Positions 1-64,000 of a stretch of DNA of 64,000 bases are shown here, piece after piece (the stretch's first letter is position 1; the number at the start of each line of letters is the position of its first letter). The notes beneath the pieces were generated by a model that did not search any database, was not told the origin of the DNA, and was given only the letters and a program-made list of their open reading frames with translations. A program made the position numbers and the translations under genes. This DNA is from Alphaproteobacteria bacterium 46_93_T64. GTDB taxonomy: Bacteria > Pseudomonadota > Alphaproteobacteria > Sneathiellales > Sneathiellaceae. The stretch spans positions 310,001 to 374,000 of the forward strand of contig MAAN01000011.1 of NCBI GenBank assembly GCA_002163135.1, read 5' to 3'.

Positions 1-226
1 TTGCGATGACTCCTGCTCTAACTACGCCATCGAGATATCCGTCCCGTTTTTCTGGCATATTTCTATTTGAATCCAGCGTGCGCAATTGGTAAATAATAGC
101 CAGACCACAGGCGGCTATAAAAATCCATGCATGCGTGGCGAATACTGCATCGTCGGCCTTAGCGGCCAGCAACAGAGCCGCGATTGCCGCGATACTCAAT
201 GACGTCAAATATGTAGTGAGCCCCAT
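1..226 (-). CDS. ccoN: cbb3-type cytochrome c oxidase subunit I, N-terminal part
   Basis: Partial gene running off the left edge. The minus-strand frame from the ATG at 226 gives about 75 residues: a hydrophobic helix (residues 5-21, ending LLLAAKADD), a second helix (about 27-45), and then YLDGVVRAGVIA. From memory this matches the N-terminal extension and the start of the first oxidase helix of alphaproteobacterial CcoN, the heme-copper subunit of the high-affinity terminal oxidase of the inner membrane. The copper and heme histidines lie outside the window. A perfect FNR/FixK-type box lies 118 bases upstream, which fits the usual microaerobic control of ccoNOQP and supports the call. Other membrane proteins cannot be fully excluded from this fragment. 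Confidence 0.72.
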   Translation of the reverse strand, partial: MGLTTYLTSLSIAAIAALLLAAKADDAVFATHAWIFIAACGLAIIYQLRTLDSNRNMPEKRDGYLDGVVRAGVIA

Positions 227-599
227 TTTCCAGATCTCTCATCGTGGCGTATTTATGGTCGCAGTAGACGACCGGATAACGACTGTTCATTAACCGAGTG
301 TGCCGCAAAGCGAATACTAATACAATAATAGACAAATTCCGCTTTGATCTAAATCAAGTGATGTCAACAAAATTGATGGGTTAACTGTCCGTCATCATAT
401 AAAATGGAATAATCAACCAGTTGAATTTAGGGAGGATCTGGCTCATCTGATTGAGTATATTAAGCGGCGTGTTCAATTGAGTTACTGGCGCCGAATACAT
501 TTCACGAGTGAGCAGAAATCTGAAGTTTGTGACCCACAGCTGTCATTGAAAGCGATAATCATCACTGGCTACCTGTCTGTCAACCGGACAAACGTTAGT
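227..599. other. Intergenic region, no convincing gene
   Basis: Apart from the FNR box this stretch holds the ccoN leader and the downstream side of the MurF-like gene. A plus-strand frame is open from roughly 390 to 671 but has no ATG, no good ribosome binding site and an undistinguished composition; it overlaps the MurF tail antisense, so I do not call it a gene. Confidence 0.5.
344..357 (-). promoter_or_regulatory. FNR/FixK box (anaerobox)
   Basis: The 14 bases TTGATCTAAATCAA are a perfect TTGAT-N4-ATCAA palindrome, the consensus of FNR, FnrL and FixK activators. It sits 118 bases upstream of the ccoN start and points to oxygen-controlled transcription leftward. It is assigned to the minus strand because ccoN is the only clear gene reading away from it. 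Confidence 0.8.
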
Positions 600-749
600 T
601 CATTTTCCTCCATCAGAACAACTTACGGCGTCCTCTGTCCGCCAGCTGTCAGCAGTGGTCGAAGGATCTAGTAGTTTGATTATCTCAGCTATTTGTAAGA
701 GTTTTAATAATCTGGACCCTTTCACAGCTATCAGATCGACGGCCTGGAT
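600..749 (-). pseudogene. Detached C-terminal tail of the MurF-like ligase
   Basis: Directly after the TAG at 750-752 the same frame stays open for 49 more codons to a TGA at 600-602. The first part reads IQAVDLIAVKGSR, which resembles the GDxVLVKGS motif near the C-terminus of MurF proteins. The tail therefore looks like the natural end of the upstream gene, cut off by one nonsense codon. Whether this is a true mutation, a sequencing error or a readthrough site cannot be told from the sequence. Confidence 0.6.
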
Positions 750-2078
750 CTAGTCCGAGATTGCGGGCGCTAGGGCTTCGCAATCAGGGAAATGCAGCTT
801 GTTCGATAAACCGAGCTCCCTACGCACTTTCTGTGTTTGCTCACTGATGGTTAAAACGAGATCAATATTGCCCAGGCCATTCATTGAAACTATCTGCGAA
901 TGGTAAAGCTCCGTCCGGTCGCCCAGCCTCTTCATATCGCCCCAGACGAATACTTTTCTCGGTGCTTTTCGGAGGGACAAAGTAGTGATGAGTGCGCGAA
1001 CGGAAACTGGACTGGCATTATAGCTATCGTCGATAAACTCGATATCTCCGTCTTTCAATTTGATACAGTATCGCTCGAGACGCCTTCCGGTAATATTCGG
1101 TTTCGCGAATGATGCAATCACTATTGAGACATCCTGGTCCAAAGCTGCCGCTGTTGCCACCGCAAACATGGCGCTATCAATGAAATGGGCTCCTGCCAAG
1201 TCCAGTTCAAACGGATAGGGCGTGCCGAACACCCACATAACGCCGGTGCTTTTAATGCCATCGAAATGAGCATTTTCGCAGTAAATATCGCTATCACCGG
1301 TACTGCCAATGGTGATCAGGCGGCCCAACTGCTTGTCGGCGATGACGCCACCTGCCTTCCGATCCGCGTCTCTGACACTTTCGTGAATGATGCCTATTTT
1401 TGGTCCGACCAGAAGATCCAATAGAGATGCTTTCTCTCGAAAAAGCGCTTCTTCGTCCAGATAGCTTTCAAGGTGGGCAGATGCCCAGACATTAGTGATA
1501 ATGCCGATGTTCGGTCGGATTAATTCCGCTTGGCGGATATTCCCAGGCCCCATCGACCCGATTTCCAAGGTTAAATAATCATTGTCGAATGGTGCGTTTA
1601 TCATCGTCATACAAACGCCCGACAAAGGATTATTTGATTTGTTTGTCTTGTAGGATGATCCAAACTTCGACAAGCCACTACTGACCATATCTTTCGTGGT
1701 GGTTTTCCCGACACTACCGGTCACCGCAATGATCTTGCCGACAAACCTTTGACGCGCGTAAATCGAAAGCATAGCAAGGATTTTTCTGGAATCCTTAACG
1801 CGTATGATTGGTACCGCCGAGCTAAAGGGAAATTTTTCCTGATGTGTCATCACAGCCGCAGCACCATTGGCGATCGCATCCTTTATCGCCGATATCTCGC
1901 TCTCGTAACCGAGCTTCTGAAGCGAAAAAACAGTTGGTATGAAAAAGCTATTAGCTGAACAATTGGACGGATTTGTTTGCACATTGGAAATCGGTACATG
2001 GGGTAAATTTGCCGGCTGCGAAATGCCCAGAGCGTCAAAAATCGTATTGAGCGTCCATGTTCCATCCATAGGGACCAT
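750..2078 (-). CDS. MurF-like Mur ligase, interrupted near its C-terminus
   Basis: Member of the ATP-dependent Mur ligase family, which joins an amino acid or dipeptide to a carboxylate; MurF adds D-Ala-D-Ala to the UDP-MurNAc-tripeptide in the cytoplasm. Visible features are a MurF-type N-terminal domain (about 25-90, with NGAAAVMT), the P-loop TGSVGKTTTK (about 120-129), NNPLSGV, the central EIGSMGPG and TNVWASAHLE motifs, and DDSYNASP in the C-terminal domain. The product is 442 residues, slightly short, because a TAG precedes the final VKGS motif, which is still encoded downstream. The gene stands alone, away from a dcw cluster, so it is probably a paralogue rather than the housekeeping murF. 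Two ATGs are possible (2078 and 2069); neither has a strong ribosome site. It may be a young pseudogene. Confidence 0.75.
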   Translation of the reverse strand: MVPMDGTWTLNTIFDALGISQPANLPHVPISNVQTNPSNCSANSFFIPTVFSLQKLGYESEISAIKDAIANGAAAVMTHQEKFPFSSAVPIIRVKDSRKILAMLSIYARQRFVGKIIAVTGSVGKTTTKDMVSSGLSKFGSSYKTNKSNNPLSGVCMTMINAPFDNDYLTLEIGSMGPGNIRQAELIRPNIGIITNVWASAHLESYLDEEALFREKASLLDLLVGPKIGIIHESVRDADRKAGGVIADKQLGRLITIGSTGDSDIYCENAHFDGIKSTGVMWVFGTPYPFELDLAGAHFIDSAMFAVATAAALDQDVSIVIASFAKPNITGRRLERYCIKLKDGDIEFIDDSYNASPVSVRALITTLSLRKAPRKVFVWGDMKRLGDRTELYHSQIVSMNGLGNIDLVLTISEQTQKVRRELGLSNKLHFPDCEALAPAISD

Positions 2079-2402
2079 CCCATCATAAGGTATACAATAA
2101 AAAGGTAACTTGTTTGGTTAAGGATGACAATAACCGGCAATTATGACATAAGGCTCGACCAGCCTGATCTGACAGTAACACCCTTTATGAGGGGCTTCGA
2201 TCGGTTTGATCATCCTATAGCGATAATCACAGCTATACGCTCCACCAGATTTATCGGTTGAGGAGAATACTAACCAAAAAATGATGGACGGGCCCGCAAA
2301 TATATGGGTTACATCAGAACTAATCTGAATGTCCGCAGTGGGCACTAATCATACGTCGTCAGATACAACGTATAACTTCAGCTTGGGGGCGATAACCGGA
2401 CA
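2079..2402. other. Intergenic region, no gene seen
   Basis: Short open frames exist on both strands, but none has a ribosome site, family motifs or plausible composition. No clear hairpin or repeat was found. Confidence 0.5.
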
Positions 2403-2618
2403 TTATTTCAGCGGTTCTGACATCGTCTGTGCTTCGCTCTTTGTTGCCCGCATCCGCCAAGCTTTGTTCCCGTCCTGTAATGCAGCCAATGACTGTGCTT
2501 TGACCTCTGGCGTCCGTGGCAATCCACTATGGTTCCGACATCGCCCATTCAATAACGCTTTAGCCTGACACGGCGTTCCTTTACGGGTTTTAGCGCCTCA
2601 AATAACCTTGTCTCTCAT
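2403..2618 (-). pseudogene. Small Cys/His-motif protein (GAKTR...GRC..H family), broken by TGA
   Basis: From an ATG at 2618, preceded by GGAG six bases upstream, the frame reads MRDKVI, then TGA (2598-2600), then GAKTRKGTPC, LNGRCRNHSG, PRTPE and a Lys/Arg-rich end, stopping at 2403. From memory this is the small family beginning CGAKTRxGTPC and continuing GRCRxHGGxSTGP, common in phage-like and accessory alphaproteobacterial DNA and of unknown function. The TGA falls exactly where the first conserved Cys is expected, a one-base change from TGC or TGT. The usual HGG is HSG and the STGP part is degraded, which favours a decaying gene. Selenocysteine insertion is the alternative, but I see no obvious hairpin after the TGA. 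Confidence 0.55.
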
Positions 2619-3185
2619 TTCGTACTCCATGATGAGTGGGCGCGTGAATGTAACAACTCTTGAGCTTCGATCTCAAGGCAACCAATACGCACTCGCTAGT
2701 GCAGCGTTACTCCAAGAACAACCGCCTTGAACCGGTCGCGCGCGGCTTTGTAGCTTTCTTTTGTAGCATCTTGTAGTACCTGTCCAAATCTGTTTGGAAA
2801 ATGCCAGATATGGACCGCCAGAATTATACGCCTCAACCCCCTGGCGGTGGAGTAATCGCTCACTCGTGGATCACCATTTTACCATCTTACAAATTTATTG
2901 TGGCTTGAAACGTTTGCTGATGTCGATGCGGAGGCTTAGCACTAACTTCATTTAAGTACAGAAACTTCTTAACTGCAATATTCGGGCATTTGCGCCCGCC
3001 GGGCCTTAACTTAGTGTCGGCTTCTTCTGTTTTTGGCGGGACAAGTACACTTTCGACGCCTAACCAGAATCCCAATTAAACGAAAATTTAGTGAATAGCG
3101 TCAGACAATGGTCAGTAATAGTTTGTTTTTAGTGTTAATGCCCTATGTCAAATCTAATGAAACCTACTTTAGAAGGGCTGGCAGG
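2619..3185. other. Decayed or non-coding region
   Basis: About 570 bases between the broken small gene and the chemoreceptor. Minus-strand frames at roughly 2700-2880 (containing RDRFKAVVLGV) and 2887-3075 look partly protein-like, but neither has a start context nor a family I recognise. Together with the neighbouring pseudogene this suggests the remains of an accessory insertion. Confidence 0.4.
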
Positions 3186-5021
3186 ATGCTCAATCTCAAA
3201 GCAAGCATTTTTAACGCTGTTATCTGGTCAATCCCGATAATATTGGGTTTCGCCATTATTGTTTCCGGGTGGTTGATCCCAACGCTAACCGAGAACAATG
3301 CCCGCACAGAGGCACAACGGTCAGCAGCCGAAATGGTCAGCCAGTTCAAGACCATACGCGGTTACTATACGAAGAATGTCATCGGTAAAGTTTTGAAACA
3401 GACAGAGTTGAAAGCATCGCCTGATCATGCGTCTATGGCAAATGCTATTCCGCTTCCAGCGACCTTTATCCATGATTTGAGCAAGCTGCTTAAGAAAAAC
3501 GATACTTCAATTGCATTGTATAGCCCTTTTCCTTTTCCAGGCCGGCAATCACGTGTTCTGGATGATTTTCAAAAACAGGCATGGAGCTTTCTAAATGCCA
3601 ACCCAAAAGGCGTTTTTTCGCGTGAAGTAACAGTTGATGGAAAAGCGATGATGCGTGTAGCGTCAGCCGACACAATGGTGGCTGAAGGATGTGTAAACTG
3701 TCATAATTCACATCCAGATACACCTAAGGTGGGCTGGAAACTTGGAGACGTCAGAGGCGTTTTGGAAGTTGTCAAAAATATCGATCCACAAATAGCAGCA
3801 GGACGCACTCTTGGATATATTATGATCCTCATTCTGGTGGTAATTGGGGTGGTTTTGGTGATTGTGTCAACAGTGATTTCCCGCAAAGCAGCTAAAATGG
3901 TAAGCGATGTGACTGATACAATGTCCGAGCTGTCTGAAAGCAATGTAGAACCTGAGACTGTTGAGATTACCGGGACAGAGCGCGAAGACGAAATAGGTAA
4001 AATTGCTAAGGCTTTACTGATTTTTAGAGAATCTGCAATTGAGAAAAGGTCCCTTCATGAACAGCGAATAGTTGCCAGACAAGAGGCAGAAGATGAACGG
4101 ATGGCAATGGAAAAACGCCGGTCGGATCGGGAGATAAAGAATGAGGAGGACAAGCGGAAGGTAGAAGAAGAAAAAAGCGAAGCTCTTCATAATCTCATCC
4201 ACACATTCGAAAGTTCGGTAGGATCCGTTGTCAACGCTGTCGCAAGTGCAGCAAATGAATTGCAATCGACGGCCGAAAATATGACCGGAATTTCACAACG
4301 CACAACAGATTTGGCGGGTAATGTTTCACGATCCTCGAGCACTGCTACCAGTAATGTTCAATCCGTTGCGTCGGCTGCAGAAGAGTTAACTGCTTCAATT
4401 CGCGAAATTGGCTCGCAAGTAGAAAGATCGTCGAAGATAACAAGTAAGGCAGTGGTAGAGGCAAGAAAGGCAGATGATCTGATTAAGGGACTGGATGCAG
4501 GTGCGCAAAGTATTGGCGAGGTCGTCGAACTCATAAAAGATATTGCTGAACAAACAAATTTACTTGCACTGAATGCGACAATTGAAGCGGCCCGTGCGGG
4601 GGATGCTGGAAAGGGGTTTGCTGTCGTTGCAAGCGAAGTGAAAAATCTGGCGTCGCAAACTGGCAAGGCAACGGAGCAAATAAGTAAACAGATTTCAGAG
4701 ATACAAAGTGCGACCAACGCAGCCGTCACTGCGGTGCGAGGAATATCCGAAATAATCGGGGAAGTGGATGAAGTATCTTCGACAATTGCAGCAGCAGTAG
4801 AGGAACAGGGAGCGGCAACGCACGAAATCTCTAACAGTGTTCTTAGGGCAGCTAGCGGAACTCAGGAAGTATCATCGTCAATCGGATCAGTGAGTGATGC
4901 AGCGACAGAATCAGGTAAGGCATCAAAAAGCGTCTATTCGGCGTCCCAGGAATTAACAAAACAAGCAGAAAACCTCCGTGGGCAAGTCGTTGAATTTACG
5001 ACAAATGTGAAGGCAGGATGA
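3186..5021 (+). CDS. Methyl-accepting chemotaxis protein with periplasmic c-type heme (DUF3365) domain
   Basis: Inner-membrane chemoreceptor of 611 residues. I place the start at the ATG at 3186, which has AGAAGGG about eight bases upstream; an in-frame ATG at 3108 has no ribosome site. Order: membrane helix (about 9-35), periplasmic DUF3365/Tll0287-like domain with a covalent heme motif CVNCH (C169, C172, H173) followed by GDVRGVLEV, second helix (about 210-232), HAMP, a highly charged coiled coil, and the MCP signalling domain with the hairpin tip [23 protein letters not shown] split around the usual conserved residues. It lacks a CheR-docking pentapeptide. The heme suggests sensing of redox state or a gas ligand; that is inference. 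A STAS-like gene follows 125 bases downstream. A second heme/MCP system lies at 10.7-13.3 kb. Confidence 0.9.
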
Positions 5022-5146
5022 GGCTATCCGTGATCGCTTGAAATAATGGAAGCCTTTTTAAAATTATTCGAAAAGTTTGTGGATTTTCTGTATAACTCCC
5101 CGCTGAAGAGACCTCACTGAGATACTCTTCTTCAAGAAAAGTATGT

Positions 5147-5602
5147 ATGGAGAAAGTGAACAATAATATGCCGAACGGAAGTACGCCACAAAAGTTCATA
5201 GAAGAGATCGGCACATCCGGAGTTTTCTTGATTACACCTGAAGGCGAGATGACTAACCAAAAATGGATCCAACTGTTCGGCGGGTTTTTTCCGACTGTCA
5301 ACTATGCGGATCTCGGTCTAATACTTGATACAAGAAACTGCGACGACGACGCTAATTTTGAAGGAATGCAAAAGATTTTAAGCCAAGCCATAAAATCAGG
5401 CGTATCTAGCGTGACCGTTGGCGTTGTCTCAGGTTTTTCCGGTGAAATATTTCGGACCCGTATGGCGGAGGCTGTTGGCGATATATTCACTTTTGATTTA
5501 AAGGCGAATGTCTTTGACGATATTCCGGCCGCACTCAAATTTATTGAAGATCATCTTGCCAAAAAGAAATCTAACTCAGAATTAAAACGATTGCGCATGT
5601 GA
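5147..5602 (+). CDS. Hypothetical STAS/SpoIIAA-like protein
   Basis: A 151-residue soluble protein without signal peptide. The pattern is of alternating strands and helices: GVFLITPEGEMT, then WIQLFGGFF, then LGLILDTRNCDDD, a helix, SVTVGVVSG and finally FDLKANVFDDIPAALKFIEDHL. The last part resembles the end of SpoIIAA-like STAS proteins, where a strand is followed by DxxxAxxWL. No key catalytic residue is visible. It follows a chemoreceptor gene on the same strand with a 125-base gap, so it may belong to the same signalling unit, but a separate promoter is equally possible. An internal ATG at 5168 is an alternative start. Confidence 0.6.
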   Translation: MEKVNNNMPNGSTPQKFIEEIGTSGVFLITPEGEMTNQKWIQLFGGFFPTVNYADLGLILDTRNCDDDANFEGMQKILSQAIKSGVSSVTVGVVSGFSGEIFRTRMAEAVGDIFTFDLKANVFDDIPAALKFIEDHLAKKKSNSELKRLRM

Positions 5603-5667
5603 CCTCCCGACAAAACCAGATCACGCTATTTTCGTTGTTTTGTTTGACCCTTTTTTTGCATTTAGAC

Positions 5668-5699
5668 TTACTGTGCCCATGCCGGCATTGGCACAGTAA
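5668..5699. terminator. Hairpin between convergent genes, probable bidirectional terminator
   Basis: TTACTGTGCC (5668-5677) and GGCACAGTAA (5690-5699) form a perfect 10-base-pair stem. The 12-base loop contains the palindrome ATGCCGGCAT, so it can extend into a longer cruciform. It lies between the STAS-like gene and the ABC operon, which converge here. The T-rich run after the stem is weak, so Rho-independent function is likely but not certain. Confidence 0.55.
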
Positions 5700-5818
5700 T
5701 TTCGGTTGATTAAGTGACGTTTAACATTGAAAATATTCTAGGTTGCTGACCGCACCCAGACATTCTTTTTCCTCGCACATTATCTTGTCTTTGCCGGTCA
5801 GCCAGACGTTTTAGAAGA

Positions 5819-6565
5819 CTACAGAATTTGTCCTAAAAATTCGACGGTCCGTGGATCTTTGGCGTCGTCAAAGAATGTGTCGGGCGGGCCATGTTCGACG
5901 ATTACACCGCGATCTGTGAAATAAATATGATCAGCGATTTCGCGGGCAAAGGCCATTTCGTGGGTCACGAGCATGCAAGTCATCCCATCCTGAGCCAGTT
6001 CTTTAATAGCTAACAAAACTTCATTCACTGTCTCAGGATCAAGGGCAGCTGTAACTTCATCGAACAACATGACATCAGGGTTCATGGCAAGTGAGCGGGC
6101 AATGGCAACACGTTGCTGCTGGCCACCGGATAATTCGCCGGGATAGCTTTCTTCTTTACCTTCAAGGCGCACTTTCTTGATTAGTTGGCGTGCTAACTTC
6201 TCAACCTCTGCTTTATCCTGCTTCAACACTAACAGTGGTGCCATCATTATATTTTCAAGCGCCGTTTTATGAGGGAATAGATTGTATTGTTGAAAAACCA
6301 TGCCCACTTTCTTACGCAACTCCAATTTATCAAGATTGTGGTCATTGACCTCCTGTCCTTCAACAAGAATGGAGCCCTGCTGAATGTCATTAAGCGCATT
6401 GACGCATCGAATAAGCGTTGATTTACCAGAGCCCGACGGCCCGATTATACAAACCACTTCGCCCTTCATCACGTCCATCGAGATGCCTTTTAGGACCTCA
6501 AGAGCACCAAAAGATTTATGCAGATCCTTGATGGACACCATTGGTTGATCTTCACTCCAAGCCAT
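5819..6565 (-). CDS. Polar amino acid ABC transporter, ATP-binding protein
   Basis: Cytoplasmic ATPase of a GlnQ/HisP-type importer, 248 residues. Walker A is GPSGSGKST (about 43-51), the signature is LSGGQQQR, Walker B is MLFDEVTAALDPE, and the switch is LVTHEMAFA. The spacing and length are normal for polar amino acid importers. It is the last gene of a four-gene operon: binding protein, two permeases, ATPase. The ribosome site AAGGAAG lies just before the ATG, 11 bases after the end of the permease gene. The exact substrate cannot be read from this subunit. Confidence 0.9.
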   Translation of the reverse strand: MAWSEDQPMVSIKDLHKSFGALEVLKGISMDVMKGEVVCIIGPSGSGKSTLIRCVNALNDIQQGSILVEGQEVNDHNLDKLELRKKVGMVFQQYNLFPHKTALENIMMAPLLVLKQDKAEVEKLARQLIKKVRLEGKEESYPGELSGGQQQRVAIARSLAMNPDVMLFDEVTAALDPETVNEVLLAIKELAQDGMTCMLVTHEMAFAREIADHIYFTDRGVIVEHGPPDTFFDDAKDPRTVEFLGQIL

Positions 6566-6576
6566 AACAAACTTCC

Positions 6577-7416
6577 TTAATTAATAACTGCAAATTTCTT
6601 TTCCAGACGAATTGTCCACCGCGCAATCGGGTAACAATAAATAAAGAACATGAGTAAAACGAATGAGTAAAAGGGTATCAGCAGATCGGTACGACCACCT
6701 TCTGCGGCCAAGGCCTGACCAGTAAGCGTCATCATCTCGGACACACCGACGATAGACGCAAGCACTGTTGCCATTGTTAGTATCGAATACAAGTTCATCC
6801 ACGGGGGCAACATGCGTTTCACGCATTGAGGAAGAATGATACGCCATAAAACCTGAGTGCGTGAAAATGCCAAGCTTTCAGCCGCTTCCCATTGCCCGCT
6901 CGGCAATGAAATTACACCACCACGAACAATTTCTGACACATTTGCCATCACGGGCAATGACAGGCCAAAAATTGCTTTCAGCCAATCCGGTAACGGAATG
7001 ATTAAGCTGCCAATTTTGATTTCGAATGGCAACAGAAACATCGCAAAAAACAACAGTACCAGCCACGGAGCATTCCGGAAAAACTGGGTTGTGATCCAGG
7101 CAAATTTTCTGACCCAGCCATTCAAAGAAATTTGACCAAGTCCAAGGGCTGCTCCTGTAATCGTACCAACGGCCATTGCACTGATTGAAATGACGACATT
7201 GAACACGAATCCTTGCAGCAACAACGGCATCCAGCGCACAAGAACCTCAAACATAGATGCCCTCGTGGGTTCTTCGGCGGCAAAGGCGGGTATGGATGCC
7301 AGAACGACAATAGAAGCCAAAACCACGCCATGCCATGCCTTAAGGCGAAATGGATCAGTCTGTCGGTTTCGAGGTGCCATCATTACTGGCAAAACATTAT
7401 TATTTTTCTGTTTCAT
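6577..7416 (-). CDS. Polar amino acid ABC transporter, permease
   Basis: Inner-membrane permease of the HisM/GlnP type with several hydrophobic helices and the EAA loop around EAAESLAFSRTQVLWRIILP. Two ATGs are close together: the one at 7416 has GAGGG eight bases upstream and is chosen; ATG 7422 is nearly as likely. A longer frame to 7467 would overlap the preceding permease by 40 bases and is rejected. The N-terminus contains an early hydrophobic segment ending in AFAAEE that looks like a signal anchor, slightly unusual for this family. It is translated just after the companion permease, whose stop is only 11 bases upstream. Confidence 0.86.
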   Translation of the reverse strand: MKQKNNNVLPVMMAPRNRQTDPFRLKAWHGVVLASIVVLASIPAFAAEEPTRASMFEVLVRWMPLLLQGFVFNVVISISAMAVGTITGAALGLGQISLNGWVRKFAWITTQFFRNAPWLVLLFFAMFLLPFEIKIGSLIIPLPDWLKAIFGLSLPVMANVSEIVRGGVISLPSGQWEAAESLAFSRTQVLWRIILPQCVKRMLPPWMNLYSILTMATVLASIVGVSEMMTLTGQALAAEGGRTDLLIPFYSFVLLMFFIYCYPIARWTIRLEKKFAVIN

Positions 7417-7427
7417 TGTCATATCCC

Positions 7428-8177
7428 TCAAGCCCCGAAACCGGGTATTTTCAAAGCCCGTTCCCACCTGTTCATTCCCCAGACCAAAATCCCGACAAGG
7501 ACAAAATAAGTCAGCAGCATGAAAATCATCATCTCTGTAACGTTTACATTGTCAGACCATATCTGATTGGCTTCATACAACATTTCAGGCACTGCAATGG
7601 CATAGGCCAAAGTCGTTGTTTTTACCAAGTTGACTAGATTATTGTTCAAAGCCGGTAAGACAACACGAAAAGCCAAAGGCAGAGTGATGTCTTTATAGAT
7701 GTGTAGTCTTGTAAAACCTAAAGCTTCAGCAGCTTCTATTGTGCTATCTGGTACTGCTTCAATACCCGAGCGAAATATCTCTACATTGTAGGCTCCGGCG
7801 AAAAACGATAACGAGATTACCGCCCAAGTGAACCCGCCCAGTATTGGTTCCTGTCCGCCGTAATCATTTGTGACTTTTGGTAGCAATGTACCAATGGCGA
7901 AATAGAAGAAATATAATTGCACCAGCGGCGGCGTATTGCGGAATAACTGAATGTATCCGTTTACAATCCTGCGGGTCCATTTTAGGGGAGAGTTCTGCAG
8001 CCAAGCACCAATAATGCCAATGATAACCGAGAAGAATAAACAGATAACCGAGAGTTTTACTGTCGTAAAAAACCCATCAATCATGCGACCACGGTCATAA
8101 CTGTCATAAATAAATGGAAGATTTATGCCCGTACTGTCATAGAGCACTCTTGCCCATTCATAAAATGCTTCCATCAA
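7428..8177 (-). CDS. Polar amino acid ABC transporter, permease
   Basis: Second inner-membrane permease of the same importer, 249 residues. Hydrophobic helices are visible around IDGFFTTVKLSVICLFF, TWAVISLSFF and the C-terminal MIFMLLTYFVLVGILVWG. The EAA loop is EAAEALGFTRLHIYKDITLP. It pairs with the next permease to form the heterodimeric pore. It lies between the binding-protein gene (83-base gap) and the second permease, consistent with one transcript. Confidence 0.88.
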   Translation of the reverse strand: MMEAFYEWARVLYDSTGINLPFIYDSYDRGRMIDGFFTTVKLSVICLFFSVIIGIIGAWLQNSPLKWTRRIVNGYIQLFRNTPPLVQLYFFYFAIGTLLPKVTNDYGGQEPILGGFTWAVISLSFFAGAYNVEIFRSGIEAVPDSTIEAAEALGFTRLHIYKDITLPLAFRVVLPALNNNLVNLVKTTTLAYAIAVPEMLYEANQIWSDNVNVTEMMIFMLLTYFVLVGILVWGMNRWERALKIPGFGA

Positions 8178-8260
8178 TTCCCCCTCACTCGATAATCAGC
8201 ACAAACAAACTGGAAATGGCGACAGAATTTATCTGAAAATGCCGCCATTTTCCTTAGTAT

Positions 8261-9073
8261 CTATTTGTATTTTTTATTCATATCCATTGCGAAAGGAGTG
8301 TTGGCGACACCCCATTTCGTTTCAAGCGCCAAGATACGGCCTGTTTTATGCCAATCTACGATCATTGCTTCCATCATTTTGTGGAACTTTGTTTCACCAA
8401 GCTTCACAGCAAGACCCCAAGGGGCATCATCAATTGTTGGTAATGGCATTTCATAATCAGCCCAGTCAGACTGCTCAAGTGTTGCAACATGAGACGAGTC
8501 GTCATAAACAAAGGCTACACAATTGCCGGCTTTCAAAGCTGCATAAACTTCGGCGGTACCTTTAAAGGCAACAATTTTGGCACCAAAGTCACGGCCGGTT
8601 TTTTTATTGTAAAATGCGCCTTGTATGCCGCAAACAGGTTTGCCTCGCAGGTCTTCCCATTTTTTGAACCCAAATTTCTTAGGCGTCATGATATTGGTAC
8701 CTGATGAATAGTAATTTGGGTCTACAATCGAGACTACTTTCCGGCGGTCGGGCTTGTCTGTCATCGTTGCGATTAACAGATCAACTTTGCCTTGTTGTAA
8801 GAATTGCATACGATTAGAACTGACCACGGGCACATATTCAATTTTTACACCAAGTTTATCAGCAACATCTTTCGCAAGCTCCGGCTCAATTCCAATAATG
8901 GCGCCTGATGTATCGCGAAATCCGTAAGGTTTGTAGTCAGCTTTAACCGCAACTTTTAAGACGCCGCGGGCCTTTATGTCATCAATTACATCGGCTTGTG
9001 CTGGTAGTGCGGTAACTGCAAATGCACCCAATGCTACTGCTGTTGCTATCTTTTTTGATAGAATACTAAACAT
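8261..9073 (-). CDS. Polar amino acid ABC transporter, periplasmic binding protein
   Basis: First gene of the importer operon; 270 residues with a signal peptide (lysines, then a hydrophobic stretch, cleavage near ALPAQA-DV). The SBP_bac_3 fold is recognisable: VLKVAVKADYKPYGF, then GIEPELAKDVADKLG, QGKVDLLIATMTDKPDR and LRGKPVCGIQG. The motif of acidic and arginine residues that grips the amino acid alpha-groups is present around MTDKPDRR. A textbook ribosome site AAGGAGG precedes the ATG, fitting its need for high expression. The ligand is probably a polar or charged amino acid; the sequence does not decide which. Confidence 0.88.
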   Translation of the reverse strand: MFSILSKKIATAVALGAFAVTALPAQADVIDDIKARGVLKVAVKADYKPYGFRDTSGAIIGIEPELAKDVADKLGVKIEYVPVVSSNRMQFLQQGKVDLLIATMTDKPDRRKVVSIVDPNYYSSGTNIMTPKKFGFKKWEDLRGKPVCGIQGAFYNKKTGRDFGAKIVAFKGTAEVYAALKAGNCVAFVYDDSSHVATLEQSDWADYEMPLPTIDDAPWGLAVKLGETKFHKMMEAMIVDWHKTGRILALETKWGVANTPFAMDMNKKYK

Positions 9074-9415
9074 AGTTTCCTCCTTGTTGAGCCACCAGAA
9101 TAGAAAATTTGTCCAATGACAGTTCTGCTAATTTTCATATATTTTAATTTGCTGTTTTATATATTTAACATACACACTAGCTATAGGTGTCTCTTTTGGA
9201 AAGAGAATGTGTCATTGAACTTTGATATGCCTGAAGTTTCTTTGACACTTCGAGGTTTCCATTTTTGCTAAAGCTCAAATTCCATTGGTGACAGCATTCA
9301 GTTAGTGAAAACGCGTCATAGGTTCACTGTTGACCCTGAGAAGACATTTGTACTGGCCAATCTCCCGGAAAATCTCTAACAATTTCCCACCTGAATTTTT
9401 ATTAAGGCAATCATC
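9074..9415. other. Divergent intergenic region with promoters
   Basis: The leader of the amino acid importer operon (leftward) and of the MDR oxidoreductase (rightward). The first 120 bases are very AT-rich, as expected for a strong promoter. No clear operator palindrome or small gene was seen. Confidence 0.45.
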
Positions 9416-10477
9416 ATGGCTGGTTTACCGAACAAAATGAGTGGTGTCCTTCTGATCGGGCATGGCGGCGCTGATATGCTGAACTACCGGACTGACATTC
9501 CCGTCCCTCATCCGGGGGCAGGCGACGTTCTTATCCGGGTATTTGCTGCAGGGGTTAACAATACGGATATTAACACCCGTACAGCATGGTATTCAAAAGA
9601 TGACCAGAGTTCTGAAGATGCCAGTTGGTCAGGACAGGCATTGAAATTTCCTCTCATTCAGGGTGCAGATGTCTGCGGGACCATTGTTTCAGTGGGAGAT
9701 AATGTCGACAAGAAACGCATTGGAGAGCGAGTGCTCATTGAACCTTGTATTCGCGAGGCTAACAATACGACCCTCGACAAACCCTGGTATTTTGGATCGG
9801 AATGTAATGGTGGTTTTGCGGAATACACCGTTGTTGCCTCTCGTCATGCTTACGCGGTCAATAGTTCATACGCGAGTACGGAACTCGCTTCATTTCCCTG
9901 TTCTTACTCGACAGCGGAAAACATGCTAACGCGTTCGCAAGTAACCGCAAAAGACCGAGTACTAATTACAGGTGCCTCTGGCGGTGTCGGCTCTGCAGCG
10001 GTTCAACTCGCCAAAGCTCGAGGTGCTACGGTTATTGCTGTCACCAGCACCTCAAAAGCTGCCATGCTTCGGGAGATCGGAGCCGATCAAACAATCGACA
10101 GGGAAAGTGACTATGTCAAACTCTTGGGGAAAAATAGTGTTGATGTGGTAATCGACTTGGTCGCAGGTCAAAAATGGCCCTCATTGCTTGATGTCTTGGA
10201 AATGGGCGGGCGGTATGCCGTTGCAGGAGCAATTGGTGGTCCGGTCGTGGCATTAGATGTCAGAACACTATACCTCAAGGATCTCAGTTTCTTCGGCTGT
10301 ACGGTTCTTGAACCTGAGGTGTTCGGAAACCTAATCGCCCACATTGAAAATGGGCGAGTAAAACCATTAATCGCAGAAACCTACACATTGAAGGAAATAG
10401 AAAAGGCTCAAAAATCCTTTGAAAGAAAAGGCCATATCGGAAAAATCGTATTTTCAATTAAGGATGATCTTCACTAA
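9416..10477 (+). CDS. Medium-chain dehydrogenase/reductase, quinone-oxidoreductase/alcohol-dehydrogenase-like
   Basis: Cytosolic NAD(P)H-dependent oxidoreductase of the MDR superfamily, 353 residues. The N-terminal GroES-like domain shows PHPGAGDVLIRVFAAGVNNTD and GADVCGTIVSVGDNV. The Rossmann domain shows ITGASGGVGSAAVQLAKARGA, with the AxGGVG form common in quinone oxidoreductases. It lacks the structural four-cysteine zinc lobe of classical alcohol dehydrogenases. It stands alone, divergent from the amino acid importer. Substrate unknown. It is not close to AcuI (acryloyl-CoA reductase) in its N-terminal sequence, although the family is the same. Confidence 0.8.
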   Translation: MAGLPNKMSGVLLIGHGGADMLNYRTDIPVPHPGAGDVLIRVFAAGVNNTDINTRTAWYSKDDQSSEDASWSGQALKFPLIQGADVCGTIVSVGDNVDKKRIGERVLIEPCIREANNTTLDKPWYFGSECNGGFAEYTVVASRHAYAVNSSYASTELASFPCSYSTAENMLTRSQVTAKDRVLITGASGGVGSAAVQLAKARGATVIAVTSTSKAAMLREIGADQTIDRESDYVKLLGKNSVDVVIDLVAGQKWPSLLDVLEMGGRYAVAGAIGGPVVALDVRTLYLKDLSFFGCTVLEPEVFGNLIAHIENGRVKPLIAETYTLKEIEKAQKSFERKGHIGKIVFSIKDDLH

Positions 10478-10681
10478 TAGCAATGATTGGTGTTTTCATT
10501 TCAGAAATTGCCACGTTTCGAAAATAGATATCTTGCTTATGCCAGCATGCTAACATTTGTTTTGTTGGGGTTAGCAAAGAGCGTGCAATTTAAACGTGCT
10601 TGCCTAGATATAGTTTTCTAATTTTTATCATGTTCACTTTTGGAATGCGTCTGTTGAGGTGGCAACCAATTTGAGGACACA

Positions 10682-12448
10682 TTATACATTGCGAACTCTT
10701 TGCAGGAATTGGTTGATGTCGGTTGCCAAATTTGTCGATTGTTTTTCAAGGATTTGAGTAGCGGCCAGCATTTCTTCAGCTGCGTTCCCTGTTTCTTCTG
10801 ATTGTTGGGAAACCCTGTCGATTTTCCCTGCAACATCTTTTGTGCCAGCAGAAGCTTCTTGCACATTGCGGGATATGTTGCCCGTCGCAGCGCTTTGTTC
10901 TTCCACTGCTGAGGATATAGTAACAGTGATTTGGCGGATCTCGCTTATAACCGCATTGATCTTGGAGATCACCTCTACGGCATTCTGAGTAGCGACTTGC
11001 ATTTCAGAAATCTGGTTGCTGATTTCTTCTGTTGCTTTAGCTGTCTGGCTGGCCAGATTCTTGACCTCAGACGCGACAACAGAAAATCCTTTTCCTGCGT
11101 CGCCAGCGCGCGCCGCTTCTATCGTCGCATTTAAAGCCAGCAAGTTCGTCTGAGACGCAATATCATGGATCAGGGAGACAACTTCACTGATACGATTTGC
11201 AGATTCTGACAAGGCGCCGACAGTCTTGTTACCTTGCTCGGCCTCGTTCACAGCTTCTTCGGATACTGCGCTAGCCTTTGTTATCTGTTGACTGATTTCC
11301 TGAATAGAAGATGACAGCTGCTCGGCCGCGGAGGCAACGGATTGAATATTTGTCGAAGCATCACCGGACGCTGAAGCAACTTCTGTCGTCAATTCTTTGG
11401 AAACATTTGCTGTGTCCGCCATTGATTTTCCAGTCAAATGCATTTGATTTACAGATTGATTGAGCGGATCAAGATGTCCAGACACCTGTCCTTCAAATTC
11501 AGAGATTAGAGCAGTCAAAATTTCAGCCCGTTTTTCCATTTCACCCGCAAGTTCCTGTTCGTGGCGTTTTTCTTCTCGTTCTCGTTCAACCTTTTCGGCG
11601 TCACGTTTTTTTTGATTACCAGCCCGTTCTTTTTCCACTTTTTGCGCGTCTCGCTCCAGCTGTTCTCGAGCCAGCGCATTATCTTTAAAAATCTGAACAG
11701 CATTGGCTATATCGCCAATTTCATCCCGCCTATCGGTTGATGGAACTTCAATCGACATGTCGCCATTGGCCAGCTCTCGCATAGCACAAGTCATATTGGA
11801 CAGGGGTCGGGTGATTGAGCGGATGATAACGAAGGTAATCAATGCTGTAAGCAGAACAGCAACGCCAACAACATACACTGTCATGTTGAGCGCATAAGTA
11901 GCATCCGCCCTTATATTATCGCTGGTAATCAACGCTTCGTCATTTGATTGACTGAAAATACCGGCAATTATGATGTCAACAGCTTCGATTTCTGCCCGCG
12001 CTTTGGAAACAAGGCTATTGCCGAGAACCCGGTTGTCATCGACATAGGCATCTACTGCCTCAATGGATTTTTCAATAAAGATCTCGGTATGACTGATAAT
12101 CTGGGCCACTTGCTCAGGATAACGATCTTTTATAAGTTCCAGATTCTGCAACAAAAGTTGCTGTGCTGCATAAGCATTATCTTCAGATTCATTCTGCCAG
12201 CTGACCTCAAGGTCAGTGATCCAGTATTTGACGTCATTGAAATTATTGCTGATTTCGGTTGCTTGGCCGACAATTGTCTGCAGCTCAACCTGATACTCCA
12301 TGCTTTCGCGGCCCTCGACAATGAAACCCCGTAAAAACCAACTGGTTCCGATCAGGAAAAGCAAAAGAACTATACTCAGTCCGACGAGTTTAGCTTTTAT
12401 AGTCGCCTGTATAACAAGCTTCTTTGGCTGTTTAGATTTACTATGCAT
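10682..12448 (-). CDS. Methyl-accepting chemotaxis protein
   Basis: Inner-membrane chemoreceptor of 588 residues. Helix one lies at about 18-38, followed by a helical periplasmic domain of about 150 residues without a heme motif, a second helix (about 190-213), HAMP (with [16 protein letters not shown]), a charged coiled coil and the MCP signalling domain with [18 protein letters not shown] at its tip. No C-terminal CheR pentapeptide is present. The gene begins 24 bases after a secreted heme protein, so the two are very likely co-transcribed and co-functional. The periplasmic domain may receive the signal from that heme protein; this is inference. Confidence 0.9.
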
Positions 12449-12472
12449 TCCACTCTCACTTACTTAGTTACC

Positions 12473-13255
12473 CTACTGGAATATTGCGACACTAATAGCT
12501 CCTCCAAGCTCTCCTAATACGCCACCTTCTTTTTTGCCGCCCGTAATATCACGTTCGCCTTTTGGTTCGCCGTGGCAGGCAAGGCAGGACGCTTTATAAT
12601 ATTCCGGGATCATTAAACGAAAGGCATTCTTGCCTTTTTTTGGTGTGGTTTCGAAAAATGCTTTGCCTTTGGTATACTCGGGCGATTTAAACTGTTTTTC
12701 GATGACTCCATTTTCCCATTTGTCGGGGCGATTAGCTCGATTGCGAACATATTTTTTGGGTGCTGTTAATTTCAAATCTGCTTTATCTCCACTGTTTGCA
12801 CGAAATTTTTCGGTAACCTGACGTGCAAATATGGCTGGAAGAAATCCCTTGAACCCGACACCGGATTCATTAATGACAGCTTGCGCTTCATTCATTACCG
12901 TGGCGATGGCAGACAGTTCGCTTTTCAGTAATTCGCCAAGTAATCCATCGGATGGCAAATCATCAATATTTTTGCCCGTTGCTTTCTCAAAATTGGATTT
13001 TGCTTTGTTAACAACAAAATCGGCACTCAACCCTTTGTCTCCCTTAGAGGCGTCGTTGATTAATTTCTGATTATCAGAAATAACAGCTCGCGCAGATCGC
13101 AACAGGGTCGCAAGGTTTAACGCAATTTCTTCATTGCTTTCTGCAGCATACCCAATGGTGGCAACAAATGGCGTCGTGTTTACAGCAAGTGCGAATAACA
13201 AACCAACAAATGCGAAACGAAAATGCGTAAATGTAGTCAATACAATCTTATGCAT
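12473..13255 (-). CDS. Secreted c-type heme protein, DUF3365 (Tll0287-like)
   Basis: About 260 residues with a signal peptide ending near IGYAAES. I choose the ATG at 13255, which has AGGAGA five bases upstream, over the in-frame upstream start at 13282. The mature part is helical, followed by the DUF3365 core: a covalent heme motif CLACH, then GEPKGERDITGG and a closing GELGGAISVAIF. This is the same domain type that is built into the chemoreceptor at 3.2-5.0 kb. It is the first gene of a two-gene operon with a chemoreceptor lacking its own heme domain. The natural reading is a periplasmic redox or gas sensor that docks on the receptor. Confidence 0.82.
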   Translation of the reverse strand: MHKIVLTTFTHFRFAFVGLLFALAVNTTPFVATIGYAAESNEEIALNLATLLRSARAVISDNQKLINDASKGDKGLSADFVVNKAKSNFEKATGKNIDDLPSDGLLGELLKSELSAIATVMNEAQAVINESGVGFKGFLPAIFARQVTEKFRANSGDKADLKLTAPKKYVRNRANRPDKWENGVIEKQFKSPEYTKGKAFFETTPKKGKNAFRLMIPEYYKASCLACHGEPKGERDITGGKKEGGVLGELGGAISVAIFQ

Positions 13256-14016
13256 GAGATTCTCCTGGATACAGGGACTCAACTAGTGCGAAAGCGCGAA
13301 TAAAGACAGCGCTCGTCTAGAAGTTGGGATCAGCTACTGCCAATAACCGCTGGAAGAACTGGACAAAATGCCCGGCAACCTACAAATACTTCAGCGACCT
13401 TTGGAGGATCGTCACACTAAGCATACCCTTAATTCTATTGAATATAGGGCGCACTATTAAGATAACCATAATATAATAGTATCTCGATATAATATTCAAC
13501 TTCTTGGCTAATTGTAACGAGTACGAAATAGTCGATTGTATACTGTGCTGGTTGAAATAAATTCTTGTTGCTGGATCGAACAAGAATACTCAAGCTGTGC
13601 GCAGATTTCGTATAGTAATATTAGTAAGTGGCATAAAAATTCGCTTTCAGCATAGTCCTTACTATTTTCAATCAACTGGTCGTGGGTTCAGCCCATAGGG
13701 CCTACCTATTTAACTAGTTGAGAATAAGATGGTAGTTAGATTTGATCATTTTCTGTCATCGTTCTCGTTTTTATGGGTAAGTACGATGTAAGCATCTGAG
13801 TAAGGAAAATTTGATATTCTGTCTTAGTTCTGATTTGGTCTGATATTAAATTGAAATAGGTTCTCATCTAGTCTGTAAAATTTTTGTGCGTTAAACGCAT
13901 CCAATCAATAAAGTACCCCACAATGTGAAAATTGTCTGTGGCTGGTATAGTAATCCAGTTTATACTGCGGTTATTAAGCAGACAGTATTTTACCTTATAG
14001 AGATCTGAGCCCTTTT
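13256..14016. other. AT-rich intergenic region, no gene seen
   Basis: About 760 bases between divergent genes, rich in A and T. It carries the promoter of the heme-protein/MCP operon on the left and of the propeller gene on the right. No frame has a credible start and no RNA gene is apparent. A short stretch at about 13674-13710 looks like a tRNA 3' end but no tRNA body precedes it. Confidence 0.45.
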
Positions 14017-15258
14017 ATGCGCACGCTAGAACTTTCTCATTTATTTTCCCTTCGATTATTTTGTCTTGTCCTGGCTATGTCGAGTTGCTCAACTTTGGCG
14101 CAAGCAACTGATGATTTACGGGATGTCATGGTGGTGGGTAATAACTGGGAGGGCACCGCAGATATTTTTGATGCCAAGAGTTTTGAAAAGATCAAGCGTA
14201 TCAACATCGTTCCAGACATTGAAGAACGCCTAAACGAGATCGATAATGCAAGTTGGGTTCGACAGATATTCTTTAAGGTGATCCGCACAGTGATAGGTGA
14301 GGGGCATGACCAGTTGGTTGATGACATGTTCACCTCTCATGACGGTCGTTATCTCTATGCTTCACGCCCGAGTTTCGCCGATGTCGTAGCGATTGATATG
14401 CATACCGAAGAAATTGTTTGGCGGACACCGATTGACGGAATGCGTGCAGACCATGCTGCTATTTCTCCTGATGGTAAAACTTTCTTAGTCTCGGCCTCCA
14501 CAGCAAGAAAAGTACATGCCATCGATACCAGTACGGGCCGTATTACTGGTGAATTTGAATCTGGAGATCAACCGCACGAGAATAATTATTCTAAAGACGG
14601 TAAGCTCATTTATCATGCGAGTATCGGTAAAGTGTATGTGCCGACCACGAGTGCTTGGCTCGATTGGATCAAAGGCGATCGTTGGTTGCAGTTGGTTGAT
14701 GCCGATAGTTTGCAGGTCCTAAAGCGAATAGACATTGGTGAAAAACTTGAACAAGCTGGCATGCCGTGGGTTGATAAAGCGGTGAGACCAATGGCCATCG
14801 CTCCAGATGGGCGTTTCATTTATTTACAGGTTTCTTTTTTTCACGGATTTTTCGAATATGACCTGCAGTTAGACAAAATAACTCGCAAGATTGAATTGCC
14901 TGTCCCCGATGAAATTCAACAAATGAGTTATTGGGATTATCAACTCAATTCCGCTCATCATGGGTTAGCCATCAACCATGCCGGCACCAAACTTTGCGTG
15001 GCAGCGACCATGTCAGGCTATGTTGCGATCGTAAATCGCGAGGATTTCACCTATACGACCATTCCTCTGTCTACAGAACCTTTAGGCTCTAAACCCTATT
15101 GGGCGACCGAAAGTGCTGATGGCCGTTTCTGTTATGTGTCGGTTAGCGAGCAAGACCGGGTTTCGATTATTTCTTTTGAAACAGGGAAAGAGGTTGCCAG
15201 TGTGGCCGTAGGCGATCATCCACAGCGCATTAGAACCGGTAAATACCTACAACGGTAA
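14017..15258 (+). CDS. Secreted YVTN-type beta-propeller protein
   Basis: About 413 residues with a signal peptide ending near AQATDD; the SSC around residue 23 leaves a lipoprotein possible. Repeated blade motifs are visible: [66 protein letters not shown] and [13 protein letters not shown], each followed by a strand such as VVAIDM or VHAID. This is the pattern of YVTN/cytochrome-d1-like propellers. No enzyme motif is visible; such proteins often bind partners or ligands outside the cell. Two VPLPA-CTERM genes follow. A 225-base stretch (14907-15131) is repeated at 17392-17616 at about 90 per cent identity. Confidence 0.78.
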
Positions 15259-15276
15259 GTGTTGGGGCTAAAGTTG

Positions 15277-15316
15277 TGCATTAAATTATGGCTGGGCTGG
15301 TGCATCATTTAATGCA
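15277..15316 (+). terminator. Hairpin after the propeller gene
   Basis: TGCATTAAAT (15277-15286) and ATTTAATGCA (15307-15316) form a perfect 10-base-pair stem with a 20-base loop, 19 bases after the propeller stop. The stem is AT-rich and no T-run follows, so it may be a weak terminator or an mRNA-stabilising hairpin. Confidence 0.35.
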
Positions 15317-15672
15317 GAATATGCGCGGACGCGGTGCCTTTCTAGATTGAATGGATTCTGGAAAATAGGGTGTGCAGTACCTAGGCTCTTTACCTGAAAC
15401 GTCGACGGGTACAGGAGATCTAGATTTAGTCTCTATTGTGGCAGAAACAGACCATTAGTGGGTAACGTCCCGCGAACCGAATACACGCTTTATCCGGCCG
15501 TATTCTCCAATGATTTCTCTTCAAATTTTTTTATAAGATTAATGGAATATACTTATGTACTTTACTGTTCTCTTATAGTAGAAAATGTAGCAGTGGGCAG
15601 TATAGTTGTGAAATTTATAAATATTGTAAAGAAAAAAAACATCTAACGCTATTTCCTGGGGGGAGCATGCTT
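15317..15672. other. Leader region of the first VPLPA-CTERM gene
   Basis: About 350 bases with no convincing frame. The last 100 bases are very AT-rich and end in the strong ribosome site GGGGGGAG, so the promoter probably lies here. Confidence 0.4.
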
Positions 15673-16278
15673 ATGGATTTTATCAAGAGGTTAGTCCTGT
15701 CACTCGTTGTTGCACTAGGAGCTATTGGTATAACGACAAGTAGCGCTTTTACGGCGACATTAACATTCGATAGTTCCGGTTTACTTAACGGTGCAACTGG
15801 AGTTGTTGTTGGCGGAAGCAATTACAACGTCACCTTTATTGAAGATACTTGCATCAATGCATTCGATGGTTGTGATCAGGTTTCTGACTTCACTTTTCAA
15901 ACTGCGGCAGGCGCTAGATTAGCATCGCAAGCATTGTTGGACCAAGTTCTTTTGGGTGCATTTGATACATCCCCAGAGCTGGTAGCCGGGTATGATTCTA
16001 ACTTGGATTATGGGTTTATCCTAACGCCCTATGACCTTTTCGTGAACAGTGCGAGGCTTACTTATACCCAAAACAGATCAGAGAATTTATTAGATGCAAT
16101 TTCCCCAGTTGGGCAGATACTTGAGTATGGAAAATCGTTTGTACATACAGGTACAGCATATGCCAAATGGACGGAAGTAACTGTATCGGCCGTACCGCTG
16201 CCAGCGGCTTTACCTCTGTACGGGGCGGGTATTGCTGTCATGGGATTTATCGGTTGGCGTAAAAAACGTAATGCCTGA
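15673..16278 (+). CDS. VPLPA-CTERM sorting-domain protein
   Basis: About 201 residues, exported. The ATG at 15673 is chosen because GGGGAG lies seven bases upstream; the ATG at 15667 is too close to it. A signal peptide ends near SSAFTA-TLTF. The C-terminus carries the tripartite sorting signal: VPLPAALPLYG, a hydrophobic helix (AGIAVMGFIGW) and a basic tail (RKKRNA). This is the alphaproteobacterial VPLPA-CTERM variant of the PEP-CTERM signals handled by exosortase-type enzymes. The body has four possible disulfide cysteines (INAFDGC region) and no known domain. The likely fate is anchoring at the cell surface or incorporation into extracellular matrix; no exosortase gene is in the window. 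Confidence 0.82.
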   Translation: MDFIKRLVLSLVVALGAIGITTSSAFTATLTFDSSGLLNGATGVVVGGSNYNVTFIEDTCINAFDGCDQVSDFTFQTAAGARLASQALLDQVLLGAFDTSPELVAGYDSNLDYGFILTPYDLFVNSARLTYTQNRSENLLDAISPVGQILEYGKSFVHTGTAYAKWTEVTVSAVPLPAALPLYGAGIAVMGFIGWRKKRNA

Positions 16279-16639
16279 GTGATAGAAGTAAGAAAAGTCG
16301 CTAACCCCAATAAACCAACATTAGGATTGCATTTCTCGATCTTGTGGATGCGACTTCAAAACTAAGAATATGTTTCATATGTTTCATGTCGAATTTTGTA
16401 ATTAGTAACGATTTTTCAACTCGAGGGATCTGTTTTACAATGAACTTGAACAAACTACTGCCCTCTCAAGTTTGTTATGGTTAACGAAAATTAACTCTAT
16501 ACATTAACTTTTTTGCATAGTAAGAAACTAGAAAGACGGTTATAAAATACTGACAACACTACCATAACAAACAAAAAATCTATTTCGTAGAATTGCGCTG
16601 GGTGGATTAAGCGCATCGACATGAAACGAGGGGGAAGAG
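16279..16639. other. Intergenic region between the two VPLPA-CTERM genes
   Basis: About 360 AT-rich bases. No frame is convincing. A separate promoter for the second gene is likely, since the spacing is long. Confidence 0.4.
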
Positions 16640-17341
16640 ATGATAAAAGTCAGATTACTTTTACCAATTATTGCTGGCGCGATGCTGGCTATGGTGTCTT
16701 CGGCAACTGCGGCGAGTTATTACGCGTCCAGTGTTTTTGCGGATCCCGGATCTCTCAGCGGTCGGGCAGATAGCAACACGGGACGGGATAACCCTTCAAA
16801 CGCCCTCGGTGCTCCCAATGGTGATTTTTATAGTATGGGTTTGGGCGGAATGGCCCTCTTCGGTTTTAGTCCGGCAACAACTTTTGATCAGGATGTTCTG
16901 TTGATTGAAACGACGAATGGAAGTTGTTCGGTTCAGCCCGATGGTTCCTGTCAACAATATCCTGAGGCAGTTGAGGTTTATTTGATCAATACACCTCTTG
17001 TTCTTTCTGATGATGGCGGCACTCATGGTCCGGGCGGCGAGGCTACATACGACCTCAGCTCACTTGTCCTAGGGAGCCTGATCGCCACTGTTGGTAATGG
17101 TGATGCTGGCGCGCCTGGTTATTCGATCGACATTTCAGGACTGGAAGGCCCGTTCTACTACGTCCTGCTTAAAGACATAAGCGCGAGTTTGGGAAGTATT
17201 TCAAAAGACGGATTTGATGTGGCTGCTATCTCCGTATCCGTGGTTCCACTACCCGCCGCACTACCTCTGTACGGAGCGGGCATTGCTGTCATGGGATTTA
17301 TAGGCTGGCGCCGCAAACGTAAAGCCTCCGCCACAACCTGA
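16640..17341 (+). CDS. VPLPA-CTERM sorting-domain protein
   Basis: An exported protein of 233 residues, with GAGGGGG upstream of the ATG. The signal peptide ends near SSATAA-SYYA. The mature part is Gly/Asp/Ser-rich and starts with NPSNALGAPNGDFYSMG, a pattern seen in secreted proteins with a discoidin-like or jelly-roll fold next to PEP-CTERM tails. It ends with VPLPAALPLYG, a hydrophobic helix and RRKRKASATT. The last 80 coding bases are nearly the same as in the preceding VPLPA gene, while the bodies are unrelated, so the tail is being shuffled or conserved as a module. A strong terminator follows. Confidence 0.82.
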   Translation: MIKVRLLLPIIAGAMLAMVSSATAASYYASSVFADPGSLSGRADSNTGRDNPSNALGAPNGDFYSMGLGGMALFGFSPATTFDQDVLLIETTNGSCSVQPDGSCQQYPEAVEVYLINTPLVLSDDGGTHGPGGEATYDLSSLVLGSLIATVGNGDAGAPGYSIDISGLEGPFYYVLLKDISASLGSISKDGFDVAAISVSVVPLPAALPLYGAGIAVMGFIGWRRKRKASATT

Positions 17342-17362
17342 CGCGTATAGTAAAAAAGTTTC

Positions 17363-17390
17363 AAAAGCGGTCCTTCTGGGCCGCTTTTTT
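17363..17390 (+). terminator. Rho-independent terminator
   Basis: AAAAGCGG (17363-17370) pairs with CCGCTTTT (17381-17388) around a 10-base loop, and the right arm continues into a run of T. It lies 22 bases after the stop of the second VPLPA-CTERM gene. Confidence 0.85.
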
Positions 17391-17391
17391 T

Positions 17392-17616
17392 CGATGAAAT
17401 TCAACGAATGAGTTATTGGGATTATCAACTCAATTCCGCTCATTATGGTTTAACCATCAACGATGGCGGCACCACGCTTTGCGTGGCAGCGACCATGTCT
17501 GGCTATGTTGCGATCGTGAACCGCGAGGATTTTAACTATACAACAATTCCTCTGTCTGCAGAACCTTTAGGCGCTAAACCCTATTGGGTGACGGAAAGTG
17601 CTGACGGCCGCTTCCG
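17392..17616 (+). pseudogene. Duplicated fragment of the beta-propeller gene
   Basis: These 225 bases match 14907-15131 with about 22 mismatches counted by eye, roughly 90 per cent identity. They encode the same two blades ([36 protein letters not shown]) in an open frame that ends in TGA at 17618-17620. The match begins directly at the T-run of the terminator and ends where transporter sequence begins. There is no signal peptide or ribosome site, so it is a non-functional remnant of a second propeller copy. Many changes are at third positions, suggesting that the copy was under selection for some time before truncation. Confidence 0.85.
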
Positions 17617-18186
17617 GTGACACGTTGGCAGTCAGTGCGACGGCTATGATCTGGTTCTCAGTACGGGATTGCCCCGTCCAAAGGCGGAATAAAGCAGTCA
17701 TAACAGTTAGTGCTGATGTTGTGGCGAGTAAAAAGAAGAAGCCTTCTGGACTGTAATATGTGATAGCGAAACCCCCTAGTGTGGGGCCTGAAATCATGCC
17801 TGAAGCTAGGATTAAAACCAATGTGTCGCTGGCGGCAACCACTTGTCCAGGTTCCAGTTGATCGTTCAAGTGGGCCATGCCGATAGGATATAGCGGCAAA
17901 GTAAGCCCGCCTAGCAGCGCCACCATTGTGTAAAGAAGAATGCTATGATCTGCAGGATTTTCCATCGTTGACAAAAAAACAGATGGGGATGGTAATAGCC
18001 GGAGCACCAATAATAACAAGTCATCTGTCTAACCGATCAGAGAGTTTGGCGAGTGGGAACTGAAACAACGTGCCACCCAAACCCGCCAGTGCGTAATGTC
18101 AACAGCGTTGCCAAAAGTCCATTACTGACATTGAGAAATACCATGCCAAGAAATAATGACCAGGATGAACGAATTGAAGCCCACAT
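17617..18186 (-). pseudogene. MFS transporter remnant (internal deletion and frameshift)
   Basis: The start is intact: GGGGA, then ATG at 18186 and MWASIRSSWSLFLG, then the first transmembrane helix of an MFS protein (NVSNGLLATLLTLR). The sequence then jumps, after a frameshift near 18070, to what looks like the C-terminal half: QFPLAKLSDRLDR, PLYPIGMAHLNDQLEPGQ, SGMISGPTLGGF and FFFLLATTSALTV. About half of the usual 400 residues is missing and the frame shifts again near 18010. The 3' end is replaced by the propeller fragment. This is a dead gene of the YcaD-like MFS group. Confidence 0.75.
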
Positions 18187-18529
18187 ACCCAAATTCCCCT
18201 AACGACAGTTTAGGTAGACTGCTTATAGGAAACGAGGATATGGGGGAAGCAGAAAATCCACCCGTACGTGTGGCGTGAAAATGATGAAAGAAAGGACGTT
18301 TTATCAATTTTAGAATTTATTTTTGGCGGCAAACAAGGGTTTTTTAACTGGATTTGGCACAAAAGATACTAAATATTGGTCTTCAGTTTACGCCCGCAAT
18401 AGTGTGACAAGCGGACATCAATATTGTTTCGGTTTTTCGTCTGAATGTGACCCAATTCTGTCATATTTGTATTGCCCTTGGAATTTCAGCAATGCCGACA
18501 AGGGAAATTGTCACTTGCGCAGAACAACC
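18187..18529. other. Intergenic region, no gene seen
   Basis: About 340 bases between the transporter remnant and the end of the HxlR gene. No credible frame, repeat or terminator was recognised. Confidence 0.4.
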
Positions 18530-19201
18530 TCAGTCAAATTCGCGGATGGCTCGTGTCAAAAGATCGAAAAATTCAATTTCTTTTCCGAGTGTTTTAACCT
18601 CGAGCGCTACATATCTTGAAACGAATTCATCCTGTGCTATTTCACCATCTGCTACCGCCATCATTGCTTCATAGGAAGTTGTCATCACGATATCCGGATT
18701 TTCGGGCACGCCTGCTCGAATTTGAGCGTCACAATTGCGGGCCGTCAATCGATATGCTTCCCCGTCGATCAGCAGCGTCGCCGTAAAATTATGATCAGAG
18801 CCAACGGCTTTTTTGCATGCTGTTCCAAGTGACACTGCAATGGTTCTGAGATTGCCGGGTTTTTGAATTTTTAACGGGTGGGGCATCTGCCCTCCAAACC
18901 GCGCAAGCTCAAACAACAATTGATCTGTTTTTTTGCCTTGTTCCGTCAGTGCATACAAGGACACACCGTAATCAGACTGGTTTTTCTGAACCAGACCGCT
19001 TACCTCAAGGGTCTGCAACCGATCCGACAACAAGTTGGATGCAATCCCTTTGAGGCCGGTTTGCAGGTCTTTGAAACGCGCCGGGCCTGCGTGGAGATCG
19101 CGCAGGATCAGCAGTGTCCAGCGATCACCAACGTGATCCAGTGCTCGCGAAATAGGGCAAAGCAAATTGTAGCTACGTAGATTGATACTGTATCCCTTCA
19201 A
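18530..19201 (-). CDS. HxlR-family transcriptional regulator with SCP2-like C-terminal domain
   Basis: Cytoplasmic DNA-binding protein, about 224 residues from a TTG at 19201 (LKGYSINLRSYNLLCPISRALD). The longer frame to 19327 would run through the promoter region and is rejected. The winged helix is typical of HxlR: CPISRALDHVGDRWTLLILRDL, then RFKDLQTGLKGIASNLLSDRL and LEVSGLVQK. Residues beyond about 120 resemble an SCP2/sterol-carrier-like domain, seen in some HxlR regulators as a ligand pocket. It is divergent from a DUF1330 gene, and a 17-base palindrome in the shared promoter is its likely operator. HxlR proteins commonly sense aldehydes, quinones or oxidants. Confidence 0.82.
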   Translation of the reverse strand: MKGYSINLRSYNLLCPISRALDHVGDRWTLLILRDLHAGPARFKDLQTGLKGIASNLLSDRLQTLEVSGLVQKNQSDYGVSLYALTEQGKKTDQLLFELARFGGQMPHPLKIQKPGNLRTIAVSLGTACKKAVGSDHNFTATLLIDGEAYRLTARNCDAQIRAGVPENPDIVMTTSYEAMMAVADGEIAQDEFVSRYVALEVKTLGKEIEFFDLLTRAIREFD

Positions 19202-19209
19202 AATAATAC

Positions 19210-19247
19210 ACTTTATATTATAAAGTTGACAAATTAAAATATAAAGT
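19210..19247. promoter_or_regulatory. Probable HxlR operator with three half-sites
   Basis: ACTTTATATTATAAAGT (19210-19226) is a palindrome with 8-base arms and one central base. A third half-site TATAAAGT recurs at 19240-19247, exactly 21 bases after the copy at 19219-19226, so all lie on one face of the helix. The position between the HxlR gene and its divergent neighbour fits autoregulation and control of that neighbour. Confidence 0.7.
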
Positions 19248-19253
19248 AATAAT
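19226..19253 (+). promoter_or_regulatory. Promoter of the DUF1330 gene
   Basis: TTGACA (19226-19231) and AATAAT (19248-19253) are spaced by 16 bases. The element overlaps two of the operator half-sites, so bound HxlR protein would block it. Confidence 0.5.
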
Positions 19254-19357
19254 TCACTCTTGCGATTGGCCGCTGGAACGGCAAAGCGCAGTTTCTTGTT
19301 AATCTTTAATCTTGTTGCGACTGACATCGCAAATTTTATCCTGGAAAGGACTATCGA

Positions 19358-19663
19358 ATGCCAGCTTATATGATTTCACAAGTGACCATGACCGACAAAG
19401 AGAAATTTCAGAGTTACCTTACAAATACACGAACTGTGGGGGCAAGATACGGCGCAAGACCAATTGCGGTTGGTGCTCAACCTAAAATGCTAAACGGAGA
19501 GAGCGACGGTCATCAGATGGTCTTTGTCATTGAGTTCGAAACCATGGACAAACTTCAGTCTTGGCATAGCTCCGACGAATATCAAGCGTTGGTGTCTTTG
19601 CGAGACGAAGGATCAGAGCAACGCATGGTGGCTTATGAAGAATGGGCCCTGCCTTCGGCATAA
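19358..19663 (+). CDS. DUF1330 family protein
   Basis: A small cytosolic protein of 101 residues with the ferredoxin-like fold of the DUF1330/dimeric alpha-beta-barrel group. Typical motifs are AYMISQVTMTDKEKFQSY, ARYGARPIAVG and VFVIEFETMDKLQSWHSSDEY, ending in a C-terminal strand. GGAAAGGA lies upstream of the ATG. Its role is not known; relatives are often induced with enzymes of stress or aromatic metabolism. It is divergent from an HxlR regulator that probably represses it. It has no evident partner enzyme immediately downstream. Confidence 0.8.
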   Translation: MPAYMISQVTMTDKEKFQSYLTNTRTVGARYGARPIAVGAQPKMLNGESDGHQMVFVIEFETMDKLQSWHSSDEYQALVSLRDEGSEQRMVAYEEWALPSA

Positions 19664-20136
19664 TGGTCCGAGGCAGGTAGCCGCAGACATTGCGCGATGA
19701 ATTCCATTTCCTGATAGGACAACTGGAATCCTGTTCGGCATATCCACAAACCTTCAATCCTTGTAACCTTTCGGTAGTCCGGTCTTACAGTGTAACGGCC
19801 GAGTTGGGTGACATCGAATGCTTTCGAAGCCATCGCGGTAAAGTTGAGTTTGATGAAATTGGTAGAGTAATGAAAGTTAACTACATTATAGGAGTACATG
19901 AATTGGATCTTTGGCAGTTATACCTTTACTGATTTTGAATTTTCGTTGCAACAATCAACCCGCCACTTTCCGCTTTTTGGTCTCGACCTAGTTTAGCTAG
20001 TTGCCGCATCTAAGATTCCAAGATACTAGATGTCTCATGCGGGATAGAATGTGCAGCCGTGCCATCTCTATTGTTTTGCTATGTTTCCAATGCCGGTCAC
20101 TACTCCGGCGGAAGATCGAAATGACTTGGAGAGAAG
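19664..20136. other. Intergenic region, no gene seen
   Basis: About 470 bases. Open frames on both strands lack start signals and family features. The last 100 bases are presumably the promoter of the FAD oxidoreductase, whose ATG has GGAGAGAAG upstream. Confidence 0.4.
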
Positions 20137-21441
20137 ATGAAAGAGACGAAACATCAAACAGCTGATGTCTTGGTTATTGGAGGCGGAACAGCAGGGTTTG
20201 GTGCCGCTGTGGCCGCGGGTCGGCAGGGGCTTGATGTTTATCTTTTAGAGGCAGGTAATAAAGTCGGCGGTGTGATGGCTTTTTGCCCGGGGATGCCGTG
20301 GGGAGCCGCCTACCCATGCGATACACCCATTGGCGGATTGATGGCGGAGCTGGCAGAACGTCTATTTGTAATGGATCCGCCGGCGGCAGAGAAGCGACTT
20401 TGCACACTGGAGAATTTCGGATCAGAAATTCAGTATGATCATGATATTGCCACGCTAACTATGTTCGAAATGCTCGAAGAAGCTGGCGTGAGAGTTCATC
20501 TCAATTCGACAGCTATAGCGCCGATAATGGATGGCGATCGGATTTCGGCGGTTGAGTATTTTGACCGCACAGGCTCCCATATAATCTCACCTAAAATGGT
20601 TATAGATTGTTCAGGCGATGGCGATATTTCAGCCAAATCCGGAGTGCCTTTTACGTTGGGAGACGATGAAGGTAACATGATGGGGGTTACGCTTACGTTT
20701 ATGATGATGAACGCGGACTGGGATCGCGTATTTTCCGAAGGCGATCCTTATTTTAAGCACTATGCTGCTAAAGGTATTGCAGAAAATCGCCTGCATGAAG
20801 ATTTAGCACAACTCTATCTTATGAAAGGATTTCATAAAGACAGTGTTTTTTGCAATTCAGTCGTTATTCGAAATGTTGATGGTACTGATCCGATTGCGGT
20901 GAATAAGGCTACTCAAGAAGGCCGGCGCCGTTGCCTTCAATTATCGCAATTCCTGCGTTCGGATATTCCAGGGTTTGAGGATGCTCGAATGACTTATTTG
21001 GGACCTACAGTTGGCGTGCGAGAGACACGTAAACTCGAAGGTCAACACCGTATCACGGGTGACGAGTTAGCCCTTGCAACCAAGTTCTTTGACGGGATTG
21101 TTTGTTGTGACAACCCTGTCGATAAAGTGATGGCTGGGTCCTCCGAAATGACCCATGATGCGATTGTCGAGAAAGGTGCATATTATACCATTCCGTTCAG
21201 GTCGCTTGTTCCAAAAAAGATCGAAAACTTGATGTTTGCAGGGCGAATTGTGTCCGCCGATCCGATTGCCTTTGCGTCCGTCCGGGGCATGCCTCAGTGC
21301 ATTATTATGGGGCAGGCAACAGGAACAGCAGCTGCCATCGCCATTCGGGATGGATCGACAGTTCAGAATTTGGACTCAAATGAAATTATTACATCGCTAC
21401 AAACTCAAGGCGTAAGAGGGCTGGGAACAGCGCTACTTTAA
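20137..21441 (+). CDS. FAD-dependent oxidoreductase (FAD_oxidored family)
   Basis: A flavoprotein of 434 residues without signal peptide. The N-terminal dinucleotide fold is VLVIGGGTAGFGAAVAAGRQG, followed by the acidic ribose-binding residue in YLLEAG. Further family motifs are KVGGVMAFCPGMPW, IDCSGDGDISAKSG and, near the C-terminus, PFRSLVPKKIENLMFAGR and GQATGTAAAIA. The substrate is unknown. A second member of the same family occurs at 46.0-47.4 kb. The gene stands alone and ends at a strong hairpin. Relatives are frequently called succinate dehydrogenase/fumarate reductase-like, which should not be taken as function. Confidence 0.8.
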   Translation: MKETKHQTADVLVIGGGTAGFGAAVAAGRQGLDVYLLEAGNKVGGVMAFCPGMPWGAAYPCDTPIGGLMAELAERLFVMDPPAAEKRLCTLENFGSEIQYDHDIATLTMFEMLEEAGVRVHLNSTAIAPIMDGDRISAVEYFDRTGSHIISPKMVIDCSGDGDISAKSGVPFTLGDDEGNMMGVTLTFMMMNADWDRVFSEGDPYFKHYAAKGIAENRLHEDLAQLYLMKGFHKDSVFCNSVVIRNVDGTDPIAVNKATQEGRRRCLQLSQFLRSDIPGFEDARMTYLGPTVGVRETRKLEGQHRITGDELALATKFFDGIVCCDNPVDKVMAGSSEMTHDAIVEKGAYYTIPFRSLVPKKIENLMFAGRIVSADPIAFASVRGMPQCIIMGQATGTAAAIAIRDGSTVQNLDSNEIITSLQTQGVRGLGTALL

Positions 21442-21473
21442 ACCTGAAATCATGAGAGCTTGAACGAAAATAG

Positions 21474-21513
21474 AGGCAACGCGGAAAAGCCGATAGCTTG
21501 TTCCGCGTTGCCT
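21474..21513. terminator. Long hairpin between convergent genes
   Basis: AGGCAACGCGGAA (21474-21486) and TTCCGCGTTGCCT (21501-21513) form a perfect 13-base-pair GC-rich stem with a 14-base loop. It sits between the FAD oxidoreductase and acuK, which converge, so it can terminate in both directions. No clear T-run flanks it. Confidence 0.7.
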
Positions 21514-21557
21514 ACGCTGTCATATTTCTCGAGAGTTATTAGTTGTTTGTCAAAGTA

Positions 21558-22397
21558 TTATCTGTTTCTAAAAACGGGTGCGCGCTTGTGTACAAATGCG
21601 TTCATACCTTCTTTTTGTCCTTCGGTGGCAAAGGCCGCCTGAAAGTACAGGCGCTCTTGCTTCAGTCCTTCTGACAATGGTGTTTCGAGTGCGGCGTTGA
21701 CCGAACGTTTAGCCATTTTAACAGCAGGCGCGTTGTAATTGGCGATCGTATGTGCAGCTTCCAACGTTATTTGCAAAAGTTCTTCTTTCGCGACAACACG
21801 GGCTACTAAACCTGCTTCCTTTGCTTCCTGAGCACTGATGTTACGGCCCGTGAGAACCAGATCCATCGCTAGAGCTTTACCAACAGAGCGGGTCAGTCGT
21901 TGGGAACCACCGATACCGGGCAGAATGCCAAGTTTGATTTCCGGTTGACCGAATTGTGCATCGTCAGCGGCGATGATGAAGTCACAAAGCAAGGCCAGTT
22001 CACATCCGCCGCCCAAAGCAAAGCCACTGACAGCCGCGATGATTGGTTTGGATATAGTCTTAACTGAATCCCAAGGAGATAGAAAATCGTCCATATAGAA
22101 ATCGGTAAATGACTTTTCCGCCATTTCTTCAATATCAGCGCCAGCGGCAAAAGCGCGCGTACTGCCAGTGATTACAATCGCACCAATATCAGGATCGGCA
22201 TCAAATTCCTTCAATGTCGCCAAAGTTTCCTCAGCCAATTGCCGGTTAAGAGCATTCAATTGCTTAGGCCGGTTCAAAGTGATCATGCCGACACGTTCGC
22301 GGCGTTCAACAAGGATCATTTCGGGACTAGATGACTTCGTGGCTGATGCTGTTACCGACATATTTGTTTTTTCAACCTTTTTAGCTATTTTGTTCAT
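21558..22397 (-). CDS. acuK: Enoyl-CoA hydratase, probable acryloyl-CoA hydratase AcuK
   Basis: Crotonase-fold enzyme of 279 residues, cytoplasmic. The oxyanion-hole motif is FAAGADIEEM, and the two active-site glutamates are expected in ALGGGCELALLCD and GQPEIKLGILPG. As last gene of the dddC-dddA-acuN-acuK operon its predicted reaction is hydration of acryloyl-CoA to 3-hydroxypropionyl-CoA. The ATG overlaps the acuN stop by four bases (ATGA). The N-terminus has about 20 extra polar residues before the conserved start of the fold; an ATG inside (NMSVTAS) may be the real start. A general enoyl-CoA hydratase role is the alternative. Confidence 0.82.
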   Translation of the reverse strand: MNKIAKKVEKTNMSVTASATKSSSPEMILVERRERVGMITLNRPKQLNALNRQLAEETLATLKEFDADPDIGAIVITGSTRAFAAGADIEEMAEKSFTDFYMDDFLSPWDSVKTISKPIIAAVSGFALGGGCELALLCDFIIAADDAQFGQPEIKLGILPGIGGSQRLTRSVGKALAMDLVLTGRNISAQEAKEAGLVARVVAKEELLQITLEAAHTIANYNAPAVKMAKRSVNAALETPLSEGLKQERLYFQAAFATEGQKEGMNAFVHKRAPVFRNR

Positions 22398-23674
22398 GCT
22401 TTTTTCCTATCACGCGATGCTGGAACTGCTTGCGTGACTTCATCTTCAGTTTCTGTTTCTATGTCTCTACTCACTGGCAGATCGTAAGATCCGCGGCTTG
22501 CCATAATTTCCGCCAATAAGGCTTCACGATGTTGGCCAAGGCCAGGGGCAGCCATCGGAACATTGACGTCAATTTCTTCATGACCTGTAAGTTTGATTGG
22601 GTTTCCGGCAGTTTTGAACGACTTACCGTTTTGTCCTTGAACTTGAACTATCATGTCACGGGCTAGAAGTTGTGGATGATCAAGCAGTTTGTCGATTGTG
22701 TTGATCGGTGCGCACGGCACACCTGCATCATTTAGAGCCTCAACCCAGTGCTCAACGGGATGCTGAGACAGGATTTTTTCAATCTCAATGACCATTTCAG
22801 GGCGGTTTTGACACCTCAGATCGTTGGACATGAACCGCGGATCTAGTGCCAAACCTGGCGCGCCAAGTGCATCCGCCATGAGCATGAACAATGTATCATT
22901 TCCGGCTGCAATGACGATCTTGTCATCTTTGGCGAGGAAACTCTCAAATGGGGCAAGCGATGGGTGTGAATCACCTGTCCGACCCGGAACAATGCCTTCG
23001 ACGTCATATCGGGCTATAGCCGTTTCCATCAAAGCCGCCTGACAATCGAGCATTCCGATATCAACCCTGGTACCTTGAGCATCCTTTGTCCGGCTGTAAA
23101 GGGACGAAATAATTCCCACCGCGGCAAAAAGGGCGGCGCCCAAATCGCCAAAACTGGTGCCGACACGTGCCGGTTCGCCATCTGGCCAACCGGTCAGGCT
23201 CATGATCCCGCCCATGGCCTGAACGACCATATCGTAGCCCGGTAAATCGCCGTAAGGACCTGAATGGCCAAAACCCGAAATGGACGCGTAGATGAGATGT
23301 GGGTGGGTTTTCGCCAGTCTATCTGCACCATAACCCAATCGGTCCATCACGCCTGGACGGAAATTTTCAACCAACACATCGGATGTATCCAGCAGTCGTT
23401 CCAACAATTCACGATCACGCGGTGATTTGATGTCTAGGACGATGCTTTCTTTGCGCCTATTAAAGCAGGTGAAATAGGCGGATTCATCTTCAACGAACGG
23501 GCCAAATGCACGGGTATCATCCCCGGTTCCGATCTTTTCGATTTTGATTACTCTCGCGCCGAGATCGGCTAGAACCATCGTGCAGTATGGACCTGCCAAA
23601 ACACGTGAGAAATCGAGCACAGTAACACCGTTCAACGGTCCTTTTTTTAGTGGTATATCGTTAGAACCTGCCAT
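22394..23674 (-). CDS. acuN: Class III CoA-transferase, probable AcuN
   Basis: CaiB/BaiF-family CoA-transferase of 426 residues. Conserved features are GVTVLDFSRVLAGPYCTMVLADLGA, the family motif KIEKIGTGDDTR, NFRPGVMDRLGYG and GYDMVVQAMGG; the catalytic aspartate of the family is expected at GMLDCQAALME. It is a single-domain enzyme, unlike the double-domain DMSP lyase DddD. In Halomonas the AcuN-AcuK pair handles acrylate and 3-hydroxypropionate as CoA esters, and the same gene order here supports that role. It overlaps dddA by one base (TAATG) and acuK by four, so the four genes are one transcript. Confidence 0.82.
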   Translation of the reverse strand: MAGSNDIPLKKGPLNGVTVLDFSRVLAGPYCTMVLADLGARVIKIEKIGTGDDTRAFGPFVEDESAYFTCFNRRKESIVLDIKSPRDRELLERLLDTSDVLVENFRPGVMDRLGYGADRLAKTHPHLIYASISGFGHSGPYGDLPGYDMVVQAMGGIMSLTGWPDGEPARVGTSFGDLGAALFAAVGIISSLYSRTKDAQGTRVDIGMLDCQAALMETAIARYDVEGIVPGRTGDSHPSLAPFESFLAKDDKIVIAAGNDTLFMLMADALGAPGLALDPRFMSNDLRCQNRPEMVIEIEKILSQHPVEHWVEALNDAGVPCAPINTIDKLLDHPQLLARDMIVQVQGQNGKSFKTAGNPIKLTGHEEIDVNVPMAAPGLGQHREALLAEIMASRGSYDLPVSRDIETETEDEVTQAVPASRDRKKA

Positions 23675-25344
23675 TATTTTCTCCCTGCTGCGTCCGCTGC
23701 AATCCAGCGGGCAGCCTTTTCTGCAATCATCAATGTTGGACTGTTTGTGTTGCCACTTGTAATCGTCGGCATGACGCCTGCGTCAACAATGCGAAGCCCT
23801 TTTATGCCGCGGACACGCAACTTGCTATCCACGACCGCGTTCGGATCATCTGCACGGCCCATTTTTGTCGTGCCAACCGGATGGAATATTGTTGATCCAA
23901 TGTCCCCGGCTGCTTTTGCCAAATCCGCATCAGTTTTATATTGCGGTCCTGGCTTGATCTCTTTCGGATTATAGGGTGCCAAAGCGGGCTGTTCGGCGAT
24001 ATTTCGGACAACACGTAGGCTGTCGGCGGCCACTTTCCGATCATCTTCTGTGTCCAGATAATTCGGTGCAATCGCAGGGGCATCTTCAGCGCGGGGTGAT
24101 TTTAACAATACAGTCCCTCGGCTCGTCGGGTTCAGATTGCAAACACTTGCTGTAATTGCCGGAAAATCGTGCAACGGCTGTCCGAAAGCTTCTAGGCTGA
24201 GAGGCTGAACGTGGAACTGGATATTCGAATGTTCGCGGGAGGGATCACTTTTGGTGAATAGTCCCAACTGCGAAGGTGCCATACTCATGGGACCCGAGCG
24301 TTTCAGCGCATATTCCAGTGCGAACGATGCCTTACCCCAAAGTGTGGATGCCAAACCGTTCAAGGTCTTGACGTTTTCAACCTTATAGACAGTCCTGATT
24401 TGCAGATGATCCTGCAGATTTTGACCAACGCCGGGCAACTCGTGCTGCACCTCAATGTCATGCTTTGACAAATGACTGCCAGAGCCAATACCAGACAATT
24501 GCAAAATGTGCGGGCTGCCGATGGCACCTGCACACAGGATGACCTCCTCTTTGCTTCGTACGGTGGCTTCCCAGCCATTGGCTCGCAGACTGACAGTCGT
24601 ACAACGTTTCTGACCGTCACTGTCTTGTTCAATACCCAATTTGGTGACCTGAGAATTAGTCCAAATTTCCAGATTTTTCCGCCATTTGATCGAACGAAGA
24701 AATGCTTTTGATGTGTTCCAGCGCCAACCGTTGCGTTGGTTCACATCAAAATATGCTGTCCCTGTATTGTCGCCACCGTTGAAATCGTCGGTCTTTGGAA
24801 TGCCGGACTCGTTTGCAGCTTGTGCATAAGCATCAAGAATTTCCCACTGCAGGCGTTGTTTTTCAACACGCCATTCTCCGCCTGCGGCATGTTTGCCATC
24901 AGGAGTTTCTACTTTTTCGCCATTTGAGCGGGTAACATCATCCAAGCGATAGCTGTCTTCATGTGCCTTGAAATCTTCAAGACTGGCATCCCACGACCAT
25001 TCATTTTCGCCAGTGAGATTGGCCCACTGATCATAATCTCGGGCCTGTCCACGCATATAGATCATACCATTGATCGAGGAACATCCGCCCAAAGTCTTGC
25101 CGCGTGGGTAGAGCAAGGAACGACCGTTCAGGCCTTTTTCACTCTCTGTTCTGAAGCGCCAATCTGTTCTTGGATTGTCGATGCAATAGAGATACCCCAC
25201 TGGTATGTGGATCCAGTGGTAATTGTCTTTACCACCTGCTTCCAACAGCAGCACTTTTTTGGTCGGGTCCGCACTTAGCCGATTGGCAAGGAGTGCTCCT
25301 GCGGTTCCCGCTCCAACAATTATGTAGTCAAATACTAATTCCAT
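23674..25344 (-). CDS. dddA: GMC flavoprotein alcohol dehydrogenase, probable 3-hydroxypropionate dehydrogenase DddA
   Basis: Choline-dehydrogenase-like GMC oxidoreductase of 556 residues. The FAD fold is YIIVGAGTAGALLANRLS, followed by LLLEAGG; the first GMC signature is around RGKTLGGCSSINGMIY; the C-terminal part has HPVGTTKMG with the catalytic His and ends in NTNSPTLMIAEKAARW. DddA proteins of this kind oxidise 3-hydroxypropionate to malonate semialdehyde. The neighbours dddC, acuN, acuK and acuR make this more likely than choline oxidation; no betaine-aldehyde dehydrogenase gene is next to it. The ATG overlaps the dddC stop by one base. Confidence 0.8.
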   Translation of the reverse strand: MELVFDYIIVGAGTAGALLANRLSADPTKKVLLLEAGGKDNYHWIHIPVGYLYCIDNPRTDWRFRTESEKGLNGRSLLYPRGKTLGGCSSINGMIYMRGQARDYDQWANLTGENEWSWDASLEDFKAHEDSYRLDDVTRSNGEKVETPDGKHAAGGEWRVEKQRLQWEILDAYAQAANESGIPKTDDFNGGDNTGTAYFDVNQRNGWRWNTSKAFLRSIKWRKNLEIWTNSQVTKLGIEQDSDGQKRCTTVSLRANGWEATVRSKEEVILCAGAIGSPHILQLSGIGSGSHLSKHDIEVQHELPGVGQNLQDHLQIRTVYKVENVKTLNGLASTLWGKASFALEYALKRSGPMSMAPSQLGLFTKSDPSREHSNIQFHVQPLSLEAFGQPLHDFPAITASVCNLNPTSRGTVLLKSPRAEDAPAIAPNYLDTEDDRKVAADSLRVVRNIAEQPALAPYNPKEIKPGPQYKTDADLAKAAGDIGSTIFHPVGTTKMGRADDPNAVVDSKLRVRGIKGLRIVDAGVMPTITSGNTNSPTLMIAEKAARWIAADAAGRK

Positions 25345-26876
25345 TATTTAGCTACCGGCATCGCGAATTCTGCACCATCTTCCATGTCTTCCGGCCAGCG
25401 CTGCATGATAGATTTCTGTTTGGTGTAAAAACGAACGCCTTCCTCACCATATGCATGCATATCGCCAAAGAGGCTCTTCTTCCAACCGCCGAAACCTTGC
25501 CAAGCCATAGGAACAGGGATCGGAACGTTAATACCGACCATGCCGACCTGGATTTTGCGATGGAAAGTGCGAGCAACACCGCCATTACGCGTATAACAGG
25601 AAACCCCATTGCCGAATTCATGGGCGTTGACCAGTTCGATGGCCTCTTCCAGCGTATCAACGCGAACACAAACCAACACGGGGCCAAAAATTTCTTCTCT
25701 GTAGATCTTCATTTCGGGTGTTACATTGTCAAATAGAGTAGCCCCAAGGAAGAAGCCGTTCTCATGGCCCTCGACTGAAAATTCGCGTCCGTCCACCAAC
25801 AGATCAGCGCCTTCTTCTGCGCCGGAATTAATATATGACAGGATACGCTGGCGTGCAGCCTCTGTTACGATTGGACCCATTTCGCTTGTCGGTACTATGC
25901 CCGACCCGATACATAAATTCTCGGCACGTTGTTTGAGCGCGGGCACAACTTTGTCTGCGGCATCGCCGACCAGAACAGCGACTGAAATAGCCATGCAACG
26001 TTCACCTGCTGAGCCATAGGCTGCACCGATCAGGCCGTCGATAGCTTTATCGATATCCGCGTCAGGCATTACGACCATGTGGTTTTTAGCACCGCCGAGT
26101 GCCTGAACGCGTTTGCCATTGGCTGCACCGCGCTGGTAAATAGCATTGGCAACCGGGGTCGAACCCACAAATGACAGCGCCATCACATCAGGATGGTCCA
26201 AAAGCGCATCCACTGATACCTTATCGCCCTGAATGACGTTGAAAACCCCGTCAGGGAAGCCAGCCTCTTTAATAAGATCAGCAATCATTAGTGAAGGAGT
26301 TGGGTCAGTGGGGCTGGGTTTTAAAATAAATGTATTGCCGCAGGCGATTGCTATTGGAAACATCCAAGATGGAACCATCACTGGAAAGTTGAAAGGTGTA
26401 ACACCTGCAACAACACCCAAAGGTTGCCGCATCGTCCAATTGTCCATTCCTGTGGAAACCTGATCGGAAAAATCGCCTTTGAGAAGCTGAGGAATACCGC
26501 AGGCGAATTCCACAATGTCGATCCCACGTTCCACCTCGCCAAGTGCGTCAGAGAGAACTTTTCCATGCTCAACAGTAATTGCAATTGCAAGTTCTTCTTT
26601 CCGGTCTTGCATCAGGCCCAGAAGACGGTTCATCAGGCGTGCGCGTTTTATTGGCGAAACTTCAGACCACGTAAGGAATGCAGCACTCGCAGCTTTCACG
26701 GCAGTATCCACATCCTCTACGGTTGAGAATGTAACACGGGCTGAGTTTTGTCCTGTGGCCGGATTAAAAATATCTTGGCCGCCAGAGCCAGAAGCATCAC
26801 TGCAAGAGCCGTTGATATAATTCTGCAGGTGGGTTAGGCCAGCGTCTGCAGAATTGCCAATTACTGTATCATTCAT
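25344..26876 (-). CDS. dddC: CoA-acylating (methyl)malonate-semialdehyde dehydrogenase, probable DddC
   Basis: Aldehyde dehydrogenase of the MmsA type, 510 residues. The catalytic cysteine is in [15 protein letters not shown], with [12 protein letters not shown] of the cofactor domain, [13 protein letters not shown], and the C-terminal [21 protein letters not shown] that is diagnostic for this subfamily. It converts malonate semialdehyde, CoA and NAD+ to acetyl-CoA and CO2, the last step of 3-hydroxypropionate breakdown. It is first in its operon, with GAGGAGA upstream of the ATG, and an AcuR-type operator lies about 50 bases further up. Valine or inositol breakdown via MmsA is the alternative, but no partner genes for those are present. 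Confidence 0.85.
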
Positions 26877-26892
26877 TCGTTATCTCCTCAAA

Positions 26893-26908
26893 GAACCCGA
26901 TCGGGTTC
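26893..26908. promoter_or_regulatory. Perfect 16-base palindrome in the dddC leader
   Basis: GAACCCGATCGGGTTC is a perfect palindrome with no loop, lying 17 bases upstream of the dddC ATG. It may be a second operator, or a hairpin ending acuR transcription. It is too short for a classical terminator. Confidence 0.4.
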
Positions 26909-26920
26909 CGGTATCAATAT

Positions 26921-26948
26921 TATTTATTGACCAGTCGTCTAATAAATA
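26921..26948. promoter_or_regulatory. Probable AcuR operator 1 (dddC operon)
   Basis: The core TTGACCAGTCGTCTAA (26927-26942) is an imperfect palindrome embedded in mirrored AT tracts (TATTTATT and AATAAATA). The same core reads TAGACGACTGGTC on the minus strand. A related core is found in front of acuR. Its position about 50 bases upstream of dddC fits repression of the operon. Confidence 0.65.
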
Positions 26949-26970
26949 GCCAAAAAAAATCAAATTAGTT

Positions 26971-27618
26971 TTATATGGAAGATCTAGGCTTCAAACCGTC
27001 CAAAAAATCTTTAGAATATCGATCAATAGGTCCAGCACTACGGCTCAACTTTGCCCGAAGAATTGCGCCTTCCCAGCCGATCCAAAAAGCTTCAGCCTTA
27101 TTGGCGCAATCAATTTCACGGTCGATCTCTCCAGCTTCCTGCGCGGACCTTAAACAGGCCTCAGTTTTTGCCTGCCATTCGGAAAATACATCTATTAGAC
27201 GTTGCCGGTATGCGCCTGGTAGAACGGCCATCTCTTGACCGAGATTTCCAACCAAGCACCCTCTACGGAAATCGAAGCGCGCCATACCTTCACGGGCTTC
27301 CTGCATAAAGTCGGATATTCGCTCCAACGGTGTTCGGTGAGTATTGCCATAGCACTTATCCAACTTGAGAACGAAGTACTGGGCATAATGGTCAATAAGT
27401 TTCAGCCCAAACGCCTCTTTGCTGTCAAAATAAGCGTAGAAGGAGCCTTTCGGCACGCCAGACTTCTTGACAACTTCATCGATCTTAGTCGATGCAAATC
27501 CCTTTTCAGTCAACAAAGCAACACCGTCATTGACGAGCCTGTCGTAGATTTCAGCATATTCCGCTTGATCTTTGGCAGGCCTACCCCGTGACCGAGTTAT
27601 TTTGATGATTGTACTCAT
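26971..27618 (-). CDS. acuR: TetR-family regulator AcuR
   Basis: TetR regulator of 215 residues. The N-terminal helix-turn-helix is KGFASTKIDEVVKKSGVPKGSFYAYFDSKEAF at about residues 40-71, here named by its ends only in spirit of the family: KGF...EAF. The ligand domain carries RRGCLVGNLGQEM and AFWIGWEGAILRAKL, which I remember as near-invariant in AcuR of Rhodobacter, the repressor released by acrylate. It is the first gene on the minus strand here and 94 bases upstream of dddC. Two similar palindromes, before dddC and before acuR itself, suggest that it controls both. Confidence 0.85.
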   Translation of the reverse strand: MSTIIKITRSRGRPAKDQAEYAEIYDRLVNDGVALLTEKGFASTKIDEVVKKSGVPKGSFYAYFDSKEAFGLKLIDHYAQYFVLKLDKCYGNTHRTPLERISDFMQEAREGMARFDFRRGCLVGNLGQEMAVLPGAYRQRLIDVFSEWQAKTEACLRSAQEAGEIDREIDCANKAEAFWIGWEGAILRAKLSRSAGPIDRYSKDFLDGLKPRSSI

Positions 27619-27625
27619 GACTTTT

Positions 27626-27646
27626 TAAATAAACGGTCGTCTAAAA
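27626..27646. promoter_or_regulatory. Probable AcuR operator 2 (acuR promoter)
   Basis: AAACGGTCGTCTAAA lies directly upstream of the acuR ATG. Compared with operator 1 (GACCAGTCGTCTAAT), the shared part is the CGTCTAA half with GTC at the same spacing, read on the minus strand as TAGACGACC. It fits autoregulation. Confidence 0.55.
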
Positions 27647-27879
27647 AAGTCAATTTATTTTTCTGGTGATCTAGTGCGAGATTGATAGATGTCAATGCGA
27701 ATGATGCCTCAACGAGTAATACTTTTAAGGTGAAATGGCGATGTGTACAATTGGGGAGGGGTTGCTTTCCACATGACGATTTTCCGCGGTCACCCCATAT
27801 TACATTGCAAATAAACAGGTTAGCATCCACAATCAATGCTACGTTGTGGGTATGTGCAGTTTATGGTGCTGATTTGTTT

Positions 27880-28683
27880 ATGTTAAGTCGAATTACTGTC
27901 ATTCTGGGGCTGACAGCTATACTAGTTTCCTGTGTTCCTATTAATTCGCGTGTTCAGGAAAATCCTGATTGGTCCGGTCTCATCATTGATGCAGAGAATT
28001 TAGAGCCAATTGAAGATGTGATAGTCAGACACACGCTATTTCGCAGCCAAATTCCGGTTACAGAAAATTTTCCTCATAATAATTTTGAATACTTAGAAAC
28101 ACAAACTACAACGACAAATAAAGCGGGTGATTTTTACCTGAACGGGGTTGTTACAGAAAAAATTGTAATGCGCCTCCCCGTCAGTGGTATCTTTTTTGAA
28201 GACGCTTTTAAATCATTGCATGCGCAAGAATATGAAAATACATTTATTCTAGGGTCGAATGTACGTCTTGGGAAAACACTGGTTAACCGTGTTGGTTATG
28301 TTGCGTTGGACCGAAACCGAGATAAGCTTGCTCCTCTCCCCTTTGAAGGTTTTGCAATAGACTTGCAGAATATTAATGTGATTTTCAAGATCTGTAGTTC
28401 TTCTCAATTACGGATTGCGTTGGAGAAAACAAACACCGCCAGAAAAGTGCTTCAGGCAAGTGGTTGGCATAAATTAAGCGAGGGTGAATTCCTTAGTCAG
28501 TATGAGAGGAAAATTATCCACGCTCTTTATATGGATCTTCCCAATTATTGGCAGTGGGTACGCAAAAGCTGTCGTTTAGAAAAACGGGATGAGTATACAA
28601 GGATCAGACAATCAATTGATAACTTGAACTTGGAAGTAGATCGCATACTCGAAGTTACAAGTCCATTAAGCGACGCCAGTTAA
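27880..28683 (+). CDS. Lipoprotein with carboxypeptidase-regulatory-like fold, unknown function
   Basis: About 267 residues from the ATG at 27880; the frame is open further upstream but that part crosses the acuR promoter and looks non-coding. The start is a lipoprotein signal: a hydrophobic stretch ending in the lipobox LVSC. Residues about 30-100 resemble a transthyretin-like or carboxypeptidase-regulatory domain: WSGLIIDAENLEPIEDVIV, then TTTTNKAGDFYLNGVV. The C-terminal half is Lys/Arg-rich and helical with no recognised motif. I do not know its role. The low GC content and the neighbouring unknown secreted proteins suggest an acquired segment. Confidence 0.6.
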   Translation: MLSRITVILGLTAILVSCVPINSRVQENPDWSGLIIDAENLEPIEDVIVRHTLFRSQIPVTENFPHNNFEYLETQTTTTNKAGDFYLNGVVTEKIVMRLPVSGIFFEDAFKSLHAQEYENTFILGSNVRLGKTLVNRVGYVALDRNRDKLAPLPFEGFAIDLQNINVIFKICSSSQLRIALEKTNTARKVLQASGWHKLSEGEFLSQYERKIIHALYMDLPNYWQWVRKSCRLEKRDEYTRIRQSIDNLNLEVDRILEVTSPLSDAS

Positions 28684-28684
28684 T

Positions 28685-28716
28685 GCGACATCGAAATAGA
28701 AGTCGCTGGGGTTTTT
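28685..28716 (+). terminator. Possible weak terminator
   Basis: GCGAC (28685-28689) can pair with GTCGC (28702-28706), followed after a few G by TTTTT. The stem is short, so this is tentative. Confidence 0.3.
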
Positions 28717-28831
28717 CTTATAGGATCTGGACACCAAAGGGTATGTGACTAAAGTTCAGTTTTTTTAAAAAATACTTATTCGGCTTAAAAACCAGAAAAA
28801 ATAATTAACAATAACGAGACCAATAAACCCA

Positions 28832-29521
28832 ATGAACAAGATATATATAAGTACATTATTGATGATTTTAGCGGCAATATCTATTTCCGCCGGTTTCAAC
28901 AACGTCGCCTCAGGTGGCAGTTGCGGATATGTAGATGAAGAAATTTTTATTCGGATCGCAAGTCATGAAAACGGGCGAATTGAGCTAGAACCCGCGTATG
29001 GTGATCTGATCACCGTGTCTACTAGCGAGTTTGTATCCTATTTGTCTGCGTCTGCTCCAATTTTGCCCATACGTAATGACTATTATAATCTATCAGTTCG
29101 AAGACACACCAGTGGTGGCTGTAGCCCTTTCGCCATTACAAATATTTCGAAACTCGAAATTCCCAATTTACGGCTTAATCCAACAGAACCTCAGTTATAT
29201 TCCGGTGCATTTGTTCTTGCCGAGGCAAAGAGTTGTGTAATAATTCAGCGGGAAAAACCCTGCCTTGAGGATCTGACAATAGAGACATCCTTTGATATGG
29301 CGCAACGAGATATTTTGTCTCACATAATGCCGAGAAGTATCCATCACTGCTCGCCCGCATCCCTTAAAATGGTTTGGACAGAAATTGATCCAGCACCCAA
29401 TGAAAAACGGTTTATCAGTTGTGTAAAAAACCTTGAAGATGAAGACGTGGCCATAGAGTTTTCTATCCGTGAAAAGGGCGATAAACGGTTATTGCTAAGA
29501 AAAATATTCAAAAGTCTCTAA
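28832..29521 (+). CDS. Secreted protein of unknown function
   Basis: A 229-residue protein with a signal peptide (hydrophobic LLMILAAISISAG, cleavage probably near NVASGG). The mature part has seven cysteines (for example SCGYVDEE, GGCSPF, SCVIIQREKPC, HHCSPAS and ISCVKN), consistent with disulfides outside the cytoplasm. I do not recognise the family. It ends in KIFKSL followed by TAA, and the same frame then continues without stop into Sel1-type repeats. The two parts may once have been one gene. Confidence 0.6.
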   Translation: MNKIYISTLLMILAAISISAGFNNVASGGSCGYVDEEIFIRIASHENGRIELEPAYGDLITVSTSEFVSYLSASAPILPIRNDYYNLSVRRHTSGGCSPFAITNISKLEIPNLRLNPTEPQLYSGAFVLAEAKSCVIIQREKPCLEDLTIETSFDMAQRDILSHIMPRSIHHCSPASLKMVWTEIDPAPNEKRFISCVKNLEDEDVAIEFSIREKGDKRLLLRKIFKSL

Positions 29522-29542
29522 CCAGTTCGACCAGCAGCTTGT

Positions 29543-29935
29543 TTGACACAAAATCAAAAATTGTCACTGTCTAATTACAAGCGGGCTGCTGAATTGTATG
29601 AACAAGAATGTACGTCAGGAAATCATTCCAGCTGTTACGGTATTGCCATTTTGTATGACAAAGGCAACGGGGTGGTACAAAACGATAAAACAGCTTTCTC
29701 GTTTTTTTTAAAATCATTTGGTATGCAAAAGAAAGTCTGCGACGGCGGGAATGCCAAGGAATGTTCCGGCGTTGGTCATTCGTATGAATTTGGCCAAGGT
29801 GTCGCACAGAGAAAAGAAAAGGCTGCTAAATATTTTCGAATGGCCTGCGATAACGGAGATGCCTTTGGCTGTAAAAAAAATCGAATAAAGACAAATAATT
29901 ATGAGCAGTTCTTCCAACTCCTGATCAGCGGATGA
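29543..29935 (+). pseudogene. Sel1/Hcp-type cysteine-rich repeat segment, probably the cut-off C-terminus of the upstream gene
   Basis: About 130 residues with three Sel1-like repeats: AAELYEQECTSGNHSSCYGIAIL, KKVCDGGNAKECSGVGHSYEF and KYFRMACDNGDAFGC. Each repeat has two cysteines with seven residues between them, the disulfide pattern of Helicobacter Hcp proteins, which work outside the cytoplasm. Yet the segment has no ATG (best start is TTG), no ribosome site and no signal peptide. It follows the secreted protein in the same frame, separated only by TAA at 29519-29521 and seven codons. A single nonsense mutation is the simplest explanation; translation as a separate cytoplasmic Sel1 protein is the alternative. 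Confidence 0.6.
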
Positions 29936-30147
29936 TATCTCTGAACTCGTCAGGAACTTTGATAGTAGAGGCGATTGATCATCTAGAATTTGTGCTCGCT
30001 AATCTGTCCCGTGGGCGCTCTCATTAGGTGATGTAAGATTAGTTTTGCTGGTTTTTTCTAAAATAAGTGAAAAATGCAAGGTAATTGTTAACTGTTACTT
30101 GTGTAGCTTGCTTCATCAGGAACATGTGACAAGGAGGAATTCTCTTT

Positions 30148-30537
30148 ATGGGAAACGAATGTAAGGTTTTGATTGTTGATGACAGTAAGCTCGCACGTAT
30201 TATGCTGCAACGAGCCATTTCAGTTTATAATCCTGAATGGAGTATAGCGCAGGCTGCGAATGGGGAAGAAGGGTTGATCGCCTTTGAAGAAGATAAACCT
30301 GACATTATCCTAGTCGACTATCATATGCCGGGAATAAATGGAATTGAACTGGCCCAAAAATTCCGAGATAAAGATAAAACCATCCCGATTGCCTTATGCA
30401 CTGCCAACATTCAAAACACAATTCAGGAACAAGCCGAGGGCATAGGAATTTCTTTTGTCGCTAAACCTATCACAAATGACGCTGTTGCGGAGTTTCTGAA
30501 AGTAGCTGACAAAGCACGTATGGAAAAGCCTCAATGA
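30148..30537 (+). CDS. CheY-like response regulator
   Basis: A single receiver domain of 129 residues. The acidic pocket is D11 and D12, the phosphorylated residue is D57 (IILVDYHMPG), the switch threonine is in ALCTAN and the conserved lysine is in VAKPI. It has no output domain, so it acts by protein contact, as CheY does. A strong ribosome site (AGGAGG) precedes the ATG. The stop overlaps the following CheC-like gene by four bases (ATGA). The operon continues with a diguanylate cyclase, so its phosphorylation state may be read into c-di-GMP control. Confidence 0.87.
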   Translation: MGNECKVLIVDDSKLARIMLQRAISVYNPEWSIAQAANGEEGLIAFEEDKPDIILVDYHMPGINGIELAQKFRDKDKTIPIALCTANIQNTIQEQAEGIGISFVAKPITNDAVAEFLKVADKARMEKPQ

Positions 30538-31172
30538 AGGATTTGGAGACCCTAGATTGGTCTGAAGACCAAATAGACGCGCTAACTGAAATCATGAATT
30601 TGGGTATTGGTGTTGCCGCAAACAGCCTAAGTGAGATGGTGGGCGAAGAAGTCATCCTCAATATCCCTAAAATTCGTCTGGTATCCAGAAGTGAAATCAC
30701 GAATGATTTGGCTGAGCAAAATCCAGAAGGTATGTCTTATGTCTTTCAGGATTTTAACGGAAGTGTATTTGGCCGTTCTGCACTTTTGTTCCCAATTCAG
30801 AAGAGCTTTAATCTGGTCAAAGCCTTGCTTAAAGACATGGCGGTTGACGATGAAATGACAGAAATGGAGCAAGAGGCTCTGTCTGAAGTCGGCAATGTAA
30901 TTCTGAATGCTTGTATCGCTACCATGGTTGACACCCTTGGCTTGGAAATTGAAGTTGAAATTCCACAATATGTCCGTGGCGGTCCGGTGGGTGTGTTGTT
31001 GGCTGGCGACACCAAGTTGGATGATACACAAACAAATCTATTCTGTGCTGTTGAATTCAAAACGCATGAAAGTGGCATCGAAGGATATGTGCTTTTCCTG
31101 CTAGAACTTCCATCTGTTAAAAATCTAAAAAAATCATTAGAAGAATATCTGAATGGTATTCTAGGTGTATGA
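30534..31172 (+). CDS. CheC-like CheY-P phosphatase
   Basis: A cytosolic protein of 212 residues. It has two copies of the CheC/CheX/FliY active-site motif: E19 and N22 followed by exactly 22 residues and P45, with D15 in front, and a second copy in EALSEVGN with 22 residues to the P of EVEIP. The family dephosphorylates CheY-type receivers. The first copy matches fully and the second has E in place of D/S. Its stop overlaps the diguanylate cyclase gene by eight bases. The obvious partner is the receiver encoded just upstream. Confidence 0.85.
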   Translation: MKDLETLDWSEDQIDALTEIMNLGIGVAANSLSEMVGEEVILNIPKIRLVSRSEITNDLAEQNPEGMSYVFQDFNGSVFGRSALLFPIQKSFNLVKALLKDMAVDDEMTEMEQEALSEVGNVILNACIATMVDTLGLEIEVEIPQYVRGGPVGVLLAGDTKLDDTQTNLFCAVEFKTHESGIEGYVLFLLELPSVKNLKKSLEEYLNGILGV

Positions 31173-32508
31173 TATGGCGGTCACCGTCCAAGACAAAAAA
31201 GTATTAGATCATTTATCGGGTATTCTGAGCATTGTTATCGACAAAGCTGAGTTTGGTAGTATCGTTTTGGATAAAGAGGGCGTTGTCGTTATCTGGAACC
31301 AGAAAATGGCTCTTTTCTCAGCTATTGAAACGGATGAAGCTCTGGGAAAAACCCTTGAACAGCTATTCGGAAGCGGATTGTTGAGAAGGTTTCAAAACTC
31401 GATCAATCAAGCATTGACCCTTGGTATGTCATCTGTGTTGTCTCATAAATTTCACGGGGCAGTTCTTCCCCTGATGAATAAAGATGACGGACCTTTACTC
31501 TATACAACGTATATCAAACCGATCTCGATTGAGCCAAATAACCGCAATTGCTTGATCGAAATTCACGATATGACAAATGTCGAAGCGCGTGAAAATAGAT
31601 TACGTAAAATAACTTTGGAGCAACAGGATAACGAAACGAGGCTTAGGCTTCTTACTGACAATCTACCTGCAGTAATTCATCAGGTTCGGGTGTCAGAGGA
31701 CGGCACAACAGAAGCAAGCTATCTCAGCCGTGGTGTCGAGCAGTTGCTCTCCACGGACTATGATACTGTTTCAGATGACCCCAATTTTCTTCGCAAAAAA
31801 ATCGTATCTGATGACGTTGATTTGTTCGACGATGTAATGACAGACATCATAGAAAATTCTGTGGAACGGGATATCATTGTACGAGTGACCACCAGTGAAC
31901 GAGTGAAAAAATGGGTGCACATGTTTTTGCGTGGACGGGAAAATCGTAGTGGCCAAAAAGTTGTTGATGGTCTGTACCTTGATGTCACCAGTGTAAAAGT
32001 TGTTGAAGAAGAATTACGACGCCTAGCGACCACTGATAGTTTAACCGGGATTTCGAACCGACGGCATTTGATGGATTCCTCCGAAAGAGAATTTTCTATG
32101 GCTCGCCGCTATGCCACCCCTCTTTCTATACTTTTAATGGATATAGATCATTTCAAGTCCGTCAATGATGGGTACGGGCATGATGCAGGCGATGCGGTCT
32201 TGGAAATGTTCGCAAAAAAAATAAAAAGTACTATTCGGCAAACAGATATTTTCGGGCGCTATGGTGGAGAAGAATTTGTTGTGACACTTCCGCATTCCAC
32301 ATGCGCGAATGCGATGATAATAGCTGAGAAAATACGTAAAGTCGTTGAGAGTATGGCCTGTGGTCGTGATGACTTGTCTGTCACAGTCAGTATTGGGGTC
32401 GCTGAGATGGCAAGTAACGACAAAACCTTGGATGAAGTCTTGAAACGGGCTGATACGGCTGTTTATGAGGCCAAAAACGCCGGACGAAATCGCGTCATAT
32501 CCAACTAA
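31165..32508 (+). CDS. PAS-domain diguanylate cyclase
   Basis: A soluble 447-residue signalling protein. There are two PAS-like regions (about 15-125, with VVIWNQKMALFS, and about 155-280, with VIHQVRVSEDG and LYLDVTSVKVVEEELRR), then a GGDEF domain from about 285. The active site is GGEEF (367-371), a working variant, and the RxxD inhibitory site is RQTD (358-361). It makes c-di-GMP from two GTP and is probably product-inhibited. No transmembrane helix is present. It is the third gene of the CheY-CheC operon, and its PAS domains may bind a small ligand or cofactor. A GTG or ATG near 31174 is an alternative start. Confidence 0.9.
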   Translation: MYDMAVTVQDKKVLDHLSGILSIVIDKAEFGSIVLDKEGVVVIWNQKMALFSAIETDEALGKTLEQLFGSGLLRRFQNSINQALTLGMSSVLSHKFHGAVLPLMNKDDGPLLYTTYIKPISIEPNNRNCLIEIHDMTNVEARENRLRKITLEQQDNETRLRLLTDNLPAVIHQVRVSEDGTTEASYLSRGVEQLLSTDYDTVSDDPNFLRKKIVSDDVDLFDDVMTDIIENSVERDIIVRVTTSERVKKWVHMFLRGRENRSGQKVVDGLYLDVTSVKVVEEELRRLATTDSLTGISNRRHLMDSSEREFSMARRYATPLSILLMDIDHFKSVNDGYGHDAGDAVLEMFAKKIKSTIRQTDIFGRYGGEEFVVTLPHSTCANAMIIAEKIRKVVESMACGRDDLSVTVSIGVAEMASNDKTLDEVLKRADTAVYEAKNAGRNRVISN

Positions 32509-32763
32509 ATTTAATCTCAACGACCAATTAGTCTGCTGAATATTAATACCAAACCCTTCCAGAAACTGTCGTGCGAATAGCATCGAAAATATAAGCGCTA
32601 TCCGTGATAAAATGTCATCCAGGCTATAAGCTTTTCGATGGTCGCCTCTGCGGGTGTCAGGGAACACTGCTGCCGTCACCACTGCACTTCTCTTGCATGT
32701 TCATGATTGCGTTGTCGCCAGTTTGATGGAAATATCTCTCTCAACTAAAGAAAGAGGTGTTGT

Positions 32764-33540
32764 GTGAAAGGAATTTCGGGAAAAAATGTCATTGTAACCG
32801 CAGGCGGGTCAGGGATCGGTTTAGGGATAGCACTGGGGTATCAATCGCTTGGGGCAAACGTGACAGTTTGCGATGTTGACGGCACAAGTCTTGCGGCGTT
32901 ATCGAAAGCACATCCTTCACTAACTGCTGTAAAAGCGGATATTTCTGATGAAGAACAAGTCACCCATTTGTTCGAGACGGCAATAGACAAAATGGGAAGT
33001 ATCGATATTCTTGTTAACAATGCGGGTATATCTGGCCCCACATCGCCTTTGGAAAATATTTCTCTAGCTGACTGGCGTTCCTGTATGAGCGTTAATATCG
33101 ACGGATGTTTCTTGTGTTGCCGTCAAGTTGTCCCTTTCTTGAAGGATCAGGGGGGAGGCTCAATCATAAATATCTCCTCCACTGCCGGAATATTGGCCTA
33201 TCCGATGCGAGCCCCATATGCTGCATCAAAATGGGCCATGATTGGTTTGACCAAAACTCTGGCAATGGAATTGGGACCTTTCGGTATTCGAACCAACAGC
33301 ATTGCACCCGGCTCAATAAACAATTCCCGAATGGACGGTGTTATTGCACGTGAATCGATTGCAAAAGGGGTAAGTGAAGAGGAAATTCGGGAAAGTTACG
33401 AGCGTCAATCCGCCATGGGTAGTTTTATTGATGTTGAAGAAATCGCCGACATGGCAATTTTTCTTTCTTCAGATCTTGGCAAGAATATTAATGGCCAAGT
33501 GATTGCAGTGGATGGTTTCGCAGAAACAATTACAACATAG
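32764..33540 (+). CDS. Short-chain dehydrogenase/reductase
   Basis: A classical SDR of 258 residues with a GTG start; AAAGAGG lies upstream. The cofactor motif is TAGGSGIGLGIALGY (slightly unusual TAGGSGIG for TGxxxGIG), then NNAGISGPTSP, the catalytic Ser in INISSTAG and the YAASK motif. The C-terminal ...GQVIAVDGFAE is normal. The substrate is not evident. It lies between the c-di-GMP operon and the carnitine cluster and converges on the CdhR-like gene, so it may or may not belong to carnitine metabolism. Confidence 0.85.
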   Translation: MKGISGKNVIVTAGGSGIGLGIALGYQSLGANVTVCDVDGTSLAALSKAHPSLTAVKADISDEEQVTHLFETAIDKMGSIDILVNNAGISGPTSPLENISLADWRSCMSVNIDGCFLCCRQVVPFLKDQGGGSIINISSTAGILAYPMRAPYAASKWAMIGLTKTLAMELGPFGIRTNSIAPGSINNSRMDGVIARESIAKGVSEEEIRESYERQSAMGSFIDVEEIADMAIFLSSDLGKNINGQVIAVDGFAETITT

Positions 33541-33576
33541 AGGTAAATTTGTTGCGGGATATTTTGGGTAGGCACA

Positions 33577-34512
33577 TTAATAGTCTCTATCTTTAGATGG
33601 TTGTATGCCAAATCGAGTTTTGTAGCTGCGACTAAGGGATTCAATGTTCGAAAAACCGCATTGAATTCCTATATCGCCAACCGATTTTTGAGAGTTTTTT
33701 AGGAGCGCTCTTGCATTTTCCAATCTGAGATTGAGATAGTATCGCGCGGGTGTTGCGCCGAAATACTTCTGGAATTTGCGTCGAAGTTGCCAGCCTTCTA
33801 ATTCTAATTGCGTAGCAATATTTGAAATAGGCACGGGCTCATCGATATTTTCCAGCATAATTTGAATAGCATCTGCAAGACGTTTGTCCAAGCGTGATAC
33901 AGACCAGTCTTTCCCAAGTTCTAACTGCGAGAAAGTTGAGGCTAGCGGTCGATAATTTATCGCCTTGGCAACGGCTGCAGCCAACGTTTTTCCGTTGAAA
34001 TGGGCTATTAAAGCAAGTGTCATATCGAGAGTAGCGACGCCGCCTGCACTAGAACAGAAAGTTTCGGAAAAATCGAATAATAGATCGACAAATACGTTTG
34101 CCGCGTATGGGTCCCGAAGTGCTTTGAGGCTTTCATGATGAACTGCAGCTTTTCGGTTCTTTAAAAGCCCAGATTTGGCAAACAACAAGGCACCTGTGTC
34201 GACGCACCCCATAAGGATGTTTCGCGTCGCATGCTTTCGCAGAAATTCAATGGAAGATTTGGTGACAGTTTTTTCCGGGTAATAAGACGTTAGAACAAGC
34301 AGGATGTCAGGTTGAAAGTCGCTGTTAAAGCAATGATCCACAGAAAGTTTGATGTTGCTTGAAGATGAAACGGGTTGTCCGTGTTCAGTGATCATCTTCC
34401 ATTCGAATACTGGATGATGGTTTTCTCGGTTTGCGACCCGCAACGGCTCGGTAATGCAGGAGAGGGACATCATGGGAAAACCATCGAATAGGACGATGCC
34501 TATAGATTTCAT
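33577..34512 (-). CDS. GlxA-family AraC-type regulator, CdhR-like
   Basis: A transcription factor of about 311 residues, started at the ATG at 34512 because GGAG lies six bases upstream. The N-terminal DJ-1/PfpI-like domain has IGIVLFDGFPMMSL and CSSAGGVATLDMTLAL. The C-terminal AraC domain has PISNIATQLELEGWQLRRKFQKYFG and GIQCGFSNIESLSRSYKTRFG. In Pseudomonas the GlxA-type regulator CdhR controls the carnitine dehydrogenase operon; here the gene is divergent from a gamma-butyrobetaine hydroxylase and near carnitine dehydrogenase, so a CdhR role is likely. The likely effectors are carnitine or its products. Confidence 0.8.
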   Translation of the reverse strand: MKSIGIVLFDGFPMMSLSCITEPLRVANRENHHPVFEWKMITEHGQPVSSSSNIKLSVDHCFNSDFQPDILLVLTSYYPEKTVTKSSIEFLRKHATRNILMGCVDTGALLFAKSGLLKNRKAAVHHESLKALRDPYAANVFVDLLFDFSETFCSSAGGVATLDMTLALIAHFNGKTLAAAVAKAINYRPLASTFSQLELGKDWSVSRLDKRLADAIQIMLENIDEPVPISNIATQLELEGWQLRRKFQKYFGATPARYYLNLRLENARALLKNSQKSVGDIGIQCGFSNIESLSRSYKTRFGIQPSKDRDY

Positions 34513-34618
34513 GATCATCTCCAATTTGTTAGTTGAGGTCAAAGAATAATAGTTTTTGGTCAATCTCAATTGCAAGTCTTATATTATAATTTCGATGTAA
34601 TTCTGAAGGGAGTTAGGA

Positions 34619-35833
34619 ATGAATTTGATTAAAAAATTCGATGAAACCCCATCATTTACATTGGAAACGCCGGATATGGATTTCTGGCCGATTGAATTTG
34701 AGATCGAAGATGTTCAAATTCGTGATGGAGACATCGTTGTCCGATGGAATGATCACAAAACGAGTTCGTTTCTTCCTTTGTGGCTGAGAGAACAATGCCC
34801 TTGTCGGGTCTGCCATAGTGACATTACACGAGAGACGTTGATGGATGTGACGGATATTCCTGTCGATGTTCAGGCTGTTCAAGTAAGGCTTGATGATAAA
34901 GGATATGTCGTAGTTCATTGGTCTACAGATGGACATGCAAGTTGTTTCAATCCTGGTTGGCTAAGAGCCAACAGTTACGATGGTTGGGCTCAAGCTGTAC
35001 AAATGAAAATCCGACCAACCTGGGATCACAATTTTCAAATACCAGACTTCGATGCACTACAAATTCTTAACGATGATGACCATTTATGCGAATGGCTGAC
35101 AGCTCTTGACACGTATGGCCTTACTTTGGTGAGGAACGTACCTACCCAATCAAAAGCAGTGCTGGAGATGGCAAAAAGAATTGGACAGGTCCGCTCAACC
35201 AATTTCGGAACGATGTTTGAAGTAGTTTCCAAACCGGATGCTGATTCAAACGCATATTTGTCGGTGGAACTACCCCTTCATATGGATCTTCCGACTCGAG
35301 AGACGCCTCCTGGCCTGCAGTTTTTGCATTGTATGGTAAATGATGCAAAAGGAGGCGACAGTGTACTCGCAGATGCGTTTCATTTGGCGAAAATCTTGAA
35401 GGTCGAGGCTCCGGATGTATATGAAACGATTACGGGGGTAAATTATAGTTTTAAAAATCGGTCTTTGATTTGCGATTATCAAGCATCGGGCCCCCTTATT
35501 CGTCTGGATGAAGCCGGTAATCCCGTTGAGCATAGAATTAATACGTTTCTCACGTCACCGATTACCCATCTCCCACGCGATGAATTGAAAAACGCTCTGG
35601 AAGCCAAGCACCATTTACTTCACATGCTGCAAGAAGAGCGTTTCAAAATTCAATATAAAATGGGATCGGGTGATATGATCGCATTTGATAATCGGCGTGT
35701 CCTTCATGCCCGAACAGAGTTTTTTCCAAATACAGGCTCGCGCTTGCTTGAAGGCTGTTATGTCGATCGAGACGAACTAGGGTCGGCTTTACGTATGCTC
35801 GCGAGGGAAAAACGCCGATTAAAGTGTGGTTAA
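34619..35833 (+). CDS. Gamma-butyrobetaine hydroxylase-like dioxygenase
   Basis: A 404-residue Fe(II)/2-oxoglutarate-dependent enzyme of the TauD/GBBH family. The N-terminal domain (about 20-130) has the zinc-binding cluster C60, C62, C65 and H66 typical of gamma-butyrobetaine hydroxylases. The catalytic domain has the iron ligands H221 and D223 (LHMDLPTRETPPG) and a distal His in NRRVLHARTEF. It would convert gamma-butyrobetaine to L-carnitine in the cytoplasm. The two carnitine-degrading genes next to it, on the opposite strand, support this. The stop overlaps the convergent stop of the carnitine dehydrogenase gene by four bases, leaving no room for a terminator. Confidence 0.87.
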   Translation: MNLIKKFDETPSFTLETPDMDFWPIEFEIEDVQIRDGDIVVRWNDHKTSSFLPLWLREQCPCRVCHSDITRETLMDVTDIPVDVQAVQVRLDDKGYVVVHWSTDGHASCFNPGWLRANSYDGWAQAVQMKIRPTWDHNFQIPDFDALQILNDDDHLCEWLTALDTYGLTLVRNVPTQSKAVLEMAKRIGQVRSTNFGTMFEVVSKPDADSNAYLSVELPLHMDLPTRETPPGLQFLHCMVNDAKGGDSVLADAFHLAKILKVEAPDVYETITGVNYSFKNRSLICDYQASGPLIRLDEAGNPVEHRINTFLTSPITHLPRDELKNALEAKHHLLHMLQEERFKIQYKMGSGDMIAFDNRRVLHARTEFFPNTGSRLLEGCYVDRDELGSALRMLAREKRRLKCG

Positions 35834-37305
35834 GCTAATGATCTAATACCTTCACCTGTGAACTCTGGAATGTGAAGGCCCTTGTGGTTTTTCCAAATTT
35901 TAGAAAGGTATTCTGCAAGCTGATTTTGAAAATCGCATGCAGATTGTTTCTTGGTATTTACATGCATTAACATTTGTTCCGCTGTTGCCAAGATATCCCC
36001 TGTACGCTCTAGAGACATTACATGTAAAACTCGAATACGCTTACTATCCAGACCAAGGAGTTGGGTTGAAATAGCAATTTTTTCCCCTTGTGCAACTTCC
36101 TTTAAGTGACGGATATGCGTTTCCAGTGTAAAAACAGAATGCCCCGACGCCAGATAGTCGTCATCTACACCGATAAGTGCTAGAAATTTGTCAGTCGTTT
36201 CACCAAAAACCTGGAGATAACGATGTTCTGTCATATGTTTGTTATAATCGATCCAGCTATTCTTGACGGTCGTTTGGTATAGTGGCAGTGGCTTCGTCAA
36301 ATCAAGCGGCTGAGCAACGGAATTTTTAGTTTTTAGCAGAGATTTGTAGGACTTTAATAGATGTCCTGCACCCCAGTCGATCGTTTGCAAGGCTTCCATT
36401 ATGCCAATAAGCCCATCATCGCGAATATGCTCAAGTTCACGGATTGAAAGTGAACCGGATTGTTCGTCAGATTGTTGTACGATGGTTTCGACTAGATGGT
36501 CGTTCAATTCAGGTACATCCATCAATTTGGTCCAAGGCCATTTTAAGGATGGGCCGAACTGAGATAGAAAATGGCGCATACCTGCATCGCCTCCGGCAAT
36601 GCGGTAGACTTGAAACGTCCCCATCATCGCCCAACGCAACCCAGCTCCATATCGGATTGCATCATCAATTTCCTCTACTGACGCGATGCCTTCTTTAACT
36701 AACCACAAGGCTTCACGCCAATAGGCCTCCATTAAGCGATCGGCGATAAATGCATCGGTTTCTTTCTTTAACACCAAGGGCTTCATACCAATATCAGTAT
36801 AAAACGATGCCGCCCGTTCTTTGTTTTCAAAAGATGTCAGATCGCCACCGCAGATTTCAACGAGTGGTAACAAGTAAACAGGGTTAAATGGGTGACCAAC
36901 CATAAATCTTTCAGGGTGGGTGAGGTTTTCTTGTAAAACAGATGGTCGCAATCCTGATGTAGAAGAGCAGATTAGAACTGATTTAGGCGCGAGGGCGTCA
37001 ATTTCAGCCAGTACCGATTTCTTCAGCTCCAAGTTCTCTGGTATACTTTCTTGGATGAAATCAGCGTCATTAACGGCCTCCTCTATAGTTTCGGCCAGTG
37101 TAAGTGTTCCTTTGCGGGGAACGTCACTGCCGAAAAGTTCTTCATACGCGCGTTCCGCATTCGCAATTAATGCAGTGACTTTAGCTAAAGCATCTGGCGC
37201 GGGATCAAATAACGCAACATTCAGTCCGTTCAAAAGAAAACGTGCGACCCAGCCACCACCGATTACGCCGCCGCCAATTACTGCGATCTTAGAAAATTTT
37301 TGCAT
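35830..37305 (-). CDS. L-carnitine dehydrogenase fused to betainyl-CoA thioesterase
   Basis: A 491-residue fusion. The N-terminal part (about 1-320) is a 3-hydroxyacyl-CoA-dehydrogenase-like enzyme: NAD fold VIGGGVIGGGWVARF, then HPFNPVYLLPLVEICGG and DAFIADRLMEAYWREAL, followed by an all-helical domain. The C-terminal part (about 340-480, PLYQTTVKNSWIDYNKHM...) is a hot-dog thioesterase. The known fusion in rhizobia oxidises L-carnitine to 3-dehydrocarnitine and hydrolyses betainyl-CoA. The gene follows a BKACE gene with a seven-base gap, in the operon order expected for carnitine breakdown. It is antisense-convergent with the hydroxylase gene. Confidence 0.86.
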   Translation of the reverse strand: MQKFSKIAVIGGGVIGGGWVARFLLNGLNVALFDPAPDALAKVTALIANAERAYEELFGSDVPRKGTLTLAETIEEAVNDADFIQESIPENLELKKSVLAEIDALAPKSVLICSSTSGLRPSVLQENLTHPERFMVGHPFNPVYLLPLVEICGGDLTSFENKERAASFYTDIGMKPLVLKKETDAFIADRLMEAYWREALWLVKEGIASVEEIDDAIRYGAGLRWAMMGTFQVYRIAGGDAGMRHFLSQFGPSLKWPWTKLMDVPELNDHLVETIVQQSDEQSGSLSIRELEHIRDDGLIGIMEALQTIDWGAGHLLKSYKSLLKTKNSVAQPLDLTKPLPLYQTTVKNSWIDYNKHMTEHRYLQVFGETTDKFLALIGVDDDYLASGHSVFTLETHIRHLKEVAQGEKIAISTQLLGLDSKRIRVLHVMSLERTGDILATAEQMLMHVNTKKQSACDFQNQLAEYLSKIWKNHKGLHIPEFTGEGIRSLA

Positions 37306-37312
37306 TTTGATT

Positions 37313-38206
37313 TTAACTTCTTTTGGTCAGCTTGAGTTTTCGACGTACTTCTTGAGGGGACATGATACGAGCCCCCATAGTTGTCAGTATAGTGTTTGCA
37401 CTAGCAACCAATTCGCCATTTGAAGCTAGCCGCCCTTTTCCAAGGTAAATATTATCTTCTAATCCAACACGGGCATTCCCACCGGAAAGCGCTGCCATCG
37501 CGACATACGGTAGCTGCATTCTGCCAATAGAAAAGGCTGAATATGTCCAATTTTCCGGTATGTTGCGGGTCATAGCCATCAGACTTAGAGGATCATTTGG
37601 TGCTCCGTATGGGATGCCCATACAGAGTTGTACCATTACTGGATCCTCAATTAGGCCTTCTGCGACTAATTGTTTAGCCATGACCAGATGACCGGTATCA
37701 AATATCTCGATTTCTGGACGAACCCCGAGCGAGGTCATCTGACGGGCCATCTCTCTTAAGATCGATGGCGTATTGGTCATTACATAGTCACCTTCAGAGA
37801 AATTCATTGTACCGCAATCAAGGGTACAAATTTCCGGTAACAACATTCTGATATGATCTAGCCGCTCGCTTGCGCCTACCATGTCTGTACCCTCATTATT
37901 CAGGGGGAGTGGTTTCTCTACACCTCCAAACACAATGTCGCCGCCCATTCCAGCAGTGAGATTGATGATAACATCAGTGTCACTACTGCGAATGCGGTCA
38001 ACGACCTGTTTGTATAGTTCAGGGTCTCTCGAGGGGGCGCCAGTATCAGGGTCACGTACATGGACGTGAGCTATGGCAGCTCCTTCTTTTGCGGCTTCAA
38101 TCGACGCGTCAGCAATTTCTTTTGGTGTAACAGGAATTTTGTTACTTTTCGATGTTGAGTCGCCCGATCCCGTGACGGCACAAGTGATAAATACGTCGTA
38201 ATTCAT
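37313..38206 (-). CDS. BKACE family enzyme, probable dehydrocarnitine cleavage enzyme
   Basis: A 297-residue member of the DUF849/beta-keto acid cleavage family. Family motifs visible are ITCAVTGSGDSTSKS at the N-terminus, the metal-binding HVHVRDPDTGAPSRD, and NLTAGMGGD. These enzymes condense a beta-keto acid with acetyl-CoA, giving a CoA ester and acetoacetate. With carnitine dehydrogenase directly downstream, the predicted substrate is 3-dehydrocarnitine and the products are betainyl-CoA and acetoacetate; the thioesterase domain of the neighbour then frees glycine betaine. First gene of its operon, with GAGGAAG upstream. Confidence 0.87.
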   Translation of the reverse strand: MNYDVFITCAVTGSGDSTSKSNKIPVTPKEIADASIEAAKEGAAIAHVHVRDPDTGAPSRDPELYKQVVDRIRSSDTDVIINLTAGMGGDIVFGGVEKPLPLNNEGTDMVGASERLDHIRMLLPEICTLDCGTMNFSEGDYVMTNTPSILREMARQMTSLGVRPEIEIFDTGHLVMAKQLVAEGLIEDPVMVQLCMGIPYGAPNDPLSLMAMTRNIPENWTYSAFSIGRMQLPYVAMAALSGGNARVGLEDNIYLGKGRLASNGELVASANTILTTMGARIMSPQEVRRKLKLTKRS

Positions 38207-38294
38207 TTTGCAACTTCCTCATTTGTTAGATTGAGTATAGGTGTCAAACTAGGAAAATGATTGACCAAAAAATACGAATATCTGACTTAAAACG

Positions 38295-38308
38295 ACAAAA
38301 CGTTTTGT
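38295..38308. promoter_or_regulatory. Perfect 14-base palindrome, possible operator
   Basis: ACAAAACGTTTTGT is a perfect inverted repeat, 89 bases upstream of the BKACE start in the long leader of the carnitine operon. It may bind a regulator of this operon, or lie in the terminator region of the ABC transporter. No second copy was noticed. Confidence 0.4.
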
Positions 38309-38483
38309 ATTTGTATGTAGTGTGGAAGGCCCAATAAGTGCTTTCAAATATCCACATAATTTGAAGTCGTTTTCAGACAAACGACGGCGTTCCCATCGGT
38401 TGACGAGTTAGAAAGTGCTTAGGATAAATATTCGTCCAAATGTGACTGATTATGAGGCCTTAGCGAGCCAATTCGTGGCTAAA

Positions 38484-40121
38484 TCAGCGCTCACTCGTTT
38501 GTTGTCTTTTTTCCAACAAATTGTCGAGCCAATCTGGGTCCATTTCGGGGACCGATGACAGGAGCAAATCTGTATACTCGTGGAAGGGAGGTGTCAGGAC
38601 GGTGTCCCGTCGTCCTTGTTCGACAATCTCACCTTGAAGCATGACAATGATTTCGTCTGAAATAGCTTTTACGGTGGCAAGGTCATGGGTGATGAACAAA
38701 TACGATACCTTTAATTCGTCTTGCAGGCGTTGAAGCAATTTCAGAATTTCTTCAGACACAAGCTCATCGAGGGCTGAGGTCACTTCATCACAGATGATGA
38801 GGTCAGGATTTGCCGCCAGCGCGCGGGCGATACAGATACGCTGTTTTTGACCGCCAGATAGTTCGGACGGAATACGGTTGGCAAAGTCTGTAGGTAATTC
38901 GATTAACTCCAGCAACTCTGCTATACGTTTATCCCGCTCGGCACCGGTGAGGCCAAGATAGAAGGTAAGAGGGCGGCCGATGATTTCGCTAATGCGCTGA
39001 CGCGGATTTAAGGCTGTGTCGGGCATCTGATAAATCATCTGAATTCGGCGCAACTGTTCCTTGTCTCTGTTTTTGTAGCTGCTAGGTAACGTATCACCCT
39101 CAAACTCGATCGTTCCGGTTTTAGGAGGGAGTAGGCCCGTTATGCAGCGTGCCAATGTACTTTTACCACTGCCACTCTCGCCAACAACGGCCATGGTTGT
39201 CGCTGGTAGCACGCGCAAGTTTATGTCTTTCAGGACATGGAAATCGCTATAAAACGCATTGAGATTTTTAACTTCCAATATGGGTTTTTCGGATTCCTCT
39301 AACGAGATCGGCGCCTTTCTGTAGGTGCGAGTTGATAATAGGTCCCGGGTATATTCCTTTTGCGGGGCTTCAATCATTTCCCGTGTCGTATTTTCTTCTA
39401 CCAATTCGCCGTGTCGAAGGACCATAATTCGGTCCGCCATTTGCGAGACAACGGCTAAGTCATGGGTGACGTAAATTGCTGCCGTATTGAAGCGTTTAAC
39501 AATATGTTTGATCGCCGCTAGCACTTCAATTTGGGTTGTAACATCCAGTGCTGTTGTCGGCTCATCGAATATAATCAAATCCGGCTTGCATGACATGGCC
39601 ATGGCGGTCATTGCCCGTTGTAACTGTCCGCCTGATACTTGATGGGGGTAGCGAAAACCAAAGTTTTCCGGGTCAGGAAGGTTAAGCGTCTGGAATAGCT
39701 GCTTACCATCTTCGACGGCTTGGTCATAAGACGATACACCATGTTGGACAGGGCTTTCAGCAAACTGATTAATAAGCCGAAATGCGGGATTAAAAGACGC
39801 GGCGGCACTTTGTGCAACATAGGCTATTCGTTTGCCGTGCAGTTTTTGCAATTGACGAGGAGAGGCCGTTCGTAGGTTAATACCGTCAAAGTCCAGCTCT
39901 CCGCCAACAATACGGCAGCCGGGGCGCGCAAATCCCATAGCGGCAAGACCAATTGTTGATTTTCCTGCGCCGCTCTCACCAATGAGGCCGAGGACTTCGC
40001 CGCGGTTAAGATGAACATCAACCCCTTTAACGATGTCGATCCAAGTCTCGCCTGTGCGCCCCTGAATGCAAAGGCCCTTCATTGTGAGTAAACGTTCAGA
40101 TTTGGGTGTGAGATCAATCAT
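38484..40121 (-). CDS. Peptide/opine-type ABC transporter, fused double ATP-binding protein
   Basis: A 545-residue protein with two complete ATPase domains in one chain, as in DppDF/OppDF fusions. First domain: Walker [10 protein letters not shown], signature [10 protein letters not shown], Walker [13 protein letters not shown]. Second: [29 protein letters not shown] and LFITHDLA. The start at ATG 40121 has AAGGA eight bases upstream and lies right after the permease stop; a longer frame overlapping the permease is rejected. It is the last gene of an operon with two permeases and a Tat-exported binding protein. The cargo is probably a small peptide or a quaternary-amine-type compound, given the neighbours. 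Confidence 0.9.
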
Positions 40122-40122
40122 C

Positions 40123-40956
40123 CTAGCTATCCTTGATACCGGCTGTTTTATGAAGGAACCAGTCAACCACGAGATTTACACCAATGGTCAGGATGGCGAT
40201 GGCTGCCGCGGGGACAAGAGGGGTCAAGATGCCAAAGGTAATGGCCCCGCTATTTTCTCGGACCATGCTCCCCCAGTCGGCGGTTGGGGGTTGGATACCC
40301 AGCCCCAGAAAGCTGAGAGAACTGATGAACAGAAATACAAAACAAAAGCGCAAGCCAAATTCTGCTACTAGAGGAGCAAGCGTATTGGGCAGAACTTCAC
40401 GGCTCATCAAATACCATGTGTTTTCACCGCGTAGCTTCGCGGCTTCAACAAAATCCATGACAACTACATCCATGGCAACAGCGCGGGATAAGCGATACAC
40501 CCGTGTTGAATCCAGAACAGCAATGACGCCAATTAGAACCGGAGTGGAGGTTCCCAATACGGATAGAATCATCAGCGCGAAGATTAAGATCGGAATGGAC
40601 ATCATGATGTCGACAAACCGGCTCATGCCCTGATCAATCCACCCACCAATAACAGCGGCCATAAAGCCGCCACAAATGCCGATAAAAAACGACAATATGG
40701 TTGTGACAAAGGCAATGGAAATGGTATTTCGGGCGCCGTAAATCAAACGGGTAAAAAGGTCGCGGCCGATTTGATCTGTCCCGAGCCAACTTTTGCTACT
40801 CATTTCTTCCCAGACATCACCAATAATCTCAGTTTCGGCGTAAGGGGCGATGAGCGGAGCGAATATTGCAGCTATCAGATAGACGATGATAATGAAGACA
40901 CCCAGCTGCGCTGCAAAGGGTGCGTTTTTAAGTTCTTTAAGAAAATTACTAAACAT
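40123..40956 (-). CDS. ABC transporter permease, DppC-like
   Basis: An inner-membrane permease of 277 residues. Features are an N-terminal helix (LGVFIIIVYLIAAIFAPLIAP), the DppC motif GTDQIGRDLFTRLIYGAR and the coupling loop around DFVEAAKLRGENTWYLMSREVLPN. At the C-terminus the motif SLSFLGLGIQPPTADWGSM is diagnostic of the DppC/OppC group. It lies nine bases after the DppB-like gene and directly before the ATPase gene. Confidence 0.9.
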   Translation of the reverse strand: MFSNFLKELKNAPFAAQLGVFIIIVYLIAAIFAPLIAPYAETEIIGDVWEEMSSKSWLGTDQIGRDLFTRLIYGARNTISIAFVTTILSFFIGICGGFMAAVIGGWIDQGMSRFVDIMMSIPILIFALMILSVLGTSTPVLIGVIAVLDSTRVYRLSRAVAMDVVVMDFVEAAKLRGENTWYLMSREVLPNTLAPLVAEFGLRFCFVFLFISSLSFLGLGIQPPTADWGSMVRENSGAITFGILTPLVPAAAIAILTIGVNLVVDWFLHKTAGIKDS

Positions 40957-40965
40957 CCGCGGTCC

Positions 40966-41922
40966 CTATTTCGGATGCAGCATTCTGGGATTGGTGACAA
41001 TCGACAGAATATCTGCAGTTAGATTGAGCAGAACATAGGTTGCGGCAAAAATCAGGCAACTTGCTTGAACAACGGGAAGATCACGTGAGGAAACTGAATC
41101 GACCAATAGCTGACCGAGGCCTGGATAGACAAACACTACTTCGACTACAACCACACCGACCACCAAAAACGCGAGATTGATAATGATCACATTGATGATG
41201 GGAGAGAGGGCGTTTGGAAAGGCATGCATAAGAATGACACGCCATCTCGGCAGCCCTTTGAGCGTAGCCATTTCAATATAAGGCGACATAAGCAAATTCA
41301 CGATAGCGGCTCTTGTCATCCTCATCATATGGGCCATGACCACAAAAGTGAGGGTGATCGCGGGCAATGCCGAAGCATAGAGGCGATCAAAAAAGGGCAT
41401 TTCCCACGTGATATTGGATATGCTGGGGAATATGTTTGTTTGGACCGCGAGAAACGCGATCATAATGTAGCCGATAAAAAATTCAGGGACTGAGATCGTA
41501 CTCAATGTCACCATGGAGATGCTTTTATCAAACCAGGTTTCGCGGTATAGGGCTGCCAAAATGCCAAGACCGACCGCGACGGGAACTGCGATGCTTGCGG
41601 CAAACAATGCAAGGAAAAGAGTGTTGGCTAATCTTACGCCAATCAATTCTGAAATTTCGCGGCCATTTGCCAAAGAATTTCCAAGGTCCCCTTGTACAAA
41701 GGCGGTCAACCATTCGATGTAGCGAATATGCATCGGCAGATCGAGGCGAAGCTCGCGGCGAAAAGCAGCAACGGTTTCCGGTAACGCTGAACGTCCCAAA
41801 ACGGCTTCTGCCAAATCTCCAGGAAGTGCTTCGACGCCCAGAAAAATGACGAGAGAAATAACAAATAAGGTGAAGATGCCCAGCGCTAAGCGCTGGGCAA
41901 CAATTTTAAGAATACTATTCAT
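40966..41922 (-). CDS. ABC transporter permease, DppB-like
   Basis: An inner-membrane permease of 318 residues. The DppB-type N-terminus is FTLFVISLVIFLGVEALPGDLAEAVLG and the later motif is FFIGYIMIAFLAVQTNIFPS. The C-terminal part has PVVQASCLIFAATYVLLNLTADIL, where the family usually carries VQG. Pairs with the DppC-like permease. It starts 33 bases after the binding-protein gene, in the expected operon order. Confidence 0.9.
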   Translation of the reverse strand: MNSILKIVAQRLALGIFTLFVISLVIFLGVEALPGDLAEAVLGRSALPETVAAFRRELRLDLPMHIRYIEWLTAFVQGDLGNSLANGREISELIGVRLANTLFLALFAASIAVPVAVGLGILAALYRETWFDKSISMVTLSTISVPEFFIGYIMIAFLAVQTNIFPSISNITWEMPFFDRLYASALPAITLTFVVMAHMMRMTRAAIVNLLMSPYIEMATLKGLPRWRVILMHAFPNALSPIINVIIINLAFLVVGVVVVEVVFVYPGLGQLLVDSVSSRDLPVVQASCLIFAATYVLLNLTADILSIVTNPRMLHPK

Positions 41923-41955
41923 AAACTAGGTGTCCTTATTGGGAATGACATTCCC

Positions 41956-43545
41956 TTATTTGAACCACCAACGTTCGGCAATTTTCATGCCATCGCCTTC
42001 CCAGTTTGCAGCGATCTTGTCATGTCCCAGTTTAGAACTGGCGCCTGCCAAATCACTTGCATACATTGGAATGACGCTGCCGCCTTCGTTACTGCAAATT
42101 TCTTGCATTTCGTAATAAATGGCGCGGCGTTTAGTATCATCCAGTTCAGCACGGCCGGCTTTCATCAACATGTTGAAACGCTCGTGAGAGAAGAAGCTTT
42201 CATTCCATGCTCCGCCTTCTGCGTAGCCAATGGTAAACATCCAGTCTTCGGTAGGACGGCCACTCCAGAAACTGAATGTCCATTCTTTTTTCATCCAAAC
42301 ATTATCCCAGTACCCATCTTTCGGCTCTTGGACAACTTCGATGTTGATACCAGCTTTTGCAGCATGTTCTTTATAAAGAACGGCTGTATCTACAGCACCG
42401 CCAAAGGCTGCATCAGACGTGTGAAGTCTGAATTTGTGGTCAGATAGACCCGCTTTTTTCATATGGAATTTTGCTTTTTCCGGATCATATTCGCGGACCG
42501 GCAGATCGGTATTGAAATACTGGTTTGATGGCGCGATTGGGTGATCGTTACCAACAAGGCCGTGTCCCCGCAGGATTGTTTTCACAACAGCTTCACGATC
42601 AATGGCATATTTCAACGCTAACCGCGCATCCACATTATTGTAAGGCGCCTGATCAGAATGCATCGGAATTGTGTAATGCTTCGTGCCAGTGGTCTTAATG
42701 GCTTCAATACCGGCCAGTCTTCCCAAAAGATGGAAGGTTTTTGATTCAGCACGGTTCATGAAGTCAATTTGACCAGTTTTCAATGCATTGGTTCTGGCGG
42801 TTGAATCTTCAATCCCGATGGTTTCAATCTCATCAAAATGCGCGCGGCCTTCTTTCCAATAATTTGGATTTCGTTTGGTAAACGCGCGAACACCGGGCTC
42901 ATGGCTTTCCAGGATATAGCCGCCTGTGCCCATTCCTTTTTCCATGTCTTTGCCGGTTGTTCCCACAGGAACAATACCCAAATGATAATCACTTGCGACA
43001 AATGGGAAGTCGGCGCTTCCTTCTTTAAGGTTGAAGGTCACAGTGTATTTGTCATCGGCCTTTAATTCGTCAATCGCTGCGACAAGAGATTTCGCTGCAG
43101 ACTTGGAATCTTTACCACGGTGATGATTGATGGAATGAATGACGTCTTCAGCCGTCATTGTTTTGCCGTTATGGAACTCTACCCCTTTACGAAGCTTGAA
43201 AGTCCAGCTTTTGGCATCTGCAGACGAGCTCCAGCTTTCTGCAAGTTCAGGAACAGGCTTACCGTTTGCGTCAATCTCAACGAGGCAATTGCGAAGCTGT
43301 CCAAATGACAATTGCTGTGCCATGAAGCCTGGTAGGGTCGCAGTGTCGATGGATTCTGTTGTTGACCCACCAGCAATACCCAAGCGAAGGCGGCCGCCTT
43401 TTTTAGGAGCTGCAGATGCGGAGCCCGCAAACAATGTTGAGGCCATAGTGGCTGAGACACCAAGTGCTGCTGCGCGACCTATAAAATCACGGCGAGAAAC
43501 TTTTCCGGATTTTAACAGGTATTCCAATTCATTTTTAGTAGACAT
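41956..43545 (-). CDS. ABC transporter binding protein, DppA/OppA family, Tat-exported
   Basis: A 529-residue periplasmic protein of the SBP_bac_5 family. The N-terminus has a twin-arginine signal (KVSRRDFIGRAAALG, then a hydrophobic stretch and cleavage near GSASAA-PK), so it is exported folded. Family motifs are LAESWSSSADAKSWTFKLRKGVEFHNGKTMTAEDVIHS, given here only as landmarks LAESWS, WTFKLRKGV and MTAEDV, and YAIDREAVVKTILRG. It is first in its operon; GGGAGGA precedes the ATG, and a TTTG repeat lies just upstream. The DmdA-like gene upstream on the same strand may be linked. Ligand unknown. Confidence 0.87.
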   Translation of the reverse strand: MSTKNELEYLLKSGKVSRRDFIGRAAALGVSATMASTLFAGSASAAPKKGGRLRLGIAGGSTTESIDTATLPGFMAQQLSFGQLRNCLVEIDANGKPVPELAESWSSSADAKSWTFKLRKGVEFHNGKTMTAEDVIHSINHHRGKDSKSAAKSLVAAIDELKADDKYTVTFNLKEGSADFPFVASDYHLGIVPVGTTGKDMEKGMGTGGYILESHEPGVRAFTKRNPNYWKEGRAHFDEIETIGIEDSTARTNALKTGQIDFMNRAESKTFHLLGRLAGIEAIKTTGTKHYTIPMHSDQAPYNNVDARLALKYAIDREAVVKTILRGHGLVGNDHPIAPSNQYFNTDLPVREYDPEKAKFHMKKAGLSDHKFRLHTSDAAFGGAVDTAVLYKEHAAKAGINIEVVQEPKDGYWDNVWMKKEWTFSFWSGRPTEDWMFTIGYAEGGAWNESFFSHERFNMLMKAGRAELDDTKRRAIYYEMQEICSNEGGSVIPMYASDLAGASSKLGHDKIAANWEGDGMKIAERWWFK

Positions 43546-43558
43546 CGATTTCCTCCCA

Positions 43559-43586
43559 TTTGTTTGTTTGTTTGTTTGTCTGTCTG
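43559..43586. repeat. Tetranucleotide repeat (TTTG)5(TCTG)2
   Basis: Five TTTG units (43559-43578) followed by two TCTG units, directly upstream of the ribosome site of the binding-protein gene. In the transcript they read CAGA and CAAA units. Slippage would change leader length but not a reading frame. Confidence 0.85.
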
Positions 43587-43808
43587 CGTCACCGTCCTCC
43601 CAAGAACAGCGCAGAAGCAGATATTTTTATTTCCAATAAAATCATAATGTTGTTTGGCCTAAAATAAGGCCTGAATAATAATGGTACTGAGGGGCGTTTA
43701 TTTTGCGTCATGAAATTTAAGTATAAAAACCTTATCCTCAGCCATCAAAATTACTTGTTGTTTTTAACTTAACACTCATTTGCAAAAAAAAAACAAATTC
43801 TCTGATCT

Positions 43809-44942
43809 TTATTTACGCGAAAGCGATTTATTAGGATCGTAGAACGGCATTTCCACTACAGTTGCAGATCGTAGTCCTTGATTGGTTTGAATGGTGAAAT
43901 CTGTGCCGATCGCTGTCAATTCGATTGGCAGCATTGCGTACCCAATATTTTTCTTAATGCGCGGTGAATATACGCAAGAAGTAAGTTCGCCGATTTCAAC
44001 ATCATGTGAGAGAACCGGCCAAGCATACTCATTGTAATTCAGCGGATCGCCATCAAGGATCACACCCGCAATTTTTCTTTGAACGCCTTTTTCTTTTATG
44101 GATTGCAAAGCCTCTTTGCCGATGAAGTCTTGCTCAGTGTCCAAGCTAACCAGGCGGTCCATGCCAATTTCAAATGGATTCGTTGTCTCGTTCATATCAA
44201 CACCGTAATCCAGAATACCACCTTCAATTCTGCGAATTCTATTGGGGGATATGGGCTTGATATTGAACTCTTTTCCGGCCTCGAGAATGGAATCGAAAAC
44301 TTCAGCGCCGTTCTCAGTTCCTCTCAAATAGATCTCATAGCCTCGTTCAGCACTCCAACCTGTGCGCGCCAGAATTACGGGGACACCAGCCAGAGTAGTT
44401 TCCATGAAATCGTAATATTTGAGATCAAGGGCCGCAGGCTCGAAGAGCTTTCGCACAACATCGATTGATTTCGGTCCCTGAAGTTGCATGGCCGCGACAT
44501 CGGGTTCTCCGATCGTTACGTCAAGGCCGGAATTTACGGCAACTCCTTTTGCCCACATCAGGATGTCGCTGTCTGCACGCGAGAGCCAAAAGTGATTTTC
44601 GGCCAATCGCAATAAAACGGGATCATTTAAAATACCGCCATTCTGATCTGTAATCAGAACATATTTGCAGTTACCGACTTTGCATTTGGTCAAATCTCGG
44701 GGAGTGAGCATGTTTGTAAACTCAAATGCGTCGGGCCCTGTAATCTCCACAATGCGCTGAACAGCCACATCCCACAAGGTGACATCATTCACTAATGACC
44801 AGAATTCTGTTTCCGGATCATCATATCCAATAGGTAAATACATCTTGTTATAGACGCTGAAACCCAATGCGCCGTGGCGAACAGTTGCGTCGTAGAAGGG
44901 AGATTTTTTAATTCGCGGGCTTAGAGAAATTTGTTTGCTCAT
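43809..44942 (-). CDS. DmdA/GcvT-family tetrahydrofolate-dependent demethylase
   Basis: A 377-residue cytosolic protein of the aminomethyltransferase family. The sequence follows DMSP demethylase DmdA more closely than GcvT: VYNKMYLPIGY, DVTLWDVAVQRIVEITGPDA, MLTPRDLTKCKVG, GGILNDPVLLRL (NDP in place of the DD of GcvT), AAMQLQGPKS, ARTGWSAERGYEIYL and RRIEGGILDYG. The likely reaction is transfer of a methyl group from a sulfonium or quaternary ammonium compound to tetrahydrofolate. DMSP is possible, but paralogues of this group act on unknown methylated compounds. It lies upstream of an ABC importer and divergent from a GcvA-like LysR regulator. Confidence 0.72.
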   Translation of the reverse strand: MSKQISLSPRIKKSPFYDATVRHGALGFSVYNKMYLPIGYDDPETEFWSLVNDVTLWDVAVQRIVEITGPDAFEFTNMLTPRDLTKCKVGNCKYVLITDQNGGILNDPVLLRLAENHFWLSRADSDILMWAKGVAVNSGLDVTIGEPDVAAMQLQGPKSIDVVRKLFEPAALDLKYYDFMETTLAGVPVILARTGWSAERGYEIYLRGTENGAEVFDSILEAGKEFNIKPISPNRIRRIEGGILDYGVDMNETTNPFEIGMDRLVSLDTEQDFIGKEALQSIKEKGVQRKIAGVILDGDPLNYNEYAWPVLSHDVEIGELTSCVYSPRIKKNIGYAMLPIELTAIGTDFTIQTNQGLRSATVVEMPFYDPNKSLSRK

Positions 44943-44954
44943 GTTTGTCTCAAT

Positions 44955-45011
44955 ATTTGCATTTTCGGTTATATGTTGCTATTAGGCGAAAAAATGTGAT
45001 TGCTTGCAAAT
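44955..45011. promoter_or_regulatory. Nested inverted repeats in a divergent promoter
   Basis: ATTTGCA (44955-44961) mirrors TGCAAAT (45005-45011), and inside it TTTTCG (44962-44967) mirrors CGAAAA (44987-44992). The segment lies between the DmdA-like gene and the divergent LysR gene, where a LysR activator would bind. Confidence 0.45.
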
Positions 45012-45101
45012 GACTAAAATAGATACTCTGCCCCAACAAAAGTTGAGGCATGAAATTCCAAGTTATGGGCTACTACTGCAGAAAGAGAATGATGTTGTAA
45101 T

Positions 45102-45998
45102 ATGAGTAAACGTATCCCTTCGCTGGTTTGGTTGAGAGCCTTTGAGGCATCTGCACGCCATTTAAGTTTTACCCTCGCGGCCAGTGAGTTGGGTTTGACT
45201 CAAACAGCTGTTAGCAAACAAGTCAAAAATCTTGAGCATCATTTTGGTGAGCTGTTATTTCAACGGCGTGCTCGTAGTCTTGTGCTGACAAAGGCGGGTG
45301 AAGCATATCTTCCAAAAGTGAAAGATGCTTTTGACCGACTTGCTGTTGGTACCGAGGAAGTGTTCGGGCAACGAAAAGCTGAACTGTTAACGTTGCGGGT
45401 ATCAGTGGGATTTTCAGCATTATGGTTAGGACCCCGATTGGGTGCGTTCCGACAAAAGCATCCAGATATTGGGCTTCGTGTTGTCAGCACTGTTTGGAAT
45501 ACTGAAATTGACGAAAGTGACGTCGATCTGGAAGTACGATATGGGGTCGGGGACTGGGACGGATTTTCTGCAGAACGGCTAACGTCAGAGAAACTATTCC
45601 CCGTTTGTCATCCAGATCTTTTGCAAGGTGAAAACGCACTTCGGGCGCCGGAAGATTTGAAGAACCACACGTTGCTTCATGTCGATGGATATGAAGAAGG
45701 ATGGGCGATTTGGCTGAAATCAGCCGGCATCACTAGCGAAAGTTCTGTGCACGGAATTCATTTCGATACTTCCATCGTATCATTTGAAATGGCGGCCTCT
45801 GGGCATGGTGTCGCATTGGGTAGAAGTTCCATTGCAAATCATGTATTGGGAAAAGGAAACCTTGTGGCACCCTTTGATTTGTTTGTCCCCGTTAAAGAAG
45901 GTTTCTTCCTGTTGACACCTAAAATTATATCTCCACATCCGCACGCGCAAATTTTCTCAGAGTGGTTGTTGGAGCAGGCGAAAGCCAGCAAAACATAA
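45102..45998 (+). CDS. LysR-family regulator, GcvA-like
   Basis: A transcription factor of 298 residues. The helix-turn-helix begins PSLVWLRAFEASARHLSFTLAASELGLTQTAVSKQVKNLE, here named by the landmarks LRAFEA, SFTLAA and TQTAVSKQV, all typical of the GcvA subgroup. The effector domain follows, with LRVSVGFSALWLGPRLGAF and the characteristic VDLEVRYGVGDW. It is divergent from the DmdA-like gene and followed after 15 bases by an FAD oxidoreductase. It probably activates one or both in response to an amino acid or methylated amine. Confidence 0.85.
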   Translation: MSKRIPSLVWLRAFEASARHLSFTLAASELGLTQTAVSKQVKNLEHHFGELLFQRRARSLVLTKAGEAYLPKVKDAFDRLAVGTEEVFGQRKAELLTLRVSVGFSALWLGPRLGAFRQKHPDIGLRVVSTVWNTEIDESDVDLEVRYGVGDWDGFSAERLTSEKLFPVCHPDLLQGENALRAPEDLKNHTLLHVDGYEEGWAIWLKSAGITSESSVHGIHFDTSIVSFEMAASGHGVALGRSSIANHVLGKGNLVAPFDLFVPVKEGFFLLTPKIISPHPHAQIFSEWLLEQAKASKT

Positions 45999-46013
45999 GT
46001 ATTGATTGGTAAC

Positions 46014-47378
46014 ATGATGATGAAGATAACTGAACCGGCACGTGAAATAGACGTGATACATCAAACTGATGTCTTGGTGGTTGGATCTGGACCCGGAGGC
46101 TTGGCGGCTGCACTTGGTGCTGCGCGGGCCGGTGTCTCTGTTACGTTGGTTGAGCGATATGGCTGTTTCGGAGGTAATATCACGGCAGTTGGCGTTGAAG
46201 GCTTCGCTTGGTATCGCCACGAAAAAACAATCGATTCTGAAGGAATTGGACGGGAGTTTGAAGAGAGAGCTAAAGCAAGCGGTGCCGGTGTTCCGGAACC
46301 TCAATCTGATAGTTATGCCATTGACGCGGAAGCATTTAAACCGGTAGCCGACGCACTGGTGTTAGAGGCCGGAATTACTCCAATGCTGCACCGTTCATTC
46401 GTCGCGCCAATCATGCAGGGAACAGAAATTCGCGGTATCATAACGGAAAGTAAAGCAGGCCGAGAAGCGATCTTGGCGAAACGTGTGATTGACGCAACCG
46501 GTGACGCCGATATCGCGCATCGGGCTGGTGCGATTACCTTGAAAACACCCAAGGAAGAGATGATGGCAGCCTCTGTCATGTTCTCAATGACCGGTATCGA
46601 CAAGCAAAAATTTATTGATGATGTCAAAGCAAACCCGCAAACCTACAAAGATTGGGAAAGTGGTGAATGGACAGTTGAGACAACAGGTAAAGAAGACAAA
46701 ATGTTTTCACCTTTTCTCAGAAAACCGTTTGAACAAGCGGTGAAATCCGGGCTTATTCCGAAAAACCTGAATACGATCTCCGGAACCTGGGGTGCTATAT
46801 ATGACAGCGGCGATTTGACCTATCTTAATTTGGTTCATCTCGCGGAATGTGACGGAACAGATCCTACTGATTTGACTAAATTCGAGATTGAAGGGCGGCG
46901 ACAGGCACTTCTTGCCGTCAATGCACTGAAGAAATTTCAAAGCGGCTGCGAAGGTGCAAGACTTCGCAATTTCGGCATGACCCTCGGAATTCGAGATACC
47001 CGTAAGATCGATGCTGCTTATAATATGACTGAACTGGACGTTCGTGAGCAAGGAAAGTTCGAAGATACAATAGGTATCTTTCCGGAGTTCATTGACGGAT
47101 ATGGTATCTTGATATTGCCAACTACAGGGCGCTATTTCCAAGTTCCTTACAGAACAATGGTCCCGAAAAACGTGTCTAACCTGTTAGTTGCAGGGCGTGC
47201 AACTGGCGGCGATAAAGTGAGCCATGCCGCTACTCGAAATATGATGTGCTGTGCAGTGACTGGGCAGGGGGCCGGTGTTGCAGCCGCAATCTCGGTCAAA
47301 CATGACCTTGCCTTTGATGCGATGAATATATCTCTTCTTCAGCAGGAGTTATTACGTCAAAAGGTTCGATTGTATTAG
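46014..47378 (+). CDS. FAD-dependent oxidoreductase (FAD_oxidored family)
   Basis: A flavoprotein of about 454 residues; the start is placed at ATG 46014, though any of three adjacent ATGs is possible. The dinucleotide fold is VLVVGSGPGGLAAALGAARAG, then LVERYGCFGGNITAVGVEGFAWY, IDATGDADIAHRAGA and the C-terminal PYRTMVPKNVSNLLVAGRATGG. It belongs to the same family as the enzyme at 20.1 kb. It is 15 bases downstream of the LysR gene and so co-transcribed. An oxidative step on an N- or S-methylated compound would fit the neighbourhood, but this is a guess. Confidence 0.8.
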   Translation: MMMKITEPAREIDVIHQTDVLVVGSGPGGLAAALGAARAGVSVTLVERYGCFGGNITAVGVEGFAWYRHEKTIDSEGIGREFEERAKASGAGVPEPQSDSYAIDAEAFKPVADALVLEAGITPMLHRSFVAPIMQGTEIRGIITESKAGREAILAKRVIDATGDADIAHRAGAITLKTPKEEMMAASVMFSMTGIDKQKFIDDVKANPQTYKDWESGEWTVETTGKEDKMFSPFLRKPFEQAVKSGLIPKNLNTISGTWGAIYDSGDLTYLNLVHLAECDGTDPTDLTKFEIEGRRQALLAVNALKKFQSGCEGARLRNFGMTLGIRDTRKIDAAYNMTELDVREQGKFEDTIGIFPEFIDGYGILILPTTGRYFQVPYRTMVPKNVSNLLVAGRATGGDKVSHAATRNMMCCAVTGQGAGVAAAISVKHDLAFDAMNISLLQQELLRQKVRLY

Positions 47379-47382
47379 TTGA

Positions 47383-48093
47383 TTATCCGCCAAATAATTT
47401 TTGAAATGCGGCCTTCTTAATGCTTTGAATACGACCTTCTTTTTGCATGTCCTTCAACGCAGCTGTTAGTTGAGGAATAAGGGCCGCATGTTTTTTGTGC
47501 AAATAATGAAAAAGTTCTAGATTAGCTAGTGGCGGCTTCAAGACAAAAATATCTTTTAGGCCAAGTTTTTGCGCAGTAAGTAGGCCTTCTATTCGCGTAC
47601 TGACAGCAATTTCAACTCGTTCTTTGCCGAGCATCGTGAACACTTGCTCATTTGTTGCAACAGCCGTTACATTCATCCCTTCAGTTCCTGTCTCCGCAAA
47701 TTTTGCGCCTATACGAAGGCCAAGAGAGAATGGCTGCAGGCTATCCCAGTTTGTAATTTTTAAGTCGCGTTTTTTTGTAAAGGCAACACCCTCTATCCTG
47801 TTTATTGCGACGGGCACGCGGACCAGATTTGAATATTTCTTTTCTAATCCGAAAATTCTATTGACCTCGCCATCAACCTCGCCGCTGTTAGACATGGTCA
47901 ACGCTCTTTCAGCGGGGAAAATTTGAGTTGATATATCGAAACCAATACGTCGATAAGCTTCTTTCAAGACAGTTTCTGAAATGTTGGCGGAATAGTCGCG
48001 CGGTCCGGGCTTTGAGAATATCAGGCTGCCGCCGGCCTGTGCCGTCGTTTGACTAATCAGAATAAATACGATTAGACCTAGCGTGATTTTCAT
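47383..48093 (-). CDS. Periplasmic solute-binding-like protein (SBP_bac_3 type)
   Basis: A 236-residue protein with a signal peptide ending near TTAQAG. The fold is a small two-lobe binding protein: YRRIGFDISTQIFPAERALTMSNSGEVDGEVNRI, given here as landmarks FPAERAL and GEVDGE, and later LGLRIGAKFAE. The FPxxRAL plus SGEVDGE pattern is that of the short orphan members of the family, which often serve as sensors or metabolic partners rather than transport proteins. No permease gene is nearby. It converges on the FAD oxidoreductase with a four-base gap. Confidence 0.72.
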   Translation of the reverse strand: MKITLGLIVFILISQTTAQAGGSLIFSKPGPRDYSANISETVLKEAYRRIGFDISTQIFPAERALTMSNSGEVDGEVNRIFGLEKKYSNLVRVPVAINRIEGVAFTKKRDLKITNWDSLQPFSLGLRIGAKFAETGTEGMNVTAVATNEQVFTMLGKERVEIAVSTRIEGLLTAQKLGLKDIFVLKPPLANLELFHYLHKKHAALIPQLTAALKDMQKEGRIQSIKKAAFQKLFGG

Positions 48094-48333
48094 ATTCTGG
48101 CTCTTTGAGGGAAAATAAACAGTATGAGTTATATAGCGATTGTCAAATAAATATCAAATTGAGGGCCACTGCTGGTTGCTTGTCCTCTACCAAAATATTT
48201 CATGCCTTTTGATAGCGGAAAAATATCTGTAAGTAATTAATTAGTTATCTTACGACAGCATAACCCGCATTGGAGGAGCTGTTCTGATTGGTTGCGGCAT
48301 TTGGATGCTCGTTATTTGAATTTTCTCTGCATA

Positions 48334-48762
48334 TTAGGCAGTATTCACTGATGACGGAAGAATGCATGTTGACCAGTATTGATCTATGACTTTCATGACT
48401 TCAATATATCCCCGATTGTCAATTGGCTTCACCATATAGCCGGAAGCCGAAAGGTTGTAACTTTCTGCAACGTCCTTATCATCGTCTGAGGTCGTCAGAA
48501 CTACAATCGGAATTTGCTTCAGCGCAGAATCTGCCTTGATGTTATCTAGAAATTCAATCCCGCTCATTTTTGGCATGTTCAGATCAAGTAAAATCAGGCA
48601 GGGTTTTCTATTTCTTGGATTATTTAGATAATTTAAACCCTCTATACCATTTTCAACAATTCTTAGAGGATTTGGGACTTCGAGTTCTTTAAACGCCCGT
48701 ACCATCGTTTTTTGGTCCACTTTGTCGTCCTCTATCAGCAATACCGGGCTATTATTATTCAT
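48334..48762 (-). CDS. Rcp1-like response regulator
   Basis: A single receiver domain of 142 residues. The acidic pocket is E11, D12 and D13, the phosphoacceptor is D60 (LILLDLNMPKMSG), the switch Thr is in VVLTTSDDD, and the conserved Lys is in YMVKPID. The DDDKDVAESYNLSASGY stretch is typical of the Rcp1 group that pairs with phytochrome-like kinases. Its start overlaps the end of the histidine kinase gene by eight bases, so the two are translationally coupled partners. Confidence 0.88.
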   Translation of the reverse strand: MNNNSPVLLIEDDKVDQKTMVRAFKELEVPNPLRIVENGIEGLNYLNNPRNRKPCLILLDLNMPKMSGIEFLDNIKADSALKQIPIVVLTTSDDDKDVAESYNLSASGYMVKPIDNRGYIEVMKVIDQYWSTCILPSSVNTA

Positions 48763-50278
48763 CCTGTAAATCCCCTAGATTATGTTTTGGAAAAGTGACA
48801 AAAAAGGTCGAGCCTTGGCCAAGAACAGATTCCAGCCAGGTTGTACCGCCATGTAATTCAACAATTTTTGAAATTATACTCAAACCCACCCCAGTACTTT
48901 CCACATTGTCTCTTGCATTCAGGGTTTGGAAAATTTTGAAGATTTTCTCAAAATACTCTTGGGCAATTCCAGGCCCATTGTCCTCTACGAAATATTGGAA
49001 ATGATCCCCTTTATCGCTGCAGCCAAGCTTGATTACGCCATTCTCCTTATCCATAAACTTGATGGCGTTGCTCAACAGATTTTGAAAAACCTGCATGATT
49101 TGTGTCCGACTTCCATAAACGTCCTTCAAATTCTCCTGAATTTCGATTTGTATATTATTGGGCGGGGCAAGAGTATCGATGATTTCACGCGCTAATGTGT
49201 TCATTTCAACATGCTCCTGTATCACTTCCGCGCGACCAAAACGACTGTAATCCATGATACCAACTATCAGGTTGTGCATTCGTTCTGCCCTTGCTTTCAT
49301 CAGCATTAAACATTCCTTGCCTTCGTCATCCAATACGTCTTCATAGTCATCGCAAATGATATCAGCCAAGGAGCGAATTGCGCGTAAAGGTGCTTTGAGG
49401 TCATGCGAAACAATATGTGCAAAATCATCGAGGTCGGCGTTGGAGCGTTCAAGTTTTTGTTGTATTTGTTCGCGAAATAGAACTTCCTCGGCCAATACAT
49501 TTCGAGAAATTGTTGTTGAATGTAGTTCTTTACCTAATCTGTTGACCGCAAGTGCCAAATCTCCAATTTCGCCGCCGGTTCGGATGACAGTTTCTTTTAC
49601 GGCGACGTCAAAGTTACCATCTGCAATTTTGTCGACAGCTTCTTTGAAGTAAACAATCGGTGTTACGATCGTTCGGCGATAATAGATAACGGACAGAGCC
49701 GAAATTAACAATGAACCCGCAATTACGACGAAGACAATTTGGACAAGATTTTCAGACAGTAATTTGGTTCGCTCAATGTCGCGCCTGAGGCTAGCACGGT
49801 AGTAATTGGTCAAGTCTGATAAGGCCGCTTTGATATGCCTTCCTTTGATTTTCCAGCGTAAAAAGGCAGCTTTTTCTTTTACGCTATCACCAGAATCGAT
49901 CGCATTAATCAGATCCTGACCAATTTGAATATTTCCCTGAATTGCCTTTATATAACGTGCGAGCATACGGGTCGGGCGGCCGTTGCTGACAACCTCTTGT
50001 AGGCGAGCAATAGTTGATGAGATTTGTTGTTGAACTCTTTCTTCTTTCAAGCGCTCCGATTTTTCACTGGTAAAACTGTAATTGAGCAAGTCTTCTGATT
50101 GATGCTTGTGCAGATCGTGAAGCTTAAATGTTAACCGATTGGCGAGTGCAAGTTTTTGTGCCTCTTTTTCAAAAGTTCTGCTTTCTGTTTTGAATTCAAA
50201 TGTGACAAACAGGAGCGAGGTAATAACCAGCATCAATGAAAATATGTTGGGAATGATAATTCTATTGTTAATTTTCAT
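48755..50278 (-). CDS. Membrane sensor histidine kinase
   Basis: A 507-residue kinase. Helix one is at about 11-28, then a helical periplasmic domain of about 150 residues, helix two (about 179-199), HAMP (about 200-253), and HisKA with the phosphorylated H292 in SHDLKAPLRAIRS. The ATPase domain has the N box NLLSNAIKF, DNGPGI, FKIFQTL and GVGLSI. The kinase core resembles the phytochrome-type group that partners with Rcp1-like receivers, as encoded just downstream. A binding-protein gene lies 35 bases upstream, hinting that a ligand-bound periplasmic protein could talk to the helical sensor domain. Confidence 0.9.
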   Translation of the reverse strand: MKINNRIIIPNIFSLMLVITSLLFVTFEFKTESRTFEKEAQKLALANRLTFKLHDLHKHQSEDLLNYSFTSEKSERLKEERVQQQISSTIARLQEVVSNGRPTRMLARYIKAIQGNIQIGQDLINAIDSGDSVKEKAAFLRWKIKGRHIKAALSDLTNYYRASLRRDIERTKLLSENLVQIVFVVIAGSLLISALSVIYYRRTIVTPIVYFKEAVDKIADGNFDVAVKETVIRTGGEIGDLALAVNRLGKELHSTTISRNVLAEEVLFREQIQQKLERSNADLDDFAHIVSHDLKAPLRAIRSLADIICDDYEDVLDDEGKECLMLMKARAERMHNLIVGIMDYSRFGRAEVIQEHVEMNTLAREIIDTLAPPNNIQIEIQENLKDVYGSRTQIMQVFQNLLSNAIKFMDKENGVIKLGCSDKGDHFQYFVEDNGPGIAQEYFEKIFKIFQTLNARDNVESTGVGLSIISKIVELHGGTTWLESVLGQGSTFFVTFPKHNLGDLQDE

Positions 50279-50313
50279 TCGAAATCCTTCTTAGCACAAT
50301 GCCTTTCACAGGA

Positions 50314-51315
50314 TTACTCGATCGTTACGGCTTGTGGATAAATTTCGTTTAAGTACTGGGTATCAATCAACGCTGTGAAGTCCGGCATTGATTTGTCAGA
50401 AAAACTTCCCGCTTCTTTGAGCCAGTCTGCCTCCCCTTGCAGAGTGGATAAAAGCACCGTATCAAGTTTTAGTTCCGCAGAAAATGCATCCCAAACATGA
50501 GGTGCCGTGATTTGCACATTTGGGGGCAATTGCGCAATAACAAGTTTCTTGGCTTCTGCAGAATTTTCTTTCAAATATGCCTCCGCCCTTTTTAAAGCTC
50601 GTAGTAACCGCAAGATTGCTTCTCCACGTTGATCCGCGTTGTCACGCTTTAGCGCCAATACAGAAATTTCTGTGTAAACGTCAGAATAAAAACTAGTTAT
50701 CTCATCCTCGGAGAAGGCGGCTTTAGTCTTGTATAAGTTGGGGTTCCAGACTGAGATGGCATCAACGGTATCCCCCTTCAAGGTCGCGGCCATATCATTG
50801 GGTTTGACAGGAACCAAGGTGACTTCGTTGGGGTGAATGCCGTGACTAGACAAAAACAAGGAAACGAAGAATTCAGCATTGGTCTTAAGTGGTACACCAA
50901 TTCTCTTTCCCCGCAAGTCCGCAGCAACATGTATGCCACGGTCCTTTCGAGCCACCAGTCCCGTATTACTGGTTGAATTGTGTAATTCGGCGACAACGGC
51001 AAGTTCAACGCCGTTAAATGCTTGAAGAACTACGGGTGTTTCATAAACGGTAGCAATATCGTTTTTACCACTGACTACGCTATTCAAAGCGTCACGCCCT
51101 GAGGTGTAAGAATCATAAGTTATTTCAAGTTTTTCATCAGCAAAATACCCAAGTGATTCAGCTAGATAGATCAGAGCAAATACCGGTTGAGAGGCTTCGG
51201 CCATTCGCAATTTTTCAATTTGGGTTCCGGGAGAATAGATCTTCCACGCGCCGAGTGTCACAAGGATGAAAAGGGTAATGGAAAATATGCCGATTCCTGA
51301 TTTGATACTACGCAT
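50314..51315 (-). CDS. NMT1/TauA-like periplasmic binding protein, orphan
   Basis: A 333-residue protein of the nitrate/sulfonate/taurine-type binding family. An N-terminal hydrophobic segment (about 6-25) serves as signal or anchor. The fold follows with RMAEASQPVFALIYLAESLGYF, DVVSGKNDIATV and GKRIGVPLKTNAEFF. The motif of the ligand cleft is present around VYETPVVL. No ABC permease or ATPase gene is near; instead it sits between a receiver-GGDEF-EAL gene and a histidine kinase with gaps of 24 and 35 bases. This suggests use as a sensory input protein rather than for transport. Confidence 0.82.
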   Translation of the reverse strand: MRSIKSGIGIFSITLFILVTLGAWKIYSPGTQIEKLRMAEASQPVFALIYLAESLGYFADEKLEITYDSYTSGRDALNSVVSGKNDIATVYETPVVLQAFNGVELAVVAELHNSTSNTGLVARKDRGIHVAADLRGKRIGVPLKTNAEFFVSLFLSSHGIHPNEVTLVPVKPNDMAATLKGDTVDAISVWNPNLYKTKAAFSEDEITSFYSDVYTEISVLALKRDNADQRGEAILRLLRALKRAEAYLKENSAEAKKLVIAQLPPNVQITAPHVWDAFSAELKLDTVLLSTLQGEADWLKEAGSFSDKSMPDFTALIDTQYLNEIYPQAVTIE

Positions 51316-51339
51316 TAAATTTTCTCCTGATCCTAATAT

Positions 51340-53100
51340 CTAATTGATTTTCAGATTGTGTTCTCGGAATAGTTGCTTGTTTCCCTCGTTTAGGCACCGT
51401 CCAATAAATTTATCGCAATCATCTGCCGACATCGGTTTGGCGTATAAGTATCCTTGGCTGAAGGTGCATCCATTCTCATTGAGAAAATTCGCCTGTGATA
51501 TCGTTTCCACACCTTCCGCGACAACCTGCAAGTTGAGTGTGTTTGCCAGATCAATAATTGCAATGATGATTAATTCCTGTTTGTTCTTTTTGCCAATATT
51601 CTGAACAAAACAACGATCAATTTTTAAAATGTCGAGCGGAATTTCCGCCAAGTGCTGAAAGGATGAAAAGCCAGTACCAAAATCATCGATGGCGAGCCTG
51701 ACGTCTTTTTCACTGATACTTTTGAGTATTGCCAAGCATTTTTCCGGATGTGCCAATACGGCACTTTCAGTGAGTTCCAGCTCAAGGTTGTGGTAGTCAA
51801 TGCCAGTTTTCCCAACAATAATATCAAGGGTGTTTATCAGATTTTGACTTGCACATTGTGTCGCAGAAACATTTACGGTTACGATTAATCCCGGCCGCGA
51901 CTGCTCCCATCTCATTTGCTGGGTGCAGGCCATCTCCAGAATTTGAAGAAACAGATCTGGAATGAGTGATAGCTTTTCTGCAATCGGTATAAATTCATCC
52001 GGTGGGATCCAACCCAACTCTGGATGATGCCAACGGGCAAGGGCTTCAAAACCGCGGAGTAAACCGGTGCGAATATTAATCTGTGGCTGATAATGTACAC
52101 TTAGTTTCTTGTTCCGAATGGCAATTTCCAAATCGTTTTCAAGCCGAAGTGCCCGTTTGGTTTCCAAAAACTGTTCTTCGTTGAAACTTCGATATGTATT
52201 GCGGCCTTCTTGTTTAGCGCGGCAAAGAGCTCTATCAGCTTCGGCGAGGGCGTTTTCTGTAGAGCATTCTTCTGTTGGAAAACAAGTCATTCCAAGTGAT
52301 AGGCGTGTCGTTAGGACAATATTGCCCACATATATGGGGGTTTCCATGGAGTTTAGTATTCTTTGTGCGACCAAATGCGCAAAAGCGCTGTCAGTATCTT
52401 CAAGGAGGATGACAAACTCGTCGCCACCGAAACGGGCTACCGTATCAACCTTGCGAACACAATTAACAAGCCTCTTCGATACTTCTTTGAGAACCGTGTC
52501 GCCAGTGGCATGACCATGTTCGTCGTTGATTAGTTTGAAATAGTCAATATCAACAAATATTAGCGTGTGCTTTAAGCTATACCTTATGGCGTTCTCGTTC
52601 GCATGATTAATGCGATCCAGAAACAGGCTGCGATTTATCAGGCCGGTTAAAACATCATGATATGCTAGATGGTCTAGTAGCTTGCTCAGTTGGGCGCGGT
52701 GCAGAGTGTATCTGATAACTCGTTCAAGGGATCTGGAAGACAAGTCATCTTTACTAAGAAAATCAGACGCCCCAGCTTCGAGCGCCAAGTTATCACATTC
52801 GGAGCTATTCATGCTTGTCAGCATGATGCAGGGCATTAAAATGTTCTGATTGGTTAATTCTCGAATTAGTTGAACGCCTGTTTCTGCCCCTAAGACATAG
52901 TCTATCAAGGCAACGTCGTAAGTTTTGCTTTCGATGAAGGCGCAGGCTGTAGAGAAAGATTTGGCTTCATCGATCAGATAGTCACAATTTTCAACATTAT
53001 TGAGTAATCTTTTGACGAGTTTGCGATCGACTTTATCATCGTCGACAATAAGAACGTTGATGGGTTGATCTGAAGTATTGAAGTCACTGGAAATAGTCAC
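51340..53100 (-). CDS. Receiver-GGDEF-EAL protein
   Basis: About 586 residues from the GTG at 53100; an in-frame TTG at 53160 is the longer alternative. The receiver has VLIVDDDKVDRKL, the phosphoacceptor in VALIDYVLG and a terminal SDFLSKDD. The GGDEF domain is intact (RFGGDEFVILLE, with RKVD eight residues earlier as a possible inhibitory site). The EAL domain is complete: FEALARWHHP, LELTES, IDDFGTGFSS, LKIDRCFV and VVAEGVE. It can in principle both make and break c-di-GMP, switched by phosphorylation. First gene of a four-gene operon with a binding protein, a kinase and a receiver; the kinase is the natural phosphodonor. Confidence 0.88.
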   Translation of the reverse strand: MTISSDFNTSDQPINVLIVDDDKVDRKLVKRLLNNVENCDYLIDEAKSFSTACAFIESKTYDVALIDYVLGAETGVQLIRELTNQNILMPCIMLTSMNSSECDNLALEAGASDFLSKDDLSSRSLERVIRYTLHRAQLSKLLDHLAYHDVLTGLINRSLFLDRINHANENAIRYSLKHTLIFVDIDYFKLINDEHGHATGDTVLKEVSKRLVNCVRKVDTVARFGGDEFVILLEDTDSAFAHLVAQRILNSMETPIYVGNIVLTTRLSLGMTCFPTEECSTENALAEADRALCRAKQEGRNTYRSFNEEQFLETKRALRLENDLEIAIRNKKLSVHYQPQINIRTGLLRGFEALARWHHPELGWIPPDEFIPIAEKLSLIPDLFLQILEMACTQQMRWEQSRPGLIVTVNVSATQCASQNLINTLDIIVGKTGIDYHNLELELTESAVLAHPEKCLAILKSISEKDVRLAIDDFGTGFSSFQHLAEIPLDILKIDRCFVQNIGKKNKQELIIIAIIDLANTLNLQVVAEGVETISQANFLNENGCTFSQGYLYAKPMSADDCDKFIGRCLNEGNKQLFREHNLKIN

Positions 53101-53413
53101 AATTTGTCTCGCAAAATTAACTGAAGAAAGTGCTAAACGACCAAAGACACAAATCAACAAACTTACAAATCAACAGACAAAATATTGGAAAATCACTTAT
53201 ATTAGATAATTATTAATATGCTATTAATTCGCCTTTGCCGTTTGCCATTGTATCGCGTTCCAAACAAGTTTTCCGATCAGTGTTTTTACTTGGCTTAGGC
53301 TTCCATTTCTTCACGTAATGTGAAAATTGAGATCAAAACATTCACATCAAAGAATAACGTGATTATAGTCTTCAAATATTTTTATTATGACTGCTGTGGG
53401 GGAAGTCGAGCGT
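53101..53413. other. Divergent intergenic region
   Basis: About 310 AT-rich bases containing the promoters of the c-di-GMP operon (leftward) and of the FAD monooxygenase (rightward). No small gene or strong palindrome was seen. Confidence 0.4.
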
Positions 53414-54535
53414 ATGAAGAAAATTCTTATTGTCGGGGGCGGAATTGCAGGATTAGCTGCAGCAAGGGTTCTCTCATCAAAAGGTTTTTCAACCACTGTT
53501 GTTGAAAAGACTCAAGAATGGCGACCCGTCGGCGGTGGTATATATATTCCGGGTAATGGGGTTGCGGCTCTTGATGCAATAGGTCTTGGAGAAAAAGCAC
53601 GCCTAAAAGGCAGTGTGATAGATCATCGTCATATCATGTCAGGTAAAGGCAAGCACCTGATGCGCCTTGATCTTGAGAAAGTGTGGGGACGGCCAGCGCC
53701 TTGCCTTGGAATTCTGAGACGGGATTTACATGAAATCTTGTTTGACGGCCTTGAGAGTGTTGACGTTAGATTAGGGACAAGCATTACCAGCTTTTCTCAA
53801 GACGAACAGGGCGTGGATGTGACACTTAATTCAGGCGATGTTGAGCGATATGATCTTCTAATAGGTGCCGACGGTCTTAATTCATCCGTTCGGGAACTGG
53901 CTATGGGAAAAACGCCTATACGCCGTGTCGGGGATTTATGTTGTAGGTTTGTTATAGAACGTCCAAAAAACCTGAATGAATGGACGCTTTATGCGGGAAA
54001 AAAATCCCAATTTCTGATGATCCCTATGACAAGTTCCTTGGCTTATGTTTATGTCGGAGGCCAATCTAAGGAGGGGGATAGCCTTACGGAAGAGAACTTC
54101 CTCGATCCTTTTTATGATTTTCCTGATCCTGTTTCGTCGATTTGTAAGTCAGTCGATAAAAATGATCTTATCTGGTCATCCCTCGACGAATTGGCTCCGC
54201 TTGACACATGGGGAAACCGCCGTGTTGTTTTGATGGGGGACGCTGCGCATGCAATGCCACCGTTCATGGCTCAAGGGGCTTCACTTGCGCTGGAAGATGC
54301 ATTGATATTTGGGGATGTTTTGTCAGGGCAGACCGACTGGAGTAGCGCCGCTGAAACGTTTACGGAAAGGCGAAAAAGTAGAGTGTCATGGGCAATAGAG
54401 CGTAATCGCCGTCGAGAAAAACTAACGAAAATACCGTACTGGGTTTCGAGCATAGGCTTGAAACTTGTTGGGGAGAAAACTTGGATCGAGGATTACTCGG
54501 TACTCGCAAAGCCACTAGAAATGGAAAATGAGTGA
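53414..54535 (+). CDS. FAD-dependent monooxygenase, PHBH/UbiH-like
   Basis: A group A flavoprotein monooxygenase of about 373 residues. The ATG at 53414 (MKKILIVGGGIAGLAAARV) is preceded by GGGGAAG; the frame opens at 53387. Motifs are the GxGxxG fold, GGGIYIPGNGVAALDAIGLG, RRDLHEIL (the DG/RDL region), LIGADGLNSSVRE and VVLMGDAAHAMPP. Such enzymes hydroxylate aromatic or heterocyclic rings with NAD(P)H and oxygen. A purine or pterin substrate is conceivable because an adenine-deaminase-like gene is close, but nothing fixes the substrate. Confidence 0.82.
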   Translation: MKKILIVGGGIAGLAAARVLSSKGFSTTVVEKTQEWRPVGGGIYIPGNGVAALDAIGLGEKARLKGSVIDHRHIMSGKGKHLMRLDLEKVWGRPAPCLGILRRDLHEILFDGLESVDVRLGTSITSFSQDEQGVDVTLNSGDVERYDLLIGADGLNSSVRELAMGKTPIRRVGDLCCRFVIERPKNLNEWTLYAGKKSQFLMIPMTSSLAYVYVGGQSKEGDSLTEENFLDPFYDFPDPVSSICKSVDKNDLIWSSLDELAPLDTWGNRRVVLMGDAAHAMPPFMAQGASLALEDALIFGDVLSGQTDWSSAAETFTERRKSRVSWAIERNRRREKLTKIPYWVSSIGLKLVGEKTWIEDYSVLAKPLEMENE

Positions 54536-54742
54536 TATTTGTGTCGAGTATTTCACGAAACACTTCCGCGAATAGCGTGAAGACCTGCCAGTTGGTGCCG
54601 AATGAGATATTCGCAATGTGCTAATTAGACCGTTGCAAGCGTCACAGGTTATGCAATTGCTGTTGGTATTGAAGCCCAAAGGTTGCAGTATGGCCGGATT
54701 GTCAAAATTATCTGATTAAACTGAGTGGTCTTAGGAATTAAA

Positions 54743-55423
54743 ATGGCTTCAATAACTGTTCATCATCTGAACAATTCGCGTTCTCAACGTATTCTATGGC
54801 TTCTGGAAGAGTTGGGTGTTGAGTATGATATCAAGCATTATCAACGCGATCCTGAAACCATGCTTGCCCCTCCTGAATTATATGAGGTCCATCCGCTTGG
54901 AAAATCCCCTGTTATAACTGATGGCGACGTGACCGTGGCTGAAACCGGTGCGATCATTGAGTATTTAGTTGAACGTTATGGTAACGGAAATTTGGCACCG
55001 GAGCAGGGTTCTACGGATCGGTTGCGCTACACCTATTGGCTTCATTATGCCGAAGGTTCAGCTATGCCGCCTTTGTTGCTGAAGCTGGTGTTTGATAAAA
55101 TTGAAAATGGTCCGGCGCCGTTTTTTGTCCGCCCCATAGCCCGCGGAATTGCAAAAAAGGTTAAGGAGATGATGATTACTCCAAGGCTTAATCAACATCT
55201 CAACTATCTGGAAGATGAAATCCAGAAAGATACCTGGTTCGCTGGTGAAGAGTTTAGCGCGGCGGATATCCAAATGAGTTTCCCCCTCCAAGCAGCGACG
55301 GCAAGAGCTGGTCTGGATGGAAGGTTTCCGGGGTTGCAAGATTTCCTAAATCGTATCGAAAGCCGCCCAGCCTACAAACGTGCGCTGGAACGTGGCGGCG
55401 AATACAAACTTATTGGTGGATGA
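54743..55423 (+). CDS. Glutathione S-transferase
   Basis: About 226 residues from the ATG at 54743 (AGGA seven bases upstream); a longer start at 54725 is possible. The N-terminal thioredoxin-like domain has HHLNNSRSQRILWLLEELG with a serine-type active site region, PLGKSPVI (cis-proline) and ETGAIIEYLVERYG. The C-terminal helical domain contains FSAADIQMSFPL. It is most like the GstA/YfcG-type bacterial enzymes. It lies between a monooxygenase and a deaminase gene without tight coupling. Confidence 0.87.
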   Translation: MASITVHHLNNSRSQRILWLLEELGVEYDIKHYQRDPETMLAPPELYEVHPLGKSPVITDGDVTVAETGAIIEYLVERYGNGNLAPEQGSTDRLRYTYWLHYAEGSAMPPLLLKLVFDKIENGPAPFFVRPIARGIAKKVKEMMITPRLNQHLNYLEDEIQKDTWFAGEEFSAADIQMSFPLQAATARAGLDGRFPGLQDFLNRIESRPAYKRALERGGEYKLIGG

Positions 55424-55612
55424 TTAGATTAGCCCTATATCCCGCTTGACCATTCGGGTGAGGTGTTGGGGCGTCGCATGGGCATATTTTGTGCTCTCTA
55501 TTACTGCTAATCCTGATTATGCGATGACGGATTTTTATGTAATTGATTGCGTTGCACCTAAAATAATTGATCCTGTTCAGGGACCTGCAGAAGATTAAAA
55601 GGGAAGAACAAT

Positions 55613-56617
55613 ATGAAATCATTTATAGCAGGAATGCCAAAAGCAGAACTCCATGTTCATGTGGAGGGAACGCTGGAGCCGGAATTGAAGTTCAAACTGG
55701 CAAAACGGAACCAGTTGGATCTACCGTATAAATCGGTGGATGATATGCGGAAAGCCTATGATTTTGACGACTTACCGTCGTTCTTGAAAATTTATTATGA
55801 AGGGATGAGTGTTCTGCTTACAGAGCAGGATTTCTTCGAATTGACATACGCCTATCTTGAAAAAGCTCATTCACAAAACGTGCTCTATGCTGAAATGTTT
55901 TTTGACCCGCAAGCGCATACAGTTCGCGGCATCTCGTTCGAAACAGTTATCAACGGTATTCGCCGCGCTCAAGTGGCGGCATCAGAGAAACTTGGGATTA
56001 AGACACAGCTGATCATGTGTTTCTTGCGTGATATGACCGCAGCATCTGCGGTGGAAGTCCTCGAGCAATCGCTCCCCTATAAAAACTGGATCGTTGGGGT
56101 CGGACTGGATTCAGACGAAGCCGGAAATCCACCGATTAAATTTAAGGAAGTTTTTGCAAAAGCAAGAACTCATGGCTATCGCCTCACGATGCACTGTGAT
56201 GTTGATCAGAAGGACTCCGTTGGCAATATCTGGCAAACTCTCAACGATATTAACACCGACCGGATTGATCACGGGGTAAATTCGCTCGAGGATGACATGT
56301 TGGTCGCGGAGATTATCAAGCGTAATTTGACGCTAACGGTTTGCCCAATATCAAACGGATATGTAACCCCAAGCAGGAAGACTGCAGAGATTAAGGCAAT
56401 GTTGAAAAAGGGGATGCGGGTTACCGTAAACTCTGATGATCCTGCCTATTTTCCGGGATACATGACCGAAAACCTAATCGTTACACAAGAAGATGCGGGC
56501 CTTTGTAAAGAAGATGTTATCCAACTTGTAAAAAATGCGTTTGATGGAAGTTGGCTGCCAGAAGATGCCATTAACGCGATGAATGAAAAATTAAGAACTT
56601 ACGTGGCTCAACAATAA
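55613..56617 (+). CDS. Adenosine/adenine deaminase-like amidohydrolase with altered active site
   Basis: A 334-residue metal-dependent TIM-barrel protein. Zinc ligands are in ELHVHVEGTLE, a His in the MHC motif, and VNSDDPAYFPG; RIDHGVNSLED holds the second catalytic His. The GLDSDEAGNPP motif resembles adenine deaminases of the Add family more than adenosine deaminases. However the canonical HAGE motif, whose Glu protonates the purine ring, is replaced by HCDVD. The substrate may therefore differ, for instance another amino-purine or pterin. Strong ribosome site AAGGGAAG. The upstream GST gene is 190 bases away. Confidence 0.78.
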   Translation: MKSFIAGMPKAELHVHVEGTLEPELKFKLAKRNQLDLPYKSVDDMRKAYDFDDLPSFLKIYYEGMSVLLTEQDFFELTYAYLEKAHSQNVLYAEMFFDPQAHTVRGISFETVINGIRRAQVAASEKLGIKTQLIMCFLRDMTAASAVEVLEQSLPYKNWIVGVGLDSDEAGNPPIKFKEVFAKARTHGYRLTMHCDVDQKDSVGNIWQTLNDINTDRIDHGVNSLEDDMLVAEIIKRNLTLTVCPISNGYVTPSRKTAEIKAMLKKGMRVTVNSDDPAYFPGYMTENLIVTQEDAGLCKEDVIQLVKNAFDGSWLPEDAINAMNEKLRTYVAQQ

Positions 56618-56713
56618 AAAGCCCGGACTATATAATCACAACAAAATGAAGTTCAAATTGAAACGCAGATGACTTTTAAAACAATTGTAGAAGCGATGGC
56701 TGCGTTGATTTCA

Positions 56714-57961
56714 TCAACTCCATTGTTTGGGATGCACTTTCTGCAAATGCTCGCGCTGGATCAAGGTAGAGAGCCTTCTTACTCCATCAATGATGTCTTT
56801 GTCATCGCAGGTGGAGAAAGACAGTCTAAATGTGTTTTCACCGCCGCCATTGGCAAAGAAGGCAGCACCCGGAACGAATGCCAGTTTTTCAGTAGCGAGT
56901 GCTTTTTGAAGCAACTCGCTCGCGTCCATATCCTCGGCTAGGGTTATCCAGACAAACATTCCACCTGCTGGTCTAGAGAATGTCGCGCAGTTCGGCATAT
57001 AACTACGAAGGGCATCAACCATGGTATCACGTCGTCTGCCATAAACGTCGCGCAATTTATCTATGTGGGTTTCCAGACCACTTGATGATAATTCATGTGT
57101 GATAATTTGGTTTAGAGTAGAACTATGCAGGTCATTTGATTGCTTCAACATTACAAGTTTTTCCAAGATGTCCAGAGGCGCAATTGTCCAACCGACCCGG
57201 AGTGCAGGCATAAGCGTTTTTGATGCTGTGCCGATTTGAATAACCAGTCCAGCTTGATGCCACTGACCTTCACCCAGAAACTGACCTTCCAACGTTAGCA
57301 ATGACGGTGGCGGCGGGGCATCATAGTAAAGTTCACGGTATGCCGTGTCTTCCAGTATGATAACGTCAAACTCATGCGCCAGTTCGATGATTTTCTTACG
57401 GCGGTCTTCGGGGATGATCATCCCGCCGGGGTTTTGAAAATCAGGAATGGTATAGAGAAGTTTAACTCCTTTTTGGAAAGCAGATTTTAAGCTTTTTATA
57501 ATGATGCCGTTTTCGTCAGTGTCGACGGTTATGTAGTTCGGGCGGCGGGTTCCAAAAATTTGCAGGGCCCCTAGATATGTTGGGTTTGCTACTGCGATAG
57601 GTGTGGCCGCATCAATTAAAGCGGTTGCAAGCAATGTTAAAGACTGCTGCGCGCCGTTTGTAATTAGAACATTTTCTTGGGAAATTTCTGTTTCAGCACT
57701 TGAATATTTGTCGGCAACCCATTGTCGTAGCGGGTTATATCCTTCAGTTTTTGAATATTGCATGGATTGGCGATTGAGATCTGGATGGCTTTCTAGATTT
57801 TTACGGATTTCGGCGACCTTATTCATGGGGAACAGGGCCGGATCTGGTATGCCACCGGCGAAGGACAGAATTGAAGGATCATCGAGCAGCTTAAGTAATT
57901 CTCTTATATCCGAAGCCTTTATCGCCTTGGCATCCAACGAAAATTTGTCTTTCCAATTCAT
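56714..57961 (-). CDS. PLP-dependent aminotransferase (class I, 2-aminoadipate aminotransferase-like)
   Basis: A 415-residue fold-type I aminotransferase. The N-terminus has ILSFAGGIPDPALFP, typical of the LysN/MocR-related group; GAQQSLTLL binds the cofactor phosphate; LYTIPDFQNPGG and ILEDTAYRELYYD surround the ring; the Schiff-base lysine is in GTASKTLMPALRVGW. There is no fused helix-turn-helix, so it is an enzyme and not a MocR regulator. The amino donor and acceptor are not evident. It converges on the deaminase gene with a 96-base gap. Confidence 0.87.
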   Translation of the reverse strand: MNWKDKFSLDAKAIKASDIRELLKLLDDPSILSFAGGIPDPALFPMNKVAEIRKNLESHPDLNRQSMQYSKTEGYNPLRQWVADKYSSAETEISQENVLITNGAQQSLTLLATALIDAATPIAVANPTYLGALQIFGTRRPNYITVDTDENGIIIKSLKSAFQKGVKLLYTIPDFQNPGGMIIPEDRRKKIIELAHEFDVIILEDTAYRELYYDAPPPPSLLTLEGQFLGEGQWHQAGLVIQIGTASKTLMPALRVGWTIAPLDILEKLVMLKQSNDLHSSTLNQIITHELSSSGLETHIDKLRDVYGRRRDTMVDALRSYMPNCATFSRPAGGMFVWITLAEDMDASELLQKALATEKLAFVPGAAFFANGGGENTFRLSFSTCDDKDIIDGVRRLSTLIQREHLQKVHPKQWS

Positions 57962-58134
57962 AATGCAAACCTTTACAGATATTTAATGTCAGCATTATTG
58001 ACCTAAATTTTATTACGCGTCAACACTGTATACTGAAACAATCTAAAGATTCTGTTCGAATTATTGAAATTTTTGACAAAATTTTGGATTAGACCCGATA
58101 CTTAAACTGAACGGCAAGCTACAGAATAATAACT

Positions 58135-59328
58135 TTAACTCATCGTTTCAGGGATATCTGACATTTCCAGATGGAGCTGTTTTCCGTTAAATGGGTGCAG
58201 TGCCAAGACTTCCTCATCTAGTTCAATCCCTAGGCCGGGTTTGGTTGGCGGTATGATGTGGCCATCTTCCCATTGGATTGGCTCTTTTAGGACTGCTGCA
58301 TGAAAGTCGCCCATGGTTTTGATGCTTTCCTGTATCAGGAAGTTAGGCGTGCAGGTACTTAGTTGTATATCTGCCATTGCGGAGACAGGTCCGCAATACA
58401 TATGCGGTGCGATTTGGGCATAATAAACTTCTGCCATTGATGCAATTTTCTTGCCTTCAAGCAGGCCGCCAACTCTCCCAAGTGCCATCTGCAGAATAGA
58501 CGCAGATCCGTTCTGCAGGACCCTTGCGAATTCATATTTTGTACAAAGACGCTCTCCCGTGGCAATGGGAATTGATGTTTGCCGCGCAAGCTTTGCCATT
58601 TCGGTTTCGACATCGGGTGGTGTCGGTTCCTCAAACCATAATGGCTCATATTTCTCGAGACGTCTCGCCAAGCGAATTGCACCGGATGTGGTCAATTGTC
58701 CATGCGTGCCAAAGAGGATATCAGCTTTGCTACCCACGGCTTCCCGAACGCGGGCCACAATCTTTTCCGAGATATCCATACGTTCTAATGACGGCTGGCG
58801 GGGATCAAATGCAGAATAGGGGCCAACCGGATCAAACTTGACAGCGGTGAAGCCTTGCTTAACACAAGCTAATGCTTTTTCCGCAGCTAAGTCAGGATCC
58901 AAATAGACGTCGGATGTGTCCCCTTCTTCAGGGTAGAGATAAGTATAGGTACGAAGCTTTTCGTGAACACGTCCACCGAGTAGGTTGTAGACGGGTTGGT
59001 TCGTTTCTTTTCCCACAATGTCCCAGCACGCCATTTCCAGCGCACTTAATACTCCCATCATGGTGACGTCTGGTTTTTGAGTAAACCCACTGGAATAGGT
59101 TCGCCGCCAAAGTTTTTCGATATTAAATGGGCTTTCCCCAAGGAAACGTCTCTCGAATACATCCCGGATCATTTGGGCAGTTATGTCGGGGTGAAACGGG
59201 ACACCATATGCCTCGCCAATACCGCTAATTCCGCTATCGGTGGTGATTTTTAGGAAAACCCAAAACTGTCCCCCCCAATGAGGAGGAGGTGTGCCAACTA
59301 CAAATGTTTCCAGATCTACCAATTTCAT
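58135..59328 (-). CDS. Enolase-superfamily dehydratase (mandelate racemase/muconate lactonizing-like)
   Basis: A 397-residue barrel enzyme. The capping domain begins MKLVDLETFVVGTPPPHW. Barrel motifs are TAVKFDPVGPY, DILFGTHGQLTTSGA, PLWFEEPTPPD (metal ligand), IATGERL (metal ligand) and the catalytic His in IAPHMYCGPVS. The arrangement resembles sugar-acid dehydratases such as galactonate or mannonate dehydratases, which remove water from an aldonate to give a 2-keto-3-deoxy acid. Nothing in the window fixes the sugar. The gene is 29 bases after a zinc alcohol dehydrogenase gene and likely co-transcribed. Confidence 0.8.
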   Translation of the reverse strand: MKLVDLETFVVGTPPPHWGGQFWVFLKITTDSGISGIGEAYGVPFHPDITAQMIRDVFERRFLGESPFNIEKLWRRTYSSGFTQKPDVTMMGVLSALEMACWDIVGKETNQPVYNLLGGRVHEKLRTYTYLYPEEGDTSDVYLDPDLAAEKALACVKQGFTAVKFDPVGPYSAFDPRQPSLERMDISEKIVARVREAVGSKADILFGTHGQLTTSGAIRLARRLEKYEPLWFEEPTPPDVETEMAKLARQTSIPIATGERLCTKYEFARVLQNGSASILQMALGRVGGLLEGKKIASMAEVYYAQIAPHMYCGPVSAMADIQLSTCTPNFLIQESIKTMGDFHAAVLKEPIQWEDGHIIPPTKPGLGIELDEEVLALHPFNGKQLHLEMSDIPETMS

Positions 59329-59357
59329 TGGGTGTTCCTAAATCGATGTTTAAGTTT

Positions 59358-60446
59358 TCAAGGATTATCAAAAATGATGACATTTCGAAGGGCTTTGTCT
59401 GCTTTAACCTCTTCGATGGCCTCATTGATCTGATGCAATTGGTAGCGGCCAGTGATCAGCTCGTCGAGTTTCAGGCGACCTTGTTCATACAAGGCAACAA
59501 GTTTGGGGATATCAACACGGAGGCGGGTGGATCCCATTTTACTTCCGAGAATACGTTGTCCGGCAGCAGCGATATTTCCGACTTCGAGATTAATCGTATC
59601 GCCGGTTGGTGGCATGCCCACGATGACAAGAGTTCCGGAGGCTGATAGCAACTCTAAACCTTGTTCAAATGCCTTGGGGCTGCCGGCTGCAACAAATACA
59701 AAATCTGCACCTGAACCATTGGTAATATTGAGAACCTCGGCGGTTGTATCTTGAGTTTTTGGATTTATGGAATGTGTTGCACCAAAATCCAGGGCTGCTT
59801 CAAGCTTTTTGTCGATAAGATCAACTGCGATTATGGGATTTGCACCGACTAATAACGCGCCTTGGATACTGTTTAATCCCACGCCCCCGCAGCCAATGAT
59901 CACAACTGAACTTCCTAACGGGACTTTAGCGGTATTTGTCACCGCGCCAAGGCCTGTTACCACACCGCAAGAAAGCAGGCTGGCGGCATCCATAGGGATC
60001 GTGTCTGGTATGGTGACTACTTGGGACTGATCAACAACGACCTCTTCAGCAAAGCCACCTGTTTTTAGGCCTTTTACGATCATATTGTCGCTGGCGTCTG
60101 AAAGACTGACTTGATTATCCGAAGAAAATTGGGTTGGACAAAGATAAGGCTCGCCGCTCTCACATGTACTGCAATGACCACAAGATCGTATAAGTGTAAC
60201 GAGTACCCGATCACCAACCTTCGCCTGATTGACGCCGCTACCAACAGCAATAATGGTGCCTGCGGCTTCGTGGCCAAATACTTGTGGTAATTGTCCACCC
60301 CAGCCACCATCCATGAAAGTAATGTCAGAATGACATATGGCACAGGCAGCCAGTTTTACTTGAACTTCTCCCGCAGCTGGCTTTGCCAACTTAACGGTTT
60401 CAATGACAAGAGGAGCGCCAAACTCCCGACATATAGCAGCCTTCAT
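59358..60446 (-). CDS. Zinc-dependent alcohol dehydrogenase
   Basis: A 362-residue MDR enzyme. The catalytic zinc ligands are C37-type ICHSD and GHEAAG; the structural zinc lobe has CGHCSTCESGEPYLC, four cysteines in classical spacing. The NAD fold is VIIGCGGVGLNSIQGA followed by AVDLIDKKLEAA. It resembles class III/AdhC-like enzymes. With the following enolase-superfamily dehydratase it could oxidise a sugar or polyol, but this is inference. First gene of the pair. Confidence 0.88.
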   Translation of the reverse strand: MKAAICREFGAPLVIETVKLAKPAAGEVQVKLAACAICHSDITFMDGGWGGQLPQVFGHEAAGTIIAVGSGVNQAKVGDRVLVTLIRSCGHCSTCESGEPYLCPTQFSSDNQVSLSDASDNMIVKGLKTGGFAEEVVVDQSQVVTIPDTIPMDAASLLSCGVVTGLGAVTNTAKVPLGSSVVIIGCGGVGLNSIQGALLVGANPIIAVDLIDKKLEAALDFGATHSINPKTQDTTAEVLNITNGSGADFVFVAAGSPKAFEQGLELLSASGTLVIVGMPPTGDTINLEVGNIAAAGQRILGSKMGSTRLRVDIPKLVALYEQGRLKLDELITGRYQLHQINEAIEEVKADKALRNVIIFDNP

Positions 60447-60596
60447 TAAAAACTCCCTTAAACAGAGACGTCCTTAAACAGAGCCTCCTTTTATCTGAAA
60501 CTCTCTATTGTTTTTTGCGGATAATCAAATGAAGTTTTTCAATTTTTCGGATTAGTATTGAGACAAGGATTGATTAGGTCGGAAAATTATTTTTTT

Positions 60597-61406
60597 CTAA
60601 TTTTTGGCCTTGGCCAGATACTTTTTCATAAGGCTGGAAAAATTCTTTAACCTTTGATTTTTTATTTCATCCCAGATCGCTTCAGAGACTTCGGGGTTCT
60701 CGTTATAAAACTTGTGGCTAATCATAAAATGCCAAAAATGATTTTCAAAGGGAGGATCAATTGGGGTAACATTGTCTTCAAGGTTTTCTTGATGAAGAAG
60801 CAATTTACCACCGACTTTTTCAATAATGTAGCCATCCAACCGCTCCATCGAGACAAGTCGGAACCCTTCAGCAGGCTGATAACCTGTCGTCGCTCTAATA
60901 TTATGTTTGCTCAATAAAGATTGGACGACGACATAACCAAGAGGAGCTCCAATATCAGGTTTATACTCTCCGTTGAAAATCCCATTCCAAGGCACAGGTT
61001 TATTCTTTGATGTAAATATGTGGTAGGAGACTTTTGCCAAACACCGGGACTTGTCTTCTATTCCGTCTTTCATAGGAAATCTTCCTATGACTTCCCGATC
61101 TTTGCGATAAATGGAAGAGAAGGTCCCATCAACTTTATTTAGCTGCAATAGCTTTAAACATCTTTTCCATGGATACCCAACATACTTGGGGGTTGCGCCA
61201 GAATCTATAATAGCTTGGTTCAATATCTGGCCCACTACACCAGAAATTGTCTTTTCCGAATTTATTTGTTTTACTTCAAAATACGGGAGGAAAGAGGTGC
61301 TTTCATAACAGATTATAATATCTTTTGCCTGAGCATTTTGCCGAGTAAACAAGGTGCAAAAAACTAACCCGGTCAGTAATAGAGAATTTCGAAGACAAAG
61401 ATACAT
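60597..61406 (-). CDS. Periplasmic solute-binding-like protein (SBP_bac_3 type), orphan
   Basis: About 269 residues; the ATG at 61406 has AAAGGA just upstream, and the longer frame to 61430 is less likely. A signal peptide ends near NAQA-KD. The fold has YFEVKQINSEKTISGVVGQIL, YPWKRCLKLLQLNKVDGTFS and, later, MERLDGYIIEKVGGK. Like the protein at 47.4 kb it belongs to the short orphan group with the WxRCL...NxVDG pattern and has no transport partners. Its gene is divergent from imuA. Role unknown; a sensor or chaperone-like part is possible. Confidence 0.72.
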   Translation of the reverse strand: MYLCLRNSLLLTGLVFCTLFTRQNAQAKDIIICYESTSFLPYFEVKQINSEKTISGVVGQILNQAIIDSGATPKYVGYPWKRCLKLLQLNKVDGTFSSIYRKDREVIGRFPMKDGIEDKSRCLAKVSYHIFTSKNKPVPWNGIFNGEYKPDIGAPLGYVVVQSLLSKHNIRATTGYQPAEGFRLVSMERLDGYIIEKVGGKLLLHQENLEDNVTPIDPPFENHFWHFMISHKFYNENPEVSEAIWDEIKNQRLKNFSSLMKKYLAKAKN

Positions 61407-61569
61407 GGCAATATCCTTTCTACTCCTCATCTTGTTTAATGGTAGTGGGCATCTGCAGTATTATAATGTAGGGCAGGGATGAGCTTTGTAAAATTCGATC
61501 AATATGTGGCCATAGATAAGATTTTGCTAAGCTGGTTTGCTGGGTATTTTGATACATGATACCTTGAAT

Positions 61570-61584
61570 GTTCCTGTTTTGTTC
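61570..61584 (+). promoter_or_regulatory. LexA (SOS) box
   Basis: GTTCCTGTTTTGTTC is a perfect GTTC-N7-GTTC direct repeat, the LexA-binding sequence of alphaproteobacteria. It lies 50 bases upstream of imuA, so the cassette is damage-inducible. Additional GTTC copies at 61593 and 61598 have other spacings. Confidence 0.87.
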
Positions 61585-61633
61585 TATATACTGTTCTGTT
61601 CTCTTAAACCTCGTGAACAGGATTCTAAGCAGG

Positions 61634-62503
61634 ATGCCAGCTCATAAGCGAAAAATCATCAGCCAACTGAAGGAGCAAATTGAAGCACTGGAAACACATG
61701 TGCGTTCAGAACGCGCATGTGTGAACCGTTCTGTATCTACATCGGATCTAGCTCGTGATGCACTTCAATTGAAGCCGGGGGCTATTCATGAATTTGTCCC
61801 CGGCACCTATGCGGATTACCCTGCGGCTCTTGGTTTCATGATTTGCTTGTTGTTAAATATGCAATCGGATAAAGCAGCCCCTGTTCTTTGGTGTAGTCTT
61901 GATGAATATTCGGATTTTCCAACATCACCATATCCGCAAGGCCTTGCGTCTCTTGGGCTTGCCCCTGAAAACATCTTGCAAGTCTCCGTTCAACGAGAAA
62001 AAGAAATGCTTTGGGCTCTGGAAGAGGCGTTGTCGTCTGCTGCATGTCCTTTGATTATCGGGGCTTATTCCGCGCCAGAGAAACTCTATGATTTTACAGT
62101 CAGTCGTCGCCTGTCTATGCGAGCAGCTCGGCACGGCGGCACATTACTGCTTTTACGTCACCATATGGCAGGGCAGAGAACGACAAGTGCCGGATCAACT
62201 GCGGCATTGACCCGCTGGTCTATTTCTTCCCGACCAAGTGCACCAATCCATCACACAAATACGAAGATACCAGCCATGAGTGCACCACGCTGGCAGGTGT
62301 CTTTAACACGCTGTAAGCAGGGGATCTTGGCAGGGCATCCTAAAAACTGGCAATTGGAGTGGGATCATGAGGCGCTTTCTTTCAGTTTGGTTGCCCCGCT
62401 GGTCGATCGAACGTTACATGCAAAAGAACCAGGCTCCCAGCCGTTTACGCGAGAATGGCCCGCGGCCGACGCAGATCGGAAATACTCCCGCAGAGGCCAC
62501 TGA
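61634..62503 (+). CDS. imuA: ImuA, SOS mutagenesis accessory protein
   Basis: About 289 residues from the ATG at 61634; the frame is open upstream to 61568 but that part includes the LexA box. ImuA is the RecA/SulA-like partner of the ImuB-DnaE2 translesion complex. Visible features are GAIHEFVPGTYADYPAALGF near the N-terminus, an ATPase-like middle (VLWCSLDEYSDF, RGTLLLLRHH-type strand HGGTLLLLRHH) and the C-terminal WQVSLTRCKQG and WQLEWDHEAL typical of the family. It overlaps imuB by 137 bases in another frame, which is common in this cassette. Directly under the LexA box. Confidence 0.85.
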   Translation: MPAHKRKIISQLKEQIEALETHVRSERACVNRSVSTSDLARDALQLKPGAIHEFVPGTYADYPAALGFMICLLLNMQSDKAAPVLWCSLDEYSDFPTSPYPQGLASLGLAPENILQVSVQREKEMLWALEEALSSAACPLIIGAYSAPEKLYDFTVSRRLSMRAARHGGTLLLLRHHMAGQRTTSAGSTAALTRWSISSRPSAPIHHTNTKIPAMSAPRWQVSLTRCKQGILAGHPKNWQLEWDHEALSFSLVAPLVDRTLHAKEPGSQPFTREWPAADADRKYSRRGH

Positions 62504-63989
62504 ACAGAAGTATTTTGTGCCTTTTGCGTTGGTTGTAAGCGGGGCCGGTGGCTTGAAGATTACGTCGGTAAATCGGGCGGCGGAAGAGGCTGGTGTCGGG
62601 ATTGGATCTTCGTTGACAGATGCGAAGGCTTTATGTCCGGCACTGGAGACAGATCAGGCTGCGTCTGCTGCGGATGATGAAGCGTTGGAAAAATTGACCC
62701 TCTGGTGTTTGCAATATAGCCCAATGGTTACCCCTCATTTTCCCGATGGTTTTGCCCTTGATATTAGCGGGTGTGCGCATCTGTTCGGCGGGGAACAGCC
62801 GATGCTTGAACAGATTTCTGCAAAGATGCAGGGCTTTCATCTAACGGCCCGACTGGCAATTGCAGATACAATCGGGGGGGCGTGGGCCGGAGCGAGGTTT
62901 GGCAAGGCCACGCTTACAGTGGTTGAAGAGGGACAGGTTTGCGAATTTCTGTCGAGACTTCCTTTGATGGCGTTACGTCTGGATGTAAATATTGTCCAAC
63001 GTTTGCAGAAACTGGGTTTAAGGCATATTGGCGCGCTTTTAAAAGCTCCTGAAGCGCCGCTAACCAGTCGGTTTGGGCGAGAGTTGCTTAATCGTCTTCA
63101 TCAGGCTACGGGCAGGGTGCCTGAAATATTTGGGCCCTTGGTTCCGCCGCCAGATTATCACTTAGGCTACCCGTTCATTGAACCTGTTGTCCAATTGGAG
63201 GCCGTTGAGGCCACGTTGGGTATCCTTGCTGAACGTATGATGGAACACCTAAAACAAGCACGTAAAGGTGCTCGGCAGCTGGAGGTACGGTTGTTTCGTA
63301 TCGATGGGCACGTTGAAAGATTAATCGTGGGAACAAGCCGTTTATGTGATGAAGCTGGTCATATTACATTGCTATTTCAGGAAAGCCTTTCTCGCTTGCG
63401 GGATGATTTGGACATGGGCTTTGGGTTTGAACTTATGACGATGTCTGCTTTCGATGTAGAGAACACCGAAGATGTTCAGCAAGGCTGGATCGGATCTGAG
63501 AAAGAAATGGGGAGCCCGCAAGATCTAAATCGGCTTTTGGATCGGTTTGGTAATCGCTTTGGTTTTGACAGGGTAACCCGTTTTGTCCCTGAGGAAAGTT
63601 ATATACCGGAGCGTGCATTTCGAAAAATAATGGCTGGCGCGAGTAAAGTGAAGGGGGCGCCGTGGCAGGGAAAATGTTCCAAAGAACGATCGCGTCCTTT
63701 CCTGCTGTTTACGCCGCCCGAACCTGTCACGGTTTTAGCGGAAGTTCCGGATGGACCCCCGCTTCGTTTTAAATGGCGGCGGCAACTCCATCAGGTTACA
63801 CGGTCAGATGGGCCCGAACGTTTATCGCCGGAGTGGTGGCGCGGGGCTTCTGATGACGGTTTGGGACAAACGCGGGATTATTACCGTATTGAAGATAATG
63901 CTGGATATCGCTTCTGGCTTTTTCGGGACGGCCTTTATGATCGAGAGCAAGATCAGCCTCGCTGGTATTTGCACGGTATCTTCCCATGA
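62367..63989 (+). CDS. imuB: ImuB, Y-family polymerase-like protein
   Basis: A 540-residue protein related to DinB but without obvious catalytic acidic residues; ImuB is a structural hub that binds the beta clamp and DnaE2. Motifs are MRRFLSVWLPRWSIERYM at the start, GIGSSLTDAKALCP, HFPDGFALDISGCAHLFGG, LRLDVNIVQRLQKLGLRHIGALLKAP (the helix-hairpin-helix region, given by its ends LRLDV and LLKAP) and ARFG-like RFGRELLNRL. The C-terminal QDQPRWYLHGIFP is the conserved family end. Its TGA overlaps the ATG of the next gene, so a third cistron follows. Confidence 0.9.
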   Translation: MRRFLSVWLPRWSIERYMQKNQAPSRLRENGPRPTQIGNTPAEATEQKYFVPFALVVSGAGGLKITSVNRAAEEAGVGIGSSLTDAKALCPALETDQAASAADDEALEKLTLWCLQYSPMVTPHFPDGFALDISGCAHLFGGEQPMLEQISAKMQGFHLTARLAIADTIGGAWAGARFGKATLTVVEEGQVCEFLSRLPLMALRLDVNIVQRLQKLGLRHIGALLKAPEAPLTSRFGRELLNRLHQATGRVPEIFGPLVPPPDYHLGYPFIEPVVQLEAVEATLGILAERMMEHLKQARKGARQLEVRLFRIDGHVERLIVGTSRLCDEAGHITLLFQESLSRLRDDLDMGFGFELMTMSAFDVENTEDVQQGWIGSEKEMGSPQDLNRLLDRFGNRFGFDRVTRFVPEESYIPERAFRKIMAGASKVKGAPWQGKCSKERSRPFLLFTPPEPVTVLAEVPDGPPLRFKWRRQLHQVTRSDGPERLSPEWWRGASDDGLGQTRDYYRIEDNAGYRFWLFRDGLYDREQDQPRWYLHGIFP

Positions 63990-64000
63990 CGCGCAAAATT
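63986..64000 (+). CDS. Start of the next cassette gene, expected dnaE2/imuC
   Basis: An ATG overlaps the imuB stop (ATGA) and opens MTRKI before the window ends. In alphaproteobacteria the gene in this position is the error-prone DNA polymerase III alpha subunit DnaE2. Only five codons are visible, so the call rests on gene order. Confidence 0.5.

Follow-up and report, generated by a model that had tools for sequence, protein, structure and literature searches.

The secreted heme Cache protein encoded in the window (the whole 64,000-nucleotide stretch of Alphaproteobacteria bacterium 46_93_T64 that was analysed) is probably the input module of the chemoreceptor encoded beside it, and would dock on the distal tip of that receptor. 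Gene linkage, co-occurrence, congruent divergence, a missing axial Cys, predicted folds and a conserved receptor tip were obtained by computation.

The features concerned are collected in Table 1. The open reading frame of the heme protein covers 12473-13282 (minus strand), with its likely start at the ATG at 13255, which has GGAGAA in front. The protein matched PF11845 with an E-value of 4.1e-18 (66.6 bits; Pfam cut-off, 24.1), its N-terminus is signal-peptide-like, the Cys pair of CLACH is its sole Cys past the signal peptide, and an additional N-terminal helix pair stands ahead of the Cache domain. No further domain was recognised in it by Pfam, the NCBIfam search left it unnamed, and comparison by sequence with solved structures gave nothing at E up to 1. 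CXXCH is absent from the partner receptor, and its periplasmic part (aa 40-195) has no Pfam match. The MCPsignal domain was found in both receptors of the window (105.3 and 117.9 bits; cut-off, 34.6), and the two PF11845 matches of the window are the only ones in the whole 4.0-Mb genome. The genome has a gene for the cytochrome c maturation protein CcmE, which makes maturation of heme c plausible. The numbers of promoter and terminator patterns were close to those expected by chance (10 vs 7.7 and 4 vs 3.3, respectively). A sequence-only reading of this DNA had described a receptor at 3.2 kb with a built-in DUF3365 domain and CVNCH, and a secreted DUF3365 protein with CLACH followed 24 nt on by a heme-less chemoreceptor; the open reading frame and Pfam agreed with the former, and the genes, domains and gap of the latter were confirmed.

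Table 1. Positions in the window of the genes and parts discussed.
Feature	Position	Strand	Basis
One-piece chemoreceptor with built-in sCache_heme domain, CVNCH, 637 aa	3108..5021	+	ORF, Pfam, family tree
Partner chemoreceptor, 588 aa, HAMP and MCPsignal	10682..12448	-	Pfam
Receptor aa 40-195, holding the predicted cognate periplasmic four-helix domain	11864..12331	-	Profile, AF2 model
Intergenic gap between heme gene and receptor gene, 24 nt	12449..12472	-	
Secreted stand-alone sCache_heme protein, 260 aa, CLACH	12473..13255	-	PF11845 match; start and leader from sequence

All eight other genomes of the same genus with a stand-alone gene (L020-L027) have a membrane receptor directly downstream, the periplasmic part of which aligns with that of the window receptor; the output is an MCP in L022 and a hybrid kinase in the other seven (labelled by Pfam in 3 and by our own profile in all 7). 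The stand-alone alignment was scanned against genomes of 84,980 species, by which 170 relatives were confirmed and the best 80 were returned, so that these loci lean towards the query. They come from Alpha- and Gammaproteobacteria, Nitrospinota, Planctomycetota and Verrucomicrobiota; many are MAGs, and 9 belong to genomes already covered. A receptor with a matching periplasmic domain was found in 78 of these best 80 of 170, always on the same strand: directly downstream in 71 and directly upstream in 3 (L041, L096, L097), which makes 74 adjacent cases, and further off within the locus in 4 (L059, L067, L078, L111). At the remaining two (L080 and L087), no receptor with the domain was in view. 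With 78 of 80 related loci sharing it, the gene pair is more than a chance arrangement. In the spacing list, whose 71 cases include L078 and exclude L095 and so differ from the 71 directly downstream cases above, 11 downstream receptor genes share exactly 4 nt with the heme gene, and 61 begin within 60 nt of its end. The outputs of the 78 receptors are an MCP in 41, a kinase in 33 (32 by our own profile and L112 by Pfam) and unassigned in 4, where the gene lies at a contig end (L040, L074, L075) or the frame is short (L071).

The final receptor profile comprised the periplasmic part only, without TM and HAMP. It replaced a profile including both, which had given 17 own-genome matches, of which 16 covered just the part from position 109 on, and had picked the wrong neighbour in L095. 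Pfam was applied to a selection of 16 neighbour proteins and a few others, and the remaining MCP and kinase labels were assigned with our own profiles. Where the called receptor frame begins inside the heme gene (L082, L103, L108, L113), its start was judged too early, and adjacency was judged by the place of the periplasmic match. L057, with a heme gene split over two frames, was left out of the heme-protein row set A5, and L040 (a short fragment), L080 and L087 (no receptor) were left out of the receptor row set A6.

The association was also specific among 397 Pseudomonadota genomes, of which 105 contain PF11845, 7 the linked-type heme protein and 6 the receptor domain (two of the 6 belong to one genus). 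All 6 are among the 7, and in each the two genes are adjacent on the same strand with 147-326 nt between the two matches; in the seventh (G364), the heme gene has a stop inside and the downstream MCP has no match to the domain. Among the matches listed, the receptor domain lies near 0 of 45 other short PF11845 genes (L159-L203; frames up to 345 aa, G364 apart), and, by our own profiles, 0 of 37 secreted comparison genes (one a fragment) have an MCP or kinase on their strand at a distance of up to 1 kb.

PF11845 (DUF3365, Tll0287-like, sCache_heme) is the subject of a preprint of February 2026 by Deshpande and others (PMC12889525), in the main text of which it is assigned to the Cache domains, with CXXCH conserved and nearly half of the members being stand-alone. 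Of the two proteins tested there, a P. putida stand-alone one with the axial Cys released NO fast, a fused P. azotoformans membrane protein without this Cys retained NO like known sensors, with a release rate of about 1e-3 to 1e-4 per s, and redox-related roles were concluded for stand-alone members and NO sensing for fused ones. In our family tree (107 rows, quick method), a single clade unites the Tll0287-type stand-alones (36 rows, support 100), of which 36/36 carry Cys in a given alignment column, and the receptor-linked heme proteins form a separate clade (29 rows, support 99) with Pro in the same column in 29/29; the rows labelled fused, which include L028 (HAMP only) and L036 (279 aa, labelled without an output-domain check), have Pro in 28/34 and Ser in 6/34. 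By our own profiles, with which receptor absence beside Tll0287-type genes was scored, the receptor domain is near 0/36 of the Tll0287-type tree members among the matches listed. The linked rows are 26 of the 80 linked proteins (best 80 of 170) plus L205, L206 and L208; L132, L134, L144, L147, L150, L154, L157 and L158 were dropped as duplicate genes, L197 as a fragment, L204 for a stop inside and L207 for want of CXXCH.

We infer the Cys/Pro column to be the axial heme ligand position from the account in the preprint's main text and from the location of the column, some 80 residues ahead of CXXCH. Among the linked proteins (best 80 of 170), the mature part carries the two motif Cys only in 79/80 (three Cys in L066), and simple hydropathy gave an N-terminal hydrophobic stretch in 79/80 and a later TM-like stretch in 0/80. 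They are thus soluble secreted single-domain proteins like the redox stand-alones (Cluster 1 in the preprint's main text), but the axial Cys is missing; compared with the fused NO sensors (Cluster 2), the genes are separate and the heme protein is without a signalling module. By the preprint's own chemistry they would look like sensors although stand-alone, and the missing axial Cys would favour NO or another gas as the ligand. The receptor-linked clade fits neither class given in that text.

The AF2 model of the heme protein (pLDDT 95.0) matched Tll0287 (5b82) best among solved structures, with Z 12.8, rmsd 2.7 and 142 aligned residues, the next match having Z 6.9; the link to Tll0287 had come via the Pfam name and the model. 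The two share the Pfam match, CXXCH and secretion, and differ in that the linked clade has Pro at the presumed axial-Cys position and the extra N-terminal helix pair. This N-terminal part repeats the first Cache-domain helix, 62 residues apart, with a profile similarity 10 sd over the mean of all registers. The receptor domain was modelled as a four-helix bundle (pLDDT 93.8), with LytS-N of the XylFII-LytS complex (5xsj_L) as the top match (Z 14.2, rmsd 2.4, 117 aligned), followed by McpS, Vc1313, MCP2201, NarQ (Z 12.7) and TorS. The Foldseek E-value of LytS-N was 6e-3, there was no Foldseek match at or below 1e-3, and helical bundles match widely. As such bundles reach these scores (Z 11-14) without kinship, the likeness to LytS-N was used as an analogy, and the absence of a family from the match lists of either model excludes nothing. 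Conservation in the receptor domain was 0.75, 0.68 and 0.78 at the helix 1/2 and helix 3/4 junctions and 0.36-0.42 elsewhere. By the topology of the model, these turns would form the membrane-distal tip, where W, D, S, E and R are invariant in 78/78 receptors (best 80 of 170).

In the tree of the heme proteins (77 pairs), a single branch separates MCP-linked from kinase-linked rows, and the minimum number of output changes is one. Both output lineages occur within Sneathiella, and the difference there therefore reflects old separate cassettes, not a recent domain swap. The distances of heme proteins and receptor domains correlate (r 0.71 for 41 MCP pairs and r 0.88 for 33 kinase pairs), and within each lineage 0 of 1000 permutations gave a correlation as high; linked inheritance alone would also give this result.

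These data suggest a two-protein extracytoplasmic sensor, of which the secreted protein, with its Cache domain and c-type heme motif, would be the sensing part, and the membrane receptor, without a cofactor motif, would provide the cognate four-helix periplasmic domain. NO or another diatomic gas, or a redox change of the heme, would be met at the open heme face, after which the heme protein would dock on the membrane-distal tip of the receptor bundle, and the signal would pass through TM2 and HAMP, here to the chemotaxis output and in the sister lineage to a histidine kinase. Heme attachment, the direction of signalling and the ligand are here proposed on the computed features, and docking, by analogy with solute-binding proteins on some kinases, seems most likely.

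The main rival to docking is an operon partner that never touches the receptor, with which linkage and correlated distances also agree. The heme protein would then be a periplasmic electron-transfer or NO-scavenging protein, and the receptor would sense a related compound alone. We regard this as unlikely, though it deserves more weight than the other rivals. Tll0287-like and P. putida stand-alones resemble redox proteins according to the main text of PMC12889525, and the conserved receptor tip could be a pocket for a small ligand. Relatives of the SO2930-like diheme cytochrome stand beside the pair in 11 gammaproteobacterial loci (best 80 of 170; 3 were checked, all below the family cut-off) and could speak for electron transfer or leave room for a redox signal. 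However, the redox type is the other clade, in which the presumed ligand position is occupied by Cys and none of the 36 members lies near the receptor domain, and a partner without contact need not track one receptor domain across two output lineages and several phyla.

An enzyme-sensor pair, in which a signal compound (e.g. NO or nitrite) is converted or carried by the heme protein and the receptor bundle binds the product and not the protein, comes second among these rivals and appears improbable. Gene adjacency would suit such a pair, and the receptor domain also has a structural match to the nitrate sensor NarQ (Z 12.7), but the heme protein carries no further domain recognised by Pfam, and a mono-heme Cache domain is not known to be an enzyme.

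Other neighbours were surveyed in the best 80 of 170 loci. Response regulators recur in 41 (single-linkage cluster) and housekeeping genes recur in the Nitrospinota loci; the recurrent neighbours do not name the ligand. NirK, the one model tried for NO chemistry, gave two matches in the own genome, both under the cut-off. Beside the comparison stand-alone genes, an MCP or kinase was seen on the opposite strand within 100 nt in L169 and L202, a same-strand kinase 1.4 kb upstream in L173, and another CXXCH protein directly downstream in L170, L174, L186 and L201.

The one-piece chemoreceptor, for which an alternative ATG at 3186 is possible, matched PF11845 at aa 63-221 (E 3.6e-14, 53.8 bits; cut-off, 24.1) in addition to MCPsignal. 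Its heme domain is 17% identical to that of the secreted protein over the aligned part, and in the tree it falls into a small clade (7 rows, support 97) that consists of fused receptors and is distinct from the receptor-linked clade. As its branch of the family is distant, the one-piece receptor and the pair are not versions of one receptor. Two PF11845 matches were found in the window's genome only, among 12 genomes of the genus with PF11845 (own included). In 6 of the 12 Nitrospinota loci (best 80 of 170), the neighbourhood of the pair also contains fused heme MCPs, identified by CXXCH and our own MCP profile (8 genes, of which 3 were checked by Pfam, one of these, a truncated gene, falling just below the cut-off), and both CVNCH ones placed in the tree join the clade of the window's one-piece receptor. 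None was seen in the other 68 loci, so that fused and detached kinds side by side are recurrent yet not general. A recent split of the one-piece receptor, or its origin by recent fusion, is very improbable: one genome does hold both kinds no more than 10 kb apart, and the Nitrospinota loci with fused MCPs of the same clade are in its favour, but the 17% identity, the single linked clade (support 99) separate from 34 fused rows, the helical bundle in place of a remnant heme Cache domain in the partner receptor, and the other 68 loci speak against it. The detached-partner idea of the sequence-only reading was thus strengthened by the survey of relatives that it had suggested, which left it unrefuted (78/80; best 80 of 170), by the co-occurrence in 6/6 genomes and by congruent divergence; its further claims, that these are one-piece and two-piece versions of the same sensor and that this sensor works both fused and detached, were not upheld, given the distant clades, the low identity and a second match in just 1 of 12 same-genus genomes.

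H-NOX proteins are heme gas sensors that occur both fused to signalling domains and separately beside a signalling partner; compared with the heme Cache protein, they are cytoplasmic, bind heme b and have an unrelated fold. GSU0582 and GSU0935 (3b47, 3b42), of the same Pfam family with c-type heme and chemotaxis output, resemble the window's one-piece receptor and differ from the pair in having sensor and receptor in a single chain. In XylFII-LytS (5xsj), the top structural match, and TorT-TorS (3o1i), a binding protein docks on a kinase at the latter's helical periplasmic domain. The pair resembles them in having a soluble sensor gene beside a receptor with helical-bundle input, and genes for solute-binding proteins and kinases are described as adjacent (PMC11113362). 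The soluble partner here differs in having a heme Cache fold and not a solute-binding-protein fold, the contact is putative, and the output may be an MCP.

By titles and abstract starts, no description of the heme-protein/receptor pair was found in the literature on the family, and in the main text of PMC12889525 the words 'operon', 'partner' and 'dock' are absent and 'gene neighborhood' stands in a reference title only. The sequence-only reading knew of no detailed description of the arrangement, which stands for the pair but not for the family, whose fused and stand-alone members are already in that preprint's main text. Thus sCache_heme proteins and docking sensor proteins are each known, and their combination was not found described.

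There is, in our estimate, an even chance that the pair represents a third kind of heme Cache protein, a diffusible extracytoplasmic gas or redox sensor docking on a dedicated four-helix receptor domain, in a partnership so old that it has divided into chemotaxis and histidine-kinase lineages and is found in genomes or MAGs of four phyla. If so, heme sensors outside the cytoplasm can take the form of separate plug-in proteins, like sugar-binding proteins for some kinases. This would break the sole division of the family found in print, that of the preprint's main text into redox stand-alones and fused NO sensors, and would offer a simple rule for recognising signalling stand-alones by Pro vs Cys in one column and by the neighbouring gene. 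A receptor domain without a Pfam match would thereby gain a testable input.

In two Nitrospina loci (L057 and L068), two fused heme chemoreceptors lie in tandem immediately upstream of a detached heme protein and its receptor; one-piece and two-piece sensors are combined there in a single gene row. The partner chemoreceptor of another Nitrospinota pair (L115) carries a hemerythrin domain at its C-terminal end, which suggests oxygen as a second input. In one locus (L207, genome G147), the sequence of the receptor-linked heme protein adjoining a kinase has RLTCH in place of CXXCH, with Arg at the position of the first Cys; the protein may bind heme through a single Cys or carry no heme at all, or the Arg may stem from a sequencing error.

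In the window, a beta-propeller gene is oriented divergently to the heme gene, and two neighbouring secreted proteins both end in VPLPAALPLYGAGIAVMGFIGWR, which we take to be a VPLPA-CTERM-like sorting tail.

Locations of the features described
Locus	Position	Strand	Feature
Window	14017-15258	+	Beta-propeller protein; weak cytochrome d1-like match (PF02239, E 6.5e-9)
Window	15667-17341	+	Two neighbouring secreted proteins
L057, L068	about 1.2-9.7 kb		Tandem fused receptors
L115	7834-10206	+	Hemerythrin-bearing partner receptor
L207	4679-5644	-	RLTCH heme protein
L047	9600-11363	+	Lipoprotein-like CXXCH protein
L036	3687-5203	+	PF11845 gene couple

A lipoprotein-like CXXCH protein was found near the pair in L047 and 10 other gammaproteobacterial loci; it is a distant relative of the SO2930-family diheme cytochromes, and the three proteins checked each scored below the family cut-off. 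In L036 (genome G046), five CXXCH motifs are present in a 226-residue protein whose gene shares 4 nt with that of a 279-residue PF11845 protein, a couple made up of a multiheme cytochrome and a heme Cache protein. Another CXXCH protein directly follows the Tll0287-type stand-alone gene in L170, L174, L186 and L201, in line with a redox role for the Tll0287-type proteins.
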